Assembly: GCF_003851125.1 (NCBI RefSeq)
Contig: NZ_BGOW01000021.1
Coordinates: forward strand, 1-64,000
Source: Sulfuriferula multivorans
GTDB lineage: Bacteria; Pseudomonadota; Gammaproteobacteria; Burkholderiales; Sulfuriferulaceae
Direction: 5' to 3'
DNA: 64,000 nt
Of the stretch, positions 1 to 64,000 are shown piece by piece. The notes beneath the pieces are model-generated. The model was given only the letters and a program-made list of their open reading frames with translations, made no database searches and was not told the origin of the DNA. The position numbers and the translations under genes are program-made. Numbering within the stretch: position 1 is the first letter of the stretch; every line of letters begins with the position of its first letter.

Positions 1-112
1 CGCGCTACGTTAAAAACGCTTCCTCATTCCTGGCCGCAGTCCGCATACGCTGCTTGGTGCTTTGGCTCGCTATCTCGTGACGACACTATCTAGCCTCTGG
101 TAAAGCGACTGA

Positions 113-979
113 TTACTTTGCCTGGGCAGGATAAAGATTTTTCGCCGCGCCTATCAATTCCATTGTCTTGACGTATTCTGCGCTGCTGGTCTTGGTTAGA
201 TGGGTATTCCCCGCGCCCCCGCCCACCGTGATGGCGGCCAGTGCAGCCTTGCCGCTGGCGCTATCACCTATCGTCACCAGGGCCTCAGTAATTTTTTTCG
301 CTTGTTCTGGTGGCATGTCACGTGCCAGAGAGATCGCAAAACCCGGGACAGGATCGGCTTTAGCCAATATCCGCAGCTTTCCTGGATGCGCCTTCAATGC
401 TTCTCCTGCCACTTTCGGCCCCACGGAAATCACATCGACCGAGTTTTCCAGCAACAGCGAAACCAGTGTGTCCTGAAAGTTTATTTCCTGTACTTGCTTG
501 AAATCACGATTCAGCATGACCCCCTCGCTCTGCAGCAAATGGGCCGCCAACTGGCCTATCAGCGTTTTACGGCTCACCATACCAATTCGCGAACCTTTAA
601 GGGAGGCGACGGTTTTGTATGGGCTTGGTTCCCTGACCAGCAGAACCGAAGCGAGATCCTTGAACTTCGCAACCGGATTGAATCCGGAGACCTTATAAGC
701 CTCGGCAATCACATTGGTGGGCCCCATCAACAAGTCATACCGACCCTTGCCTGCATGCGCATCGATCGTCTTGAAGCTTTGCGTGATGTCGGTGCGTACC
801 TGAGTCCCCGCAGCTTTGCCGATATAGTCGGCCAGCGGCTGGAATGAATCCCTTAACACCCATTGATCCTCACTGCCGTAGGCGCCGGGATTGATGCCAA
901 ACATCAGCCGGTCGGCTGCGTGCAGGTTAAAAGGTAACAGTAGCACTACAGTCATAAAGAAAAAACGCTTTGCCTTCAT
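113..979 (-). CDS. PhnD/SsuA-type periplasmic substrate-binding protein, copy 1
   Basis: The 288-residue product starts with a basic n-region, a hydrophobic core and a cleavage-like HAA site at about residues 20-22, so it is probably secreted to the periplasm. The body (GINPG, then DSFQPLADYIGKAAG, YDLLMGPTNVI and a DTLVSLLLENSVDV stretch) is typical of the phosphate/phosphite/phosphonate ABC-transporter binding-protein family. I chose the ATG at 979 because AAGGAG lies seven bases upstream; the longer reading from 1006 uses GTG without such a site. No permease or ATPase gene is nearby, so ligand and partner are unknown; some relatives serve as sensor input domains. It is a clear paralogue of the protein at 1469-2332. 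Confidence 0.8.
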   Translation of the reverse strand: MKAKRFFFMTVVLLLPFNLHAADRLMFGINPGAYGSEDQWVLRDSFQPLADYIGKAAGTQVRTDITQSFKTIDAHAGKGRYDLLMGPTNVIAEAYKVSGFNPVAKFKDLASVLLVREPSPYKTVASLKGSRIGMVSRKTLIGQLAAHLLQSEGVMLNRDFKQVQEINFQDTLVSLLLENSVDVISVGPKVAGEALKAHPGKLRILAKADPVPGFAISLARDMPPEQAKKITEALVTIGDSASGKAALAAITVGGGAGNTHLTKTSSAEYVKTMELIGAAKNLYPAQAK

Positions 980-1006
980 TTTTAATCTCCTTGTAATATT
1001 GAGCAC

Positions 1007-1343
1007 TTATAGTTTCAGTGTGCATTCTTAGATATCAAGCTATTATTTTTAGCATGCTGCTCAATCAGCGATGCAGCATCGATTCGATAACGTGTATCCA
1101 CTACCGAATCTAAGTCACTCCCATATACGAGCAGTAAGCATGCCATTTATCGATTGTTACGATCAGGCTGCTGTATAAACGTGCGTCTACTTGATTTGAT
1201 GTCGATATTCAGCCGAATTACTCTAATCCGATCATCTGAGCCGCATCTGTTACCTGTTAGCTTTTCATCAACTCTGTCTGACAATTCGCCGCAAACACAG
1301 GCCGCGATACTATGGATAGCGAGGTATATCTGGGCCAGCTAAA
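1007..1343. other. Intergenic stretch between the two PhnD-like genes
   Basis: About 340 bases without a convincing gene. A 62-codon plus-strand reading at 1154-1342 has no ribosome-binding site and no recognisable protein character. Apart from the dyad at 1054-1079, nothing stands out. Confidence 0.5.
1054..1079. repeat. Inverted repeat upstream of the first PhnD-like gene
   Basis: ATGCTGC (1054-1060) and GCAGCAT (1073-1079) are separated by 12 bases, about 75 bp upstream of the ATG at 979. The dyad could be an operator or a hairpin in the leader. There is no independent support. Confidence 0.3.
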
Positions 1344-1374
1344 AACAAACACCCGCTTATCGCGGGTGTTTGTT
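1344..1374 (-). terminator. Intrinsic terminator after PhnD copy 2
   Basis: A perfect 13-bp stem (AACAAACACCCGC against GCGGGTGTTTGTT) encloses a five-base loop. Read on the minus strand it ends in a run of Ts at 1345-1341. It lies about 95 bases after the stop codon of the gene at 1469-2332, so it should end that transcript and insulate copy 1. Confidence 0.75.
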
Positions 1375-1468
1375 ACTTACTAGGCAAACACGGAAAATCA
1401 GATGCTGTTCAGCATAATAATGCCTGACTTCCCTGTTAACGTTATTGTTGTAAACAATATCCCATGCG

Positions 1469-2332
1469 TCAGTTATTTTCCGACGGCGGGTAAAGCTTTT
1501 GCGACGCGCTAATTAGGGCCATCACTTTTGCATATTCAGCGCTATTCGCTTTGGTGAGACTGGTAACGCCCACACTCCCACCCGCCGAGGCAACAGACAG
1601 AGCCGCTTTGCCACTCGCGTTGTCACCCATGTTCAACAATGCCTCGGTTATTTTTTTCGCCTGGGCTTGTGGCATGTCTTTAGACAAAGCGATCGCAAAA
1701 CCAGGAACCGGATCGGTATTAGCCAAAATCCGCAGCTTTCCAGGATTATCCTTTAATGCCTTTGTGGCGGCTTCGTGCGAAATGGCAATCACATCCACGG
1801 AATTTTTCAGCAACAGCGAAACAAGGGTATCCTGAAACCTTATTTCCTGCACTCGCTGGAAGTCCTTGCTCAGCAACAATCCCTGCTTATTCAACAAATC
1901 CGCAGACAGCGCCCCCATAAGCGTTGCACGGCTTAGCATGCCGATTCGCGAATTTTTCAGCGAAGCTACGGTTTTATATGGACTTTGCTCGCTGACTAGC
2001 AAAGTCGCGTGCAGATCCTTGAATTTTGCTACTGGAACAAAACCGGCGTCCAGAAGCGCCCGGCCTATCACATTCGTCGGCGCCAGCAACAAGTCATATC
2101 GACCTTTGCCGGAGTGCTCATCGATAGACTTGAAATTTTGCGTAATATCGGTACGCACAGGAATGCCGGCTGCCTTGCCGATATAATCGGCGAGCGGCTG
2201 GAACGAATCCCTTAACATCCATTGGTCTTCCTTGCCTGCCGCAGTGCCGGGATTGATGCCAAACATCAGTCTATCTGCTGCCTGCAGGTTAAAAGATAGT
2301 AGCAACGTTGCAACAAAAAATATTTTCCGCAT
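1469..2332 (-). CDS. PhnD/SsuA-type periplasmic substrate-binding protein, copy 2
   Basis: This 287-residue protein has a signal peptide (MRKIFFVATLLLSFNLQAA) and the same binding-protein fold as its neighbour. The two share long blocks such as ADRLMFGINPG, RDSFQPLADYIGKAAG, SPYKTVASLK and FQDTLVSLLL, so they arose by tandem duplication. Differences concentrate in the middle (residues about 95-170), where ligand contacts would be expected. I chose the ATG at 2332, which follows an AAGGTG element; the longer reading to 2362 would need TTG. No transporter components lie in the window. Ligand unknown. Confidence 0.8.
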   Translation of the reverse strand: MRKIFFVATLLLSFNLQAADRLMFGINPGTAAGKEDQWMLRDSFQPLADYIGKAAGIPVRTDITQNFKSIDEHSGKGRYDLLLAPTNVIGRALLDAGFVPVAKFKDLHATLLVSEQSPYKTVASLKNSRIGMLSRATLMGALSADLLNKQGLLLSKDFQRVQEIRFQDTLVSLLLKNSVDVIAISHEAATKALKDNPGKLRILANTDPVPGFAIALSKDMPQAQAKKITEALLNMGDNASGKAALSVASAGGSVGVTSLTKANSAEYAKVMALISASQKLYPPSENN

Positions 2333-2746
2333 TATTTGAGACACCTTTTTGACAATGTGCAATTCAGACTTATGCGTCTGGTTCTCGCTATCAGCCAGCC
2401 AGATGCAAACTCGAATTCAGGAACATAGTGCCCATCTCACATACCAAACACGTGAGCGTTAGCAAGCGCTGCGGATCCCATCACGCACATATGATTAAAA
2501 CAATGATTTCACTGGGAGAAAACAGGAAAATCTGCCACCCACCTATTATGTCCATTGCCGTCGAATCAACCCCGCATCCTGGAACTGATGCTGCAACCCG
2601 ATTAACGACAAAAAACAAACTATCTTAAGCAGGCTATGACGTATTATCCGTTGGCATTTTCCCGACGCCGCTCAATAGTCCACCAGAGCCGAAGCGTTGT
2701 CTTGGCGCCAGGCGAGAGAGATAAGCAGCTGAATTGTCTCAATCGC
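2333..2746. other. Intergenic region, no gene seen
   Basis: About 410 bases between PhnD copy 2 and the end of galU. A 66-codon plus-strand reading at 2428-2628 lacks a ribosome-binding site and resembles nothing I know. It should hold the promoter for the gene ending at 1469 and the end of the pyrG-galU transcript, but I see no clear promoter or terminator. Confidence 0.45.
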
Positions 2747-3634
2747 TTATTTTTCAGATGCAGAACAATATTTTGACAGCAGGTAGGCGTGGAATTCCTC
2801 GCTCACCTCATCATGCTTCAATGCATATTCCACCGTGGCTTTCAGATAGCCCAGCTTGCTGCCGCAATCGTAGCGCACCCCTTTAAACTCGTAGGCTTGT
2901 ACCTGCTGTTCCTGCAACAAGCTGGCAATCGCGTCGGTAAGCTGGATCTCGCCGCCAGCACCCGGCTGGATGTTCTCGATGTGATGGAAGATGCGCGGGG
3001 TAAGAATGTAACGCCCAACTACGCCTAACGTGGAAGGCGCATCCTCCGGACGGGGTTTCTCCACAATCGAACTTACCTTGTGCAAACCATTGGAGAGCGG
3101 CGTTGCCGCCACGATCCCGTACTGGCTGGTTTCTTCACGGGCAACATTCTGAACCCCCAGCAATGAGCATTGATAGTAGTCGTATAAATCCACCATCTGC
3201 TTCATTACCGGCGGCTCGCCGTCGATCAGGTCATCGGCAAGGATCACGGCAAAAGGCTCGTTTTGCACCACCGGTTTTGCGCACAGCACCGCGTGTCCGA
3301 GGCCCAGCGCCTCAGACTGGCGAATGTAAATGCAATTCACGTGGGACGGCAGTATGCCGCGCACCAACTCAAGCAACTTGGTCTTGCCATGCGCTTCCAG
3401 TTCGGCTTCCAGCTCGTAGGCCTTGTCGAAATGGTCCGGGATGGAACGCTTGCTGCGCCCTGTAATAAAGATCAGGTCGGTAATACCGGCTGCGACGGCC
3501 TCTTCCACAGCGTATTGAATCAATGGCTTGTCTACAATAGGCAGCATTTCCTTTGGACTGGCCTTGGTAGCAGGCAAAAATCGTGTGCCCATGCCCGCAA
3601 CCGGGAAAACCGCTTTGGTAATCGTGTTAGTCAT
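2747..3634 (-). CDS. galU: UTP--glucose-1-phosphate uridylyltransferase
   Basis: GalU makes UDP-glucose from UTP and glucose 1-phosphate, a precursor for LPS, exopolysaccharide and glycogen-type polymers. The 295-residue protein begins with the nucleotidyltransferase signature [19 protein letters not shown] at residues 15-33 and the [12 protein letters not shown] segment. It also has the VEKP motif in the sugar-binding half and a full-length C-terminus, matching the usual size. The ATG at 3634 has GGAG five bases upstream. It is the last gene of the pyrG operon, 25 bases after ligA. Confidence 0.95.
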
Positions 3635-3659
3635 GCTGGCTCCATAGTGATTACAAAAT

Positions 3660-6903
<3,244 letters not shown>

Positions 6904-6907
<4 letters not shown>

Positions 6908-7272
6908 CTTTGCTTTCCGTCTCCCGCGCCACCTGGAAGTGGCTGCTGTTTATTATTCCCGTTTTGAGCAGGCGCCGCTGGTTGTGCCTGTCCCGGTTTC
7001 AATACCTGAAAAAAAACTTCGTCGTTACGGATCATGCCCAATTCGTTGCGCGCCCGCTCGGCAATCGCATCCAGCCCATGCTTCAAGTCGCGCACTTCGG
7101 CATCCATCGCCAAATTACGTGCGGTCAGGTTGGCATTGACCTGTTTTTGCTCGGCGACCTGACGGCCTGTATCCCACACCTGCAACCAGCCGCCTTTGCC
7201 AAACCAGAGCGGATACTGCAAGGACAGCAGCAAAGATACCAGAATCCAAGTCATCCAGCGCATCTGGCGCAA
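6904..7272 (-). CDS. ftsB: Cell division protein FtsB
   Basis: FtsB joins FtsL and FtsQ in the divisome subcomplex that activates septal peptidoglycan synthesis. The 122-residue protein has a short cytoplasmic start, a single membrane segment with the family pattern [12 protein letters not shown], and a heptad coiled coil ([22 protein letters not shown]). The [10 protein letters not shown] motif closes the conserved part. A Pro/Gln/Gly-rich tail of about 30 residues extends beyond it. The gene follows eno by only five bases, the usual eno-ftsB linkage in proteobacteria. Confidence 0.93.
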
Positions 7273-7277
7273 TTAGA

Positions 7278-8564
<1,287 letters not shown>

Positions 8565-8604
8565 TTATTTTCCCTGTCCAATCAACGGCTACGCTATGCG
8601 CAAC

Positions 8605-11111
<2,507 letters not shown>

Positions 11112-11132
11112 TTACGGCGCAGGTAATGCTGA

Positions 11133-11161
11133 ATTTTAGCGTAAAGCGCTGGGGGTAACAA
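11133..11161 (-). promoter_or_regulatory. Sigma-70 promoter of the pyrG-galU operon
   Basis: On the minus strand TTGTTA (11161-11156) and TAAAAT (11138-11133) are separated by exactly 17 bases, and the -10 ends 27 bases before the pyrG ATG. No competing promoter of this quality is seen in the 118-base gap between the amidase gene and pyrG. Confidence 0.65.
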
Positions 11162-11223
11162 TTGGCAACAGCGATAGCTGTTTAAATTCACTGTCCAACT
11201 CCACCCATGTTTTGGTCAAATTG

Positions 11224-12699
11224 TTATTTCGGTTCTTGATAATACCCAGGCGGGACGGGCGGTGGCCCGAGCATCTCAGCCAGCTTGCCTGCAATATCGA
11301 GAATCTCCATGTCATGCCAGCGCCGGCCCACCACCTGGACGCCGATAGGCAGACCCTCCTCAGACAAGCCCAACGGGATGACGACCACCGGATGCCCGGT
11401 GAGGTTGAAGATGCTGGTATGGTAAACCGTAGCCATCCAATACGGCATTTTCTTGCCGTCGACATCAATCGCTTTCCCCGGCACTGTCACGGCAGCGCGT
11501 CGGTGGGTGAATGCGGGCGTCGCCGCCACAGGGCAGATGAGTGCATCGCAGTGATCGAACATTCCCTCCATCCCGGCGATAAAGATTTCTCTTTCGGTCA
11601 GTGTCTTCATATATCCGCTAATGCCCATGCGTAAACCTTTGGCCATCCCAGCGTGAAACGGCTGATTTGGAAACATCAACGGATAAAGCGCTGCACCGAG
11701 CCAACGCAATGGAACGGGCACACCCGGGACAGCCATTGCCGTAGTCAGCGCACCGCCAATGCGCCATGCCGCGTCGAAATCCAGCGGCGGCGTACGTTCC
11801 TCGGTCTTGCAGCCGCGCTCACCTAAATCGGCAAACAATTGCTGCAACAAGCGCCGGGTATCGGCGCTTACCTCCAGACCGCCAAAATCGCTCGTCCAGG
11901 CTAAACGCAAATTTAGCAGTGGCTTGGTGGATGCGGGGGTCAACGGAACGGGAGGCACCAGAAAATCGCGACCATCGGGACCCGCGATGACTGAAAATAC
12001 CAGCTTGAGGTCATCGACTGAGCGGGCAATCGGTCCGAAGCAGACCAAATGTCGAAATGCATGGGGCTTGCCGGGCAAGTCCGTGATATGTCCCGTACCA
12101 GGAACCCGATATTCCGTCGGCTTGAAGCCATAGACACCACAATAGTGCGCCGGAATACGGATTGAACCATTACCGTCACTACCCAGTTCAATAGGCGTAA
12201 GACCGGCGGCCACCGCTGCCGCCCCTCCACCTGTACTGCCGCCCGGTGTGCGACCAAGATCCCAAGGATTATTACCAATGCCTAGCAAGGGACTATTGGT
12301 CTGCACATCCTGGCCTAAAACAGGCATATTGGTCTTGCCGAGGAGGATAGCGCCCGCTTGCCGCATTCTGGCTACCGCCGTGGCATCACGCGCCGGGATA
12401 TGGTTTGCCAACCCTTTGAACCCTGCCGTCGTTCGTAAACCTGCCGTTTCGTAAAAATCCTTGGCGGTAAATGGCACACCATGCAATGGTCCCCAGCTTT
12501 CGCCACGAGCCCGCGCTGCATCCGCTTCGCGAGCTTGCTGCCGTGCGCGTTCCGCATCCAACGTTACGATGGCATTCAGTTTTGGATTGTATCTGGCGAT
12601 TTGTGCCAAATGCGCCTCAACCACATCAAGCGAGCTAATCGCACCGGAATGTATCGCTTGCGCCAAGCGACTCGCTGTGGTGAAAATGGGGTGCTCCAT
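11224..12699 (-). CDS. Amidase signature family hydrolase
   Basis: This 491-residue enzyme belongs to the Ser-cisSer-Lys amidase family. The catalytic lysine is in GVPFTAKDFYET (about residues 94-105), the glycine-rich loop reads TPGGSTGGGAAAVAAG, and the nucleophile serine sits in GNGSIRIPAHYCGVYGFKPT. The C-terminal HPVVVIPLGLSEEGLPIGVQ segment is also typical. The family covers many amides (aliphatic amides, indoleacetamide, nylon oligomers, Glu-tRNA(Gln)). The gatC/gatB partners are absent, so a stand-alone catabolic amidase is more likely than GatA. Substrate not assignable. Confidence 0.88.
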   Translation of the reverse strand: MEHPIFTTASRLAQAIHSGAISSLDVVEAHLAQIARYNPKLNAIVTLDAERARQQAREADAARARGESWGPLHGVPFTAKDFYETAGLRTTAGFKGLANHIPARDATAVARMRQAGAILLGKTNMPVLGQDVQTNSPLLGIGNNPWDLGRTPGGSTGGGAAAVAAGLTPIELGSDGNGSIRIPAHYCGVYGFKPTEYRVPGTGHITDLPGKPHAFRHLVCFGPIARSVDDLKLVFSVIAGPDGRDFLVPPVPLTPASTKPLLNLRLAWTSDFGGLEVSADTRRLLQQLFADLGERGCKTEERTPPLDFDAAWRIGGALTTAMAVPGVPVPLRWLGAALYPLMFPNQPFHAGMAKGLRMGISGYMKTLTEREIFIAGMEGMFDHCDALICPVAATPAFTHRRAAVTVPGKAIDVDGKKMPYWMATVYHTSIFNLTGHPVVVIPLGLSEEGLPIGVQVVGRRWHDMEILDIAGKLAEMLGPPPVPPGYYQEPK

Positions 12700-12865
12700 G
12701 CACGGCTCCCTATAGATGCCGATCTACATCTTCAATTTAGCTTGCGGCTCATAGGCAGTCGGCACAACGCCAGATTATTACGCCTTACAAGCGACTAACA
12801 ATTTAGCATCCGTCACGGTGACATATAACCATGTTTATCGAGCTTTAGTCGTGCGGCAGCGCACG

Positions 12866-13186
12866 CTACACCGATTCCGATGCAAGCGGCTGGATATGTG
12901 TGTAGTTACCGCCCTTTTCCAGTTCCCATACGTCCAATGTTTGTTGCATCCGCAGCCAGATGCCGGGGCCGTTCCCGAGCAACTTGCCGATACGAACCGC
13001 CATGTCTGGCGTGATGGGACGCTTTTCGTGCAGGATTTCAGATACCGTCAGGCGCGAAACGCTCAAACGCAGAGCCAGTTCGGTTTGGGTCATGCGCAAC
13101 TCGGGCAATACGTCTTCCCGCAGGATAGCGCCAGGGTGCGTGGGTTTGTGCTGGGTGCTACGCAAGCTAACGGGTTGTTCGTTCAT
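12866..13186 (-). CDS. higA: HigA-family antitoxin (orphaned)
   Basis: The 106-residue protein has the typical HigA start HPGAILREDVLPELRMTQTELA and an XRE helix-turn-helix (LALRLSVSRLTVSEILHEKRPIT, about residues 38-60), followed by MAVRIGKLLGNGPGIWLRMQQ. In intact modules higA follows higB and both neutralises the HigB mRNA interferase and represses the pair. Here the upstream toxin is only a 5'-truncated fragment whose stop codon overlaps this ATG by one base. The antitoxin may persist as a free-standing regulator or protect against related toxins. Confidence 0.88.
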   Translation of the reverse strand: MNEQPVSLRSTQHKPTHPGAILREDVLPELRMTQTELALRLSVSRLTVSEILHEKRPITPDMAVRIGKLLGNGPGIWLRMQQTLDVWELEKGGNYTHIQPLASESV

Positions 13187-13329
13187 CAGTGATAATCCTC
13201 CAGTTTAAGCATAGTGGCATCGCCCTTTCTAAACTCGAAGGTGATACGCCAATTACCGGAAACACGCACGCTGTAAAGATACTTTTTGTCGCCTTTTAAG
13301 GGATTCAGACGGGGGTTGAGCGTCCAGGC
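13186..13329 (-). pseudogene. higB: 5'-truncated higB toxin remnant fused to the ppsA end
   Basis: Directly after the ppsA stop codon (13332-13330), and in the same frame, the minus strand encodes about 47 residues. They include LNPLKGDKKYLYSVRVSGNW and continue to the C-terminal EDYH of HigB/RelE-type toxins. This is the second half of the family (the PLKGD, SGNWRITF and DYH signatures); the first half, with the start codon, is missing. The fragment's TGA overlaps the higA ATG by one base, the normal higBA junction. A rearrangement at the 3' end of ppsA appears to have removed the toxin's beginning. No start codon in the remnant would give a working enzyme. Confidence 0.85.
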
Positions 13330-15666
13330 TCACCCCCGCCCCAACCTTTCCCAGGTCTCCAGCACCGTATCCGGGTTCAGCGACAGGGAATCGATCCCCT
13401 GCGCGACCAGCCAGTCGGCCAGATCGGGATGGTCGGACGGCCCCTGACCGCAGATGCCGACGTATTTACCGGCCTGCTTGCAGGCGCTGATGGCTTGCGA
13501 GAGCAGCGCTTTCACTGCCGGATTGCGTTCGTCGAAGCTGGCGGCGACCAGGGATGAATCGCGGTCGATCCCCAGGGTAAGCTGGGTCAGGTCGTTGGAA
13601 CCGATGGAGTAGCCGTCGAAGTATTGCAGGAAGTCGTGCGCCAGAATCACGTTGGAGGGCACCTCGCACATCATGATCAGACGCAGACCCTGCTCCCCGC
13701 GCTTGAGGCCGTTGTGCGCAAGCGCTTCGACCACGGCGCGGGCTTCGTCCACGGTGCGCACGAAGGGGATCATCAATTCCACGTTGGTCAGCCCCATGAT
13801 CTCGCGCACTTTTTTCACGGCGCGGCATTCCAGCGCAAAGGCGTCGCGGAACAGGGGCGAGACATAGCGTGCAGCGCCGCGCAGGCCGAGCATGGGGTTT
13901 TCTTCGACCGGCTCGTAGGCGCGGCCGCCGGGCAGATTGGCGTATTCATTCGATTTGAAATCGGACAGGCGCACGATCACCGGTTTGGGCCAGAACGCAG
14001 CGCCCAGCGTGGCCACGCCCTCGGCGAGTTTTTCCACATAGAAATTCACCGGATCGCCGTAACCCGCACTCTTGTCCTCCAATGTGGCACGGACATCGTC
14101 CGGCACGTTGGGATAGTCCAGCGCGGCGCGCGGATGGATGCCGATCTGGTTATTGATAATGAACTCCAGCCGCGCCAAGCCGACACCGTGGTTGGGTAGC
14201 TGGCTGGCGTCGAAGGCGCGCTCGGGGTTGCCCACGTTCATCATGATTTTGACCGGCGGCTCGGCCAGATTCCCCAGGGTGACTTCGGTGATTTCCACTT
14301 CCAGCCGCCCTTCGTACACGAAGCCGGTATCACCCTCGGCGCAGGACACGGTCACCTCGGCACCATCCCGCAGACAAGTGGTGGCATCGCCCGCCCCCAC
14401 CACTGCCGGGATGCCGAGTTCGCGCGCAATAATCGCCGCATGGCAAGTGCGCCCGCCGCGATTGGTGACAATGGCAGACGCCACTCTCATCACCGGCTCC
14501 CAGTCCGGGTCGGTCATATCCGTGACCAGCACGTCCCCCTTTTGCACGCGCGCCATTTCAGTCGGGCTGGCGATATTGCGCACCACGCCTTGGCCGATGC
14601 GGCTGCCGATGGCGCGACCCTGAGCGAGAATGCGCGAATGCTGTTTCAGCGCGAAACGTGTTTGCGTGGTGCCGACACGCGCCTTAACGGTTTCCGGGCG
14701 CGCCTGCACGATAAACAGCTCGCCGGTTACACCATCTTTAGCCCATTCGATATCCATCGGGCGGCCATAGTGCTGCTCGATGGCAATGGCCTGGTCCGCA
14801 AGCGCCACGACATCGCTGTCCGTCAGCGCAAAGCGGCGCCGTTCGGTTTCCGGCACTTCGACCACCTGTGTGGCATTGGCCGCATCCTGACTCGCGCCGA
14901 ATATCATTTTGACCGCCTTGCTGCCCAGCGTGCGCCGGATTACCGCGCGGGTGGGCTTGTGCACATAATATTCGTCCGGGTTGACCTGGCCCTGCACCAC
15001 GGTTTCTCCCAACCCGTAGGCGGCGGTGATGAACACCACGCCGTCGAAGCCGGATTCGGTATCCAGGGTAAACATCACCCCGGAACACGCCAGATCCGAG
15101 CGCACCATGCGCTGCACCCCGGCGGACAGCGCCACATGGTCATGCTCGAAACCCTGATGCACACGATAGGCAATGGCGCGGTCGTTATACAAGGAAGCAA
15201 ACACCAGGCGGATGGCGGCGAGCACATTATCCACACCCTGGATGTTGAGATAGGTCTCCTGCTGCCCGGCAAACGAGGCATTGGGCAGGTCTTCGGCAGT
15301 GGCGGAAGAACGCACTGCCACCGGCACATCGCCCTGTTCCGCACAGGCAGCGCGGATGGCCGCTTCCAGATCCGGCTGCAATGGGCTCTGCGCTACCCAG
15401 TCACGAATTTCCTTGCCGGTCGCCGCGAGCTGCGTCACATCCGCCACGTCGAGCTTGCTCAAGACATCGCTGATGCGAGCAGTCAGATTATTGAAATCAA
15501 GAAAATCACGAAACGCCTGCGCGGTGGTGGCAAAGCCCCCCGGCACGTTGACGCCAGCACTGGACAGGTTACCGATCATTTCGCCCAGAGAGGCATTTTT
15601 GCCGCCCACGCGGGGAATATCGGTAAGCTTGAGCTGGGTGAAATCGATGATGTAGGGCTGGTTCAT
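13330..15666 (-). CDS. ppsA: Phosphoenolpyruvate synthase
   Basis: PpsA converts pyruvate, ATP and water to PEP, AMP and phosphate, the entry to gluconeogenesis. The 778-residue protein has the ATP-grasp domain at the N-terminus ([34 protein letters not shown]) and the phosphohistidine swivel domain with the catalytic histidine in [21 protein letters not shown]. The C-terminal TIM-barrel carries the cysteine of [14 protein letters not shown]. It ends slightly short of the usual 790-800 residues, and its stop sits at the junction with the higB remnant, so the last few codons may have been altered. Confidence 0.96.
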
Positions 15667-15760
15667 GCTCTTATCCTCAAAAGGCTGTTACATGCGGCAC
15701 CAGTGTAGCCCGGACAATACCTTGTGTGTTGGTTCTGCACAGGGCGCAGCAGCCTGGACC

Positions 15761-16525
15761 CTACCCTGCCTGCCGCACCCGCTCGAACAGGCATACCGCC
15801 AGCGCGGCAGCCGCGTTAAGTGACTCCACCGTGCCCGGCATGGGGATGGTGAATTCTACGCCTGCTGCGGCACGCAGTTCAGCGGAAAGCCCGGCGCCTT
15901 CATTGCCTACTGCAAACGCCACCGCGCCGCGCAAATCGGTTTGATACAGGCTGTGCGCTGCACCCAGCGTGGCAGCGCATACCGCACCGGGAAAAGCCTG
16001 TGCTACGGCCGGTAGGTCGGCATTTTCGATAATATGGGTCGCAAAGTGCGCCCCCATGCCACCGCGCAGCACCTTGGGGGACCAGGCATCGGCACAACCA
16101 GAGGAAAGATACACCACGTCAACCCCCGCCGCCGCCGCGCTGCGCAACATGGCGCCGAGGTTGCCGGGGTCCTGGATGGCTTCCAGCAACACGCAGAAAT
16201 TCGTTTTGGAGGGTGGGGCAGATTGGGGAATGGTGATCAGCGCCAGTATGCCGGTCGGAGCTTTAACCGGTGAAAGCACATTGAACAACGCTTGTGATAA
16301 TGTCAGTCGCTCCACTTCGGCACAATCTTGCAGCAAGGAGCTGGCGGATGCGGCCGCTGTTGTTATCAGCAGCGCGGGACGGATTCCGGCCTCCAGCGCC
16401 GCGGTCAGCAAATGCTCGCCATCGAGCAGGGTTTGGCCGTATTCATGGCGCACAGCGGCTGATTCGGCGAGTTTTTTTACATGCTTGAAGCGCGGGTTTT
16501 GCGGCGAGGAAATGGTTTCTGTCAT
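15761..16525 (-). CDS. TrmH/SpoU-family RNA 2'-O-methyltransferase
   Basis: The 254-residue protein has the N-terminal substrate-binding domain of the family (ISSPQNPRFKHVKKLAESAA ... LLDGEHLL) and the knotted SPOUT methyltransferase with its three motifs: QDPGNLGAMLRSAAAAG, VGNEGAGLS and IPMPGTVESLNAAAALAVCLFE. It should methylate the ribose of an rRNA (RlmB-like) or tRNA residue; the target cannot be told from sequence. In many betaproteobacteria it directly follows rnhB. Here about 3.4 kb of other genes separate them. Confidence 0.9.
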   Translation of the reverse strand: MTETISSPQNPRFKHVKKLAESAAVRHEYGQTLLDGEHLLTAALEAGIRPALLITTAAASASSLLQDCAEVERLTLSQALFNVLSPVKAPTGILALITIPQSAPPSKTNFCVLLEAIQDPGNLGAMLRSAAAAGVDVVYLSSGCADAWSPKVLRGGMGAHFATHIIENADLPAVAQAFPGAVCAATLGAAHSLYQTDLRGAVAFAVGNEGAGLSAELRAAAGVEFTIPMPGTVESLNAAAALAVCLFERVRQAG

Positions 16526-16585
16526 GTCGCGTCAGCGCGTGGCGAGAAGTAGTCGGTATTGTAGCTCAAGGTATCATAGGCAAAA

Positions 16586-17539
16586 ATGAAAATAGCCCTC
16601 ATTACTCCAGCCAAACCCGGTAGCCGTCTGGGTAACCGTCACACTGCGTTACGCTGGGCCGCCATGCTGCGCCAGCGCGGTCATCAGGTCGCGCTGGAAG
16701 TCAGCTGGAATAGCCACCCCGCCGACCTGATGCTGGCGCTACACGCTCGCCGTAGCGCCGATTCCGTTGCCCGGTTTGCCACGGCCTACCCGCAATGTCC
16801 GCTGGTACTGGCACTGACCGGAACCGACATCTATCGCGACATCCACTTTGACGCTGACGCGCAACGCTCGCTCGCACTGGCTACGCGCATCATCGTGCTG
16901 CAGGACAAGGGACTGGACGAACTGGCGCCGGCACTCCGCACCCGGGCGCATGTGGTATATCAGTCGGCGCCCAGCCTGGCGCGCAGGCCCCCGCTCCAAC
17001 GCAGTTTCGAGGTGTGCATAGCGGGCCATCTGCGCACGGAAAAAGACCCGTTTCGCGCCGCCCAGGCCCTGCACCGGCTGCCTGCGGACAGCCGCATCCG
17101 TATTACGCAAATGGGGCAGGCGCTGGATCAGGCAATGGCCGCAGAGGCACAGCACTGGATGCGCGTCGAACCGCGCTACCGTTGGCTGGGCGAGCGCCCC
17201 CACGGTGAAGTCCTGCGCTATCTGGCGCGTGCGCCGGTCATGGTCATCAGCTCGCACATGGAAGGCGGCGCGAATGTGATCTGCGAGGCCGTCGCCGCCG
17301 GTACTCCGGTCATCGCTTCGGCGATCCCCGGCAACATCGGCATGCTGGGCGAGCATTATGCCGGTTACTACGCGCCGGCAGATACCGCCGCGCTCACCGC
17401 GCTGCTGCACCGTGCCGAATGCGACCCGACGTGGCTGGCGTTGCTACAAAATCAATGCGCGAGGCGCCGCGAATTGTTTATGCCTGAAACCGAAGCGGAC
17501 TCCCTTGCACGCGTGATTGAAGCGTCCTTGCTAGCTTAG
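16586..17539 (+). CDS. senB: SenB-like glycosyltransferase (selenosugar synthase family)
   Basis: The 317-residue protein is a GT-B fold glycosyltransferase with the N-terminal signature TPAKPGSRLGNRHTALRWA, the LALTGTDIYRDI stretch, HLRTEKDPFRAA, and the donor-binding SHMEGGANVICEAVAAGTPV. These are features of the family that includes SenB, which makes a selenosugar from UDP-sugar and selenophosphate in selenoneine synthesis. The partner genes senA (ergothioneine-synthase-like) and senC (selenophosphate synthase) are not in this window, so selenoneine synthesis cannot be claimed. The gene diverges from the methyltransferase gene and starts the plus-strand insert. Confidence 0.72.
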   Translation: MKIALITPAKPGSRLGNRHTALRWAAMLRQRGHQVALEVSWNSHPADLMLALHARRSADSVARFATAYPQCPLVLALTGTDIYRDIHFDADAQRSLALATRIIVLQDKGLDELAPALRTRAHVVYQSAPSLARRPPLQRSFEVCIAGHLRTEKDPFRAAQALHRLPADSRIRITQMGQALDQAMAAEAQHWMRVEPRYRWLGERPHGEVLRYLARAPVMVISSHMEGGANVICEAVAAGTPVIASAIPGNIGMLGEHYAGYYAPADTAALTALLHRAECDPTWLALLQNQCARRRELFMPETEADSLARVIEASLLA

Positions 17540-17592
17540 GGCCATTCCGGTATCGTCAGCCGATAAATTCATAACACCAAGGAGATCTACCC

Positions 17593-17985
17593 ATGAGCAA
17601 TAAAGTCAGAGTCGCATTACTCGGTTTAGGCAGCGTCGGAGAAATTTTCGCGGAAAATTTCCTGGAAAAGATTCAGGAAGAACACGCCAATGTGGAAATT
17701 GTCGCGGTTGCCTCGAGAGACCTGGAATCTCCGGTAGCCATGGGTTTCGTGCACAGCAAAATTCCGGTTTTTCGCGATGCGCTGGAAGTCATCGATCTGG
17801 GCGAGAAGGTCGATATCATTTTCGATCTGACCGGTAATGCACAATTGCGCAAGGATCTGCGTGCCCGTCTTCAGGAAACCAACAATCGCCATACCGTGAT
17901 CGCTCCCGAAGTCGTCGCCCACCTGCTGTGGAGCTTTTTCGGTGAGGTCGGCGAACTGCCGCGCAGTTCACAAACAGGCTACTGA
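17593..17985 (+). CDS. Stand-alone Rossmann-fold (Gfo/Idh or homoserine dehydrogenase N-domain-like) protein
   Basis: This 130-residue protein begins with a clear dinucleotide-binding motif, VALLGLGSVGEIFAENF (residues 7-23). A beta-strand VEIVAVASRD and the IIFDLTGNAQLRKDL segment follow, as in the NAD-binding halves of Gfo/Idh oxidoreductases and homoserine dehydrogenase. The catalytic or dimerisation half of those enzymes is absent. A strong AAGGAG precedes the ATG. It lies 53 bases after senB on the same strand and may be cotranscribed. It could be an NAD-sensing or partner protein; I cannot name a function. Confidence 0.7.
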   Translation: MSNKVRVALLGLGSVGEIFAENFLEKIQEEHANVEIVAVASRDLESPVAMGFVHSKIPVFRDALEVIDLGEKVDIIFDLTGNAQLRKDLRARLQETNNRHTVIAPEVVAHLLWSFFGEVGELPRSSQTGY

Positions 17986-18246
17986 CGCAACCTCATTTGC
18001 CACAAGCCTGGTCTTGTCCAGGCGCGTTTCCCATGTTCAACCGGGATCCTGCCGCGCTGGGTGGTCAATCGTACTGCCACTTCAGTCTGACTATGCCGCG
18101 TCAGGTAGAGCCTTCCCATGCCCCGCGCGTATCCTTATCTGCCAGGAAAGCAAAAAGCTGTAATTTTGCTACCATAACAGCGTGCCCCAACATTCAAATG
18201 AGGATCATGCTTAAAACACGCCAACGCAAAGCAACCGGAGGTCACC
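17986..18246. other. Intergenic region before the HD-GYP-like gene
   Basis: About 260 bases with no convincing gene. It presumably holds the promoter of the gene at 18247; no strong -35/-10 pair stands out. Confidence 0.4.
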
Positions 18247-19383
18247 GTGAATAAACGGCGTATCAGTATGCAGGACATGGTTCTGGGCGAACCTTTGCAG
18301 TGGGACGTTTACGATACGGCCGGGCATTTGCTGCTCAGCCGCGGTCACGTCATAGATAACAACCATCTGCTTGAATCCCTGGTGGCACGGGGGATGTTTA
18401 TTGATCTGCCCGACAAGCCAAACGAGGCACCGCAAGCAGCCGCACAGGTTCGGGAACTGCCGTCCGTACTACGCTTTATCAACCTGGCTCACAAACGGCT
18501 TGAGGGGCTGCTGTTTGGCTTGCATGCAGAGGCCGATGCGCAGGCCAAGATTCTCGAGGTTGCCAAAACGGTGATCTATGCCACCAATCTGAATCCCGAT
18601 ATTGCCATTGCGTGCATTTTGCTCAACCAGAGCGTGAGCAGCTATGCCGGACGCCATTCGATGGATACTGCTCTGGTGTCCCTGCTGGTTGCCCAGGTAA
18701 TGAAAAAAAGCCCGGACGAGGTTCGCATCATTGTCGCAGCCGCCCTGACAATGAATATAGGAATGATACGCCAGCATGACCATTTTCAGGACAAGCAAGG
18801 GCCCTTGACCGAGAAGGAAATCGAGTTTATCAAAAAGCATCCGGAAGAAGGGGTGCAATTGCTAAAGCAGGCTGGAATCGACCATCCAGACTGGTTAACT
18901 TATGTATTGCAGCATCACGAAAACGAGGACGGCAGCGGCTATCCTCACAGCCTGAAAGGCCAGGAAATTTCACAGAACGCCAAGATCATTTCACTGGCTG
19001 ACCGTTATTGCGCGCGCGTAACCGGCCGCACCTATCGGCAAGCTTTGCTGCCGCCCGCCGCATTGCGCGGATTGTTTGTCGAAGAAAGCAAAACCATAGA
19101 CACACACCTGGCGCCTTATTTTATCCATGAACTTGGAACCTACCCACCGGGTACCTATGTGCGCCTGCAAAATGGCGAGATCGGTGTGGTCACCCACAAG
19201 AGCAAACAGGCATCGGCGCCGGTAGTACATGCGTTGGTCGGGCCACGCGGCGCGCCGCTGGCTTTTCCGATTCAGCGTGATACTGCAAAAGAGCTTTTCG
19301 CCATCCGCGAGGCAGTGTACCCGAGTCAGGCGAACGTCCGTTTCAGCATGCAGCATTTATGGGGAAAAGAAGCCAGGCTATGA
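18247..19383 (+). CDS. HD-GYP-like protein with a degenerate HD pair
   Basis: The 378-residue protein starts at a GTG placed four bases after GGAGGT. Residues 1-60 form an N-terminal module often found before HD-GYP domains. Residues about 105-290 form the HD-GYP domain: H137 (GRHSMDTA), the HHENEDGSGYP signature at 223-233, and SLADRYCARVTGR at 249-261. The normal HD pair in the LLHDIGK motif reads LTMNIGM here (M169, N170), so one metal-ligand pair is lost. Cyclic-di-GMP phosphodiesterase activity is therefore doubtful; the protein may only bind the nucleotide or act through partners. Confidence 0.85.
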   Translation: MNKRRISMQDMVLGEPLQWDVYDTAGHLLLSRGHVIDNNHLLESLVARGMFIDLPDKPNEAPQAAAQVRELPSVLRFINLAHKRLEGLLFGLHAEADAQAKILEVAKTVIYATNLNPDIAIACILLNQSVSSYAGRHSMDTALVSLLVAQVMKKSPDEVRIIVAAALTMNIGMIRQHDHFQDKQGPLTEKEIEFIKKHPEEGVQLLKQAGIDHPDWLTYVLQHHENEDGSGYPHSLKGQEISQNAKIISLADRYCARVTGRTYRQALLPPAALRGLFVEESKTIDTHLAPYFIHELGTYPPGTYVRLQNGEIGVVTHKSKQASAPVVHALVGPRGAPLAFPIQRDTAKELFAIREAVYPSQANVRFSMQHLWGKEARL

Positions 19384-19395
19384 ATCAGCCTGATC

Positions 19396-19845
19396 CTAGC
19401 TAACCAGCAGGGCACCCAGCGTACCCACCACAATTGTCAGCAGCCCCAGGCTCAAGTTAACCCCCACCAGCATGCGTATCTGACCCAGCGCGGCACCGCC
19501 GGCCTGCCAATCCTGCGCGGCGACTGCGCGCTTAAGACGTTTGAACGGTGCAAAGAAGACATGCGCGAATAGCATCATCATGATGATTCCCAGGCCGAAC
19601 ATGGCAGATACGTACATGGGTGGCTTGCCAAGCTGCGCCATCATGTAAAGGCCGCTGGCAAGTATGGTGGCGACGCACAGCCACACCCAGGGAAAGAATT
19701 TGCCGAATACACCTTCCCACAGCGACAAACGCTGCGGCGGCTCGAGCCGTGCTGCGGCCACAGGACGCAGCGCCATATAGGCAAAAAACATACCGCCGAC
19801 CCAGATGGTGAAGCCGAGCACGTGCAAAAATTTAGCAAATATCAT
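19396..19845 (-). CDS. CopD-like four-helix integral membrane protein
   Basis: The 149-residue protein begins FAKFLHVLGFTIWVGGMFF, a pattern shared by CopD and related membrane proteins with a conserved His in helix 1. Four hydrophobic segments are visible (about 3-23, 51-70, 78-98 and 125-147). CopD proteins are associated with copper movement or haem in the inner membrane, but small stand-alone versions are poorly understood. The gene lies 64 bases downstream of rnhB on the same strand and could be a distal member of the envelope operon. It converges on the HD-GYP-like gene with a 12-base gap. Confidence 0.65.
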   Translation of the reverse strand: MIFAKFLHVLGFTIWVGGMFFAYMALRPVAAARLEPPQRLSLWEGVFGKFFPWVWLCVATILASGLYMMAQLGKPPMYVSAMFGLGIIMMMLFAHVFFAPFKRLKRAVAAQDWQAGGAALGQIRMLVGVNLSLGLLTIVVGTLGALLVS

Positions 19846-19909
19846 GGCAGTTCTCCTTGATTAAAAAAACAATCCGCACAGCCTACACACAAGCGGCCGC
19901 GTTTGTCAG

Positions 19910-20509
19910 CTATTCCGGAAATGGTCTGGATTGTGCGGCCAATATGCAGCGCTGCACTGGCGCATAACTTCTACGATGCTCGATGGTGATGCCATGTTGA
20001 TTCAAGGCCGCCAGATGCTCTTGCGTTGGATAGCCTTTATGGCGGTCAAAACCGTATTCCGGATAAATCTTGTGCAAACGCATCAAGTCGCGGTCACGCG
20101 CTGTTTTAGCGAGAATCGACGCAGCTGAAATGGCTGGCTCCGAAGCATCGCCCTTGACGATGGCACGCGCGGGTATCAGTATCTTCGGGCAATGCAGGCC
20201 GTCCACCAATACCTCTGCCGGCAGCACCTGCAATGCCTCCACCGCGCGTTTCATGGCCAGGAGCGTGGCCTGCAAAATATTAATTTGGTCAATCTCGGCG
20301 GCACTGGCCTGAGCCACCGCCCAGGCCAGTGCATGTTCCTGAATTAGAATTTCAAGCGATTCGCGGCGACGCGCAGAAAGTTTTTTTGAATCGTCGAGGC
20401 CGTCGATCGGATGCGCCGGATCAAGAATGACCGCAGCGGCAAACACGGCTCCGGCCAGCGGCCCTCGTCCGGCTTCATCCACGCCGCACACCAGCAAGGT
20501 TTTGTTCAT
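19910..20509 (-). CDS. rnhB: Ribonuclease HII
   Basis: RnhB removes ribonucleotides from DNA and cleaves RNA in RNA/DNA hybrids. The 199-residue protein has the motif [16 protein letters not shown] with catalytic Asp and Glu, the [13 protein letters not shown] segment, the third acidic residue in VLVDGLHCP, and the C-terminal [11 protein letters not shown]. It overlaps the lpxB stop by four bases, closing the rpsB envelope operon. Confidence 0.96.
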
Positions 20510-21663
20510 CTGTGCTCCAGGTAGGGCAGCACGGCTTCAGCCATGCGCTCGGCGGTATTGCATTTGAGGGCTGCGTGCTGCGCGGCGAACTCGGTTTCCA
20601 TGGCTTGACACTTATCCCGGTCAGCCAGCAAGTCCAGCACTGCGGCCGCGAGTTTTTCGGGGGTGGCGTTTTCCTGCACAAGTTCAGGCACCACATCGCG
20701 ATTGGCGAGGATATTGGGCAACCCGACCCAGGGCAGATAGGCCTTGCGGCGCATGAGATAAGCAGTCAGTTTGGGCACGCGATAGGTAATGACCATGGGG
20801 CGTTTGAGCAGCGCGGCTTCCAGCGTCGCAGTGCCGGATGCAACCAGTACGACATCCGCCGCCGTCATAGCGTAATCGGCATGGCCGATCATGATACGGA
20901 CAGGCAGCATGATGTCGTTACTGCCCAGGGCACTCTCAAAGATATTACGGGTTGTGCGGCTCAGCAGCGGCACCAAAAAACAGACTTCCGGATGCTGTGC
21001 ATGAATCAGGCGTGCGGTGTCCACAAACAGTTGCGCATGATGCGCCAATTCGCCGGCGCGGCTGCCCGGCAACATCGCCACAATCGGCTGCTGGTTAGGG
21101 AGTTTAAGAAGTTCGCGCATTTCGTCGCGGTCCGGGTTATCGGGCAGCATATCGGCCAGCGGGTGTCCGACGTAGCTGACCGGGATACCTGCCTTGCGAT
21201 AAATCGCTTCTTCAAACGGGAACACCACCAACATGTGGGTGACAGCACGTGCAATTTTCTTGATGCGCTCGCCGCGCCATGCCCAAATCGACGGACTCAC
21301 ATAATGCAGCGTGGGAATGCCGCGTGCCTTGAGGCGGGCCTCGAGAGCGAGGTTGAAATCGGGTGCGTCGATGCCGATGAACAAGTCGGGCGGATCGTCC
21401 AGCAAAGCGCGCCTGAGTTTGCGCCGGATGCCGAGGATTTCCGGCAGGTGGCGCAACACCTCAACGTAGCCATTCACCGAAAGCTTTTCCATCGGGAACA
21501 GGCTGCGTGCCCCCGCCGCAATCATTTTTGGTCCGGCGATACCGACAAATTCGATATCCGGGCGATGCGCCTTCAGGGCGGTGATCAGGTGGCTGCCGAG
21601 CAGATCACCAGAGGCTTCGCCCGCGACGATACCAATCCGGGGCGGTCGTGCTGCTGCCGCCAT
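20506..21663 (-). CDS. lpxB: Lipid-A-disaccharide synthase
   Basis: LpxB joins UDP-diacylglucosamine and lipid X to form the disaccharide core of lipid A. Signatures are [17 protein letters not shown] at the N-terminus, [18 protein letters not shown] in the middle, [10 protein letters not shown], and the C-terminal [18 protein letters not shown]. The open frame extends to 21747, but the ATG at 21663, one base after the lpxA stop, gives a normal 385-residue product. It is a peripheral membrane enzyme. Confidence 0.96.
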
Positions 21664-21664
21664 G

Positions 21665-22435
21665 TCAGCGAATAATGCCGCGATCGGTCTGACCGAGAAA
21701 ATCCACCAGCAACCGGACTTCCGCAACACCTTGCGCCTGTTCTGCAAGACGCTCTTGTGCCTCGCTGAAAGTCAGCCCCTCTCGATACAAGGTTTTGTAG
21801 GCACGCTTGAGCCCGGCCAGCGACTCGGGCGAAAAGCCACGCCGCCGCAGGCCTTCGACATTGATGCCGTACGGTGCGGCAGGCTGTCCCGCGGCCATGA
21901 TGTAAGGTGGAATATCCTTGAATACCACGCTGGAAATACCCGTCATGACATGGGCGCCAATTTTGCAGAATTGGTGCACGCCGGTAAACCCGCCCAGGAT
22001 GGCATGATCTCCCACCGTCACATGCCCCGCCAGGGAAGCGTTATTGGCGAAAATCGTATGGTTGCCCACGTGGCAGTCGTGGGCGAGATGGACATAGGCC
22101 ATGATCCAGTTGTCGTTGCCGACACGCGTCACGCCGGTGTCCTGCGCAGTGCCCAGATTGAAAGTGCAGAATTCGCGTATGGTATTGCGGTCGCCAATTT
22201 CCAGCCGGGTCGGCTCTCCCGCATATTTCTTGTCCTGAGGAATTTCTCCCAGGGAGTTGAACTGGAAAATATGATTATCGCGGCCGATAAGGGTGTGCCC
22301 GTTAATAATCGTATGCGCGCCCACCGTGGTGCCGTCGCCGATGACCACGTGCTCGCCGATCACGGCGTAGGGACCGATACTGACATGGGCGCCGAGCTGC
22401 GCGCCGGGATGAATGATTGCGCTGGGGTGAATCAT
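21665..22435 (-). CDS. lpxA: UDP-N-acetylglucosamine acyltransferase
   Basis: LpxA adds the first 3-hydroxyacyl chain of lipid A from acyl-ACP. The 256-residue protein is a left-handed beta-helix of hexapeptide repeats ([51 protein letters not shown]) with a helical C-terminus. The catalytic histidine lies in the [12 protein letters not shown] region. It follows fabZ by five bases. Confidence 0.96.
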
Positions 22436-22440
22436 CTGTT

Positions 22441-22878
22441 TCAGCGCAGCGTGGCCATCATCTCGGCTTCCGCCACGCGCTGGCCATCCACTTCGGCGTA
22501 GGTCGCATATTTCCAGATGCCCTTGAGATTGCGCAGGATTTCCGCATGCAGCATGAGCTGGTCGCCAGGCATTACCGGTTTTTTGAAACGCGCGGCGTCG
22601 ATACCGGCAAAATACACCACCGCGTCACCATTGGGCGCATCTGCAACCGTCTTGAATGACAGCAGGGCTGCCGCCTGGGCCAGTGCCTCGAGAATCAGCA
22701 CGCCAGGCATGACCGGATGCTTGGGGAAATGCCCAGGGAAAAATGGCTCGTTCATGCTCACGTTCTTGAGCGCCACGATGCTTTTCCCAGGCTCCAGAGA
22801 AATCACCCGGTCCACCAATAGAAACGGGAAACGGTGAGGCAAATATGCCATGATTTCGTTGATGTCCATGCTACTCAT
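22441..22878 (-). CDS. fabZ: 3-hydroxyacyl-ACP dehydratase FabZ
   Basis: FabZ dehydrates 3-hydroxyacyl-ACP in fatty acid elongation and competes with LpxA for the same substrate pool. The hot-dog domain shows [14 protein letters not shown] with the catalytic His, and [25 protein letters not shown] with the catalytic Glu. I use the ATG at 22878 ([10 protein letters not shown], 145 residues) with a GGAG about ten bases upstream, overlapping the lpxD end by eight bases. An ATG three codons later is an alternative; the frame open to 22965 is inside lpxD. Confidence 0.95.
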
Positions 22879-23917
22879 GTTGGTTTTTCTCCAGTTCGCC
22901 CAGCTTTTTTTCCAACTCGCGGATACGTTTGGCCATGCTGTCGAGATGACGCATCTGCACTGCATTTTTCAGCCATTCGCCATGTTCCGAAAAGGGCAGC
23001 GCAGAAGTATAGGTGCCAGGTTGGGTCAGTGATTTGGTAATCAGGGTATTGGTGGAAATATTCACTCCATCGGCGATCTCGATATGCCCAAAAATCATTG
23101 CCGCACCGCCGATGGTGCAGTGCGCACCGATTTTGGCACTGCCGGCAATCCCGGTACAGGCAGCTATCGCGGTGTGCGCACCAATGCGTACGTTATGCGC
23201 GACCTGAATCTGATTGTCGAGCTTGACGCCCTCCTCGATCACCGTATCGTCGAGCGCGCCACGATCCACCGTGGTATTGGCGCCGATCTCCACATCATTG
23301 CCAATGATCACCCGGCCGATCTGCGGTATTTTCAACCAGCGACCACCATCGGGTGCCAGGCCGAAACCATCGGAACCGATCACGCAGCCGGAATGCAAAA
23401 TAACGCGATCCCCTATCATGCATCCGTGATACACGCTGACATTGGCGTACAGCAGACAGCCCTTACCGATAACACAATCCGCGCCGATCACGCTGCCGGC
23501 GCCGATAATGCTGCCGGCGCCGATTTTCGTCCCCTGTTCCACCACCGCATTGGCGCCAATACAGGCGTCATCTGCGATATGCACGGTGGGGTGCACCACC
23601 GCCGATGGGTGTACCCCAGGCACGGCTTCAGGCGGTGGATTGAACAGCGCGGAAACACGGGCGAAATACGTGTATGGGTTGTCGGCAATAATGCGTGGCC
23701 TGGTACTGGCCTCGGCCGCATCGCGCCCCAGTATGAACGCACCCGCTGCCGATTCAGCCAGCTGGCTGCGGTATTTCAGATTGGCGAGAAAGCTGATCTG
23801 GTCGGGCCGGGCACTGCTCAACGTGGCAACCTGGCTAACACGGGTTTGCGCATCTCCAAGCACTTCGCCGCCAAGGCGCCTGACAATTTCTGCCAATGTG
23901 TAAGACACGTCCGGCAT
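22871..23917 (-). CDS. lpxD: UDP-3-O-(3-hydroxyacyl)glucosamine N-acyltransferase
   Basis: LpxD adds the N-linked acyl chain in lipid A synthesis. The 348-residue protein has the N-terminal uridine-binding domain ([20 protein letters not shown]), a long run of hexapeptide repeats ([19 protein letters not shown]), the catalytic-His region [19 protein letters not shown], and a C-terminal helix with a short coiled coil. It sits between skp and fabZ in the standard order. Confidence 0.96.
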
Positions 23918-23933
23918 AAGGCGCCCTTCAGGA

Positions 23934-24431
23934 TTACTTGTCGCTCAGAGCGCGAATAATTTTGTCAGTGATGTCGATTTTCGGGCTGAAATAGACAGCT
24001 TCTTCGAGTATGACATCATACTTCTCAGCCTCACCGTAGGCATGAATGGCTTTACGGGCGCGGTCCTGCACCTTGGACAGTTCTTCATTGCGACGTACAT
24101 TGAGATCTTCGCGAAATTCGCGCAGGGTACGCTGGTAATCGCGGTTCAGGTTGGCCAGATCACGTTCCTTGTTGCGGCGATCCGTGTCGGATTGGATCGC
24201 TCCATCCTTCTCCAGCTGAGCCTGCAGATCGCGTGCCTGCTTTGCCATTTTTTGCAATTCGGCTTCGCGCGGGGCAAATTCCTTTTCCAGCTTTTTTTGC
24301 GCCTGCAGGGCAATCGGCGCTTCACGGAACACGCGCTCGGTATTCACAAAACCGATCTTGATATCGGCTGACGCTACCCCGGCAGACATCAACCCTGCGC
24401 TCAATATAATTGCTGCCAAAACCTTATTCAC
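23934..24431 (-). CDS. skp: Periplasmic chaperone Skp/OmpH
   Basis: Skp holds unfolded outer-membrane proteins on their way to BamA. The 165-residue precursor has a signal peptide ([19 protein letters not shown]), the start of the mature body [16 protein letters not shown], a long charged coiled coil (residues about 45-125) and a C-terminal [13 protein letters not shown] segment. I choose a GTG at 24431 because AAGGAG lies seven bases upstream and the signal peptide then has normal length. The frame open to 24488 runs into bamA. Confidence 0.93.
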
Positions 24432-24441
24432 TGCTCGCTCC

Positions 24442-26751
24442 TTAAAACACCGTGCCCAAGGTAAACTGGAACACCTGCGTCCTGTCATCCGGCTTGGGAT
24501 TGAGTGGCTTCGCCAGACTGAACTTGAGTGGTCCGACCGGAGAAATCCAGCTCAATGCAATACCGGTGGAATAACGCATATCCTTGAAACTGAAACTGGA
24601 ATAACGCCCCAGATAATCATCCGCCCCCCACGTCGAGCCTGCATCAACAAACGCGCTCATGCGCACCGATTTGTCATCCTTCAGGCCGGGCATGGGGAAA
24701 AACAACTCCGCATTACCCACCACGCGCTTATTGCCGCCTGCTGCGACTACACCGTTAATCGGGTCGTTCAGCTTAGGCCCCAGCGTGGAGGTATCGTAAC
24801 CGCGCACCGAGCTCACGCCACCCGCATAGAAATTCTTGAAAAACGGCAGCGGCTTGCCTGAATAGCCATTGCCAAAGCCGATTTCGCCGTTCAGCATCAG
24901 GGTAAAATTCTTGCTCAATGGCTTGAACCACTGCTGTTGATAGGACAGCTTGTAATACTCGAGACTGCCGGGCGGTATACCAACCTCGCCGTAGACCCGC
25001 TGCAACATACCTTCGGTCGGGTACGTCAAACTGTCGCGACTGTCGCGCGCCCATCCCAGATCAGCGCGCACTGTATCGTTGCTGCTGCCAAACTGCTTGA
25101 CGAAATCCTGGTACTGCTTGGGGCTGTTGGTATCCACCGTCAGGTCGAAGCGCTCGTATGCCAGCCCCAGGTTGATACTGTCTTTTTCGTTCAGCGGAAT
25201 GCCCAACCTCACCCCCACGCCCTTGGTGGAATTCTGATAAGTGGCCACGCTGCTGAGCGAGGTGGTGTTGATGTCGCGCCGGTACAGGTCATAACCCAGG
25301 CTTAAGCCATCCGGAGTGAAGTAGGGATTGGTATAGGAAACCGAGTAAACCTTGTTGATCTTGCCGCTGTTGACCTGCAGGGATAATTGGTTACCGGTAC
25401 CGAACAGGTTGTTTTGCGCGATCGAACCCGACAGGATCAGGCCTTCCGAGGACGAGAAACCTGCCCCGACCATGATGCTGCCAGTCGCTTTTTCCGTCAC
25501 GCCCAGATCAATATCGACTTGATCCGTGGTGCCCGCCACCGCAGGTGTGGTGAGGTTGACATCGTTAAAATAGCCAAGCCGTTCTACTCGTTCGCGCGAG
25601 CGCTTGATTTTATCGGCTGCATACCAGGCGCCTTCCATCTGGCGGAATTCGCGCCGTACCACTTCGTCCTTGGTACGGGTATTGCCGGTGACGTTGATGC
25701 GATTGATGTACACGCGCCGGCCGCTGTCCACGTAGAAAGTGAATGCGACCTGATGTTTCTCTTTATCCACATCGGGCACTGCATTGACGTTGGCAAATGC
25801 ATACCCGTCATTCCCCAGCCGATCGCCAATTTTTTTCGCAGTTTCGGTGAGTTTTTCGCGCGAAAATACTTCGCCTGGTTTCACTGCAATCAGCTTTTCC
25901 AGTTCTGCCGGGGGAACGACAGTCTCTCCCGTCAGCTTGACGCTGGATACGGTGTATTTTTCACCCTCGGTGATATTGATGGTGATGTAAATGTCCTTCT
26001 TGTCCGGTGTGATCGACACCTGGGTGGAATCCACATTGAATTCCAGGTAGCCACGATTCAGGTAAAACGACTTGAGCTTTTCCAGGTCGGCTGCCAGTTT
26101 CTGCTTGGAGTATTGATCGTTCTTGGTATACCAGCTAAACCATCCGGGGGTTTTTTCGCTCAGCTCATCCAGCAGCTGTTTTTCCTTGAATGCATGGTTG
26201 CCAACAATATTGATCTGCCTGATTTTGGCGGCCTCGCCATCCTGGATATTGAAAGTGATCGATACCCGGTTGCGCTCCTGCGGTGTGACCGTCGTCTCGA
26301 TTTGTACCGCGTATTTACCTTTGCTGAAATACAGCCGTTTTATTTCCTGTACGGCACGATCCAGTATCGATTTATCGAAAATGCGGCCTTCCGTCAGGCC
26401 CGCCTGCTTCAAGCCGGTAGTGAGCTGCTCCTTGGAAAATTCCTTGTTGCCGATCAGCTCAACTTTGGAAATGGCCGGACGCTCCTCCACCACCACAATC
26501 AATACATTGCCCTGCTGTTCCAGCCGCACATCCTTGAAAAAACCGGTGGCAAATAGTGCCTTGATCGCGGCCGAAGCCTTTTCGTCATCCATCGTATCGC
26601 CGACTTTCACCGGCAAATAACTGAATACCGTACCCGCTTCGGTGCGCTGTATTCCTTCAACGCGGATATCCTTCACTACAAAATTATCCATTGCGTGGGC
26701 GGATACCGCCCACAGACTTGTAAGGAGTGCAGCCACAAGTTTGATTTGCAT
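24442..26751 (-). CDS. bamA: Outer membrane protein assembly factor BamA
   Basis: BamA inserts beta-barrel proteins into the outer membrane. The 769-residue precursor has a signal peptide ending AHA, five POTRA repeats (starting FVVKDIRVEGIQRTEAGTVF) to about residue 420, then a 16-stranded barrel with the conserved VRGY motif (residues about 668-671) and the C-terminal FQFTLGTVF ending in phenylalanine. It follows rseP by five bases. Confidence 0.97.
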   Translation of the reverse strand: MQIKLVAALLTSLWAVSAHAMDNFVVKDIRVEGIQRTEAGTVFSYLPVKVGDTMDDEKASAAIKALFATGFFKDVRLEQQGNVLIVVVEERPAISKVELIGNKEFSKEQLTTGLKQAGLTEGRIFDKSILDRAVQEIKRLYFSKGKYAVQIETTVTPQERNRVSITFNIQDGEAAKIRQINIVGNHAFKEKQLLDELSEKTPGWFSWYTKNDQYSKQKLAADLEKLKSFYLNRGYLEFNVDSTQVSITPDKKDIYITINITEGEKYTVSSVKLTGETVVPPAELEKLIAVKPGEVFSREKLTETAKKIGDRLGNDGYAFANVNAVPDVDKEKHQVAFTFYVDSGRRVYINRINVTGNTRTKDEVVRREFRQMEGAWYAADKIKRSRERVERLGYFNDVNLTTPAVAGTTDQVDIDLGVTEKATGSIMVGAGFSSSEGLILSGSIAQNNLFGTGNQLSLQVNSGKINKVYSVSYTNPYFTPDGLSLGYDLYRRDINTTSLSSVATYQNSTKGVGVRLGIPLNEKDSINLGLAYERFDLTVDTNSPKQYQDFVKQFGSSNDTVRADLGWARDSRDSLTYPTEGMLQRVYGEVGIPPGSLEYYKLSYQQQWFKPLSKNFTLMLNGEIGFGNGYSGKPLPFFKNFYAGGVSSVRGYDTSTLGPKLNDPINGVVAAGGNKRVVGNAELFFPMPGLKDDKSVRMSAFVDAGSTWGADDYLGRYSSFSFKDMRYSTGIALSWISPVGPLKFSLAKPLNPKPDDRTQVFQFTLGTVF

Positions 26752-26756
26752 TAGGG

Positions 26757-28112
26757 TCAGCCTGTAAACAAACGGGAAATATCGTTATAAAAGGCAAAAA
26801 TCATGAGGGTGAGCAACAGCGCCATGCCAATTTGCTGGCCGATTTCCATTACGCGCTCGGAGACCGGACTGCCTTTGATAAGCTCCGCGATATGATACAT
26901 CAAATGCCCCCCATCCAATAACGGGATGGGCAACAGATTGAGCACACCCAGACTGATACTCACCAGCGCCAGGAAAGTCACAAATGCGGCCGGGCCGGTG
27001 CGTGCCGACTGTCCCGCATAATCGGCAATGGTAATGGGGCCGGACAGGTTGCGCCATGATACCTCGCCAGTCACCATGCGTCCCATCATCTGCAAGCTGA
27101 ACACAGCCGTATCCCAGGTTTTGGCAAACGCCTTGGTGAATGCTGTCGCTACGCCATAGCGCGTTTTGGTTAGCATGGAATCAAATACTGCAGGGTCCAC
27201 CTTGGGACCAATGCCTACCTTGCCCACCGCCACACCGGCTTCATCCGCGCGTTGTGGCACCAGCCGGATGTCGACCAGACCTGCCGGACTGGCGCGTTCC
27301 ACCTGCAAGGTGACCGCTTTACCGGGCCGATCACGTATCGATTTAACCAGGTCCGACCACTCGTTGATCTTCATCCCATCCATTGCCAAAATGCGGTCGC
27401 CCACCCGCAACCCGGCACGCGCGCCCACGCTATCGGGCAACACCTGCCCAATCACCGCAGGAAGCGCCGGTTCAAACAAGCGGATGCCCAGTTTGGCTGC
27501 AATATCGGATTCGCCATCCACCGACACGCCAGCAGCATCCAGCATGCGTGTACCACCGCCCTGCAAAGCGATGCTGAGTGGTTGTTGTGTAGGCAGTTCA
27601 CGCAGTAGCGCCCATTGCAGATCGGCCCAGCTGGCCACCGGCTCTCCATCGATTGCGCTGATCTCGTCGCCGCTATCGAGTCCGGCACGCGCTGCAGCGC
27701 TCGCCGCAGGCGGTTGGGCAATGACCGGCTTGAGGCCAGGCACGCCATGCATGAATAAGCCCCAATACAGCAGCACCGCCAGCAGCAGGTTGGCAAGTGG
27801 TCCGGCGACCAGGATCAACATGCGCGCGCCCACGCTTTGCAGGTTAAAGCTGCGATGCCGATCAGCTTCCGGCACGGGGCCTTCGCGTTCATCCAGCATC
27901 TTTACATATCCGCCCAGCGGGAAGCCGGCAATGGCCCATTCGGTGCGGTCTTTTCCCCAACGCCGCGACAGCAATGGCTTGCCGAAGCCAACCGAGAATC
28001 GCAACACTTTCACGCCTACCAGACGCGCCGCTGTATAGTGGCCGAATTCATGCACGACAATAAGAATTCCCAGTGCCACCGCAAAGGCAAGCAAGGTCGT
28101 TAACAGTGTCAT
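26757..28112 (-). CDS. rseP: Site-2 zinc metalloprotease RseP
   Basis: RseP cleaves RseA inside the membrane after DegS, releasing sigma-E during envelope stress; it also clears signal-peptide remnants. The 451-residue protein has HEFGH at residues 21-25 in the first membrane helix, two PDZ domains (about 120-190 and 210-290) with GDRILAMDG, and the LLPIPLLDGGHL motif near the C-terminus holding the third zinc ligand. Order dxr-rseP-bamA is conserved. Confidence 0.96.
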   Translation of the reverse strand: MTLLTTLLAFAVALGILIVVHEFGHYTAARLVGVKVLRFSVGFGKPLLSRRWGKDRTEWAIAGFPLGGYVKMLDEREGPVPEADRHRSFNLQSVGARMLILVAGPLANLLLAVLLYWGLFMHGVPGLKPVIAQPPAASAAARAGLDSGDEISAIDGEPVASWADLQWALLRELPTQQPLSIALQGGGTRMLDAAGVSVDGESDIAAKLGIRLFEPALPAVIGQVLPDSVGARAGLRVGDRILAMDGMKINEWSDLVKSIRDRPGKAVTLQVERASPAGLVDIRLVPQRADEAGVAVGKVGIGPKVDPAVFDSMLTKTRYGVATAFTKAFAKTWDTAVFSLQMMGRMVTGEVSWRNLSGPITIADYAGQSARTGPAAFVTFLALVSISLGVLNLLPIPLLDGGHLMYHIAELIKGSPVSERVMEIGQQIGMALLLTLMIFAFYNDISRLFTG

Positions 28113-28115
28113 GAT

Positions 28116-29306
28116 CTACGCTCGCGCCCGTTGTGTTTCGAGGAAAGAATCCGCATCGGCACGCGCCTGCAGATCGGCCTGCACCAAATCATCCATGCTG
28201 CCCGGTTCTCCGCCTGGTGCACGCGACAATGCATATTCAATCGCGGCGGGTATGGTCAAATAGGATGCATGCCCGGCCAAAAATGCTGCCACCGCAGATT
28301 CATTGGCGGCATTCAATACGGCGGGCAACATGCCGCCACTGGCCAGCGCGTCAAAGGCCAGTTTAAGACAGGGGAAGCGCGCATAGTCCGGGGGTTCAAA
28401 CGTGAGCCCGCGTCCAAACAAATCAAGCGCCGATACTCCAGCGTCGATACGCTCTGGAAAACCCAGCGCGTAGGCAATAGGAGTGCGCATGTCGGGGTTG
28501 CCGAGCTGGGCGATGACCGAGCCATCCAGATAATCGACCATTGAATGAATCACGCTTTGCGGGTGGATGACCACCTGGATCTGTGAAGGCGTGGCGTTGA
28601 ACAGCCAGTGCGCCTCGATCACCTCCAGACCCTTGTTCATCATGGTGGCGGAATCCACCGAAATCTTTTTGCCCATTACCCAGTTGGGATGCGCACAGGC
28701 CTGCGCCGGCGTGACGTGCGCCAACTCATTGAGCGGCGTGGTACGGAACGGACCGCCCGAAGCGGTGAGCAGAATACGGCGCACCCCGCACGCTGCAAGA
28801 TCGCCGCAAAAATGACGCGGCAACGACTGGAAAATCGCGTTGTGCTCGCTGTCGATCGGTATCAATTCCGCGCCGCCCGCAGCCACTGCCTGCATGAACA
28901 GGCTGCCGGCCATGACCAGGGTTTCCTTGTTGGCAAGCAGGATGCGCTTGCCGGCTTTGGCTGCTGCCAGCGCCGGACGCAGACCTGCGGCGCCGACGAT
29001 CGCCGCCATCACCATATCCACTTCGGGTAACGCGGCAATCTGCTCCAGTGCGGCTATGCCCCATAACACTTCGGTCGCACTACCCATTGCTTTGAGTATT
29101 TCGCGCAGACGTGCGGCGCTGGCCGCATCCAGCACCACGGCATAGCGCGGAGAGTGCACCCGGCACTGCTCGGCAAGCTTGTCCAACTGGTGATTGCCGG
29201 ACAGCGCCACCACATTGAAACGATCCGGGTGACGCGCAACCACGTCCAGGGTGTTGACCCCGATCGTGCCGGTCGCGCCGAGTATGGTGAGATGACGTAC
29301 GCTCAT
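28116..29306 (-). CDS. dxr: 1-deoxy-D-xylulose-5-phosphate reductoisomerase
   Basis: Dxr makes MEP from DXP, the committed step of non-mevalonate isoprenoid synthesis. The 396-residue protein starts with the NADPH motif [15 protein letters not shown] and has [31 protein letters not shown] and [22 protein letters not shown] use the ATG at 29306, which overlaps the cdsA stop by four bases; the frame open to 29606 is antisense-free read-through of cdsA with no family similarity. Confidence 0.96.
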
Positions 29307-30130
29307 AGCAGCGCCCGTGTCAGTAACTGACCGTGCAACAGCATCAGCGCCGATACCGGCAAAGCGGAGGTCAGCGCATCGATACGGTCCAGCATGCCGC
29401 CATGCCCGGGCAGCAAGTTGCCACTGTCCTTGGCGCCGGCCAGACGCTTGATCCAGGACTCGAACAGATCGCCCAGTACGCTCAAATAAAATACCAGCCA
29501 GACAAATAACACCGATGGCAACAACCACCCCGCAGGTGATTGCACCCGTCCCCATGCAGCCGCCACACCCAGGACAATCAAGGTATAAACCGTCACCGCC
29601 AACCACGCGCCGACAGCACCCTCCCAGGTTTTTCCGGGACTGATTTGCGCTGCCAGTTTGTGCCGACCGAAACGCTTGCCAGTGAAATAAGCTGCGCTAT
29701 CGGCAATCCACACAACACCCATTAGCAATAACAAGCCGAGAGCGCTGTAGGCACGCAAATCCAGCAATGCCAGCCACAACGGCAACAGCACCAGCCAGCC
29801 GCTCAATACGCGCAATAAAGGCTGCTGCAGCCGCCAGCCGAATGCCAGCCAAAGGGGGGCGACGGCCAGCCAGAATGCCGTTGCTGCCAGATAAATCTGC
29901 GCATGGTAGGGCCCGCCCCATCCATAAATCAGCACCGCCATCGCGACACTGCTCAGTGCGTAGCCATTTGCAGTGAACGCAGAAAATCCGGACAGGCGTG
30001 CCCATTCGCGCGCCCCGAATATCAACGGCACTGCCATCACAAGTGCCCACCAGGATTGTGGCAACAGAAACAGGCATGCCAGAAAACCCGCCAGCAAGGT
30101 CAGGGCTGTTGCCCAGCGCTTACTTAGCAT
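29303..30130 (-). CDS. cdsA: Phosphatidate cytidylyltransferase
   Basis: CdsA forms CDP-diacylglycerol, the precursor of all phospholipids. The 275-residue protein has about seven hydrophobic segments and the family signature near the C-terminus ([37 protein letters not shown]). The ATG at 30130 overlaps the uppS end by 11 bases; the longer frame to 30415 would run within uppS. Confidence 0.95.
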
Positions 30131-30881
30131 GCTCGACCAACTGTTCGCTGGTGCGGCCAAAACGGCGTTCGCGGTTACTGTAGGAAGCAATAGCCTGATC
30201 CAGTGCTGCGGCATCGAAATCCGGCCACAACGTTGGGGTGAAATACAACTCGGAGTAAGCCAGTTGCCATAGCAGGAAATTGCTGATGCGTTGCTCGCCG
30301 CCGGTGCGGATAAACAGATCCGGCTCGGGCGCGTAGTGCATGGCCAGGTGCGGTGCAAGATCCGCTTCGGAAATGGGCTTGCCTGCCAGTTCGGGATGTT
30401 TTTCCAGCATCGCATTCATTGCCTGGATGATGTCCCAGCGCCCCCCATAATTGGCCGCAATGGTCAGGGTGAGGCGGGTGTTGTTGCAAGTGAGGTGTTC
30501 GGATTCGCGGATGAGCTTGACCAGCTTGGGACCAAAGCGTGCAAGGTCGCCCACTACGCGCAGACGTGCGCCATTCTTGTGCAGCTTGGTGATTTCCCGT
30601 TCCAGCGCCAGGGCGAACAAATCCATGAGCATGGACACCTCTTCCTGCGGACGGCGCCAGTTTTCCGAGCTGAATGCAAACAGGGTAAGGTATTCCACGC
30701 CGCGGTCGCCACACGCCTTGATCACGTCGCGCACGGTTTCCACACCGCGCTTGTGCCCGGCGATGCGTGGCAGGAAACGCTTTTTCGCCCAACGTCCATT
30801 GCCGTCCATAATGATGGCAATGTGCCGCGGTACCGCAGGTGCCTGCGGAATGTCCTTGGTCGAACTGGTAAAAATACCCAC
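30120..30881 (-). CDS. uppS: Isoprenyl transferase (undecaprenyl diphosphate synthase)
   Basis: UppS builds undecaprenyl diphosphate, the lipid carrier for peptidoglycan and O-antigen. The 253-residue protein has [16 protein letters not shown] with catalytic Asp26, the [13 protein letters not shown] segment, [11 protein letters not shown], and the C-terminal [20 protein letters not shown] region. It precedes cdsA in the conserved order. Confidence 0.96.
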
Positions 30882-30893
30882 TGAGTTTAAGGC

Positions 30894-31451
30894 CTAGACC
30901 GCCATCAGGTCGGCTTCTTTGGCGACCAGCGCCTTGTCGATCTCGGCAATATATTTGTCGGTGAGTTTCTGGATATCTTCCTGCGCGCGACGCTCATCGT
31001 CCTCGCTGATAGCCTTGTCCTTGAGAAGATCCTTGAGTTGGGCATTGGCGTCACGGCGCACATTGCGCATTGCCACCTTGGCGTTTTCGCCTTCGGTTTT
31101 CACCAGCTTGATCAAGTCACGGCGACGCTCTTCAGTGAGCGCAGGCATCGGCACGCGGATCAGATTGCCCTGGCTGGATGGGTTCAACCCCAGGTCGGCA
31201 TCACGGATTGCCTTCTCCACCGCACCGACCATCTTGCCTTCCCACGGCTGCACGGCAATGGTGCGCGCATCCATCAGGGTAATATTGGAAACCTGGTTGA
31301 TTGCGGTCGGGTTGCCATAGTAATCCACCATGACATGGTCAAGTATGCCGGTATGCGCGCGGCCGGTACGCACCTTGCCCAGATCGGTCTTGAGCGATTC
31401 CAGGCTCTTGACCATTTTTTGTTCAGCGTTTTTTTTGACGTCTGCAATCAT
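30894..31451 (-). CDS. frr: Ribosome recycling factor
   Basis: RRF splits post-termination ribosomes together with EF-G. The 185-residue protein shows [23 protein letters not shown], the [16 protein letters not shown] segment, [14 protein letters not shown] and the helical C-terminus. Length is exactly typical. It lies 12 bases after pyrH. Confidence 0.97.
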
Positions 31452-31463
31452 GAATAACTCCTG

Positions 31464-32186
31464 TTAACACTGCGCCAGAACCAGCGTACCTTCGTCTTCC
31501 CCCGTCACAAAACGCGCCAGCGCACCGGTTTTGAAAATACTCAATACTGCCAGCGGCATATTCTGGTCACGGCACAGGGTGAACGCAGTGGCATCCATTA
31601 CCTTCAGGTCTTTCTGGATCGCCTCGTCAAAACTCAGCCGCTGATAGCGTGCGGCAGTCGGATCCTTTTTCGGGTCAGCGCTATATACGCCATCGACCTT
31701 GGTGGCTTTGACCACGATATCCGCGTTCATTTCCATGCCGCGCAAGGCTGCGGCAGTATCGGTGGTGAAAAACGGGTTGCCGGTGCCGGCACCGAAAATC
31801 ACTACCGTGCCTTCTTCCAGATAACGCAGTGCCTTGCCGCGAATATAAGGCTCGGCCACTTGCTCGATGTTGAGCGCTGATTGCACCCGGCTGGGCACAC
31901 CCACGCGCCGGAACGCATCCTGCAATGCCAGCGCGTTCATCACCGTGGCCAGCATCCCCATATAGTCGGCTGTCGCACGATCCATGCCCGCGGCACCCGG
32001 CGCCACACCGCGAAAAATATTTCCGCCGCCGATCACCACTGCCACCTGCACGCCCATATCCACCACCGATTTGACCTCTCCCACAATGCGGGCAATGGTG
32101 TCACGGTTGATGCCATAGCTGTCGTCACCCATCAGGGCTTCGCCCGACAGCTTCAGCAGAATGCGCTTGTACACCGGGGCGCTCAT
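31464..32186 (-). CDS. pyrH: UMP kinase
   Basis: PyrH phosphorylates UMP to UDP. The 240-residue amino-acid-kinase-fold protein has [39 protein letters not shown] and a [10 protein letters not shown]-like segment. The start at 32186 lies four bases after the tsf stop; the frame to 32255 would run into tsf. It supplies UDP for PyrG and for UDP-sugar synthesis. Confidence 0.96.
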
Positions 32187-32190
32187 GGCG

Positions 32191-33066
32191 TTAAACCTTG
32201 GCGGCTGCGGCCACTTCAGCAGCGTAGTCCACCACTTTTTTCTCGATGCCTTCACCCACTACAAACATGGTAAAACCGTTCACCTTGGCCTTTTTCTCGG
32301 CCAGCAGCTTTTCCACGGTCTGATCGGGATTTTTCACGAACGGCTGACCCAGCAGGGTCACTTCGGCCAGATACTTGCTGATACGGCCCTCCACCATTTT
32401 AGAAACGATATCGGCGGGCTTGCCTGAGTCGGCTGCCTGCGCAGTGTAGATTTCGCGCTCTTTTTCCAGCAAGTCGGCGGACACCTGATCTTTGGACACG
32501 CAAATCGGCTTGCTCGCAGCGATGTGCATGGCTATATCTTTACCCAATGTTTCATCACCATCCAGATCCACCATTACGCCGATTCTGGAACCATGCAGGT
32601 AAACAGCCAAACGACCTGCCGTAGCGTAGTATGCGGCGCGGCGAATGCTGAGATTTTCGCCCAGTTTCATGATCAGGGCCTGACGCGCTTCCTGGACGCT
32701 GCCACCGGCAGGCAAGGACATCTCGGACAGTGCGGCCGCATCGGTAATGCCGCTTTGCGCCGCCAGTTGTGCAACAGCCGTAGCAAATGCCAGAAAATCC
32801 TCGTTTTTGGCGACGAAATCGGTTTCACAATTGATCTCTACCAGCGCACCGGTTTTTCCATCAGCGCTGACAAAAGAACCGATCACACCCTCCGCCGCTA
32901 TCCTTCCCGCGGCCTTGCTGGCCTTGGCACCGCTCTTGATGCGCAGCAGATCTTCGGCAGCACTCATATCGCCATCGGTTTCAGTCAATGCTTTTTTGCA
33001 TTCCATCATGCCTAAACCGGTGCGCTCACGCAGTTCCTTGACCATGCTTGCAGTAATTTCAGCCAT
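32191..33066 (-). CDS. tsf: Translation elongation factor Ts
   Basis: EF-Ts exchanges GDP for GTP on EF-Tu. The 291-residue protein shows [21 protein letters not shown] at the N-terminus, [16 protein letters not shown], and C-terminal [23 protein letters not shown] precedes the ATG. An intrinsic terminator-like hairpin in the upstream gap probably adjusts its expression relative to rpsB. Confidence 0.97.
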
Positions 33067-33111
33067 GCCTTACTCCTTGGATTCTTAATTCAAAATTCAA
33101 AAACTTATTAC

Positions 33112-33139
33112 AAAAAAAGGGGCGTACGCCCCCTTTTTT
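33112..33139 (-). terminator. Attenuator-like terminator between rpsB and tsf
   Basis: The sequence GGGGCGTACGCCCC is flanked by an A run on one side and a T run on the other, making a near-perfect hairpin. On the minus strand it ends in seven Ts (33118-33112). It lies 15 bases after the rpsB stop and 45 bases before the tsf ATG. Partial termination here would lower tsf and distal expression relative to rpsB. Confidence 0.8.
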
Positions 33140-33153
33140 CCAGAAAAGCCAGC

Positions 33154-33903
33154 TTATTGCGCTGCAGCTTCACCGGAGGCTTCTACCTCAACAAATTCTT
33201 CGCCTTCACCCAGAATGTCGCTGATCACCTGACTCCGGCCTTCCAGCACCGCATCAGCCATGCCGCGGGCATACAGGCGAATCGCACGGTTGGAATCGTC
33301 ATTACCGGGGATGATGTAATCCACACCCAGAGGACTATTGTTTGTATCCACCACGCCGATGACCGGGATCCCCAGCTTGTTGGCTTCGGTCACAGCACCT
33401 TTCTGGTAACCCACGTCGATCACCAGCAGCGCATCGGGCAGCGCGCTCATTTCCTTGATGCCGCCCAGGCTGCGATCCAGCTTGTCAAATTCGCGCTGCA
33501 GCACCAGGACTTCCTTTTTGGTCAGCTTGGAATTGACATCGCCCAGCATGGCTTCCAGATCCTTCAGGCGCTTGACGGATTGCTTGACGGTTTTGAAATT
33601 GGTCAGCATGCCACCCAGCCAGCGGTGATCCACATAGGGCATACCGGCGCGTTCAGCTTCTTCGCGCACAATTTCGCGCGCAGAACGCTTGGTACCAACA
33701 AACAGCACTGTGCCCTTGTTGGTTGACAGCTTGCGCACGAATTTCAGTGCATCCTCGAACATCGGCAAGCTTTTTTCAAGGTTGACGATGTGGATTTTGT
33801 TGCGATGGCCGAAGATGTACGGTGCCATCTTCGGGTTCCAGAAACGGGTTTGATGGCCGAAGTGAACACCGGCCTCCAGCATTTGACGCATGGTAATGGA
33901 CAT
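33154..33903 (-). CDS. rpsB: 30S ribosomal protein S2
   Basis: S2 binds late to the 30S subunit. The 249-residue protein has [59 protein letters not shown] and [19 protein letters not shown]. The ATG at 33903 has AAAGGA seven bases upstream; the frame open to 33945 lacks such a site. It is the first gene of the envelope operon. Confidence 0.98.
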
Positions 33904-34016
33904 AAGTTTTCCTTTAGGGTTAAGCCTCCAGCCGTCGCCCAACACCCCGCATGGGGCACCCTAAGCTATTGACGACTGTGCGAATTTTGATGCGCACCAT
34001 GCACACCAAGGGCGTA

Positions 34017-34046
34017 ATTCTAGCACGTCAGCAACATTCTCGGCAA
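34017..34046 (-). promoter_or_regulatory. Predicted promoter of the rpsB envelope operon
   Basis: On the minus strand TTGCCG (34046-34041) and TAGAAT (34022-34017) are 18 bases apart, about 110 bases before the rpsB ATG. The leader between contains a CCCCATGCGGGG hairpin (around 33948-33959). Such a leader would suit S2 autoregulation, which is known for rpsB in other proteobacteria; that part is inference. Confidence 0.45.
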
Positions 34047-34058
34047 CGCGCATATGGC

Positions 34059-35843
34059 TTAACTGAAGGCATGGAATTGCAGTGCCGCAAGATTGGCATA
34101 TACGCCACCCAGCGCAATCAGCGACGCATGCGTACCAACCTCCACAATTTCGCCATTTTCCATCACGATAATCCGGTCGGCACGTTGCACTGTCGCCAGG
34201 CGGTGCGCAATGATGAGGGTGGTACGGCCAATCAATGCCGCCTCCAGCGCGCTTTGCACCAGACGCTCGGATTCGGCATCCAGCGCACTGGTCGCCTCGT
34301 CCAGCAACAATAGCGGCGGATTTTTGAGCAACGCGCGGGCGATGGCGATACGCTGGCGCTGCCCGCCCGACAGGCGTACGCCACGCTCACCCAGGAAGGA
34401 TTGATATCCTTGCGGAAGTTTCTCGATGAATTCATGCGCTGCAGCCATTTTGGCGGCAGCAATCACTTCGGCATCGCTGGCTTCGATGCGGCCATAACGA
34501 ATATTCTCCAGCGCATTGGCAGAAAAAATTACCGTATCCTGCGGCACAATGCCGATGGCTGCGCGCAAGTCATGCAAATCGAGCTGCCTGATGTCCACGC
34601 CATCCAGAGTGATCAATCCTTGTTGTGGATCATAAAAACGCAGCAACAACTGAAACAGCGTGGTCTTGCCCGCGCCGGACGGGCCGACAACCGCCACGGT
34701 CTCGCCCGGCTGGATAACAAGCGACAAGTGACTCAAGGATGCAGTGAGTGGCCGCGAGGGGTAGTGGAAAGTGACCTCCTGCAGCACCAGTGCAGCGCCG
34801 TTGTGAGAGCGCGGCGGCAATTTCTGCGGCAGCGTAGGAGGCTGGATCGGCGAATGCACTGCCATTAATTCCAGCAATCGTTCGGTCGCACCTGCCGCTC
34901 GCTGCGCTTCGCCCAGCACCTCCGAGAGAGCCCCAATGGCACCCGCCACGATCGCAGCATAGAGGATAAACTGCCCCAGTTCTCCGCCGCTCATCTGGCC
35001 GTCGATCACCGCGTGCGCACCCAGCCACAGCACGAACACGATTGCACCAAACACCAGCAAGATCGCCAGCAAAGTCAGCATGGCGCGCGCACGAATGCGC
35101 CGCATCGCAGTGTTGAAAGCATTTTCAACCAAGCTGCTGAAGCGACTGGATTCCATTGCCTCATGAGTGAATGCCTGTACCGTTGGCATCGCGTTGAGAA
35201 TTTCGCCTGCCATCGCTGACGCATCGGCAATGCGGTCTTGCGAGTCGCGCGACAGCTTGCGCACACGCCGGCCAAAAATAACGATCGGCAGCACCACAAC
35301 AGCCAGCAGCACAATAATGATGGACGACAGCTTGACGCTGGTAACGAACAGCATCGACAGACCACCGACGAAAAGCAAGGCGTTGCGCAGGGCCATGGAA
35401 ATGCTGGTGCCGACCACTGCCTGAATCAGCGTGGTATCAGTGGTCAGACGTGACAATACCTCGCCACTCTGCGTCGTTTCAAAAAACTGCGGGCTTTGAC
35501 TTACGACGTGCCTGTATACCGCACTGCGGATATCGGCAGTCACGCGTTCACCCAACCACGACACCATGTAAAAACGCGCTGCCGTGGCCACGGCGAGAAT
35601 GCAGGCCACACCGAACAGTGCGAGGAAATAGGTATTCACATGCTGGATGCTTTTTGCGCCGGCTGCTCCAAAGCCGAGATCTATCATCTGCTTGAACGCA
35701 TACGGAATGGCAAGTGTGGCACCGGCTGCAACCACCAGTGCAATACCGGCCACGAGAAATTCCCGTTTATAGGGGGCCAAAAATGGCAACAGGCCCTTGA
35801 GGGTAGCCAGACTGCTTTTTGGAGTTGATCGGGTAAGGGGCAT
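34059..35843 (-). CDS. MsbA-like ABC exporter (fused permease and ATPase)
   Basis: The 594-residue half-transporter has six membrane helices in residues about 20-320 and a C-terminal nucleotide-binding domain. The latter has Walker A GPSGAGKTTLFQLL, the Q-loop, signature LSGGQRQRIAIARAL, Walker B LLLLDEATSALD and the switch His in IIAHRLATV. The layout is that of MsbA/ABCB exporters of lipids or drugs. True MsbA and this subfamily cannot be separated by eye, so the substrate is open. It lies upstream of rpsB on the same strand and diverges from the bactofilin gene. Confidence 0.88.
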   Translation of the reverse strand: MPLTRSTPKSSLATLKGLLPFLAPYKREFLVAGIALVVAAGATLAIPYAFKQMIDLGFGAAGAKSIQHVNTYFLALFGVACILAVATAARFYMVSWLGERVTADIRSAVYRHVVSQSPQFFETTQSGEVLSRLTTDTTLIQAVVGTSISMALRNALLFVGGLSMLFVTSVKLSSIIIVLLAVVVLPIVIFGRRVRKLSRDSQDRIADASAMAGEILNAMPTVQAFTHEAMESSRFSSLVENAFNTAMRRIRARAMLTLLAILLVFGAIVFVLWLGAHAVIDGQMSGGELGQFILYAAIVAGAIGALSEVLGEAQRAAGATERLLELMAVHSPIQPPTLPQKLPPRSHNGAALVLQEVTFHYPSRPLTASLSHLSLVIQPGETVAVVGPSGAGKTTLFQLLLRFYDPQQGLITLDGVDIRQLDLHDLRAAIGIVPQDTVIFSANALENIRYGRIEASDAEVIAAAKMAAAHEFIEKLPQGYQSFLGERGVRLSGGQRQRIAIARALLKNPPLLLLDEATSALDAESERLVQSALEAALIGRTTLIIAHRLATVQRADRIIVMENGEIVEVGTHASLIALGGVYANLAALQFHAFS

Positions 35844-35880
35844 AGGGATTATTCAAGACTCAATCGAAAACATCACACTT

Positions 35881-35898
35881 CGTCGCCGGTTAGCGACA
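35881..35898. promoter_or_regulatory. Predicted GlrR-type enhancer dyad (distal) of the bactofilin gene
   Basis: GTCGC-CGGTTA-GCGAC (35882-35897) is a perfect dyad and matches the published enterobacterial GlrR site TGTC-N10-GACA except for the first base (CGTC-N10-GACA). Its centre is about 185 bases upstream of the predicted sigma-54 start at 36075. It also lies 38 bases before the divergent ABC-exporter gene. Confidence 0.55.
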
Positions 35899-35956
35899 CG
35901 CAAAAAACAGGCATCGCCTTGATTTATTTAATACTAATAAAAACATCAGAATTTAC

Positions 35957-35974
35957 CGTCGCTCTGCAGCGACA
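35957..35974. promoter_or_regulatory. Predicted GlrR-type enhancer dyad (proximal) of the bactofilin gene
   Basis: GTCGC-TCTGCA-GCGAC (35958-35973) is a second perfect copy of the same dyad, again CGTC-N10-GACA, centred about 110 bases upstream of the predicted transcription start. The two copies are 76 bases apart. A pair of upstream dyads at these distances is the usual arrangement for sigma-54 activators. Confidence 0.55.
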
Positions 35975-36048
35975 AAATTCATCATTCTGACAATGTTCAA
36001 TCTCTTTATTTTAAGCTATCTGACTGTTTATTATAAATATTTCATAAA

Positions 36049-36064
36049 TGGCGCATATTTTGCT
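36049..36064 (+). promoter_or_regulatory. Sigma-54 promoter of the bactofilin gene
   Basis: TGGCGCATATTTTGCT fits the sigma-54 consensus TGGCACG-N4-TTGCW, with GG and GC separated by exactly ten bases. The predicted start is near 36075, leaving a leader of about 67 bases before the ATG at 36142. The surrounding DNA is AT-rich, with no better sigma-70 promoter. Confidence 0.65.
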
Positions 36065-36141
36065 AACGGACTCAAATCTACGGCGGCATTTTTACCGTGG
36101 TCACTTTCCGCGACTCAATTCCTTCGAGAGGACGATCCATT

Positions 36142-36744
36142 ATGCTAAAGAATTTCATGCAGCCAACCCATGCCAAGCCCACTCACCACAGCATGAATAA
36201 TTCCTTATTGGATACGCCAAAATCATTGGATAATACGCCCAAACCACTCGAAACTTCTGCGAGCGCAAAACCTGCATCGCATGAAGAAGGTAACAAGCTC
36301 ATCGTAGGGCCCAACATCAAGCTGAAAGGTTCAGAAATCACCGATTGTGAAATTCTGGTTGTGGAAGGCCGCGTGGAAGCCTCCATGAATAGCCGCGATA
36401 TCCGCATCGCCGAAGGCGGCGTTTTTTCCGGCACTGCAGAGATCGACGTCGCCGAAGTACGTGGTCATTTTGAAGGTGAACTCACCGCCCGCAAACGGCT
36501 GGTAATTTATGCTACCGGGAAAGTTACCGGTCACATTCGCTATGGTGCGCTGAAGATTGAGGAAGGTGGTGTTCTCTCGGGAGATGTGGCAACACTCTCA
36601 ACGCCACAGGCCAGCCTGGTTAAAGTACCGGAAATTACTATCGAGGAAAAACCGGAAGCGCATCAGGAAAACGTTTCCAGCCCAACTCAAACATACCCGG
36701 CTTCGGTGCTCGCCAAAAACTCGGCGGGCCGCCGCCAGGGTTAA
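36142..36744 (+). CDS. Bactofilin (polymer-forming cytoskeletal protein)
   Basis: Bactofilins self-assemble into filaments that localise cell-wall enzymes or chromosome factors. The 200-residue protein has a flexible, His/Pro/Thr-rich N-terminus (about 1-60), then the beta-helical bactofilin domain. That domain begins NKLIVGPNIKLKGSEITDCE and includes VEGRVEASMNSRDIRIAEGG, the VRGHFEGELTARKRLVIYAT repeats and YGALKIEEGGVLSGDV. A short variable tail follows. I use the ATG at 36142 after AGAGG; the open frame begins at 36097. The upstream sigma-54 promoter and enhancer dyads suggest GlrR control. It is monocistronic by position. Confidence 0.93.
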   Translation: MLKNFMQPTHAKPTHHSMNNSLLDTPKSLDNTPKPLETSASAKPASHEEGNKLIVGPNIKLKGSEITDCEILVVEGRVEASMNSRDIRIAEGGVFSGTAEIDVAEVRGHFEGELTARKRLVIYATGKVTGHIRYGALKIEEGGVLSGDVATLSTPQASLVKVPEITIEEKPEAHQENVSSPTQTYPASVLAKNSAGRRQG

Positions 36745-36822
36745 CCCGTTACACTGCTGTACCTGCACTCTCTCCAGTAGAACTGCAGGTACGGCGCACC
36801 ACCTGATACTAACGCCAAGTCA

Positions 36823-37269
36823 CTAAATACGAGGACCGCCCCGGCGGTTCTTGAGACGCGTAAGCAGTGTTTTGCAGTTGACCTTCACGACGTGTTTGCG
36901 GGAAAAAAGATTACGGTGTGCGAAGTCTTCAAGGGCTTTGCTGTCCTCTGTCAAGGTATGGATATGCAGGCTCGCCATATCGCTCATGATGTATAGACTG
37001 CGTACTTCCGGCTGGCGGGCGAGGTCTTCCGCAACCGCTTCAATCCCTTGCGGATCAACTTCCACATCAAAAAACGCCGAAACGCTGCTGCCGATTTTTT
37101 CCGGATTAACGATCAGGGTAAATTTCTCGATCACACCATCCGTGATCATCTTTTGTACGCGGTCGCGTACATGCACTCTGGAAATTCCCAACTCACGGGC
37201 AATATCAGCGAAGCTTCTGCGCCCGTCGTCGATTAATATCCGCAATATTGTCTGGTCCAGATCGGTCAC
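36823..37269 (-). CDS. Lrp/AsnC-family transcriptional regulator
   Basis: The 148-residue protein has the N-terminal helix-turn-helix LDQTILRILIDDGRRSFADI through ISRVHVRDRVQKMITDGVIE (residues 3-47), then a RAM-type alpha/beta ligand-binding domain (about 65-140). The family usually senses amino acids or related small molecules and binds AT-rich inverted repeats. It is the last gene of the operon starting at 41105 and follows the TauE gene by 16 bases. The most economical reading is autogenous control of this operon; the promoter dyad at 41182-41199 is a candidate site. Confidence 0.88.
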   Translation of the reverse strand: MTDLDQTILRILIDDGRRSFADIARELGISRVHVRDRVQKMITDGVIEKFTLIVNPEKIGSSVSAFFDVEVDPQGIEAVAEDLARQPEVRSLYIMSDMASLHIHTLTEDSKALEDFAHRNLFSRKHVVKVNCKTLLTRLKNRRGGPRI

Positions 37270-37285
37270 GGCTTTCCTTTAAAAC

Positions 37286-38077
37286 TTATCCACCAAACAG
37301 CATTTGCAGTGCAACCACGAGTAATAGTATACCGAAAGCCCGTTTCAGCCTTGCCACCGGCAGATGGTGTGCCAGTCTTACGCCCAGGGGCGCCACAATG
37401 ATTGAAGTAACACCTACCGCAAGCAGTGCCGGCAAATCAATATAGCCGAGACTCCAGGCAGGCAGGCCCGGGTGATGCCACCCTGACAGAACGAAACCCG
37501 CCGCCCCGAACAACGCGATGGGAAAACCCAGCGTGGTGGAAATTGCGATGGCGCGTTTCATCTCGACATTGCAGGCATGCAAAAACGGCACGGAAATCGT
37601 GCCGCCGCCAATTCCCATCATGGCGGACAACGAACCTATTCCCAGGCCAACGCCCCAAAGTCCTTTGGGGCCGGGTAGCGTCCAGTGCGCAGCGGGTTGC
37701 CATTTGGCCAATAATTGCAGCGACACGACTATCAGGAATACTGAAAATATCATTTTGAGTGTTCCCGCTGGAATGAACCCGGCCAGATAACCACTCACCA
37801 AACCGCCGATCAGCGTGGCAGGGACCAGCATGCGTACTACCGTCCAGTCTATCGCACCGCGTTTTTGCTGCGCCTGGATTGCTGACAAAGACGTAAAAAT
37901 AATACCCGCCAGGGAGGTGCCGATCGCCAGGTGCGTCAGCACATCAGGCTGCACCCCCTCACGCTTGAAGATCCAGATCAGCGCGGGCACCACCACGATG
38001 CCACCACCCACTCCGAGCATCCCGCCTAACAGGCCGGCGACCACCCCGAGACCAAGGTAAAAAACGATAAACGTCAT
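37286..38077 (-). CDS. TauE/SafE-family anion exporter or permease
   Basis: The 263-residue protein has about eight membrane segments and the duplicated family motif LLGGMLGVGGGIVVVPALIW near the N-terminus and SLSAMMGIGGGTISVPFLHA in the second half. Members move sulfite, sulfoacetate, taurine-derived anions or other small organic anions; direction and substrate vary. Its place between gamma-glutamyltransferase and an Lrp regulator hints at removal of a product of peptide or sulfur-amino-acid breakdown, but that is inference. Confidence 0.85.
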   Translation of the reverse strand: MTFIVFYLGLGVVAGLLGGMLGVGGGIVVVPALIWIFKREGVQPDVLTHLAIGTSLAGIIFTSLSAIQAQQKRGAIDWTVVRMLVPATLIGGLVSGYLAGFIPAGTLKMIFSVFLIVVSLQLLAKWQPAAHWTLPGPKGLWGVGLGIGSLSAMMGIGGGTISVPFLHACNVEMKRAIAISTTLGFPIALFGAAGFVLSGWHHPGLPAWSLGYIDLPALLAVGVTSIIVAPLGVRLAHHLPVARLKRAFGILLLVVALQMLFGG

Positions 38078-38139
38078 ACAGCTTCTCCACTTTCATCAAC
38101 ACACACAAAACGCTCCTCGAATTCCACGGCGCCTGACAT

Positions 38140-39738
38140 CTAGAAGCTGGCTACTCCACCGTCGCTGCGCGGGTCTGACGCGCCTTCCAGCGCGCCGTCC
38201 GGATGCCAAACAATCGCGCCAGCATGCCCCATGGCTTCGTCGAAATCCTGCAATATCTCGATCTGGTGACCGCGCCGACGCAAGGATTCGACCACCTCTC
38301 CAGTAAAGCGTGCCTCGAGTTTCAAGCTGTCCGAGGCTCGTCCCCAGGTACGGCCAAGTAACCAGCGCGGTGCATTCACCGCCTGCTGCAATCCCTGCCC
38401 ATAGACCATTGCACGGGTGAATACGGCTGCCTGGGTTTGCGGTTGACCGTCTCCGCCCATGGTGCCGTAAACCATCACACGCCCGTCATGCAACCGCGCC
38501 AAAGCCGGATTCAGGGTGTGAAAAGGTTTGCGCCCAGGCTTCAGTTCATTCAGGGCGCCTTCTTGCAAGGAAAAGCTGCATCCCCGGTTTTGCCAATTAA
38601 GTCCACTCTGTTCAAGCACTACACCGCTTCCGAACTCATGATAGATACTCTGGATAAAACTCACTGCCCGCCCCTGACCATCCACCACACCCATCCATAC
38701 CGTATCGCCAGGACCGCGACCATTTCCCCACGGCAGCGCCTGGTCCAGATTGATGGCTTTCGCCAAAGGGTTTAAAAATTCAGGCTTCAAACAATCCTGC
38801 GCGTCGATGCGCATATCCCGGGGGTCAGTAATATAAGCATCGCGAACCATAAACGCCTGCTTGGTGGCCTCCACAACGCAATGCACATAGTCGGCACTGT
38901 CCGCTTCCATTTGGTTCAATCCCATCCGGTCCAGAATCCCGAGGATCATCAGCGATACCACACCCTGGGTGGGCGGAGGCAGATTGTAGAGCTTGCCCAG
39001 GCTGTGCTCCAACGCCAAAGGCTTGGTCAGCTCAGCTCGATAGCCATTCAGATCGGCCAGGGCGAGAGGGCTGCCGCATGCCGCCAGATCTGCCGCAATG
39101 GTCTGCGCCAGTTCACCGCGATAGAAATCATCCAGACCGGCGCGAGCCAGATGGCGCAGAGTCGCTGCCATTTTGGTCTGGAAAAACAGACTGCCTTCCT
39201 GAGGCGTTTCCCCATCCACCAGAAAATGTTCGCGGAAACCAGGCTGGCTTTCCAGCTCCGCCTGCTTGGTCCGGGTACTGCGCATTTGACTACCGGTGAC
39301 AGGCACACCCTGCTCCGCGTAGCGGATAGCTTCTGCAAACAACCGGGATAAGGGCATGCGCCCGTTCCAGCGCCGTTTGCTCAACGCCAGCGCGCATTCC
39401 CAGCCTGACACGGTGCCTGCGACAGTATTGGCCGCCAACGGCCCGCGCACCGGGATGGTATCCAGACCCCGCCCGGCATAAAACCATGGGTTCGCTCGCG
39501 CAGCCGCACCACCGCATGCATCGATGGCGACCGGCTCCTGCCCCGGCTCATGAATCAGCCAAAATGCATCTCCCCCGAGTCCCGTCATGTGGGGGTAGAC
39601 CATCGCAATGGTGGCAGCCGCAGCCACCATGGCCTCTATGGCGTCACCGCCCTCCTTGAGTACGTCGATGGCCGCCCTGGATGCCAGAAAATGTGGGGCG
39701 ACAGCCATTGCCGTACCGGCTCTCGATATGCTTCTCAT
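38140..39738 (-). CDS. Gamma-glutamyltransferase family protein, cytoplasmic type
   Basis: The 532-residue Ntn-hydrolase precursor has AVAPHFLASRAAIDVLKEGGDAIEAMVAA and MTGLGGDAFW in the large subunit, and the self-cleavage site before Thr346 in PGDTVWMGVVD. The small subunit carries the GSGVVLEQSGLNWQNRG loop and TMGGDGQPQTQ. There is no signal peptide, unlike periplasmic GGT, so it resembles the cytoplasmic YwrD-type branch. It would hydrolyse or transfer gamma-glutamyl groups from glutathione or other gamma-glutamyl compounds. It is the second gene of the oxlT-like operon. Confidence 0.88.
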   Translation of the reverse strand: MRSISRAGTAMAVAPHFLASRAAIDVLKEGGDAIEAMVAAAATIAMVYPHMTGLGGDAFWLIHEPGQEPVAIDACGGAAARANPWFYAGRGLDTIPVRGPLAANTVAGTVSGWECALALSKRRWNGRMPLSRLFAEAIRYAEQGVPVTGSQMRSTRTKQAELESQPGFREHFLVDGETPQEGSLFFQTKMAATLRHLARAGLDDFYRGELAQTIAADLAACGSPLALADLNGYRAELTKPLALEHSLGKLYNLPPPTQGVVSLMILGILDRMGLNQMEADSADYVHCVVEATKQAFMVRDAYITDPRDMRIDAQDCLKPEFLNPLAKAINLDQALPWGNGRGPGDTVWMGVVDGQGRAVSFIQSIYHEFGSGVVLEQSGLNWQNRGCSFSLQEGALNELKPGRKPFHTLNPALARLHDGRVMVYGTMGGDGQPQTQAAVFTRAMVYGQGLQQAVNAPRWLLGRTWGRASDSLKLEARFTGEVVESLRRRGHQIEILQDFDEAMGHAGAIVWHPDGALEGASDPRSDGGVASF

Positions 39739-39800
39739 GGAATGCAGTGACTCAATGTATCTCCGATATTCAAGATTCTTCCATCAAGGAAGAAAGGTGT

Positions 39801-41105
39801 TCAGGCTAACGCTGGAGCCATTTCAGCGTGCTCGGCAGTAACCATACGTTTGCGCCACGACTTGAGCACGAAAAATGCCAGCAACGCTGTCGCCACATCC
39901 ATTACCGTAACAATGCCAAAGATGGGCACCCAACTGTGGGCGGCTTCATGAAGCAAGGCAGCGACAGGAGCCCCGAGAATAGCGCCCACGCCTTGAGCCA
40001 TGTACAAAAATCCGTAGTTGGTGGTCGCATTGCCGGTACCGAAAATGTCCGTCAAGGTGGAGGGGAACAACGAGAATATTTCACCCCAGCCGAAGAACAC
40101 GACGCCGGACAGCAGTACAAACGCCAACGCATTCTCTCTAAAGGCAAGCATCATCACGATCGCAATGGCTTCCAGCATAAACGCAACCGCCATGGTGTTT
40201 TCCCTGCCGATATGATCGGAAACCCAACCGAAAAACGGGCGCGTCAACCCATTGGTAAATCGATCAATCGACAACGCCAAAGGCAGCGCCGCCAAACCGA
40301 ACACCAGCACGTCGCTGACCCCGAAATCCTTGGCAAACGCCCCCATCTGGGAGATGACCATCAGGCCGCCGGTAGACATCATGGCCATCATTACGAACAA
40401 CAGCCAGAAGACGGGAGTTTTCAGCATCTCTTTCGAAGTGTAATGACGCGTACTCTGGGAAATGGCCGGGCTGGAAGCGTTGATAACCGATGCCGGCAAC
40501 TCCGAAGATTTCGGCGCACGACGCAAGCCTTGCGCAACCACCAACCCTACCAGGCCGAGAATAATGCCAAATACCGTCAGGGCGTGTGCATAGCCCGCAC
40601 TTTTGATCATCGAGGCGATGGGGAAAGTCGTCAATATCGCTCCGAAGCCATAGCCCGCCGCCACCAGCCCTGTTGCAAGACCTCGCTTGTCCGGAAACCA
40701 TTGCACCATCAAACCGACAATGCCCACATAGATAATCCCCGTTCCCAACCCACCCATCACACCGTAGGAAAGATATAACCCGGCCAGGTCATGGGCCGCT
40801 GCGGCCAGCACCCAACTCCCGCCCGTCAATATCGCACCGGCCGAAATCAACAATCTGGGCCCAAACTTTTGTATCAGCACCCCTTGCAGGGGCGAAAGCC
40901 AGGTCTGTAAAACAACAAAAATCGAGAAGGTGACCTGCACGGCAGCAAGATTAGTATCGAGCGAAGATTGCAAGGGTTTCACAAACAGGGTCCAGACATA
41001 CTGTGAACTCGAAATGGACATCATCGCAACCAGCCCGAAAACCAGCTGCCACCACCGGTTATGCGACCACTTCGACGAACTCTCTAAATTAGCAACATTA
41101 TTCAT
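39801..41105 (-). CDS. OxlT-like (oxalate/formate antiporter family) MFS transporter
   Basis: The 434-residue protein has twelve hydrophobic segments in the major-facilitator pattern. The N-terminal half (SSSQYVWTLFVKPLQSSL, FGPRLLISAGAILTGGSWVL, YGVMGGLGTGIIYVGIVGLM, FPDKRGLATGLVAAGYGFGA) is characteristic of the oxalate:formate antiporter family. Members carry oxalate, formate, pyruvate, lactate and other carboxylates. No oxalate decarboxylase gene is nearby, so oxalate is not supported. It is the first gene of the four-gene operon ending at 36823. Confidence 0.85.
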   Translation of the reverse strand: MNNVANLESSSKWSHNRWWQLVFGLVAMMSISSSQYVWTLFVKPLQSSLDTNLAAVQVTFSIFVVLQTWLSPLQGVLIQKFGPRLLISAGAILTGGSWVLAAAAHDLAGLYLSYGVMGGLGTGIIYVGIVGLMVQWFPDKRGLATGLVAAGYGFGAILTTFPIASMIKSAGYAHALTVFGIILGLVGLVVAQGLRRAPKSSELPASVINASSPAISQSTRHYTSKEMLKTPVFWLLFVMMAMMSTGGLMVISQMGAFAKDFGVSDVLVFGLAALPLALSIDRFTNGLTRPFFGWVSDHIGRENTMAVAFMLEAIAIVMMLAFRENALAFVLLSGVVFFGWGEIFSLFPSTLTDIFGTGNATTNYGFLYMAQGVGAILGAPVAALLHEAAHSWVPIFGIVTVMDVATALLAFFVLKSWRKRMVTAEHAEMAPALA

Positions 41106-41160
41106 GTTTTCACCTCACTGAAATGTCAGCCCTAACAAAAGATCAAGGCTTCCAGGAGGC

Positions 41161-41183
41161 ATCTAGCAACATGCATGCTAGAT
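41161..41183. repeat. Inverted repeat at the start of the oxlT-like operon leader
   Basis: ATCTAGCA (41161-41168) and TGCTAGAT (41176-41183) are perfect complements separated by seven bases. The repeat begins about where transcription should start from the promoter at 41188-41216. It may be an operator or a 5' leader hairpin. Confidence 0.5.
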
Positions 41184-41216
41184 ACAAATAATATTGTATT
41201 TCAATGTATTAGACAA
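41182..41216 (-). promoter_or_regulatory. Promoter of the oxlT-like operon with an operator-like dyad over the -10 box
   Basis: On the minus strand TTGTCT (41216-41211) and TATTAT (41193-41188) are separated by exactly 17 bases. The -10 hexamer is the central six bases of the inverted repeat ATACAA-N6-TTGTAT (41182-41199). A protein bound to that dyad would cover the -10, so repression is likely. The AT-rich dyad suits an Lrp/AsnC regulator, which the operon itself encodes. Confidence 0.65.
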
Positions 41217-41514
41217 CCAAATAATATCAATTCAGTCTTTTCCAAACCAATTCATACCCGCATTGGTGCGAGGCAATCCAGAGTAGTGCACTTATCATTT
41301 GTTGTTATTTTTCTTTAAAGCACTAACATTTGATTATTTTTTTGCGTTAGCTACTCATAATCAGGAAAAAATTCCCGCATAACGGAAACAACTGTTTATA
41401 AGATTTTTTTTACGGGGTATGGAGCGCACAGGAGAAGTGCGGTGAAAAAATGCGAAATCGCTCTGACGGCATCGCTTTTTTCCCCGAAGGAGGAAGGACC
41501 AATTGGGCGTTAAT
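41217..41514. other. Intergenic region upstream of the oxlT-like promoter
   Basis: About 300 AT-rich bases. Near 41425-41455 there are small hairpins; on the minus strand GCGATTTCGC followed by a T run (about 41446-41458) could terminate the small gene at 41515. A plus-strand reading at 41450-41788 is antisense to a better-supported gene and is not counted. Confidence 0.4.
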
Positions 41515-41709
41515 CTACTTGGTAGCGATATCTTTTAATATTGGACGCGGCACTACAGCATGCGTCTCGATAGATATAGAGGGTTTTTCGTGGAGTGCTA
41601 TAAAAGGAATCCAGCCACATATTGCCGCGAACCCGAGGAGACTGAAAATCGTAAGTGCGATCCCGGATATCAGCAATATGGGATATAAATTTCTTTTTGA
41701 TAAGTTCAT
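41515..41709 (-). CDS. Small single-span membrane protein
   Basis: This 64-residue protein has one membrane helix (YPILLISGIALTIFSLLGFA, about residues 9-28), followed by AICGWIP and a short hydrophilic tail. The N-terminal pattern resembles the anchor of glycine-zipper surface-antigen-type proteins in betaproteobacteria, but the glycine-zipper part is absent. GAAGG lies about nine bases before the ATG at 41709. It is the last gene of the BON/EF-hand cluster. Function unknown; it may be a truncated relative of those envelope proteins. Confidence 0.6.
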   Translation of the reverse strand: MNLSKRNLYPILLISGIALTIFSLLGFAAICGWIPFIALHEKPSISIETHAVVPRPILKDIATK

Positions 41710-41784
41710 TCTGAACGCCTTCCATCAAGGCGGCGGCACAGAAACCTCGCACTTTCAACCATTACACGAAATACCCCGCTTAAT

Positions 41785-42054
41785 CTAACCGCGCACACTG
41801 AGATTATTTACAACGTAGGAAACACCCTGTACCTCTGTTGCCAGAACCACAGCCAGCTGTTCCTGTACGGCTTTGCGGACCCATCCGGTCAATTCCACGC
41901 CCCCCGCAAAAGTTTCTACATGGATAAATGCTTGACCCATTGACGGGTGCTGCTTCAACGCAATTTGTATATTGGCTGTGATAATTTCGTCATCAACGGC
42001 CTTCAATACCTGAATTTGCGAATGAAATGACTGTGTGCGGAGCTGCATCTTCAT
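41785..42054 (-). CDS. BON-domain protein
   Basis: The 89-residue protein is essentially a single BON domain: DDEIITANIQIALKQHPSMG, then IHVETFAGGVELTGWVRK and a closing VQGVSYVVNNLSVRG. BON domains occur in periplasmic OsmY-like proteins and bind membranes or phospholipids. No signal peptide is obvious, so the compartment is uncertain. It is closely related to the BON half of the protein at 42158-42676 (shared IHVETF...GAVQLSG and VNNL patterns), suggesting local duplication. Confidence 0.82.
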   Translation of the reverse strand: MKMQLRTQSFHSQIQVLKAVDDEIITANIQIALKQHPSMGQAFIHVETFAGGVELTGWVRKAVQEQLAVVLATEVQGVSYVVNNLSVRG

Positions 42055-42157
42055 GAATTGATATCCTCAAGCTATTAAACAAAATCCGGTCCAAGCCGCA
42101 TAACATCGCAGACATTTGTGCGCAACTTTGAACACGGTTGACCTAAACAGGCGCTGC

Positions 42158-42676
42158 CTAATCATTATTTTTTGGAATCAAATTGTTGATGACTTTCGTA
42201 ACTCCCTCTACGCCGGCAGTGATTTTTCCAGCCGCTGCAACTTGCTTGTCACTGTCAATAAACCCGCTCAGCTGTACCGCCCCTTTGTAGGTCTCGACAT
42301 GTATCTGCGAGCCTTTCAAGAGTGAATGTTTGAAGAGACCAGCTTTCACTTTCGCAGTGATCACGCTGTCATCCACATATTTCGCTACCTGGACGCGCTC
42401 ATTTATTGACTCTGCTTTGACAAACTCGCTTTTGTTCAATTTTCCGTCGCCATTGGTATCCGCCTCTTCAAATGCCTTGCTGGACATTTTGTGTTCAGCA
42501 GCTTCCTCCTTGCTGATCAAACCATCCCGATTGGTATCATATTTTTTGAATGTGGAATCTCCGGGCCGGGACAGTGGTGTCCCGTGGGATGCGGTGGCAA
42601 CCCCAAAGGTAAGAGCCATTCCAACCAGGAAGCTTAAGCAGGGTCTCTTTTTAAAAGTGAATGTGGGGTATTCCAT
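42158..42676 (-). CDS. Secreted EF-hand plus BON-domain protein
   Basis: The 172-residue precursor has a signal-peptide-like N-terminus (residues 12-33) and two canonical EF-hand loops, DTNRDGLISKEE (47-58) and DTNGDGKLNKSE (73-84). A C-terminal BON domain follows (about 98-168, with DDSVITAKVKAGLF and IHVETYKGAVQLSGF). Strong GGAGG precedes the ATG. The layout suggests a periplasmic calcium-responsive protein that binds the membrane through BON. It shares its EF-hand section with the protein at 42865-43200. Confidence 0.88.
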   Translation of the reverse strand: MEYPTFTFKKRPCLSFLVGMALTFGVATASHGTPLSRPGDSTFKKYDTNRDGLISKEEAAEHKMSSKAFEEADTNGDGKLNKSEFVKAESINERVQVAKYVDDSVITAKVKAGLFKHSLLKGSQIHVETYKGAVQLSGFIDSDKQVAAAGKITAGVEGVTKVINNLIPKNND

Positions 42677-42864
42677 GAATTGCCTCCTGATTTGTTCCTC
42701 ACCACGGGTTTAGCTGATCGACCATTCCGGATAAGCAACAATCCAAACTTTCTGCCGCCCTAAAGAAAAACGAAGCAAAACCCAAGCAACTCAATCGCTC
42801 CCAACCAGAGCTAATCATTCAAGTCGACTTCGGGTGTACCTCGCAGTAACGCTATTTATTTTAT

Positions 42865-43200
42865 TTAGTACTTCGGAGTTCCTGGTGATGGCACGGTTGG
42901 TGCATCGGCCGGCGGTACACTTGCTGTCGCCATTGCATTGGCCAACTCGTCGGGACTCAATTTTCCATCGTGGTTGGCATCAGCCTCTTTGAATACTTGA
43001 GCAGGCATGCCCTGTGCCGAGGCTTCCTTAGGATTGACGAAACTGTCATGGTTTGTGTCAAACAGCGACATGGCTGGAGAAACTTCAGTTTTGCTGGCTG
43101 GGGCAGCATGGCTAACAGCCATTCCGGAAACCACCAATGCGGTTCCCAATACAAATGCCTGGATTGCCTTATTTTGCAAATTTAAAGCTCGGTAACTCAT
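42865..43200 (-). CDS. Secreted EF-hand protein
   Basis: The 111-residue precursor has a signal peptide (FVLGTALVVSGMAVSHAAPA, about 16-35), two EF-hand loops, DTNHDSFVNPKE (48-59) and DANHDGKLSPDE (74-85), and a Pro/Ala-rich tail. The first loop has Ser at the usual Gly position. I start at 43200, where AAGGAG lies seven bases upstream, rather than at 43251. A sigma-54 promoter at 43247-43262 and two GlrR-type dyads lie upstream, so it is probably the first gene of a GlrR-controlled cluster. Confidence 0.88.
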   Translation of the reverse strand: MSYRALNLQNKAIQAFVLGTALVVSGMAVSHAAPASKTEVSPAMSLFDTNHDSFVNPKEASAQGMPAQVFKEADANHDGKLSPDELANAMATASVPPADAPTVPSPGTPKY

Positions 43201-43246
43201 CTGTAGCTCCTTAAGTACGCAGCAATATTGCTGTGTACAAAGAGTG

Positions 43247-43262
43247 AGCAATTGTTATGCCA
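43247..43262 (-). promoter_or_regulatory. Sigma-54 promoter of the EF-hand/BON cluster
   Basis: On the minus strand TGGCATAACAATTGCT has GG and GC separated by exactly ten bases, matching TGGCACG-N4-TTGCW at nearly every conserved position. The predicted start is near 43236, 36 bases before the ATG at 43200. Confidence 0.7.
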
Positions 43263-43324
43263 TACTGAATTATCGATTAATAACAGTGCGTTACTGATAA
43301 AAAAAGGGGTGTGGAACAGGTTTG

Positions 43325-43342
43325 TGTCGCCTTCCGGCAACA
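43325..43342. promoter_or_regulatory. Predicted GlrR-type enhancer dyad (proximal) of the EF-hand cluster
   Basis: GTCGC-CTTCCG-GCAAC (43326-43341) differs by one base from the dyads in front of the bactofilin gene and reads TGTC-N10-AACA. It is centred about 98 bases upstream of the predicted sigma-54 start. Confidence 0.5.
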
Positions 43343-43392
43343 TGGATATGGCTACGGCATGCTAACTTATTGAAAAATATTGGAATACATCT

Positions 43393-43410
43393 TGTCGCCG
43401 AACGGTGACG
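43393..43410. promoter_or_regulatory. Predicted GlrR-type enhancer dyad (distal) of the EF-hand cluster
   Basis: GTCGC-CGAACG-GTGAC (43394-43409) reads TGTC-N10-GACG, one base from the GlrR consensus. It is centred about 166 bases upstream of the predicted start and 12 bases after the glrR stop codon. Confidence 0.5.
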
Positions 43411-43421
43411 GGGAAAAGGAT

Positions 43422-44773
<1,352 letters not shown>

Positions 44774-44777
<4 letters not shown>

Positions 44778-45337
44778 GGTTTTGTAGTAATTCCGCGCCT
44801 ATCCCGGCGGATAAGGTTCTTTTCCATATTTTTGATGCCATCCACTTGCCCTTGCAATGCATCGGCACGTTTCTGCTCATCCTTCAGTTTTTGCGACAGA
44901 TCATCTGCATTATTATTGGCACGCTGCTGTTCTGCGATCATCATCGCCATCATGTTTGCCAGACCACGTAAGCTTGGCGATGGCGCTTTGGTTTCTTTGC
45001 TCACCTCATTGAGTAAACCAAGCGCGGCTGCCGTATCGTGGAAAGGCGTATTAGGCATCGATAGAAGCAATGCAACCCGCACACGATTTACATCCGTTTT
45101 GGATTGCGTCAAAGCCTGCCGCGCTTTGTCGTATTCTTTAATCAGTTCCGGCGCTGGCTGTTTACGCAAAAAATCGTAATACAGCATCAACTCTTCCACC
45201 TGGCTGGTCACGAGCAAGGAAGGCGACCACCCCGTAGCTGGAAGATGCGAAGAACTTGTCGGCAAGTTTGTACATGCTGCAAGAGACGTCAACATAATAA
45301 CCGGCAAAATCCAGAATCGTTGCAGAATGTCAGACAT
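44774..45337 (-). CDS. qseG: QseG/YfhG-like outer-membrane lipoprotein
   Basis: The 187-residue precursor has a lipoprotein signal (LPVIMLTSLAAC, lipobox cysteine near residue 22) and a mostly helical mature part with RVRVALLLSMPNTPFHDTAAAL. A C-terminal coiled coil follows (AEQQRANNNADDLSQKLKDE). The position between kinase and regulator matches QseG, which in enterobacteria interacts with the GlrK sensor domain and is needed for its activity. I start at 45337, overlapping the glrK end by eight bases; the frame opens at 45385. Confidence 0.85.
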
Positions 45338-46838
45338 GCGCGTCTTCCGAATTACAGATAGGCAACAACAAACGAAAACGAGCACCAGCGCCAGCTTGTT
45401 TCAAAAGCTCAATCTCCCCACCATGCGCACGCGCATATTCACGGGCAATGGATAAGCCAAGGCCGGTTCCCTGGACGTGCATATCAGGCGCCTTGCGCCC
45501 TTGATAAAAAGGCTCGAATACCCTGGCATGGTCAGCTTCCTCAACGCCCGGTCCCGAATCCGCAACTTCCAGCCAAACAGACTCGCGAACCCGCCTCACA
45601 TTGATTTTAATATGCCCTCCTGGAGGAGAAAACTTCACCGCATTCGACACGAGATTATCCACAATAATGCCAATTTTTTGCTGGTCACACTCAACCGTCA
45701 GGTCAGAGCATGTCAGTTCGACTTGCAGGTTTTTGTTCATGATTGCGAGTTTTTGATCCTGCAACACATCCTCTACAATTTTTTTCAACGCCGCCGGGCA
45801 TTTTACAAGCCCGTTTTGTCCATTTTGAAGTGCGCTGTAATTAAGCAAATCCTCGATGCGTTTTTGCAATTGTATACTGTTGGTGTACAGAATATTTGCG
45901 ATCTGACGCTGCTTCACGCTCAACTCGCCAGCCACCCCTTCCACCAGCAAATCGGCACCCTCGCGCATGGCTGTGAGCGGTGTCTTGAGTTCATGCGAAA
46001 CATGTCGCAGAAAGCGGGTCTTCTGCTCTTCCACTTCCAGCAGGCGCCGGCGCATCCAGTCCAGCCTTTGCCCAAGGTACCTCAAATCCTGCGGGCCTTC
46101 CACGCTCACTGCTTTGGTAAGTTCGCCCTCTCCCATGGTCCTGATGGCGGCATCGATCTGTCGAATCGGACGTGCAATCAATACCGAAAAACCGAGCGCC
46201 AGCAGGATAGCAAACGGGACCAGCGCGAGCAGTTGCCATACCACAATCGATCGTGCATGCCAGGCCATGTCCTGCATTGCGGTCACTTCGCGCTCAATCA
46301 ACGCATAACCACTAGACGAGAAAGCGCGTGCCGTATCCAGCAAGGGCACAAAATCACTGACGATTTCCTGCAAACCCTGTGATGATCGGCGCGCCGAAGA
46401 TACCTGCTGAAAAATGGCTGATTCAGAAGCTGTGAGTCTGTCCAGCACCTGTTTCTGGTCCGGGCGTAAAGACAATGCAGAGAGACTCATTGCCGTACTC
46501 GCGAATTTCGCGTGTGCCTGAAAATAACCCTCCAGCAAGGATGCATCGCCGAGGATCAGCGTTTGCCGCACACTACGTTCCATGGTGGAGATTTCATCCA
46601 GCAGAACGCGGCTGCCATGCGCGATCTGCGCTGCCTGGTAAACCGCTTTGCGGCTCTGCTCGGCCAGTTTATCAATAGATAAAGCGCTATTGATGAGGGC
46701 GATGATAAGCGGCAGCGCCACCAGAACAAATCCGATGAGAATCAGTTTCAGGAAGGACTTTGGATTATGCCGCAGCAATCCTTTGGAAACGGGCGCGGAT
46801 TCATCCTCCAATTCAACGAGCGGCGTGCCTGCTTTCAT
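45330..46838 (-). CDS. glrK: Sensor histidine kinase GlrK (QseE)
   Basis: The 502-residue kinase has two membrane helices (about 30-51 and 200-222) flanking a helical periplasmic domain of about 150 residues, then a HAMP linker and the dimerisation domain with phosphoacceptor His282 (FLRHVSHELKTPLTAM). The ATPase domain has the N box (IIVDNLVSNAVKFSPPGG) and the glycine-rich boxes VADSGPGVE and GTGLGLSIARE. It is the first gene of the glrK-qseG-glrR operon. In other bacteria the system responds to envelope conditions. Confidence 0.92.
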   Translation of the reverse strand: MKAGTPLVELEDESAPVSKGLLRHNPKSFLKLILIGFVLVALPLIIALINSALSIDKLAEQSRKAVYQAAQIAHGSRVLLDEISTMERSVRQTLILGDASLLEGYFQAHAKFASTAMSLSALSLRPDQKQVLDRLTASESAIFQQVSSARRSSQGLQEIVSDFVPLLDTARAFSSSGYALIEREVTAMQDMAWHARSIVVWQLLALVPFAILLALGFSVLIARPIRQIDAAIRTMGEGELTKAVSVEGPQDLRYLGQRLDWMRRRLLEVEEQKTRFLRHVSHELKTPLTAMREGADLLVEGVAGELSVKQRQIANILYTNSIQLQKRIEDLLNYSALQNGQNGLVKCPAALKKIVEDVLQDQKLAIMNKNLQVELTCSDLTVECDQQKIGIIVDNLVSNAVKFSPPGGHIKINVRRVRESVWLEVADSGPGVEEADHARVFEPFYQGRKAPDMHVQGTGLGLSIAREYARAHGGEIELLKQAGAGARFRLLLPICNSEDAHV

Positions 46839-46952
46839 TTCCTGAATCCTCTAGCCGGATTTGGGCATTCCCGGCATGTTTCAATCGTCCGGCAATAGCG
46901 GCAAAGCCTGACAAGTTTAAGGACTCGCATCGTTTGTTCGGTCAGATCGAAC

Positions 46953-46976
46953 GGGCAGGGCAACACGCCCCTGCCC
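46953..46976. terminator. GC-rich hairpin between glrK and the DsbG-like gene
   Basis: GGGCAGGG (46953-46960) and CCCTGCCC (46969-46976) form a perfect eight-pair stem with an eight-base loop, starting ten bases after the stop of the gene at 46987-47835. There is no T run, so it is either a weak terminator or an mRNA-stabilising stem. Confidence 0.5.
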
Positions 46977-46986
46977 TGAAGTTCAC

Positions 46987-47835
46987 TTAACGGAATCTGG
47001 CCAGTTCCGGGTCATCAATTTTCTGCTCAGGCAAACCTGTCATGGCCGGCAATTCAGACAATTTAGGCATGCCGTTCTTGACCATTATCTTACCGCTCTT
47101 GTCTTTCCACACGATACCCGGCGTACCGTTAAAACCGAATTTTTGCATCAACTCGGCATTTTTTTCCAGTTTCTTGGCAATCTCAGGGTAAGCGCTGGCT
47201 GTGTATTTTGCAGGAGGATTTTTTTCCTTGCCGAAATTCTGCTCATTCGCGCGAAATGCCGAGGTCGGATTCGCCGAGGCCAGCATTTCTATCGCTTTAG
47301 GCAGGCTGCTCGGCGCGAGGTATGCAACCGGCACCCAACGGACTTGTAAACCAGCCGCTTCATACGGCTGCAGCGCTTTCCAGGTCATATGGCAAAACGG
47401 ACAGTTTGGATCGAAGAACGCATACAGGATGCCTTTAGGCGCCTTGGCGCCTTCCACGATCATCGTGGTTTTTTCCAGATACTTGAAGACAGCCGCGAAA
47501 TCCGGTTTCGGGATATATTTCTCGGCATATTCCTGCGACAGATTGGCGCCACTCTCGCTGATCATCAAACCCGCCACCAGCGTTTTACTGTCAGGCGTGG
47601 TGAATACGATGGAGTATTGCCCCTCGCGGGAAAGTACCCACCCGGTCATCCCTGATGCGGCAGGAAAAGATTTTGCAACCTTGACGCCCTGATTAACGGC
47701 GGTCTGAATGACCTTGGGATATTCGGCCGCGAATGCGCTGGTGGAAAGGCCCAACACAATTCCAAACACGGCTGTTTTTTGCTTCAATGATAATTTCAAT
47801 TTCATTCCTTTTTGATTGGAGAATTTGGGTAGCAT
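46987..47835 (-). CDS. DsbG/DsbC-like periplasmic thiol:disulfide protein
   Basis: The 282-residue precursor has a signal peptide (about 11-37, ending SAFA) and an N-terminal dimerisation-like part. A thioredoxin-fold domain carries the active site CPFC (Cys145-Cys148) in FFDPNCPFCHMTWKAL and the cis-proline loop FGFNGTPGIVWKD. The length and the TPGIVWKD motif favour DsbG over DsbA. Such proteins isomerise disulfides or reduce sulfenylated cysteines in the periplasm. The start is uncertain: the ATG at 47805 gives a neater signal peptide, but its ribosome site would be too close. Confidence 0.85.
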   Translation of the reverse strand: MLPKFSNQKGMKLKLSLKQKTAVFGIVLGLSTSAFAAEYPKVIQTAVNQGVKVAKSFPAASGMTGWVLSREGQYSIVFTTPDSKTLVAGLMISESGANLSQEYAEKYIPKPDFAAVFKYLEKTTMIVEGAKAPKGILYAFFDPNCPFCHMTWKALQPYEAAGLQVRWVPVAYLAPSSLPKAIEMLASANPTSAFRANEQNFGKEKNPPAKYTASAYPEIAKKLEKNAELMQKFGFNGTPGIVWKDKSGKIMVKNGMPKLSELPAMTGLPEQKIDDPELARFR

Positions 47836-47942
47836 GCAACATTTGCCCTGCCGGTTAAGAATGCTATAAAAAGCGCTCTCCGTTTAGGGAGGAAGAACTC
47901 AATTTAGTTCATATTGAACTACTGAAATGGTGCTTGCTTGAT

Positions 47943-47957
47943 GTTGCAACGTGCAAC
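47943..47957. repeat. Short palindrome upstream of the DsbG-like gene
   Basis: GTTGCA-ACG-TGCAAC is a perfect six-base inverted repeat about 110 bases before the start codon. Possibly an operator; no other support. Confidence 0.35.
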
Positions 47958-48003
47958 TTCCACCATCACGCGACAGTGATCAGAACATAGACCGATCCCG
48001 GCC

Positions 48004-48576
48004 TCACCGCCCATGCCTGATCACTTCCGGCACCGCCTGGCGCAGGTAGTAAGCCATTGACCACAGCGTCAGCACGGCGGCCAGCCAGATCAGCCAGGTG
48101 CCGATTTGCTGGGTATCCAGACCCAGGAAAGTCTCATGGAATAGCAGCAGCAGGATGGCGACCATTTGCGCCACGGTTTTGAGTTTGCCGATCATCGATA
48201 CCGCCACGCTGCCGCGTGCGCCGATGCTGGCCATCCATTCGCGCAACGCGGAGATGGTGATTTCGCGACCGATGATGATGAGCGCGATGAGCGCATCCAC
48301 GCGCCCCAGTTTCACCAGCACGATCAGTGCGGCGGCGACCATCAGCTTGTCGGCCACCGGGTCGAGAAAGGCGCCGAAGGCGGAGGTCTGGTTGAGGATG
48401 CGCGCCAGATAGCCGTCCAGCCAGTCGGTAATGGCGGCGATGCCAAACATGCCGGCGGCAATCAGGTTTATTTGATGCGGAGTGAGCCAGCCGTCCGGCA
48501 GATAGAACACGGCGACGACCAGCGGGATCATGATGATACGCAGCCAGGTGAGCAGGTTGGGTAGATTAAGCGGCAT
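48004..48576 (-). CDS. pgsA: CDP-diacylglycerol--glycerol-3-phosphate 3-phosphatidyltransferase
   Basis: PgsA makes phosphatidylglycerophosphate, the precursor of phosphatidylglycerol and cardiolipin, from the CDP-diacylglycerol that CdsA supplies. The 190-residue membrane protein has the CDP-alcohol phosphotransferase motif DWLDGYLARILNQTSAFGAFLDPVADKL (D-G-x2-A-R-x8-G-x3-D-x3-D). It follows uvrC by 26 bases, a conserved linkage. The tRNA genes that often follow pgsA are absent. Confidence 0.95.
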   Translation of the reverse strand: MPLNLPNLLTWLRIIMIPLVVAVFYLPDGWLTPHQINLIAAGMFGIAAITDWLDGYLARILNQTSAFGAFLDPVADKLMVAAALIVLVKLGRVDALIALIIIGREITISALREWMASIGARGSVAVSMIGKLKTVAQMVAILLLLFHETFLGLDTQQIGTWLIWLAAVLTLWSMAYYLRQAVPEVIRHGR

Positions 48577-48602
48577 GGCGTGAATTTTAGTGAGATATCC
48601 GG

Positions 48603-50408
48603 CTAGTGTAATTCACGGTATATCTTTTCAGCCAGCGCGCGGCTGATTCCATCGATCTGGGCGATCTCTTCCACCCCTGCATTTTGCAAGCCGCGCAGGC
48701 CACCGAAATTTTCCAGCAATTTTTGCCGGCGCTTCGGGCCGATGCCGCCGATGTCTTCCAGCGCCGAGTGGGTGCGTGCCTTGCCGCGCCGTGCGCGGTG
48801 GCCGGTAATGGCGAAACGGTGCGCTTCGTCGCGGATTTGCTGGATCAGGTGCAGGCCGGGATGATCGCCGGGCAAACGCGTGGCGCGGCCATCGGTGCTG
48901 ATGAGCTGCTCCATACCGGCCTTGCGCTCGACCCCTTTGGCGACACCGATCAACTCGATGTCGGTGATGCCAAGTTCAGCCATGACCTCGCTGGCGATAT
49001 TGAGCTGGCCGGTGCCGCCGTCGATCAGGATCAGGTCGGGGCGCCTGGCCTCGGTCTGCTGGATTTTGGTGTAGCGCCGGGTCAGCGCATCGCGCATCGC
49101 CGCATAGTCGTCGCCGGGAGTGATGCCGCTGATGTTGTAGCGCCGGTACTCGCCATTCTGCATCGCGCCCTTGTCGTACACCACGCACGACGCCACCGTC
49201 GCCTCGCCCATGGTGTGGCTGATATCGAAACACTCGATGCGCTGCACATTAGGCAGGACAAGCGCTTCCTGCAGCGCGGTGAGACGCGCCTCTTGCGTGG
49301 CTTTTTGCGCGACCTGGCGGGTGATGGCGATGCGCGCATTGCCCTGCGTCATGGCCAGCCAGCTGCGGCGTTCGCCGATGGGGTTGACCTGGATGCTGAC
49401 CTTGCGCCCGGCCTGCTCGCTGAAAACTGCCGCCAGTGCGTCAGCATCAACCGGTTCTGAAACGATGATCTGCGGCGGAATGGCGCGATTGAGATAATGC
49501 TGGGAGAGAAAGGCTTCCATGGCTTCTTTGGGGACAACGTCCTGGGCATTTTGCGGGAACAGGGTCTTGTCGCCCAGATGCCGCCCGCCGCGTATCATCA
49601 GCAGGTTAACACACAGCAGACCCTGCTCGGCCACCACGGCCACCACGTCCACATCCGCCTGACTCTGGCTGGCTACAAACTGCTTTTCGCGCACCGCCGT
49701 GAGGCTCTTGATCTGGTCGCGATACAACGCTGCTTCTTCATAGCGCATGGCATCCGCAGACTGCTGCATTTTTTCGGTGATTGACTGCAATACCTCGTTT
49801 TCCTTGCCCTCCAGAAACAGCGCGGCATTCTTCACGTCGGCGGCGTAGTCTTCGGCGCTGATCAAATCCACGCACGGCGCAGTACAACGCTTGATCTGGT
49901 GCAGCAGGCACGGACGCGAGCGATGATTGAATACGCTGTCCTCGCAGGTACGCAGGCGGAACACCTTTTGCAGAATCTGGATGCTGTTGCGCACCGCATA
50001 GGAATTGGGAAACGGGCCGAAGCACCGGTCCTGGCGCTGCGGCGTGCCGCGGAAATAGGCCAGGCGCGGATAGCGGTGGCCGCTGAGCATGAGATAGGGA
50101 TAGGACTTGTCGTCGCGAAACAGGATGTTGTAACGCGGCGATAGCGCCTTGATCAGGTTGTTCTCCAGCACCAGCGCTTCGGATTCGGAGCGCGTGACGG
50201 TGATCTCCACGCTGGCAATTTTCGCCACCATCAGACGGATGCGCGGGCTCTGGTCGGTCTTCTGGAAATACGAGGTCACGCGTTTTTTCAGGTCGCGCGC
50301 CTTGCCCACATACAGCACTTCGCCATCCTGCCCGAGCATGCGATACACGCCGGGTAATCCTGGCAGTGTGGCGAGAAATGCCTTGCTGTCGAAACTTTCA
50401 GTTTTCAT
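48603..50408 (-). CDS. uvrC: Excinuclease ABC subunit C
   Basis: UvrC makes both incisions in nucleotide excision repair. The 601-residue protein has the N-terminal GIY-YIG nuclease (LPGLPGVYRMLGQDGEVLYVGKA), a UVR motif (EKMQQSADAMRYEEAALYRDQ), the RNase H-like 5'-nuclease (VQRIECFDISHTMGEATVAS, LILIDGGTGQL) and a C-terminal helix-hairpin-helix pair. I use the ATG at 50408; it lies within the last codons of the tautomerase gene (11-base overlap). Confidence 0.96.
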   Translation of the reverse strand: MKTESFDSKAFLATLPGLPGVYRMLGQDGEVLYVGKARDLKKRVTSYFQKTDQSPRIRLMVAKIASVEITVTRSESEALVLENNLIKALSPRYNILFRDDKSYPYLMLSGHRYPRLAYFRGTPQRQDRCFGPFPNSYAVRNSIQILQKVFRLRTCEDSVFNHRSRPCLLHQIKRCTAPCVDLISAEDYAADVKNAALFLEGKENEVLQSITEKMQQSADAMRYEEAALYRDQIKSLTAVREKQFVASQSQADVDVVAVVAEQGLLCVNLLMIRGGRHLGDKTLFPQNAQDVVPKEAMEAFLSQHYLNRAIPPQIIVSEPVDADALAAVFSEQAGRKVSIQVNPIGERRSWLAMTQGNARIAITRQVAQKATQEARLTALQEALVLPNVQRIECFDISHTMGEATVASCVVYDKGAMQNGEYRRYNISGITPGDDYAAMRDALTRRYTKIQQTEARRPDLILIDGGTGQLNIASEVMAELGITDIELIGVAKGVERKAGMEQLISTDGRATRLPGDHPGLHLIQQIRDEAHRFAITGHRARRGKARTHSALEDIGGIGPKRRQKLLENFGGLRGLQNAGVEEIAQIDGISRALAEKIYRELH

Positions 50409-50583
50409 CCAGCAATTTGCCCGCGATTGCCCAGTTTTCTTCCGGCAATTCATCGAAGGCAATATAAGTGTACGAGGCAGGCTTACCCGCCACACGCTCC
50501 AGCGTACCGGTGATTTCTTCGGCGATTTTCTGCTTCTGTTCGCGGCTCAAACTACCTGCGATACGGATATTCACATAAGGCAT
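50398..50583 (-). CDS. 4-oxalocrotonate tautomerase family enzyme
   Basis: The 61-residue protein begins MPYVNIRIAGSLSREQKQKI, giving the catalytic N-terminal proline after Met removal, and has the helix AEEITGTLERVAGKP and an ENWAIAG tail. The family performs keto-enol tautomerisation or related chemistry as a hexamer. Substrate not assignable. Embedded between the uracil-DNA glycosylase and uvrC genes with minimal spacing. Confidence 0.87.
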   Translation of the reverse strand: MPYVNIRIAGSLSREQKQKIAEEITGTLERVAGKPASYTYIAFDELPEENWAIAGKLLDEN

Positions 50584-50586
50584 GGT

Positions 50587-51222
50587 TCATCTCTCCTTGT
50601 CAGCACGGATACGCGCAAACACGGCGCGGAACATGTCCGGCGTCAGGCGTCGCGTATTGGTATTGTAACGGCTGCAATGGTAGCTGTCGTAAAGCGTGCG
50701 GCCATCATCCAGTGCATGCACCGCACCGTGGCCGAACGCATGGGATTTGGCTTTCCGTCCCAGCGCCATGAGCACAGCGGCATGCGCGACGCTGCCCAAT
50801 GCAAGGATGGCCAGATCATCGGGGAGCCCCGCAATTTCATGCGCCAGATAATGATTGCACTGGCGAATCTCGGCGGTTTCCGGCTTGTTGGCCGGCGGCA
50901 GGCACTTGACTGCGTTGGTGATGCGGCAGCCATGCAATTGCAATCCATCGTCAGCACTCACGGAGGTGGGATGGCTGGCGAAACCGTAGGCGTGCAGGGT
51001 TTCGTAGAGCAATATGCCGGCGTGGTCGCCGGTAAACGGCCGGCCGCTGCGGTTGGCGCCGTGCATGCCGGGGGCCAGGCCGACAATCAACAGCCAGGGT
51101 GCGGCATCGCCAAATGGCGCAACCGGGCGCGCATGATAGGCGGGATGTGCCATGCGCACCTCATCGAGAAAACCGGCAAGACGCGGGCAGGCACGGCAGC
51201 TCAGATCAAAAGACGTCATCAA
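50587..51222 (-). CDS. Uracil-DNA glycosylase, family 5-like (UdgB)
   Basis: The 211-residue protein has motif A GLAPGMHGANRSGRPFTGD (residues 48-66), in which the usual catalytic acidic or polar residue is replaced as in family 5. The C-terminal motif reads SYHCSRYNTNTRRL. Cysteines 9, 12, 107 and 122 are placed to bind a 4Fe-4S cluster, as in families 4 and 5. It would remove uracil, and perhaps other deaminated bases, from DNA. It overlaps the transporter gene by four bases. Confidence 0.83.
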   Translation of the reverse strand: MMTSFDLSCRACPRLAGFLDEVRMAHPAYHARPVAPFGDAAPWLLIVGLAPGMHGANRSGRPFTGDHAGILLYETLHAYGFASHPTSVSADDGLQLHGCRITNAVKCLPPANKPETAEIRQCNHYLAHEIAGLPDDLAILALGSVAHAAVLMALGRKAKSHAFGHGAVHALDDGRTLYDSYHCSRYNTNTRRLTPDMFRAVFARIRADKER

Positions 51223-52169
51223 TGATGGTGCCGCGGATAAAACGGAATGCCCACCTGTTCGAGTTGAGCGGCGGGCAGTTCCGGCTGCAGGGTCACGTGG
51301 TCGATATCAAAGCGCGTGTGCAGCATTTGCCGTGTGCTGTGGAGAATACCCGGCCAATCCTGCATGGCGGGAATTTCCAGATGCGCCGACAGCGCAACCT
51401 TGCCCGAGGCCAGCGTCCAGATATGCAGGTCATGTACCGAGTTCACCCCGGTTGTCTGCGCCATCGCCAACCCTATTTCGGGCAGATCGAGATTTTGCGG
51501 CACGCCTTCCATCAAAATATGCAGCGCTTCCCTGAGCAGGCGAATGCTGGAAACCAGAATCAGCGCCACCACAAACAGCGACAGCAGCGCGTCAATCGGC
51601 AGCCAGCCGGTGAAATAGATCACCGCGCCCGCAGCCAGCGCCGCCACCGAGCCCAGCATGTCGCCCAGCACGTGCAGCAGCGCGGCGCGCACATTCAGAG
51701 TCTGTTCGCCGCGCGACAAGTGATAGGCGACAAAAATATTCACCGCCAGCCCGATGGCGGCGATCACCATCACGGCCCCGCCCTGCACCGGCTGCGGTGC
51801 TTGCAGGCGCGCGATGGCTTCCCACACGATACCCACCATCAGCGCCAGCATGAGCACGCTGTTGGCCAGTGCTGCCACCACCTCGGCGCGCACCAGGCCG
51901 TAGGAATGCCGATACGATGCCGGACGCTGCGCCAGCCAGCCGGCAAACGCCGCCAGCCCCAGCGCCAGTGAGTCGATCAGCATGTGCCCGGCATCGGAGA
52001 TCAAGGCCAGCGAGCCCGACCACCATCCTCCGCCCGCTTCCACTGCAGCAAATCCCAGGGTCAGCCAGAACGCGATGCCCACACCACCGTGACCATGGTG
52101 GTGATGGTCGTGCCCATGGTGCGCGTGGTCGTGATCGTGATCCTGATGCGTGTCTTCAGCCTTTGCCAC
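51219..52169 (-). CDS. Cation diffusion facilitator (zinc/cobalt-type efflux)
   Basis: The 316-residue inner-membrane protein has a His/Asp-rich N-terminal tail ([19 protein letters not shown]) that probably binds metal. Six membrane helices follow, with the metal-site motifs [18 protein letters not shown] and the matching [13 protein letters not shown] (helix 5), and then a cytoplasmic ferredoxin-like domain ([20 protein letters not shown]). It should export Zn or a similar divalent ion by proton antiport. I choose a GTG at 52169 with GGGAG eight bases upstream, which reduces the overlap with nagZ to 14 bases; the frame opens at 52211. Confidence 0.88.
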
Positions 52170-53232
52170 AAGTATTACTCCCGTCGGTTTCCCATAAATC
52201 TGCGCTGCCATGCCCTATACCGGCGATGGCGTGAACGGCAGCAGCGTAACGTGCCTGCTCGCGTAATTCCGTCATGCCGGGTGGATGCGGTTTGCCGTGC
52301 AGGCGTGCGATGCGGGCAATGCTGGTGGCCGGCATGCGCCAGTTCAGATTAGCCAGCACTTCATCGGCAGCCGCGCAGTTGTTGCACACCAGCGCCATGT
52401 CGCAGCCCGCTTCGAGCGCAGCGGCGGCGCGTTCGACAATGCTGCCCGCCACGCTGGCGCCTTCCATGGAAAGATCGTCACTGAAAATCACCCCGTCAAA
52501 ACCCAGCTCGCTGCGCAATATCTGCCTCAGCCAGACCGTAGAAAATCCCGCCGGACGGCTGTCCACGGCCGGGTAGATGACATGGGCCGGCATCACACCG
52601 GTCATGCCATAGCCTGCCATACGGCGGAACGGCACCAGATCGGCCTGCTCGATGTCGGCATAGCTGCGTTCGTCCACCGGGATTTCCCGATGTGAATCGG
52701 CGCGCACGAAACCATGGCCGGGGAAATGCTTGCCAACGCTGCCCATGCCTGCGTCCCTGAGGCCGAGCATGAGCTGATGCGCGAGGTCGGCGACGGCATC
52801 CGCATCGCTGTGAAAGGCGCGGTCGCCGATCACGCCGGATGCGCCGTAATCCAGATCCAGCACCGGCGTGAAGCTCAGATCCACACCGTGCGCGCGCAAC
52901 TCGGCAGCCAGTACATAGCCGCATTCGCGCGCCAGCCGCCGCGCCTCGGCGGGATGCCGATCCCATATCCGCCCCAGCTCGCGCATCGGCGGCAGCACCG
53001 TGAAGCTCTCGCGGAAACGCTGCACCCGCCCGCCTTCGTGATCCACCGCGATGAGCAGATGCGGCGTGCGCAGCGCGTGGATTTCGGCCGTCAGCGCAAG
53101 CAGTTGCGCGGGAGACTGATAATTGCGCGCAAACAGAATCACGCCGCCCACCAGCGGATGCGCAAGGCGGCGGCGGTCGTCGTCGGTGAGTGCCGCGCCG
53201 GGCACGTCGAGCATGATGGGACCCAGGCTCAT
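52156..53232 (-). CDS. nagZ: Beta-N-acetylhexosaminidase (NagZ)
   Basis: NagZ removes GlcNAc from cell-wall muropeptides in the cytoplasm during peptidoglycan recycling. The 358-residue glycoside hydrolase family 3 protein has [20 protein letters not shown], the [18 protein letters not shown] signature with the catalytic His/Asp dyad region, and [12 protein letters not shown] with the nucleophile Asp. The ATG overlaps the acpS stop by four bases. Confidence 0.95.
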
Positions 53233-53612
53233 GGTGTGGTTTCCAGTATCACAAAAGCTATAACGTAATCGGATTCGTCGCTGATGGAAAGATGCGCGCG
53301 CGCCACGCCCCGTTCAGCCAGCCAGGTTTGCAGCTCTGCTGCAAACGCCAGTTCGGGTTGCCCAAGCGGGGTATGTTGCACGCGGATATTGCTTAACGCC
53401 ACCGGGCTGCGCAGGCCGGTACCGGCCGCCTTGGCCAGCGCCTCCTTGGCGGCGAAGCGTTTGGCGAGAAAGCGCGCGCCGTCGGATTTGCGCGCAAATT
53501 CCGCCCATTCTTGCGGCGCAAGAATACGCTGTACCGCACGTTCGCCGTGGCGCGCCAATAGCCGCGCCATGCGCGCCACCGCCACCATATCCGTGCCGAT
53601 ACCGTAAATCAT
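53229..53612 (-). CDS. acpS: Holo-[acyl-carrier-protein] synthase
   Basis: AcpS transfers 4'-phosphopantetheine to ACP, activating fatty acid and lipid A synthesis. The 127-residue protein has [15 protein letters not shown] with the metal-binding Asp, and [21 protein letters not shown] with the second acidic residue. I use the ATG at 53612, one base overlapping the radical-SAM stop (TGATG); the frame open to 53870 is not part of the gene. Confidence 0.95.
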
Positions 53613-54502
53613 CAGAGACTCACTTTCACGGCCAGCCCGCATGCGCGAATTTTTTCCGCAAATACTTCCATCCAGCCTGCCGGCAATGCCGACAAACGCG
53701 GCGCTTCGGGTTGCTGCGAGGGCCGCGCCAGACCGTACAACAGCACACCCTGCACCGGCACGCCTGCGCTTACGATGCGTCGCACAAAATCCAGATAAGC
53801 CTGCTGTTCCGCCTCCGGCGGCGCAGCGCCATCGATCGCAAACATACAGGTTTGCAGCCAGGTGGTACACAACCCGGCGGCAGTTTGCAGGTTGACAAAC
53901 ACCCGCTCCGGGCTGAGTTCGGCGTGATTGATGCGGCGCAAACCTTCGCGCGTGGCGCTGTCCAGCTTGAACCAGACTTCGCCGTTGAGCGAACGCATCT
54001 GCTGCAGCCCCGCTTGTACGTATGCCTTGTCCAGCAGGCTGCCATTGGTGATGAGAACCAGCTTGATTTTACCCGTGAGGTCGAAACGCGCCATCACCCG
54101 GCCAATCAGCTCTATCACCTCGACAAAGGCTTTGGCGCTGGTCGGCTCGCCATTGCCGGACAAGGCGATATCGTTAATGCGCCGCGCACTCTCCGGCACG
54201 CGCGTCACCATGAAGTCGCCCTGCAGCAGCTCGTGCAGAAAACCGCTCAGCTCACGTTCGAGCAGCGCCAGGTCGATTTCCGGCGCTGCACCGCGCGTGA
54301 GCCCCGGCACCTGGCAGTAAATGCAGCGCCAGTTGCAGGCATTGTTGGGATTGAGATTGATGCCCACCGATACCCCGCCGGCGCGGCGCGACACCACCGG
54401 ATAGACATAAGTCATGCCGGCGGCGTCGCGCGAATGATCGGTAGGTGTCAGAGGCTTGTTCGAGGTATCCACGATGTGAGATGGCGCGGCCAGGTCAGTC
54501 AC
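53612..54502 (-). CDS. Radical SAM protein
   Basis: The protein has the 4Fe-4S motif CNWRCIYC in NLNPNNACNWRCIYCQVPGL, an ALSGNGEPTSAKAF stretch for the SAM-binding GGE-like region, and the IKLVLITNGSLLDKA segment. The YVYPVVSRRAGGVSVGINL lead-in and the wyosine-type layout belong to a widespread but uncharacterised branch. No partner suggests a substrate. I place the start at the GTG at 54502; upstream reading to 54574 needs TTG and lacks similarity. It leads the operon acpS-nagZ-CDF-udg-tautomerase-uvrC-pgsA, where pdxJ is found in some relatives. Confidence 0.8.
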   Translation of the reverse strand: MTDLAAPSHIVDTSNKPLTPTDHSRDAAGMTYVYPVVSRRAGGVSVGINLNPNNACNWRCIYCQVPGLTRGAAPEIDLALLERELSGFLHELLQGDFMVTRVPESARRINDIALSGNGEPTSAKAFVEVIELIGRVMARFDLTGKIKLVLITNGSLLDKAYVQAGLQQMRSLNGEVWFKLDSATREGLRRINHAELSPERVFVNLQTAAGLCTTWLQTCMFAIDGAAPPEAEQQAYLDFVRRIVSAGVPVQGVLLYGLARPSQQPEAPRLSALPAGWMEVFAEKIRACGLAVKVSL

Positions 54503-54629
54503 GCTTAGGCTGGCAGCCGCTTGAAAACCGTTATCAGAAATATCCCTGCCAACGCACGGCGCTTGCAGGCCCAAGGGATGTACGCAATTGTATCATCGCA
54601 GCGGGTTTCAGGCGCTTACGGGGTAATTT

Positions 54630-57467
54630 CTACGCTCGGGACAGGTTGAGCGCGAGCAGGCGACGCAGGATTTCCTCGTCGGTCATCTCTGGCGTGTAGT
54701 CGTTCCAGCCGTAAGCCTGGGCGACGGCCGCATCCAGCGTCTTATGGGCGTTGTCGAGCCACGCGGGGCGGGCGTTGTAGAGGTTGGTCAGGGTGCGTTT
54801 TTTCAGCTCGGCCTCATGCCCCGGTTTGGCAACCGGGCGCGCGGGGTAGCCGGCTTTTTCTTCTTCCGCTGTGCGCACCCAGTCCACCCACTCCGGCGGG
54901 TTGAGCCAGTTTTCGCGCAGCGTGTTCAAAGCTTGCGCGGCGGTGTCGATCCCGGCTGCTGCGGGATTGCTGTAATCGGCTGGCGCGAGGTTGGGCGTCA
55001 GCCCTTCGGGGAAGGGGAAGGTCTCGAAGGTGGTGGTCGGTGTGTAGCGTGGCCGATCTTCCAGACTGGTGCCGAGGCGCAACGCCCATAGTTCGTGAAA
55101 ACGCGAGTGGAGGATGCCAAAAGTGGTGTAATCGGAACGAGCAACAGCCACCACCTGACAGTCTGGAAGCATTGATTGTTCTAACCAAACAAACAGCCGA
55201 TGTTTCGCAACACGCGGCGTGCCAATATACCGCTTGAGCGGTGCCAGAGCAGTGCGTAAGTCATCATTAGAGCGTTTGTGTAACCACCAAATACTACCAG
55301 CACGAGGATCGCGATTTCCATCGCGGGTTGGCTTAACATGTTTCTCGGCATGAGCGAATGGCTGCTCGTAGAGTGCAGCCACTTCGATAGTGGTATTACC
55401 GCCGAAATCAACAATCCAAGTATCGGAAGGGCGGCGAGTTATATCCATACCATTCACCCAAGGTCGCACAACATTGCTGCTTGGCTTTCCGTTCGCATTA
55501 GGTTGTTTGAGCCATTGGCGCGCAATATCGCCGGGGATATCGAATGGGCCATTCTTTTGCGTACCAATGAAGGACATGCCCGCATTCGCTTTCAGGGGCT
55601 TGGCCTGCGTGAGATTCAGCCCATCACCTGCGGTCAGGTCGGCGTGAATGGCCTCGACGGCCTTGCCGTCCAGTATCGCGCCTGCGATATTTCCGAAACA
55701 CACCAGCGACACGCGCACCGCAGCGCCCTCGTTGATCCATTCCTCGTCGCTCCACGCAGTGAAGATGCGGGTGGTGTCACAGATGCGTGCCAGCACTTTC
55801 TGGTTCGCGCCGCCGCGTATCGAGTTGGTCGCAACCAGCCCGGCGCGCTGGCACTTGCCCGTTTCAATCTGTGCGCGCGCTTTCTCGAACCAATAGGTCA
55901 CCAAGTCCGCGCCGCCCGCTACCCGGTCTGCATAGCACTTGCGCAGGGCTTCGGTGTAGTCGTCGCCCAACTCGCTGCGCATCTTGGAACCGCCTAAAAA
56001 AGGCGGGTTGCCGATGATGACGTCCACCCCCGGCCATTGCGCTTCGCTGCCATCCGCTTTCAGCACCGCATCGCGGTTTTCGATGTGGTCGAGCGGCTGC
56101 AGGATGGGGTTGTTGCGGATGGGGTAGCCGTTTTTCAGCATCCACTGGATTTCGCCGATCCACACGGTGACGCGCGCGAGTTCGGCGGCATAGGGGTTGA
56201 GTTCAATGCCCAGCACGTTGGCGGGCGAGGCTTCAATGCTGATTTGTCGGTGTAGACCGATGGTTTCGGCATCGAGGTTGGCTTTGTGTTCGAGGTCTTT
56301 CAATGTGCGCAGCGCAAGGTATAAAAAGTTACCGCTACCACACGCAGGGTCAAGCACTCGGAAGTTCTTGATACGTTCGAGATAGGCGTGGAACAACCCA
56401 TAACCTTCTTTCATTTCCTTGTTTGGGGTATCTCGCTTTTTTCCAGTCAGAGCAAACTTTGGATATAGCTCGCTTATTTTCTGCTTGATAACCTCCCATT
56501 CCCTGGTCAGCGGTTCGACGATGACGGGGTTGATAATGCGCAGTATGGATTGCTGGTCGGTATAGTGCGCGCCGAGTTGGGAGCGTTTCTTCGGGTCGAG
56601 GCCGCGCTCGAACAGGGTGCCGAATATCGACGGTTCGATCCCGCTCCAGTTCAGTTGCGCCGCCTGAAACAGTATTTTTATTTCGGCGGATTCCAGCGGC
56701 AAAACTTCGACTTTCTCGAACAGGCCGCCGTTGAACCAGTGAATATCTTCCAGCGCGAAGTCGCCGCCTTTGCGCATCGCGTTGAACAATTCTTCCAGGC
56801 GCGCGGACAATTTGGCCGGGTCTTGCTGGCTCTTGTTCAGCAAGCGCTCGAACAGTTTTCCGGGCAGCAGTTCGGCATCTTCGGCAAACAGACAGAACAG
56901 GCATTGATTGAGGAAGTGCGCCACGCTCTGCGGGGCATGTCCTCTGGCGTTCAGCGACTGCGCCAGCGCAGCGAACTTGCCTGCGGCTTCTTCGGTGATC
57001 TGGGTGATGGTGCGCTTGGGGTGGAACTTGTCCGGGTCGGTGAACAGCCAGCGCAGTTTGTCCAGATTTTCCGGTTCGCCGAGGTGTTCGAGCCCGATGG
57101 TGTGCACCTCGGACGGCGCGTTGGTGAAATGGGTGTGGATTTCGATGATGCTGGTATCGCACACCACCAGCAACGGCGGGTTGTCCAACGCCAGCGCGTA
57201 GGTCATCAACTGTTTCAGGGCTTCGCCCAGGTTGCGCCGCGTGGCCTTGTATTCGAAAGCGAAAAAGCCTTTTTTCCACACGTCGGCCCAGCCTTGCCCG
57301 GCGCCGGTGCGGGTCGCGCCGCGTTCGAAGCAATAGGTGTCGTGGCTGGAGGGTGAGGGAGTGGGCAGGTCCAGCAATGCGCACAGGTCGATAAAGTGGA
57401 GCTGGTAACTGGCGCGCTCCTTGAGCGGGTTGTCACGCCACTTTTCGATAAACTGCTTGGGGGTCAT
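54630..57467 (-). CDS. Type IIG restriction-modification enzyme (MmeI-like, single polypeptide)
   Basis: The 945-residue protein joins nuclease, methyltransferase and target-recognition parts. The N-terminal region has an Asp62 ... Glu72-x-Lys74 pattern (GWADVWKKGFFAFEYKA), fitting a PD-(D/E)XK nuclease. A helical spacer with LFCLFAEDAELLPG follows. The gamma-class N6-adenine methyltransferase has motif I DPACGSGNF (373-381) and motif IV NPPF (487-490). The last 350 residues should recognise the DNA target. It would cut unmodified DNA and protect its own site, acting against phage and plasmids. It stands alone, after about 125 bases of non-coding DNA, so recent acquisition is plausible. Confidence 0.87.
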   Translation of the reverse strand: MTPKQFIEKWRDNPLKERASYQLHFIDLCALLDLPTPSPSSHDTYCFERGATRTGAGQGWADVWKKGFFAFEYKATRRNLGEALKQLMTYALALDNPPLLVVCDTSIIEIHTHFTNAPSEVHTIGLEHLGEPENLDKLRWLFTDPDKFHPKRTITQITEEAAGKFAALAQSLNARGHAPQSVAHFLNQCLFCLFAEDAELLPGKLFERLLNKSQQDPAKLSARLEELFNAMRKGGDFALEDIHWFNGGLFEKVEVLPLESAEIKILFQAAQLNWSGIEPSIFGTLFERGLDPKKRSQLGAHYTDQQSILRIINPVIVEPLTREWEVIKQKISELYPKFALTGKKRDTPNKEMKEGYGLFHAYLERIKNFRVLDPACGSGNFLYLALRTLKDLEHKANLDAETIGLHRQISIEASPANVLGIELNPYAAELARVTVWIGEIQWMLKNGYPIRNNPILQPLDHIENRDAVLKADGSEAQWPGVDVIIGNPPFLGGSKMRSELGDDYTEALRKCYADRVAGGADLVTYWFEKARAQIETGKCQRAGLVATNSIRGGANQKVLARICDTTRIFTAWSDEEWINEGAAVRVSLVCFGNIAGAILDGKAVEAIHADLTAGDGLNLTQAKPLKANAGMSFIGTQKNGPFDIPGDIARQWLKQPNANGKPSSNVVRPWVNGMDITRRPSDTWIVDFGGNTTIEVAALYEQPFAHAEKHVKPTRDGNRDPRAGSIWWLHKRSNDDLRTALAPLKRYIGTPRVAKHRLFVWLEQSMLPDCQVVAVARSDYTTFGILHSRFHELWALRLGTSLEDRPRYTPTTTFETFPFPEGLTPNLAPADYSNPAAAGIDTAAQALNTLRENWLNPPEWVDWVRTAEEEKAGYPARPVAKPGHEAELKKRTLTNLYNARPAWLDNAHKTLDAAVAQAYGWNDYTPEMTDEEILRRLLALNLSRA

Positions 57468-57824
57468 CTGCTCGGCACCAGTTTTTTAACTGGAGCATGG
57501 TGCTATGCGGGAGGTAAGTTGTAAAGCCGCGATTTTGCGCGCGCTTCCGTTTGTCTTTCCTGGTATTGAATACGTTTTTCTCTAATCGGTTATATCTGAG
57601 GCGGTTCGATGACCAAGTGCAAATAGCGCAGCATGATGCTGCCTGAAATCGAAAATCTGCCCGGCACGCCGATCACGATGCAGTCATCATGCGCATCTAA
57701 ACACAGGCCTAAATCGAGTTTTGTGATTGAATGGCTCAGCTCGACCCGTTTCAGATTTTCAAGCAAGTAAAATCGGAGACACGCACTCCGCCCATTCGAA
57801 GTCGAAAAAGCAAGGAACGCCAAG
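57468..57824. other. Intergenic region with a possible gene remnant
   Basis: About 355 bases between divergent genes, so it should hold both promoters. On the minus strand a frame from about 57760 to 57590 reads like protein (CIVIGVPGRFSISGSIML then RYLHLVIEPP), but its upstream part is antisense to the ABC gene and lacks a start. It may be the C-terminal remnant of a lost gene; I do not recognise it. Confidence 0.4.
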
Positions 57825-59588
57825 GTGTTTGAGAACGACAAACAAAAATCCCTCACAGAAGGCCATGCTGTTGACTTCCAGCGCATGATCCGCTTTGATC
57901 GTCATCTGTGGCGGCGCTTCAGGGCAATAGCGGCTCCCTACTGGTCAGGGGAAGAGAAATGGCAAGCCAGGGGGCTGCTTGTCCTGCTGGTGGTGCTGTT
58001 ATTGGGGCAGACGGGATTCGCCGTGCTGTTCAACCAGTTGACCGGGGAATTCACCTCGGCGCTGGCGGCAAAGAATGCGGACAGGTTCTGGACTGCCATC
58101 AAAGAGTGTCTCGTCATCCTGGTCGTGGCCGTACCGATTTATGCGTTTTACTACTATGTGCGGGACAAGCTCGGTATTTACTGGCGGCGCTGGCTGACCC
58201 GACATTTTCTGGGCAGCTATTTCAGCAATCAGGCTTATTACGAACTGAATGCCAACGCCGAGATCGACAACCCCGATCAGCGTATTGCCGAGGACATCAA
58301 TACCTTTACCCAGAGATCCCTCTATTTTCTGCTGGTGCTGATCGGCGCACTGCTGGATCTCATGGCTTTCAGTGGCGTGCTCTGGTCGATTTCCACAGAA
58401 CTGGTCTTTTTTCTGATCATTTATGCGATTGCCGGCACGGCGGTCACGCTGCTGGTGTTTGGCAAAGTCCTGATCGGGCTCAACTTCTACCAACTCAAAC
58501 GCGAAGCCAATTTCCGCTTCAGCCTGGTGCGCATTCGCGAAAACGCCGAAGCCATTGCCTTCTATCGCGGCGAGGCACAGGAGTCACGGCAGGTCGGCCA
58601 GCGTTTCAATGAAGCCTTCAGCAATTACAACAAACTCATCCGGGCGCAACTGAACCTGAACCTGTTCCAGTATGGCTACAGTTTCATGACCATCATTTTG
58701 CCCAGCGCCATCATTGCCGGGCGGGTGCTTTCGGGGGAGCTGGAGGTCGGGCGCGCGATTCAGGCGGCCGGGGCTTTTGCAGCGATCTTGAGCGCGCTGA
58801 CGATCATCGTGGATAACTTCGAAAGCTTCAGCAGATTTGCCGCAGGGATAGATCGTCTCAGCAGCTTCGCCGGATTCCTCGCCGATAAAGACACCGCACC
58901 GCCGCAAAACGGGGATCGCATTGCTTTGGTGCAGGATTCCCGTCTGGTCATCGAAAATCTCACCTTGCAGACGCCGAATCATGAGCGAACCCTGATCAGC
59001 AACCTTTCCCTGACGATCAATCCGGGCGAGGGGGTGATGATCGTGGGTGCCAGCGGCTGCGGTAAAAGTTCGTTGTTGCGCGCCATTGCCGGTCTGTGGC
59101 ACTCCGGAAGCGGTTGCATCATCCGGCCGGACACCAGGGAAATGCTGTTTCTGCCGCAACGGCCCTACATGCTGCTGGGCAGCCTGCGCAGCCAGCTGCT
59201 GTATCCGCTGCAGGATAGCGAAATAATGGATGAGGAACTGCTGCAGTTGCTGGATTGCGTCAACCTGCCTGATATCGCCGCCCGGCTGGGTGGCCTGGAT
59301 GCCGAGCTGGACTGGGCAAAGGTACTGTCAGTGGGCGAGCAACAGCGCGTGGCCTTTGCCCGCGTGCTGCTCGCCGCACCCCGCTACGCCATCCTCGATG
59401 AAGCGACCAGCGCCCTGGATATCGCCAATGAGGACAGTTTGTATCGGCAGTTGGCGGGCAGCTCCACCACGCTGGTCAGCGTCGGCCATCGCCCCTCCAT
59501 TCTGAAATATCACCCGCAGGTGCTGGAACTCGACGGGAATGGCGGATGGCAACTGTATGCGGCGGATGACTACCGCTTTAATCGGTAA
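57825..59588 (+). CDS. ABCD-type (SbmA/BacA-YddA-like) ABC transporter, fused
   Basis: The 587-residue protein has an N-terminal six-helix domain of the SbmA/BacA type (residues about 50-330; WRRWLTRHFLGSYFSNQAYYEL and NPDQRIAEDINTFTQ are typical). The C-terminal ATPase has Walker A GASGCGKSSLLRAIAGLW, FLPQRPYMLLGSLRSQLLYP, signature LSVGEQQRVAFARVL and Walker B AILDEATSALD. Relatives import peptides or vitamin B12, or move fatty-acyl compounds. It starts at a GTG preceded by AAGGA. Substrate unknown. Confidence 0.87.
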   Translation: MFENDKQKSLTEGHAVDFQRMIRFDRHLWRRFRAIAAPYWSGEEKWQARGLLVLLVVLLLGQTGFAVLFNQLTGEFTSALAAKNADRFWTAIKECLVILVVAVPIYAFYYYVRDKLGIYWRRWLTRHFLGSYFSNQAYYELNANAEIDNPDQRIAEDINTFTQRSLYFLLVLIGALLDLMAFSGVLWSISTELVFFLIIYAIAGTAVTLLVFGKVLIGLNFYQLKREANFRFSLVRIRENAEAIAFYRGEAQESRQVGQRFNEAFSNYNKLIRAQLNLNLFQYGYSFMTIILPSAIIAGRVLSGELEVGRAIQAAGAFAAILSALTIIVDNFESFSRFAAGIDRLSSFAGFLADKDTAPPQNGDRIALVQDSRLVIENLTLQTPNHERTLISNLSLTINPGEGVMIVGASGCGKSSLLRAIAGLWHSGSGCIIRPDTREMLFLPQRPYMLLGSLRSQLLYPLQDSEIMDEELLQLLDCVNLPDIAARLGGLDAELDWAKVLSVGEQQRVAFARVLLAAPRYAILDEATSALDIANEDSLYRQLAGSSTTLVSVGHRPSILKYHPQVLELDGNGGWQLYAADDYRFNR

Positions 59589-59788
59589 CCTCCAGTTTCT
59601 TTGATCGGTGTGATCTTGGCGTTCAACAGCCTGGATACCGGGCATTCCACCTTGGCAAGGTGAGCGATGGTCAGCGCCTGGATGTTGGCAAGCAGATCAA
59701 GAGACACGGTGGCGATCGAAAACGCGCCATCGACATGGATAGCTGCAGCAGTTCCGGAACCCTGGAGGATGTATAAAGATTCGACACC
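59570..59788 (-). pseudogene. C-terminal fragment of an OsmC/Ohr-family protein
   Basis: An open minus-strand frame with no start codon encodes GTAAAIHVDGAFSIATVSLD, then about 20 residues leading to AKVECPVSRLLNAKIT and a short tail. The CPVSRLLN motif with the second redox cysteine and the AIH...F.I pattern are hallmarks of OsmC-family peroxidase proteins. The N-terminal half, with the first cysteine, is gone, and a stop closes the frame at 59789-59791. The 3' end overlaps the last codons of the ABC gene. I read it as a decayed gene. Confidence 0.6.
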
Positions 59789-59908
59789 TTAACTTATTGG
59801 TTGAGAGTCATTCCATAGTGACGAGCAACGATCAGTTTTTTCTTATGCTGAGTAAATCGCCCAGGACGCATACCGGGGAAACTGGATTCAGGCTTACAAG
59901 AGGTCCGT

Positions 59909-59956
59909 CCGCTGAACCCATCGTGGCTGCCGGAAAGCCCTCGATGGGTTCAGCGG
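59909..59956. terminator. Long perfect inverted repeat after the DsrE-like gene
   Basis: CCGCTGAACCCATCG (59909-59923) and CGATGGGTTCAGCGG (59942-59956) form a 15-pair perfect stem around an 18-base loop that itself holds GGCT/AGCC. It begins six bases after the DsrE-like stop codon on the minus strand. No T run follows, so it may be a transcript-end stem, a bidirectional terminator, or a mobile palindromic element. Confidence 0.5.
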
Positions 59957-59962
59957 CACGCG

Positions 59963-60517
59963 TTACGGCGTAATGGAGAGGTAGCCGGATTTTTCCAGAT
60001 CGACCATGGCGCCGATGCCGGATGTAACGATACGGCTATAGGGGAGAATGTCATGGGGCGTGTAGCCTTTCAATTTCATCGCTACGGCGCACTCCTCCAT
60101 TTTTACGCCGCCTTTGTTGAGCGCATCCAGTATCGCCAGGTTGGGATTGCCTTTGGGGTGTGGCTGTTTCACTTTCTGGTCGTAAGCTTCGTCAGTCAGC
60201 AGAAACTGCGCACCGTCGCCCCGGAACACCATCACGATTTCATAATCCTTGCCGGGTTTCATGCCGAGGGCAGTGTATTGATCGTAGAGATTTTTGGCCG
60301 CCAGCACCTGCTTGCTGATGCCATTGGGAACGGTATCCGCATAATTGACCTGAATAGCAACCTTAAGTCCGGTCTGGTTGGTGATCTGCAATGGCGGCTT
60401 GGTGTTGTTCGCCACGCTATCGCTGGTCTCTGCAAAAGCCGTCGTTGAAATGCCCTGCAATGATAGGATTAGAAGGCCAGCGAGGGCCAGGGCGATTGGC
60501 CGCTTGTTGTTGCGCAT
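59963..60517 (-). CDS. Secreted DsrE-family protein
   Basis: The 184-residue precursor has a signal peptide (residues 1-28, ending TAFA). The mature domain has LKVAIQVNYADTVPNGISKQ, NLYDQYTALGMKPGKDYEIV, MVFRGDGAQFLLTDEAY, EECAVAMKLKGYTPHDILPY and a final GIGAMVDLEKSGYLSI, the layout of DsrE/DsrF-like proteins. The single cysteine in EECAVAMK is at the position used for sulfur transfer in some members. Cytoplasmic DsrE relatives act in sulfur relay; secreted forms are poorly known. The start at 60517 has AAGGA upstream, and the frame opens at 60628. Confidence 0.8.
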   Translation of the reverse strand: MRNNKRPIALALAGLLILSLQGISTTAFAETSDSVANNTKPPLQITNQTGLKVAIQVNYADTVPNGISKQVLAAKNLYDQYTALGMKPGKDYEIVMVFRGDGAQFLLTDEAYDQKVKQPHPKGNPNLAILDALNKGGVKMEECAVAMKLKGYTPHDILPYSRIVTSGIGAMVDLEKSGYLSITP

Positions 60518-60723
60518 GATTTTTTCCTTGTTCGTGATTGGGTGAGCTGCTGTTAAAGCCCGCGGAGGTTCAGACAATTGATGCGGCGGGATCGGCAATG
60601 CCTTGAATACTTTCAAGAGCACGAACAATTAGTGTGAGGTCAAACAAATTAGTTCATTCTAATACACTGTTTAATCCAGCCAGAATCCACTTGTCCGGCT
60701 TGGCCGGTTCGAAACCTGGCTGG
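60518..60723. other. Intergenic region upstream of the secreted DsrE-like gene
   Basis: It should contain the promoter of the DsrE-like gene. Visible dyads are ATTAG-N6-CTAAT (60648-60663) and CCAGCC ... GGCTGG (60676-60723). A GGTTCGAAACC stretch at 60706-60716 resembles a tRNA T-arm, but no tRNA can be folded around it. Confidence 0.35.
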
Positions 60724-60739
60724 TGGCCGGAACCTTGCT
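60724..60739 (+). promoter_or_regulatory. Possible sigma-54 promoter before a candidate small RNA
   Basis: TGGCCGGAACCTTGCT has GG and GC exactly ten bases apart and fits the sigma-54 consensus as well as the two promoters upstream of bactofilin and the EF-hand gene. The predicted start is near 60750. No GTCGC-N6-GCGAC dyad is seen upstream. Confidence 0.4.
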
Positions 60740-60749
60740 AAGAGTTCAA

Positions 60750-60816
60750 CGGCAGAAAAGCCGTCGCCCCAGTCATTACGTGGGGCCTAGTGCTGCGCTC
60801 TTCGGGAGATTTTTTT
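60750..60816 (+). ncRNA. Candidate small RNA with stacked hairpins
   Basis: Immediately after the possible sigma-54 promoter come ACGGC-AGAAAA-GCCGT (60749-60764) and GCCCCA-N9-TGGGGC (60766-60786). A short CTC-TTCGG-GAG stem and seven Ts (60810-60816) follow. No protein frame fits. The layout resembles a small RNA of about 67 bases with a weak terminator. It matches no family I can name. Confidence 0.3.
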
Positions 60817-61080
60817 GCGTGGGAAAAAACATGCGGGCGGTGTCAGCCATACTATGGCTTTAAGCCTTTCAGAATAGACATTTTACAAGCGATTTTTAGA
60901 AATATACCCACAAATGTATCCACAGACGTACGGCGCTTGAAAATTTTGGTGGTGGGTGCGGTTGCATCTTCGCAGTCGATTTAAGGCTTTCATGGGGTTG
61001 TTTCGATAATCTCTTTCATGGGGTGTTTTGAGAACTCGGCCAGCAGTCAAAACCACGCGTGCGCGTATTGGTCGGAATAT
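60817..61080. other. Intergenic region, no gene seen
   Basis: A 64-codon plus-strand frame at 60790-60984 has no ribosome-binding site and runs through the candidate RNA. I see no other structure. Confidence 0.4.
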
Positions 61081-61359
61081 TTAGTTTTTCCCTTTGTCCA
61101 GATAACCGCGCCTGGCTTCCATACAATTAATTTCTTCAATGGATGCGCACGGCAGCCCTGCCCGGCATTTTCTGGATTCTTTGAGTAGCCAGCATCCAAA
61201 CAGCCAAGCCTTGCGGATCGTGAACCTGAAAGCGTTACGACTGGAGCCGCCTTGCCTTCGAGTGTGCGCGCACCTGTGCTGTGCGTCCAGGCTTGCCAAC
61301 CATGGATCAGGGCGGATTGCCCGCGCTTTCTGTTCGTCCGTCCATTTTCTAGCAGCCAT
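61081..61359 (-). pseudogene. Frameshifted small phage-type protein (STGARTxEGK family)
   Basis: The reading frame begins MAARKWTDEQKAR. Its middle makes sense only in the next frame, where it reads QSALIHGWQAWTHSTGARTL, EGKAA; it then returns to the first frame for SSRNAFR. Two compensating shifts, near 61320 and 61248, therefore break an ancestral gene of the small protein type with a TGARTxEGK motif found around prophages and mobile regions. The remainder of the frame does not look conserved. Confidence 0.6.
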
Positions 61360-61458
61360 CAATCGCCTTAAACAAATAGTTCGTTTGGCAAGTTTGCCAA
61401 GATCGCCGAAAGCGCACGGTTATCGTCAGCACTCATAACAACGATGCGCACATACTGG

Positions 61459-62598
61459 TCAGCTTACACGTCGACGCATGTATGGATATTCCACAAACCG
61501 GTACGTAACAGAAGAAGCCAGAATCAGTACTGTTCCAGCCAAGGCAATGACACCCCAATATTGAACTGCTTGCATCCCCTTAATCGGCAGCGCTAAATTG
61601 ACCATATAAAGCAATAAAAAAAGGATTGGGCTATGCAATAGGTAAATGCTGTAGCTCATCGCGCCTACTGCCCTAGCTGGTTTGCTAGTCAATAATCCGA
61701 ACAAATTATTTCCAGAAACGACGATGAAAAAAATTCCAAACAAGATCAATTCTGCTTGTATGGAATAGGCGGTGTCGAAACGCCAAAACAAGATCATCAG
61801 CAATCCGGAAGCAAGTAGGGTTGCCACTGAGCCTTGAAGTAAACGGTTAAACTTCTGCTCACTCTTATCCAGAAGCCAGGCTGTCACTGCGCCAAAAATA
61901 AAACATAGCAGAACGATATGCAAGGAATATTTAAGCACCAATACTGCGGTTAGCGCGGCCAGAACAAAAAAAGCGATATCACGGTATGCCCAAGCTAGCA
62001 GTGGTAACAAAAGGTAGAAAATCCATTCATACCTCAGTGTCCAGTAGACCGAGTTAATAAGCCAGCTGTTTCCCAAACCATTGATATCTGGTTGATCCAT
62101 AAATCCAAAAGACATCCAGTGCAACATTGTCATAGCCAGTCTCGGATACGATGATCTGAGCATAAATCCGCCAGCGACATAGGCAACACCAAACACTACC
62201 AGGACAGATACTATATACATCGGCAACAGCCGCTTAACTCTAGAATTGAGTAAGCTCTTTACATTTATGCGCCCCTTCGCCCGTATCGCTTTTGACCAGA
62301 ATAAAAAACCGGTAATCATGAAAAATAGTGCCACAGCACTTTGGCCAAGCAGGGTATAAAAACGTGAGGGCGGCACTTCCCAAATGCCAGTTGCATAGAA
62401 GAAATAAAAAATAACCGCATGGTGAAAAAATACACCTAATGCCAGAAAGCCTCTCAGCCCATCAAGCGACAAATACTTATCTTGTGTATCACTTACTTGC
62501 GATTGATAGAAGCTGCTGCTATGCAACAGTATTGCCGCAATCAATAACAGCAAACAGCTAATGACAAAATAGGGGATCTGGTTGGTAATCGTAAGCAT
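61459..62598 (-). CDS. Acyltransferase 3 family membrane protein (OafA/YrhL-like)
   Basis: The 379-residue protein has about ten membrane helices and the family start YLSLDGLRGFLALGVFFHHA (residues about 41-60) with the conserved His pair. Further on come YTLLGQSAVALFFMITGFLFW and SYSIYLLHSPILFLLL. Members O-acetylate or otherwise acylate sugars of LPS O-antigen, capsule or nodulation factors. AT-rich composition and lone position in an accessory zone fit horizontally acquired surface variation. Substrate unknown. Confidence 0.88.
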   Translation of the reverse strand: MLTITNQIPYFVISCLLLLIAAILLHSSSFYQSQVSDTQDKYLSLDGLRGFLALGVFFHHAVIFYFFYATGIWEVPPSRFYTLLGQSAVALFFMITGFLFWSKAIRAKGRINVKSLLNSRVKRLLPMYIVSVLVVFGVAYVAGGFMLRSSYPRLAMTMLHWMSFGFMDQPDINGLGNSWLINSVYWTLRYEWIFYLLLPLLAWAYRDIAFFVLAALTAVLVLKYSLHIVLLCFIFGAVTAWLLDKSEQKFNRLLQGSVATLLASGLLMILFWRFDTAYSIQAELILFGIFFIVVSGNNLFGLLTSKPARAVGAMSYSIYLLHSPILFLLLYMVNLALPIKGMQAVQYWGVIALAGTVLILASSVTYRFVEYPYMRRRVS

Positions 62599-62796
62599 GG
62601 GTAGATACTTGGATCAAACAGTTGGAATAATACCTGTAATTGCAAATGATCCTACCCCTTATTCCTTTCTTTTAGCATCTTCATTACATGGCGCATCGCA
62701 TCATTTCGCTGGCCTATCCCTAGCCCCCTGCCATCGCACCCATCCCGCACGCATGCCCTAGGGTGGAACGCTTGTTGTGTAATTGTTAGCGCGCTT
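62599..62796. other. Intergenic region, no gene seen
   Basis: About 200 bases between the Sel1 gene end and the acyltransferase start, likely holding the acyltransferase promoter. The reading at 62652-62918 is a shadow of the Sel1 gene. Confidence 0.4.
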
Positions 62797-63516
62797 TTAT
62801 TTTTTCGGATGATGTGTCGCCAACCATTCGCCAGCCAATTTTTGCGCCTGAGCAATTTGCGACGGGGTAGCCACGGCTTCGAGTTTTTGCAGATACTGAT
62901 CAGCCTCTGAATAGCCACTGGCTTTAGCGATGATGAACCACTGCGCTGCCTGCGTATAATCCTGGGGTACGCCTTGGCCGATGTTGTACATTACGCCTAG
63001 CTTGTACTGCGCAATGGAATACCCTTGTTCCGCCCCTCTTCGATACCATTGTGCTGCCTGCGCATAATCCTTGGGCACGCCTTGGCCGATGTTGTACATT
63101 AGGCTCAGCATGTTCCGCGCATTGACATACCCCTGATCTGCCGCTTTGCTGAACCACTGCGCAGCCTGTACATAATCCTGCGGTACGCCTTGGCCGATGT
63201 TGTACATTACAGCCAGGTAGTACTGCGCATTGACATACCCCTGATCTGCCGCTTTGCTGAACCACTGCGCAGCCTGTACATAATCCTGCGGTAAGCCATG
63301 ACCTGAGTAGTACAGCGAGCCCAGGGCGTCCTGCGCAAGGGCATCACCCGTATTGGCGGATAATCTAATCTGTTGCAATGCTGGAGCATTGCCAGTGGAT
63401 GCCTGTAGCACCAAGGTTTTGGCTTGATCTGCTGTCAAACCGGCGCTTGCACTGGCTACTGCCATAACAGCGAAACTTACAAATACAATCTGGGTGAAAC
63501 AACGAAGAATAAACAT
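62797..63516 (-). CDS. Secreted Sel1-like repeat protein
   Basis: The 239-residue precursor has a signal peptide (FTQIVFVSFAVMAVASASA, about residues 7-25), then four to five Sel1-type TPR repeats of 36 residues with the pattern A-x-YNIGQGVPQDYVQAAQWF and SKAADQGYVNAQ. A helical C-terminal cap closes the protein. Such proteins scaffold protein-protein contacts, often in the periplasm. The start at 63516 is chosen because the signal peptide follows directly; the frame opens at 63729 through a neighbouring gene. Two repeat units are almost identical in DNA. Confidence 0.85.
   Translation of the reverse strand: MFILRCFTQIVFVSFAVMAVASASAGLTADQAKTLVLQASTGNAPALQQIRLSANTGDALAQDALGSLYYSGHGLPQDYVQAAQWFSKAADQGYVNAQYYLAVMYNIGQGVPQDYVQAAQWFSKAADQGYVNARNMLSLMYNIGQGVPKDYAQAAQWYRRGAEQGYSIAQYKLGVMYNIGQGVPQDYTQAAQWFIIAKASGYSEADQYLQKLEAVATPSQIAQAQKLAGEWLATHHPKK
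63117..63293. repeat. Two identical 69-bp copies within the Sel1 gene
   Basis: Bases 63117-63185 and 63225-63293 are identical and offset by exactly 108 bases (36 codons). A further 24-base block (CGCCTTGGCC through TACATTA) recurs three times at the same 108-base period near 62970, 63078 and 63186. This indicates recent repeat duplication or gene conversion. Confidence 0.85.
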
Positions 63517-63584
63517 GATTTTCTTTCGTTTTGTAGTTTCAAAAAGTATAAATAGCCCCGGACACGACCAGACAAAGACTACGC

Positions 63585-63863
63585 CTAAAGTGCTCCCTCC
63601 GTGTTTTGGTTTTTCTGAGCGCGCTGGCAGAGCATCCACCGCACCCAGCCAGCGCGCATTGCAGCGATTGCACGCGCCCTGCCTTCGGGTGTTCTTGCGC
63701 CGGTACTCAGTCCACCGTGAAACTTGCACTTGCTGCCACGGTGTAGCGATTTACTTCGGTAGCGTGAACCGTCTTTTTTCCTTGCGCCGCAGATTCGCTT
63801 CGAGATACCCGACGGTTTCAATTCGTACCACTTGCCGCCATGCTCGAATGTCAGAAACGGCAT
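63585..63863 (-). CDS. Small HGGxSTGxxTxEG-motif protein, phage/mobile-associated
   Basis: The 92-residue basic protein has a Cys-rich part (KRICGARKKDGSRYRSKSL, then GSKCKFHGG) followed by LSTGARTPEGRARAIAAMRA. This layout is common in small proteins of prophages and genomic islands; the function is not known. The Cys/Cys/His pattern suggests metal or nucleic-acid binding. It shares the STGART-x-EG motif with the decayed gene at 61081-61359. It lies 68 bases upstream of the Sel1 gene on the same strand. Confidence 0.65.
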   Translation of the reverse strand: MPFLTFEHGGKWYELKPSGISKRICGARKKDGSRYRSKSLHRGSKCKFHGGLSTGARTPEGRARAIAAMRAGWVRWMLCQRAQKNQNTEGAL

Positions 63864-64000
63864 GCCAGTGAAGCGCAGTATAGCCAGGAGTTAGGTATTC
63901 TTGGGCCGAATTTGTCCATGCATGAGGTGCATCAAGATGAGTTTCCTAGGGCCGACCAACTCAGAACACAAAATCAAAGGCGATCGGATATTGGGAGAAT

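Follow-up and report, generated by a model that had tools for sequence, protein, structure and literature searches.

Known targets of the regulator GlrR are glmY, glmZ and rpoE. Bactofilins are self-assembling proteins of the cell scaffold; to our knowledge, little has been established about the switches of these widespread genes. In the available part of PMC6075780, glmY and rpoE of Escherichia coli are described as targets of GlrR/QseF, three GlrR/QseF sites are reported at glmY, the consensus is given as TGTN12ACA, and IHF assists QseF at glmY. According to the same part of that source, GlrR/QseF also controls the sigma-54 (P2) promoter of E. coli rpoE, which has similar sites upstream and serves a protein-coding gene of envelope function; it differs from the present case in that the target is a sigma factor, and we liken the two by their description. 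The PEP-CTERM/PrsK-PrsR system, as covered in the accessible sections of PMC1569441, has a comparable layout, an activator motif followed by a −24/−12 promoter at envelope-related proteobacterial genes, but its motif ends in TTTACA and is not a GTCGC-N6-GCGAC dyad. Caulobacter BacA and BacB belong to the same Pfam family as the bactofilin studied here. Excerpts of PMC5590869 describe a membrane-associated BacA polymer that recruits PbpC, a wall enzyme, and mention no GlrR-type control of the Caulobacter bactofilins. Clusters of qseEGF genes are reported in Betaproteobacteria (PMC12691602, in part). No tie of sigma-54 to bactofilin expression was found in the available portions of PMC9850573, PMC1569441, PMC6075780, PMC12691602, PMC9218911, PMC5590869 and PMC12288472. 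A literature search joining bactofilin with GlrR or QseF, with most subscription journals outside its coverage, also returned nothing, in line with a preceding sequence-only reading of this DNA, in which such control had been called undescribed.

The studied locus lies in a 64-kb stretch of DNA, further referred to as the window, from a Sulfuriferula genome of 3.62 Mb; its host is a sulfur-oxidising betaproteobacterium. At 35,881–36,744 the window contains, in this order, two dyads, an AT-rich spacer (78% AT), a −24/−12 promoter and the bactofilin gene (Table 1). The dyad cores GTCGCCGGTTAGCGAC (35882–35897) and GTCGCTCTGCAGCGAC (35958–35973) are the only perfect GTCGC-N6-GCGAC dyads of the window, and TGGCGCATATTTTGCT is the sole perfect match to TGGCRCRNNNNTTGCW within it. 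Both dyads agree with the published TGTN12ACA in five of the six fixed bases (CGT instead of TGT), and the −24/−12 promoter stands downstream of them, as at a GlrR/sigma-54 target. Hence, the window scans confirmed the two dyads and the promoter that the sequence-only reading had claimed, and its distances are correct as well: the dyads lie about 110 and 185 bp before the bactofilin transcript start, which is predicted near 36075. The gene behind the promoter indeed encodes a bactofilin (PF04519, 66 bits versus 27.9, E 3.7e-18). An ABC exporter gene (34,059–35,843) diverges from the bactofilin gene, and an Lrp/AsnC-type gene lies downstream. For the spacer scan, WATCAANNNNTTR was used as what we take to be the IHF consensus.

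Table 1. Features of the bactofilin locus, the glrK-qseG-glrR locus and the second predicted target in the window.
Feature	Position	Strand	Basis or remark
UAS1, predicted GlrR-type dyad CGTCGCCGGTTAGCGACA	35881..35898	+	motif scan; pair kept in genus orthologues
UAS2, predicted GlrR-type dyad CGTCGCTCTGCAGCGACA	35957..35974	+	starts 76 bp after UAS1
IHF-like site, 1 mismatch to WATCAANNNNTTR	35998..36010	-	consensus scan; predicted
Second IHF-like site, 1 mismatch	36034..36046	-	consensus scan; predicted
Predicted sigma-54 (−24/−12) promoter TGGCGCATATTTTGCT	36049..36064	+	92 bp after UAS2
Bactofilin gene, 200 aa	36142..36744	+	ATG 36142, stop ends 36744; PF04519
Gene of a BON-domain protein (89 aa), perhaps in one operon with the next two	41785..42054	-	domain search
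Gene of a protein with EF-hand and BON domains (172 aa), perhaps in the same operon	42158..42676	-	domain search
Gene of an EF-hand protein (111 aa), export probable	42865..43200	-	domain search; export read from sequence
Predicted sigma-54 promoter of second target, TGGCATAACAATTGCT	43247..43262	-	motif scan
UAS2 of second target, TGTTGCCGGAAGGCGACA	43325..43342	-	motif scan
UAS1 of second target, CGTCACCGTTCGGCGACA	43393..43410	-	motif scan
glrR	43422..44777	-	receiver, sigma-54 activator domain with GAFTGA, Fis-type HTH
qseG-like gene, small, lipobox-like LAAC	44774..45337	-	flanked by the kinase and regulator genes
Sensor kinase gene, named glrK from its position	45330..46838	-	HAMP, HisKA, HATPase_c

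The closest counterpart is the E. coli glmY promoter, which carries the dyads TGTCGCTTTCTGGCGACA and TGTCTCTTTTTAGCGACA, one site being exactly TGTCGC-N6-GCGACA, upstream of a −24/−12 promoter. Like the bactofilin switch, it has glrK-qseG-glrR genes in its vicinity, which it adjoins, and the spacer studied here contains IHF-like sites, a possible parallel to the assistance by IHF at glmY. The two differ in output, which is an sRNA in E. coli and a cytoskeletal protein here, and in spacing, with dyad–dyad and dyad–promoter distances of 76 and 92 bp here versus 63 and 107 bp at glmY. No Rfam match to a GlmY-like RNA was found in the window between 30000 and 50000.

A single dyad is unspecific. 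In the window, dyads with at most one mismatch are no commoner than in shuffled sequences (5 versus a mean of 3.96), and neither are promoter matches with at most one mismatch (5 versus 6.03). The whole genome contains 8 perfect dyads, fewer than matches to the reversed control pattern (48), and 196 dyads with at most one mismatch. Five of the six other perfect genomic dyads are situated in ORFs of at least 271 aa, and none of the six has a sigma-54 site attached by the scan rule. Given these numbers and the mostly coding location of the perfect copies, a dyad taken singly was rejected as evidence. In contrast, the combination of two dyads and a promoter is specific and not a product of chance. 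By simple arithmetic, the expectation for two of the 8 genomic dyads to lie 76 bp apart is about 0.001, and the scan of the whole 64-kb window yielded only two occurrences of the combination, one at the bactofilin gene and one at an EF-hand gene near glrR. Each motif does occur at chance frequency in the window when one mismatch is allowed, as a fortuitous coincidence of dyads with promoter-like sequence would imply, but the conserved and specific combination contradicts this explanation, and we regard it as practically negligible.

Further targets in the genome were searched with the half-element CGACA-N55-85-TGGYRY-N6-TGC, a pattern that passes over targets with other spacing. It occurs at 44 places versus 13 for the reversed control. 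All 44 places were scanned (30 loci, 11 stretches and 3 places in the window), and by the rule of the whole-window scan a dyad pair was found only at the two elements already known; a looser rule adds one weak site inside coding DNA (L171). Two suggestions of the sequence-only reading are qualified by these results. As a genome-wide signature the dyad fails singly, while the pair with a promoter singles out two of the 44 places; similarly, coding DNA does contain single dyads and almost no full elements, the one match being the weak L171 site obtained with the looser rule.

Bactofilin matches were found in 10 of 18 Sulfuriferula genomes. Nine matches with E values of 8.2e-41 or lower represent close orthologues; the remaining one, in G013 (E 1e-5), belongs to a different bactofilin. 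The dyad pair is present before all nine close orthologues, with the dyads 68–79 bp apart, and in six cases the distance from the start of the second dyad to the promoter is 91–93 bp. In L014, L016 and L017 (genomes G016, G001 and G006, respectively) the sigma-54 promoter precedes a conserved ORF of 39–40 aa, and the dyads follow the promoter, in the interval from this ORF to the bactofilin gene, an order that counts against the proposed arrangement. The short ORF appears hydrophobic by eye; the one copy tested has no Pfam match. GlrR was found in 14 of the 18 genomes, that is, in all nine with a close bactofilin and in five of the nine without it. Nine of these 14 genomes have the complete element downstream of glrR; it is missing in L048–L051, and L052 ends too early.

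A broader set of named relatives was formed by the best 80 of 518 confirmed bactofilin loci. The full element precedes the bactofilin gene in 41 of them (Thiobacillus, Sulfuriferula, Hydrogenophilales and similar). Altogether it occurs 46 times in this set, 41 times at bactofilin and five times at the EF-hand gene beside glrR, and nowhere else in its 2,607,190 bases (both strands counted). L074 retains a single dyad and the promoter at a contig cut, L092 has a rearranged form of the element, and L101 comes without upstream DNA; at the remaining 36 of the 80 loci, including those of Oxalobacteraceae and of the Polaromonas type, no full element was found. In only four of the 41 element-bearing loci does glrR fall within the fetched flank (at most 10 kb, often cut), so the conservation is not due to a common neighbourhood. 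With slightly wider distance limits, 28 of the 30 other glrR loci examined also have the element next to glrR. The genes behind these glrR-adjacent elements include those of EF-hand proteins (L156 and L135, tested against Pfam) and of a BON protein (Herbaspirillum L157, tested), and in Polaromonas (L137–L140) the element is positioned downstream of glrR and before an MdoG-type periplasmic glucan gene (504 bits for L140, the one tested). As far as they are recognised, the genes behind glrR-adjacent elements have envelope functions.

The geometry was studied on 91 different elements, drawn from every fetched locus and including related ones. The distances between the second dyad and the promoter are 79–84 bp (10 elements), 91–95 bp (50), 102–105 bp (20), 111 bp (4) and 121 bp (2), with five outliers, and they step by about one helical turn. 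The mean vector equals 0.81 at a period of 10.5 bp and 0.78 at 10 and 11 bp; calculated on the 20 distinct distance values, it is 0.55. The E. coli distance of 107 bp is off this series. The dyad–dyad distance exhibits no preference for 10.5 bp (0.52 at 10.5 bp and 0.68 at 13 bp, n = 91). Among the 41 elements of the named relatives the variation is smaller: 37 have dyads 77–78 or 88 bp apart, and in 40 the promoter follows the second dyad at 90–93 bp. IHF-like sites with at most one mismatch were found in 46 of the 91 spacers versus 8.3 in shuffles that preserve composition only.

The putative regulator is encoded about 7 kb from bactofilin, on the minus strand, where the kinase, lipoprotein-like and regulator genes follow the order glrK-qseG-glrR. 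Directly behind glrR, a small EF-hand gene in the same orientation is preceded by a second dyad pair with a promoter. The NCBIfam search gave no GlrK model match for the sensor kinase; the QseG-like protein matches no Pfam or NCBIfam model and was therefore named by position. The regulator has a receiver, a sigma-54 activator domain with GAFTGA and a C-terminal HTH. Its best match among 113 NCBIfam models is GlrR (NF011695), with 626 bits, below the equivalog cut-off of 763. Hence, we called it a GlrR orthologue by helix, gene order and sites instead. The C-terminal 10-residue helix of recognition type, which we take to be the one reading DNA, is identical in E. coli GlrR and in the regulator from the window. 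The genome encodes one copy of the sigma-54 gene and 13 strong sigma-54 activators, of which only GlrR has this helix.

The presence of GlrR was tested in 50 genomes of the 80 named-relative loci, with at most 33 candidates scored per genome, a depth at which GlrR could be missed. GlrR (at least 59% identity) was found in 22 of the 23 genomes with the element versus 8 of the 27 without it (Fisher 1.4e-6, ignoring kinship); the 23 genomes are 22 selected by the full-element rule and that of L074. The exception is a metagenome bin (L062/G022), in which the element is present and GlrR was found neither in this scoring nor in the HTH search. These data bear on the possibility that the sigma-54 promoter is real and the dyads are bound by some other enhancer-binding protein, e.g. 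PrsR of the PEP-CTERM system or an NtrC-type paralogue. The bin without detected GlrR and the number of activators encoded here are compatible with it, as is the PEP-CTERM layout, in which the motif is placed about 63 bp before the −24/−12 promoter (PMC1569441, in part). On the other hand, the PEP-CTERM motif given in the same sections is a 17-mer unlike the dyad, the dyads agree with the E. coli GlrR sites, the recognition-type helix occurs in no other activator of this genome, and the element adjoins glrR and tracks its presence. Taken together, this makes binding by another activator highly improbable.

For the order-wide analysis we used a sample of 300 genomes at least 90% complete, of which 61 contained bactofilin and 119 were scored GlrR-positive (five candidates per genome). 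A strict rule identified the element in 14 of the 48 GlrR-positive and none of the 13 GlrR-negative bactofilin genomes. Since the requirement of GC at −12 missed promoters ending in TTGT or TTGA, a relaxed rule was adopted; G110 satisfies the strict rule alone. Under the relaxed rule, the first scoring gave 23 of 48 versus 1 of 13. The HTH recheck of the 13 GlrR-negative genomes revealed a GlrR-type gene in two of them (G265 and G205), and the corrected counts are 24 of 50 genomes with GlrR versus none of 11 without it (Fisher 0.0022, ignoring kinship). The 24 genomes span 12 families, the family of the host included. Counting against the proposed control, 26 of the 50 genomes with both GlrR and bactofilin have no element by the relaxed rule. 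The background of this rule is eight distinct non-bactofilin matches in 7,106 windows of 710 bases: four are at the EF-hand gene (L060, L061, L065, L071), two are bactofilin dyads on the opposite strand (L066, L090), and two are weak and unexplained (L099, L100). An order-wide pattern proved too loose in GC-rich genomes, where control counts were similar, and was dropped. Conservation before bactofilin orthologues, on which the sequence-only reading had staked its claim, is borne out at all three levels, as the dyad pair in the genus, as the full element among the best relatives, and in relaxed form across the families.

In G265 (L328) glrR is split into two frames by a frameshift or an assembly error, and the bactofilin element is present. 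In G205 (L327) the alignment of the GlrR-type gene lacks GAFTGA, and the bactofilin gene has one nearby dyad and no sigma-54 element; this pairing is suggestive, being a single case. It fits the explanation that GlrR binds its dyads and only modulates a bactofilin gene transcribed mainly from a sigma-70 promoter. However, no sigma-70-like site was seen on the plus strand at 35840–36150, and the −24/−12 site holds its fixed distance in all but one of the 41 named-relative elements, so we consider predominant sigma-70 transcription unlikely.

We therefore favour GlrR/sigma-54 control and consider it very probable that bactofilin is among the conserved targets of GlrK-QseG-GlrR; this estimate covers the control itself and excludes physiology. 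The choice of GlrR as the regulator, already made in the sequence-only reading, is supported as a prediction by the nearby glrR, the second element, the glmY sites, the helix and the co-occurrence. Beyond that reading, the analysis adds the EF-hand/BON target, the IHF-like sites, the spacers that step by about a helical turn and the range of taxa. We infer GlrR binding, phosphorylation, IHF use and sigma-54 transcription at bactofilin from sequence, and the switch may operate as follows. An envelope cue would alter the contact between QseG and GlrK, and GlrK would phosphorylate GlrR. GlrR oligomers would then occupy the dyads at 35881–35898 and 35957–35974, IHF would bend the AT-rich stretch behind them, and the GlrR ATPase would open the sigma-54 polymerase waiting at 36049–36064, with the bactofilin mRNA beginning near 36075. 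The EF-hand/BON gene set downstream of glrR would be switched on by the same signal.

The least certain part is the output, which may consist in scaffolding of the wall or envelope machinery under stress; this role is suggested by the regulator, the co-regulated genes and the roles of bactofilins elsewhere. Tentatively, and with slightly more doubt than confidence, we propose that the output of GlrK-QseG-GlrR in betaproteobacteria is mainly structural and not an sRNA, comprising an inducible bactofilin, calcium-binding and BON proteins and, in some lineages, MdoG, so that the state of the outer membrane or the wall would set filament dosage at the membrane. The predicted control would extend the GlrR regulon from enterobacterial glmY and rpoE to a structural output in betaproteobacteria and suggests, in a testable way, that the envelope state is coupled to the bacterial cytoskeleton. 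Given its specificity, the full element permits GlrR targets to be called from sequence, so that the regulon could be predicted in many genomes.

Two minor observations concern other parts of the window. The EF-hand/BON set (41785–43410, minus strand) is weakly similar to the lanmodulin and OsmY models. In front of rpsB, at 33919–34000 on the minus strand, there is an Rfam match to the t44 RNA with 39.5 bits, under the gathering score of 44.
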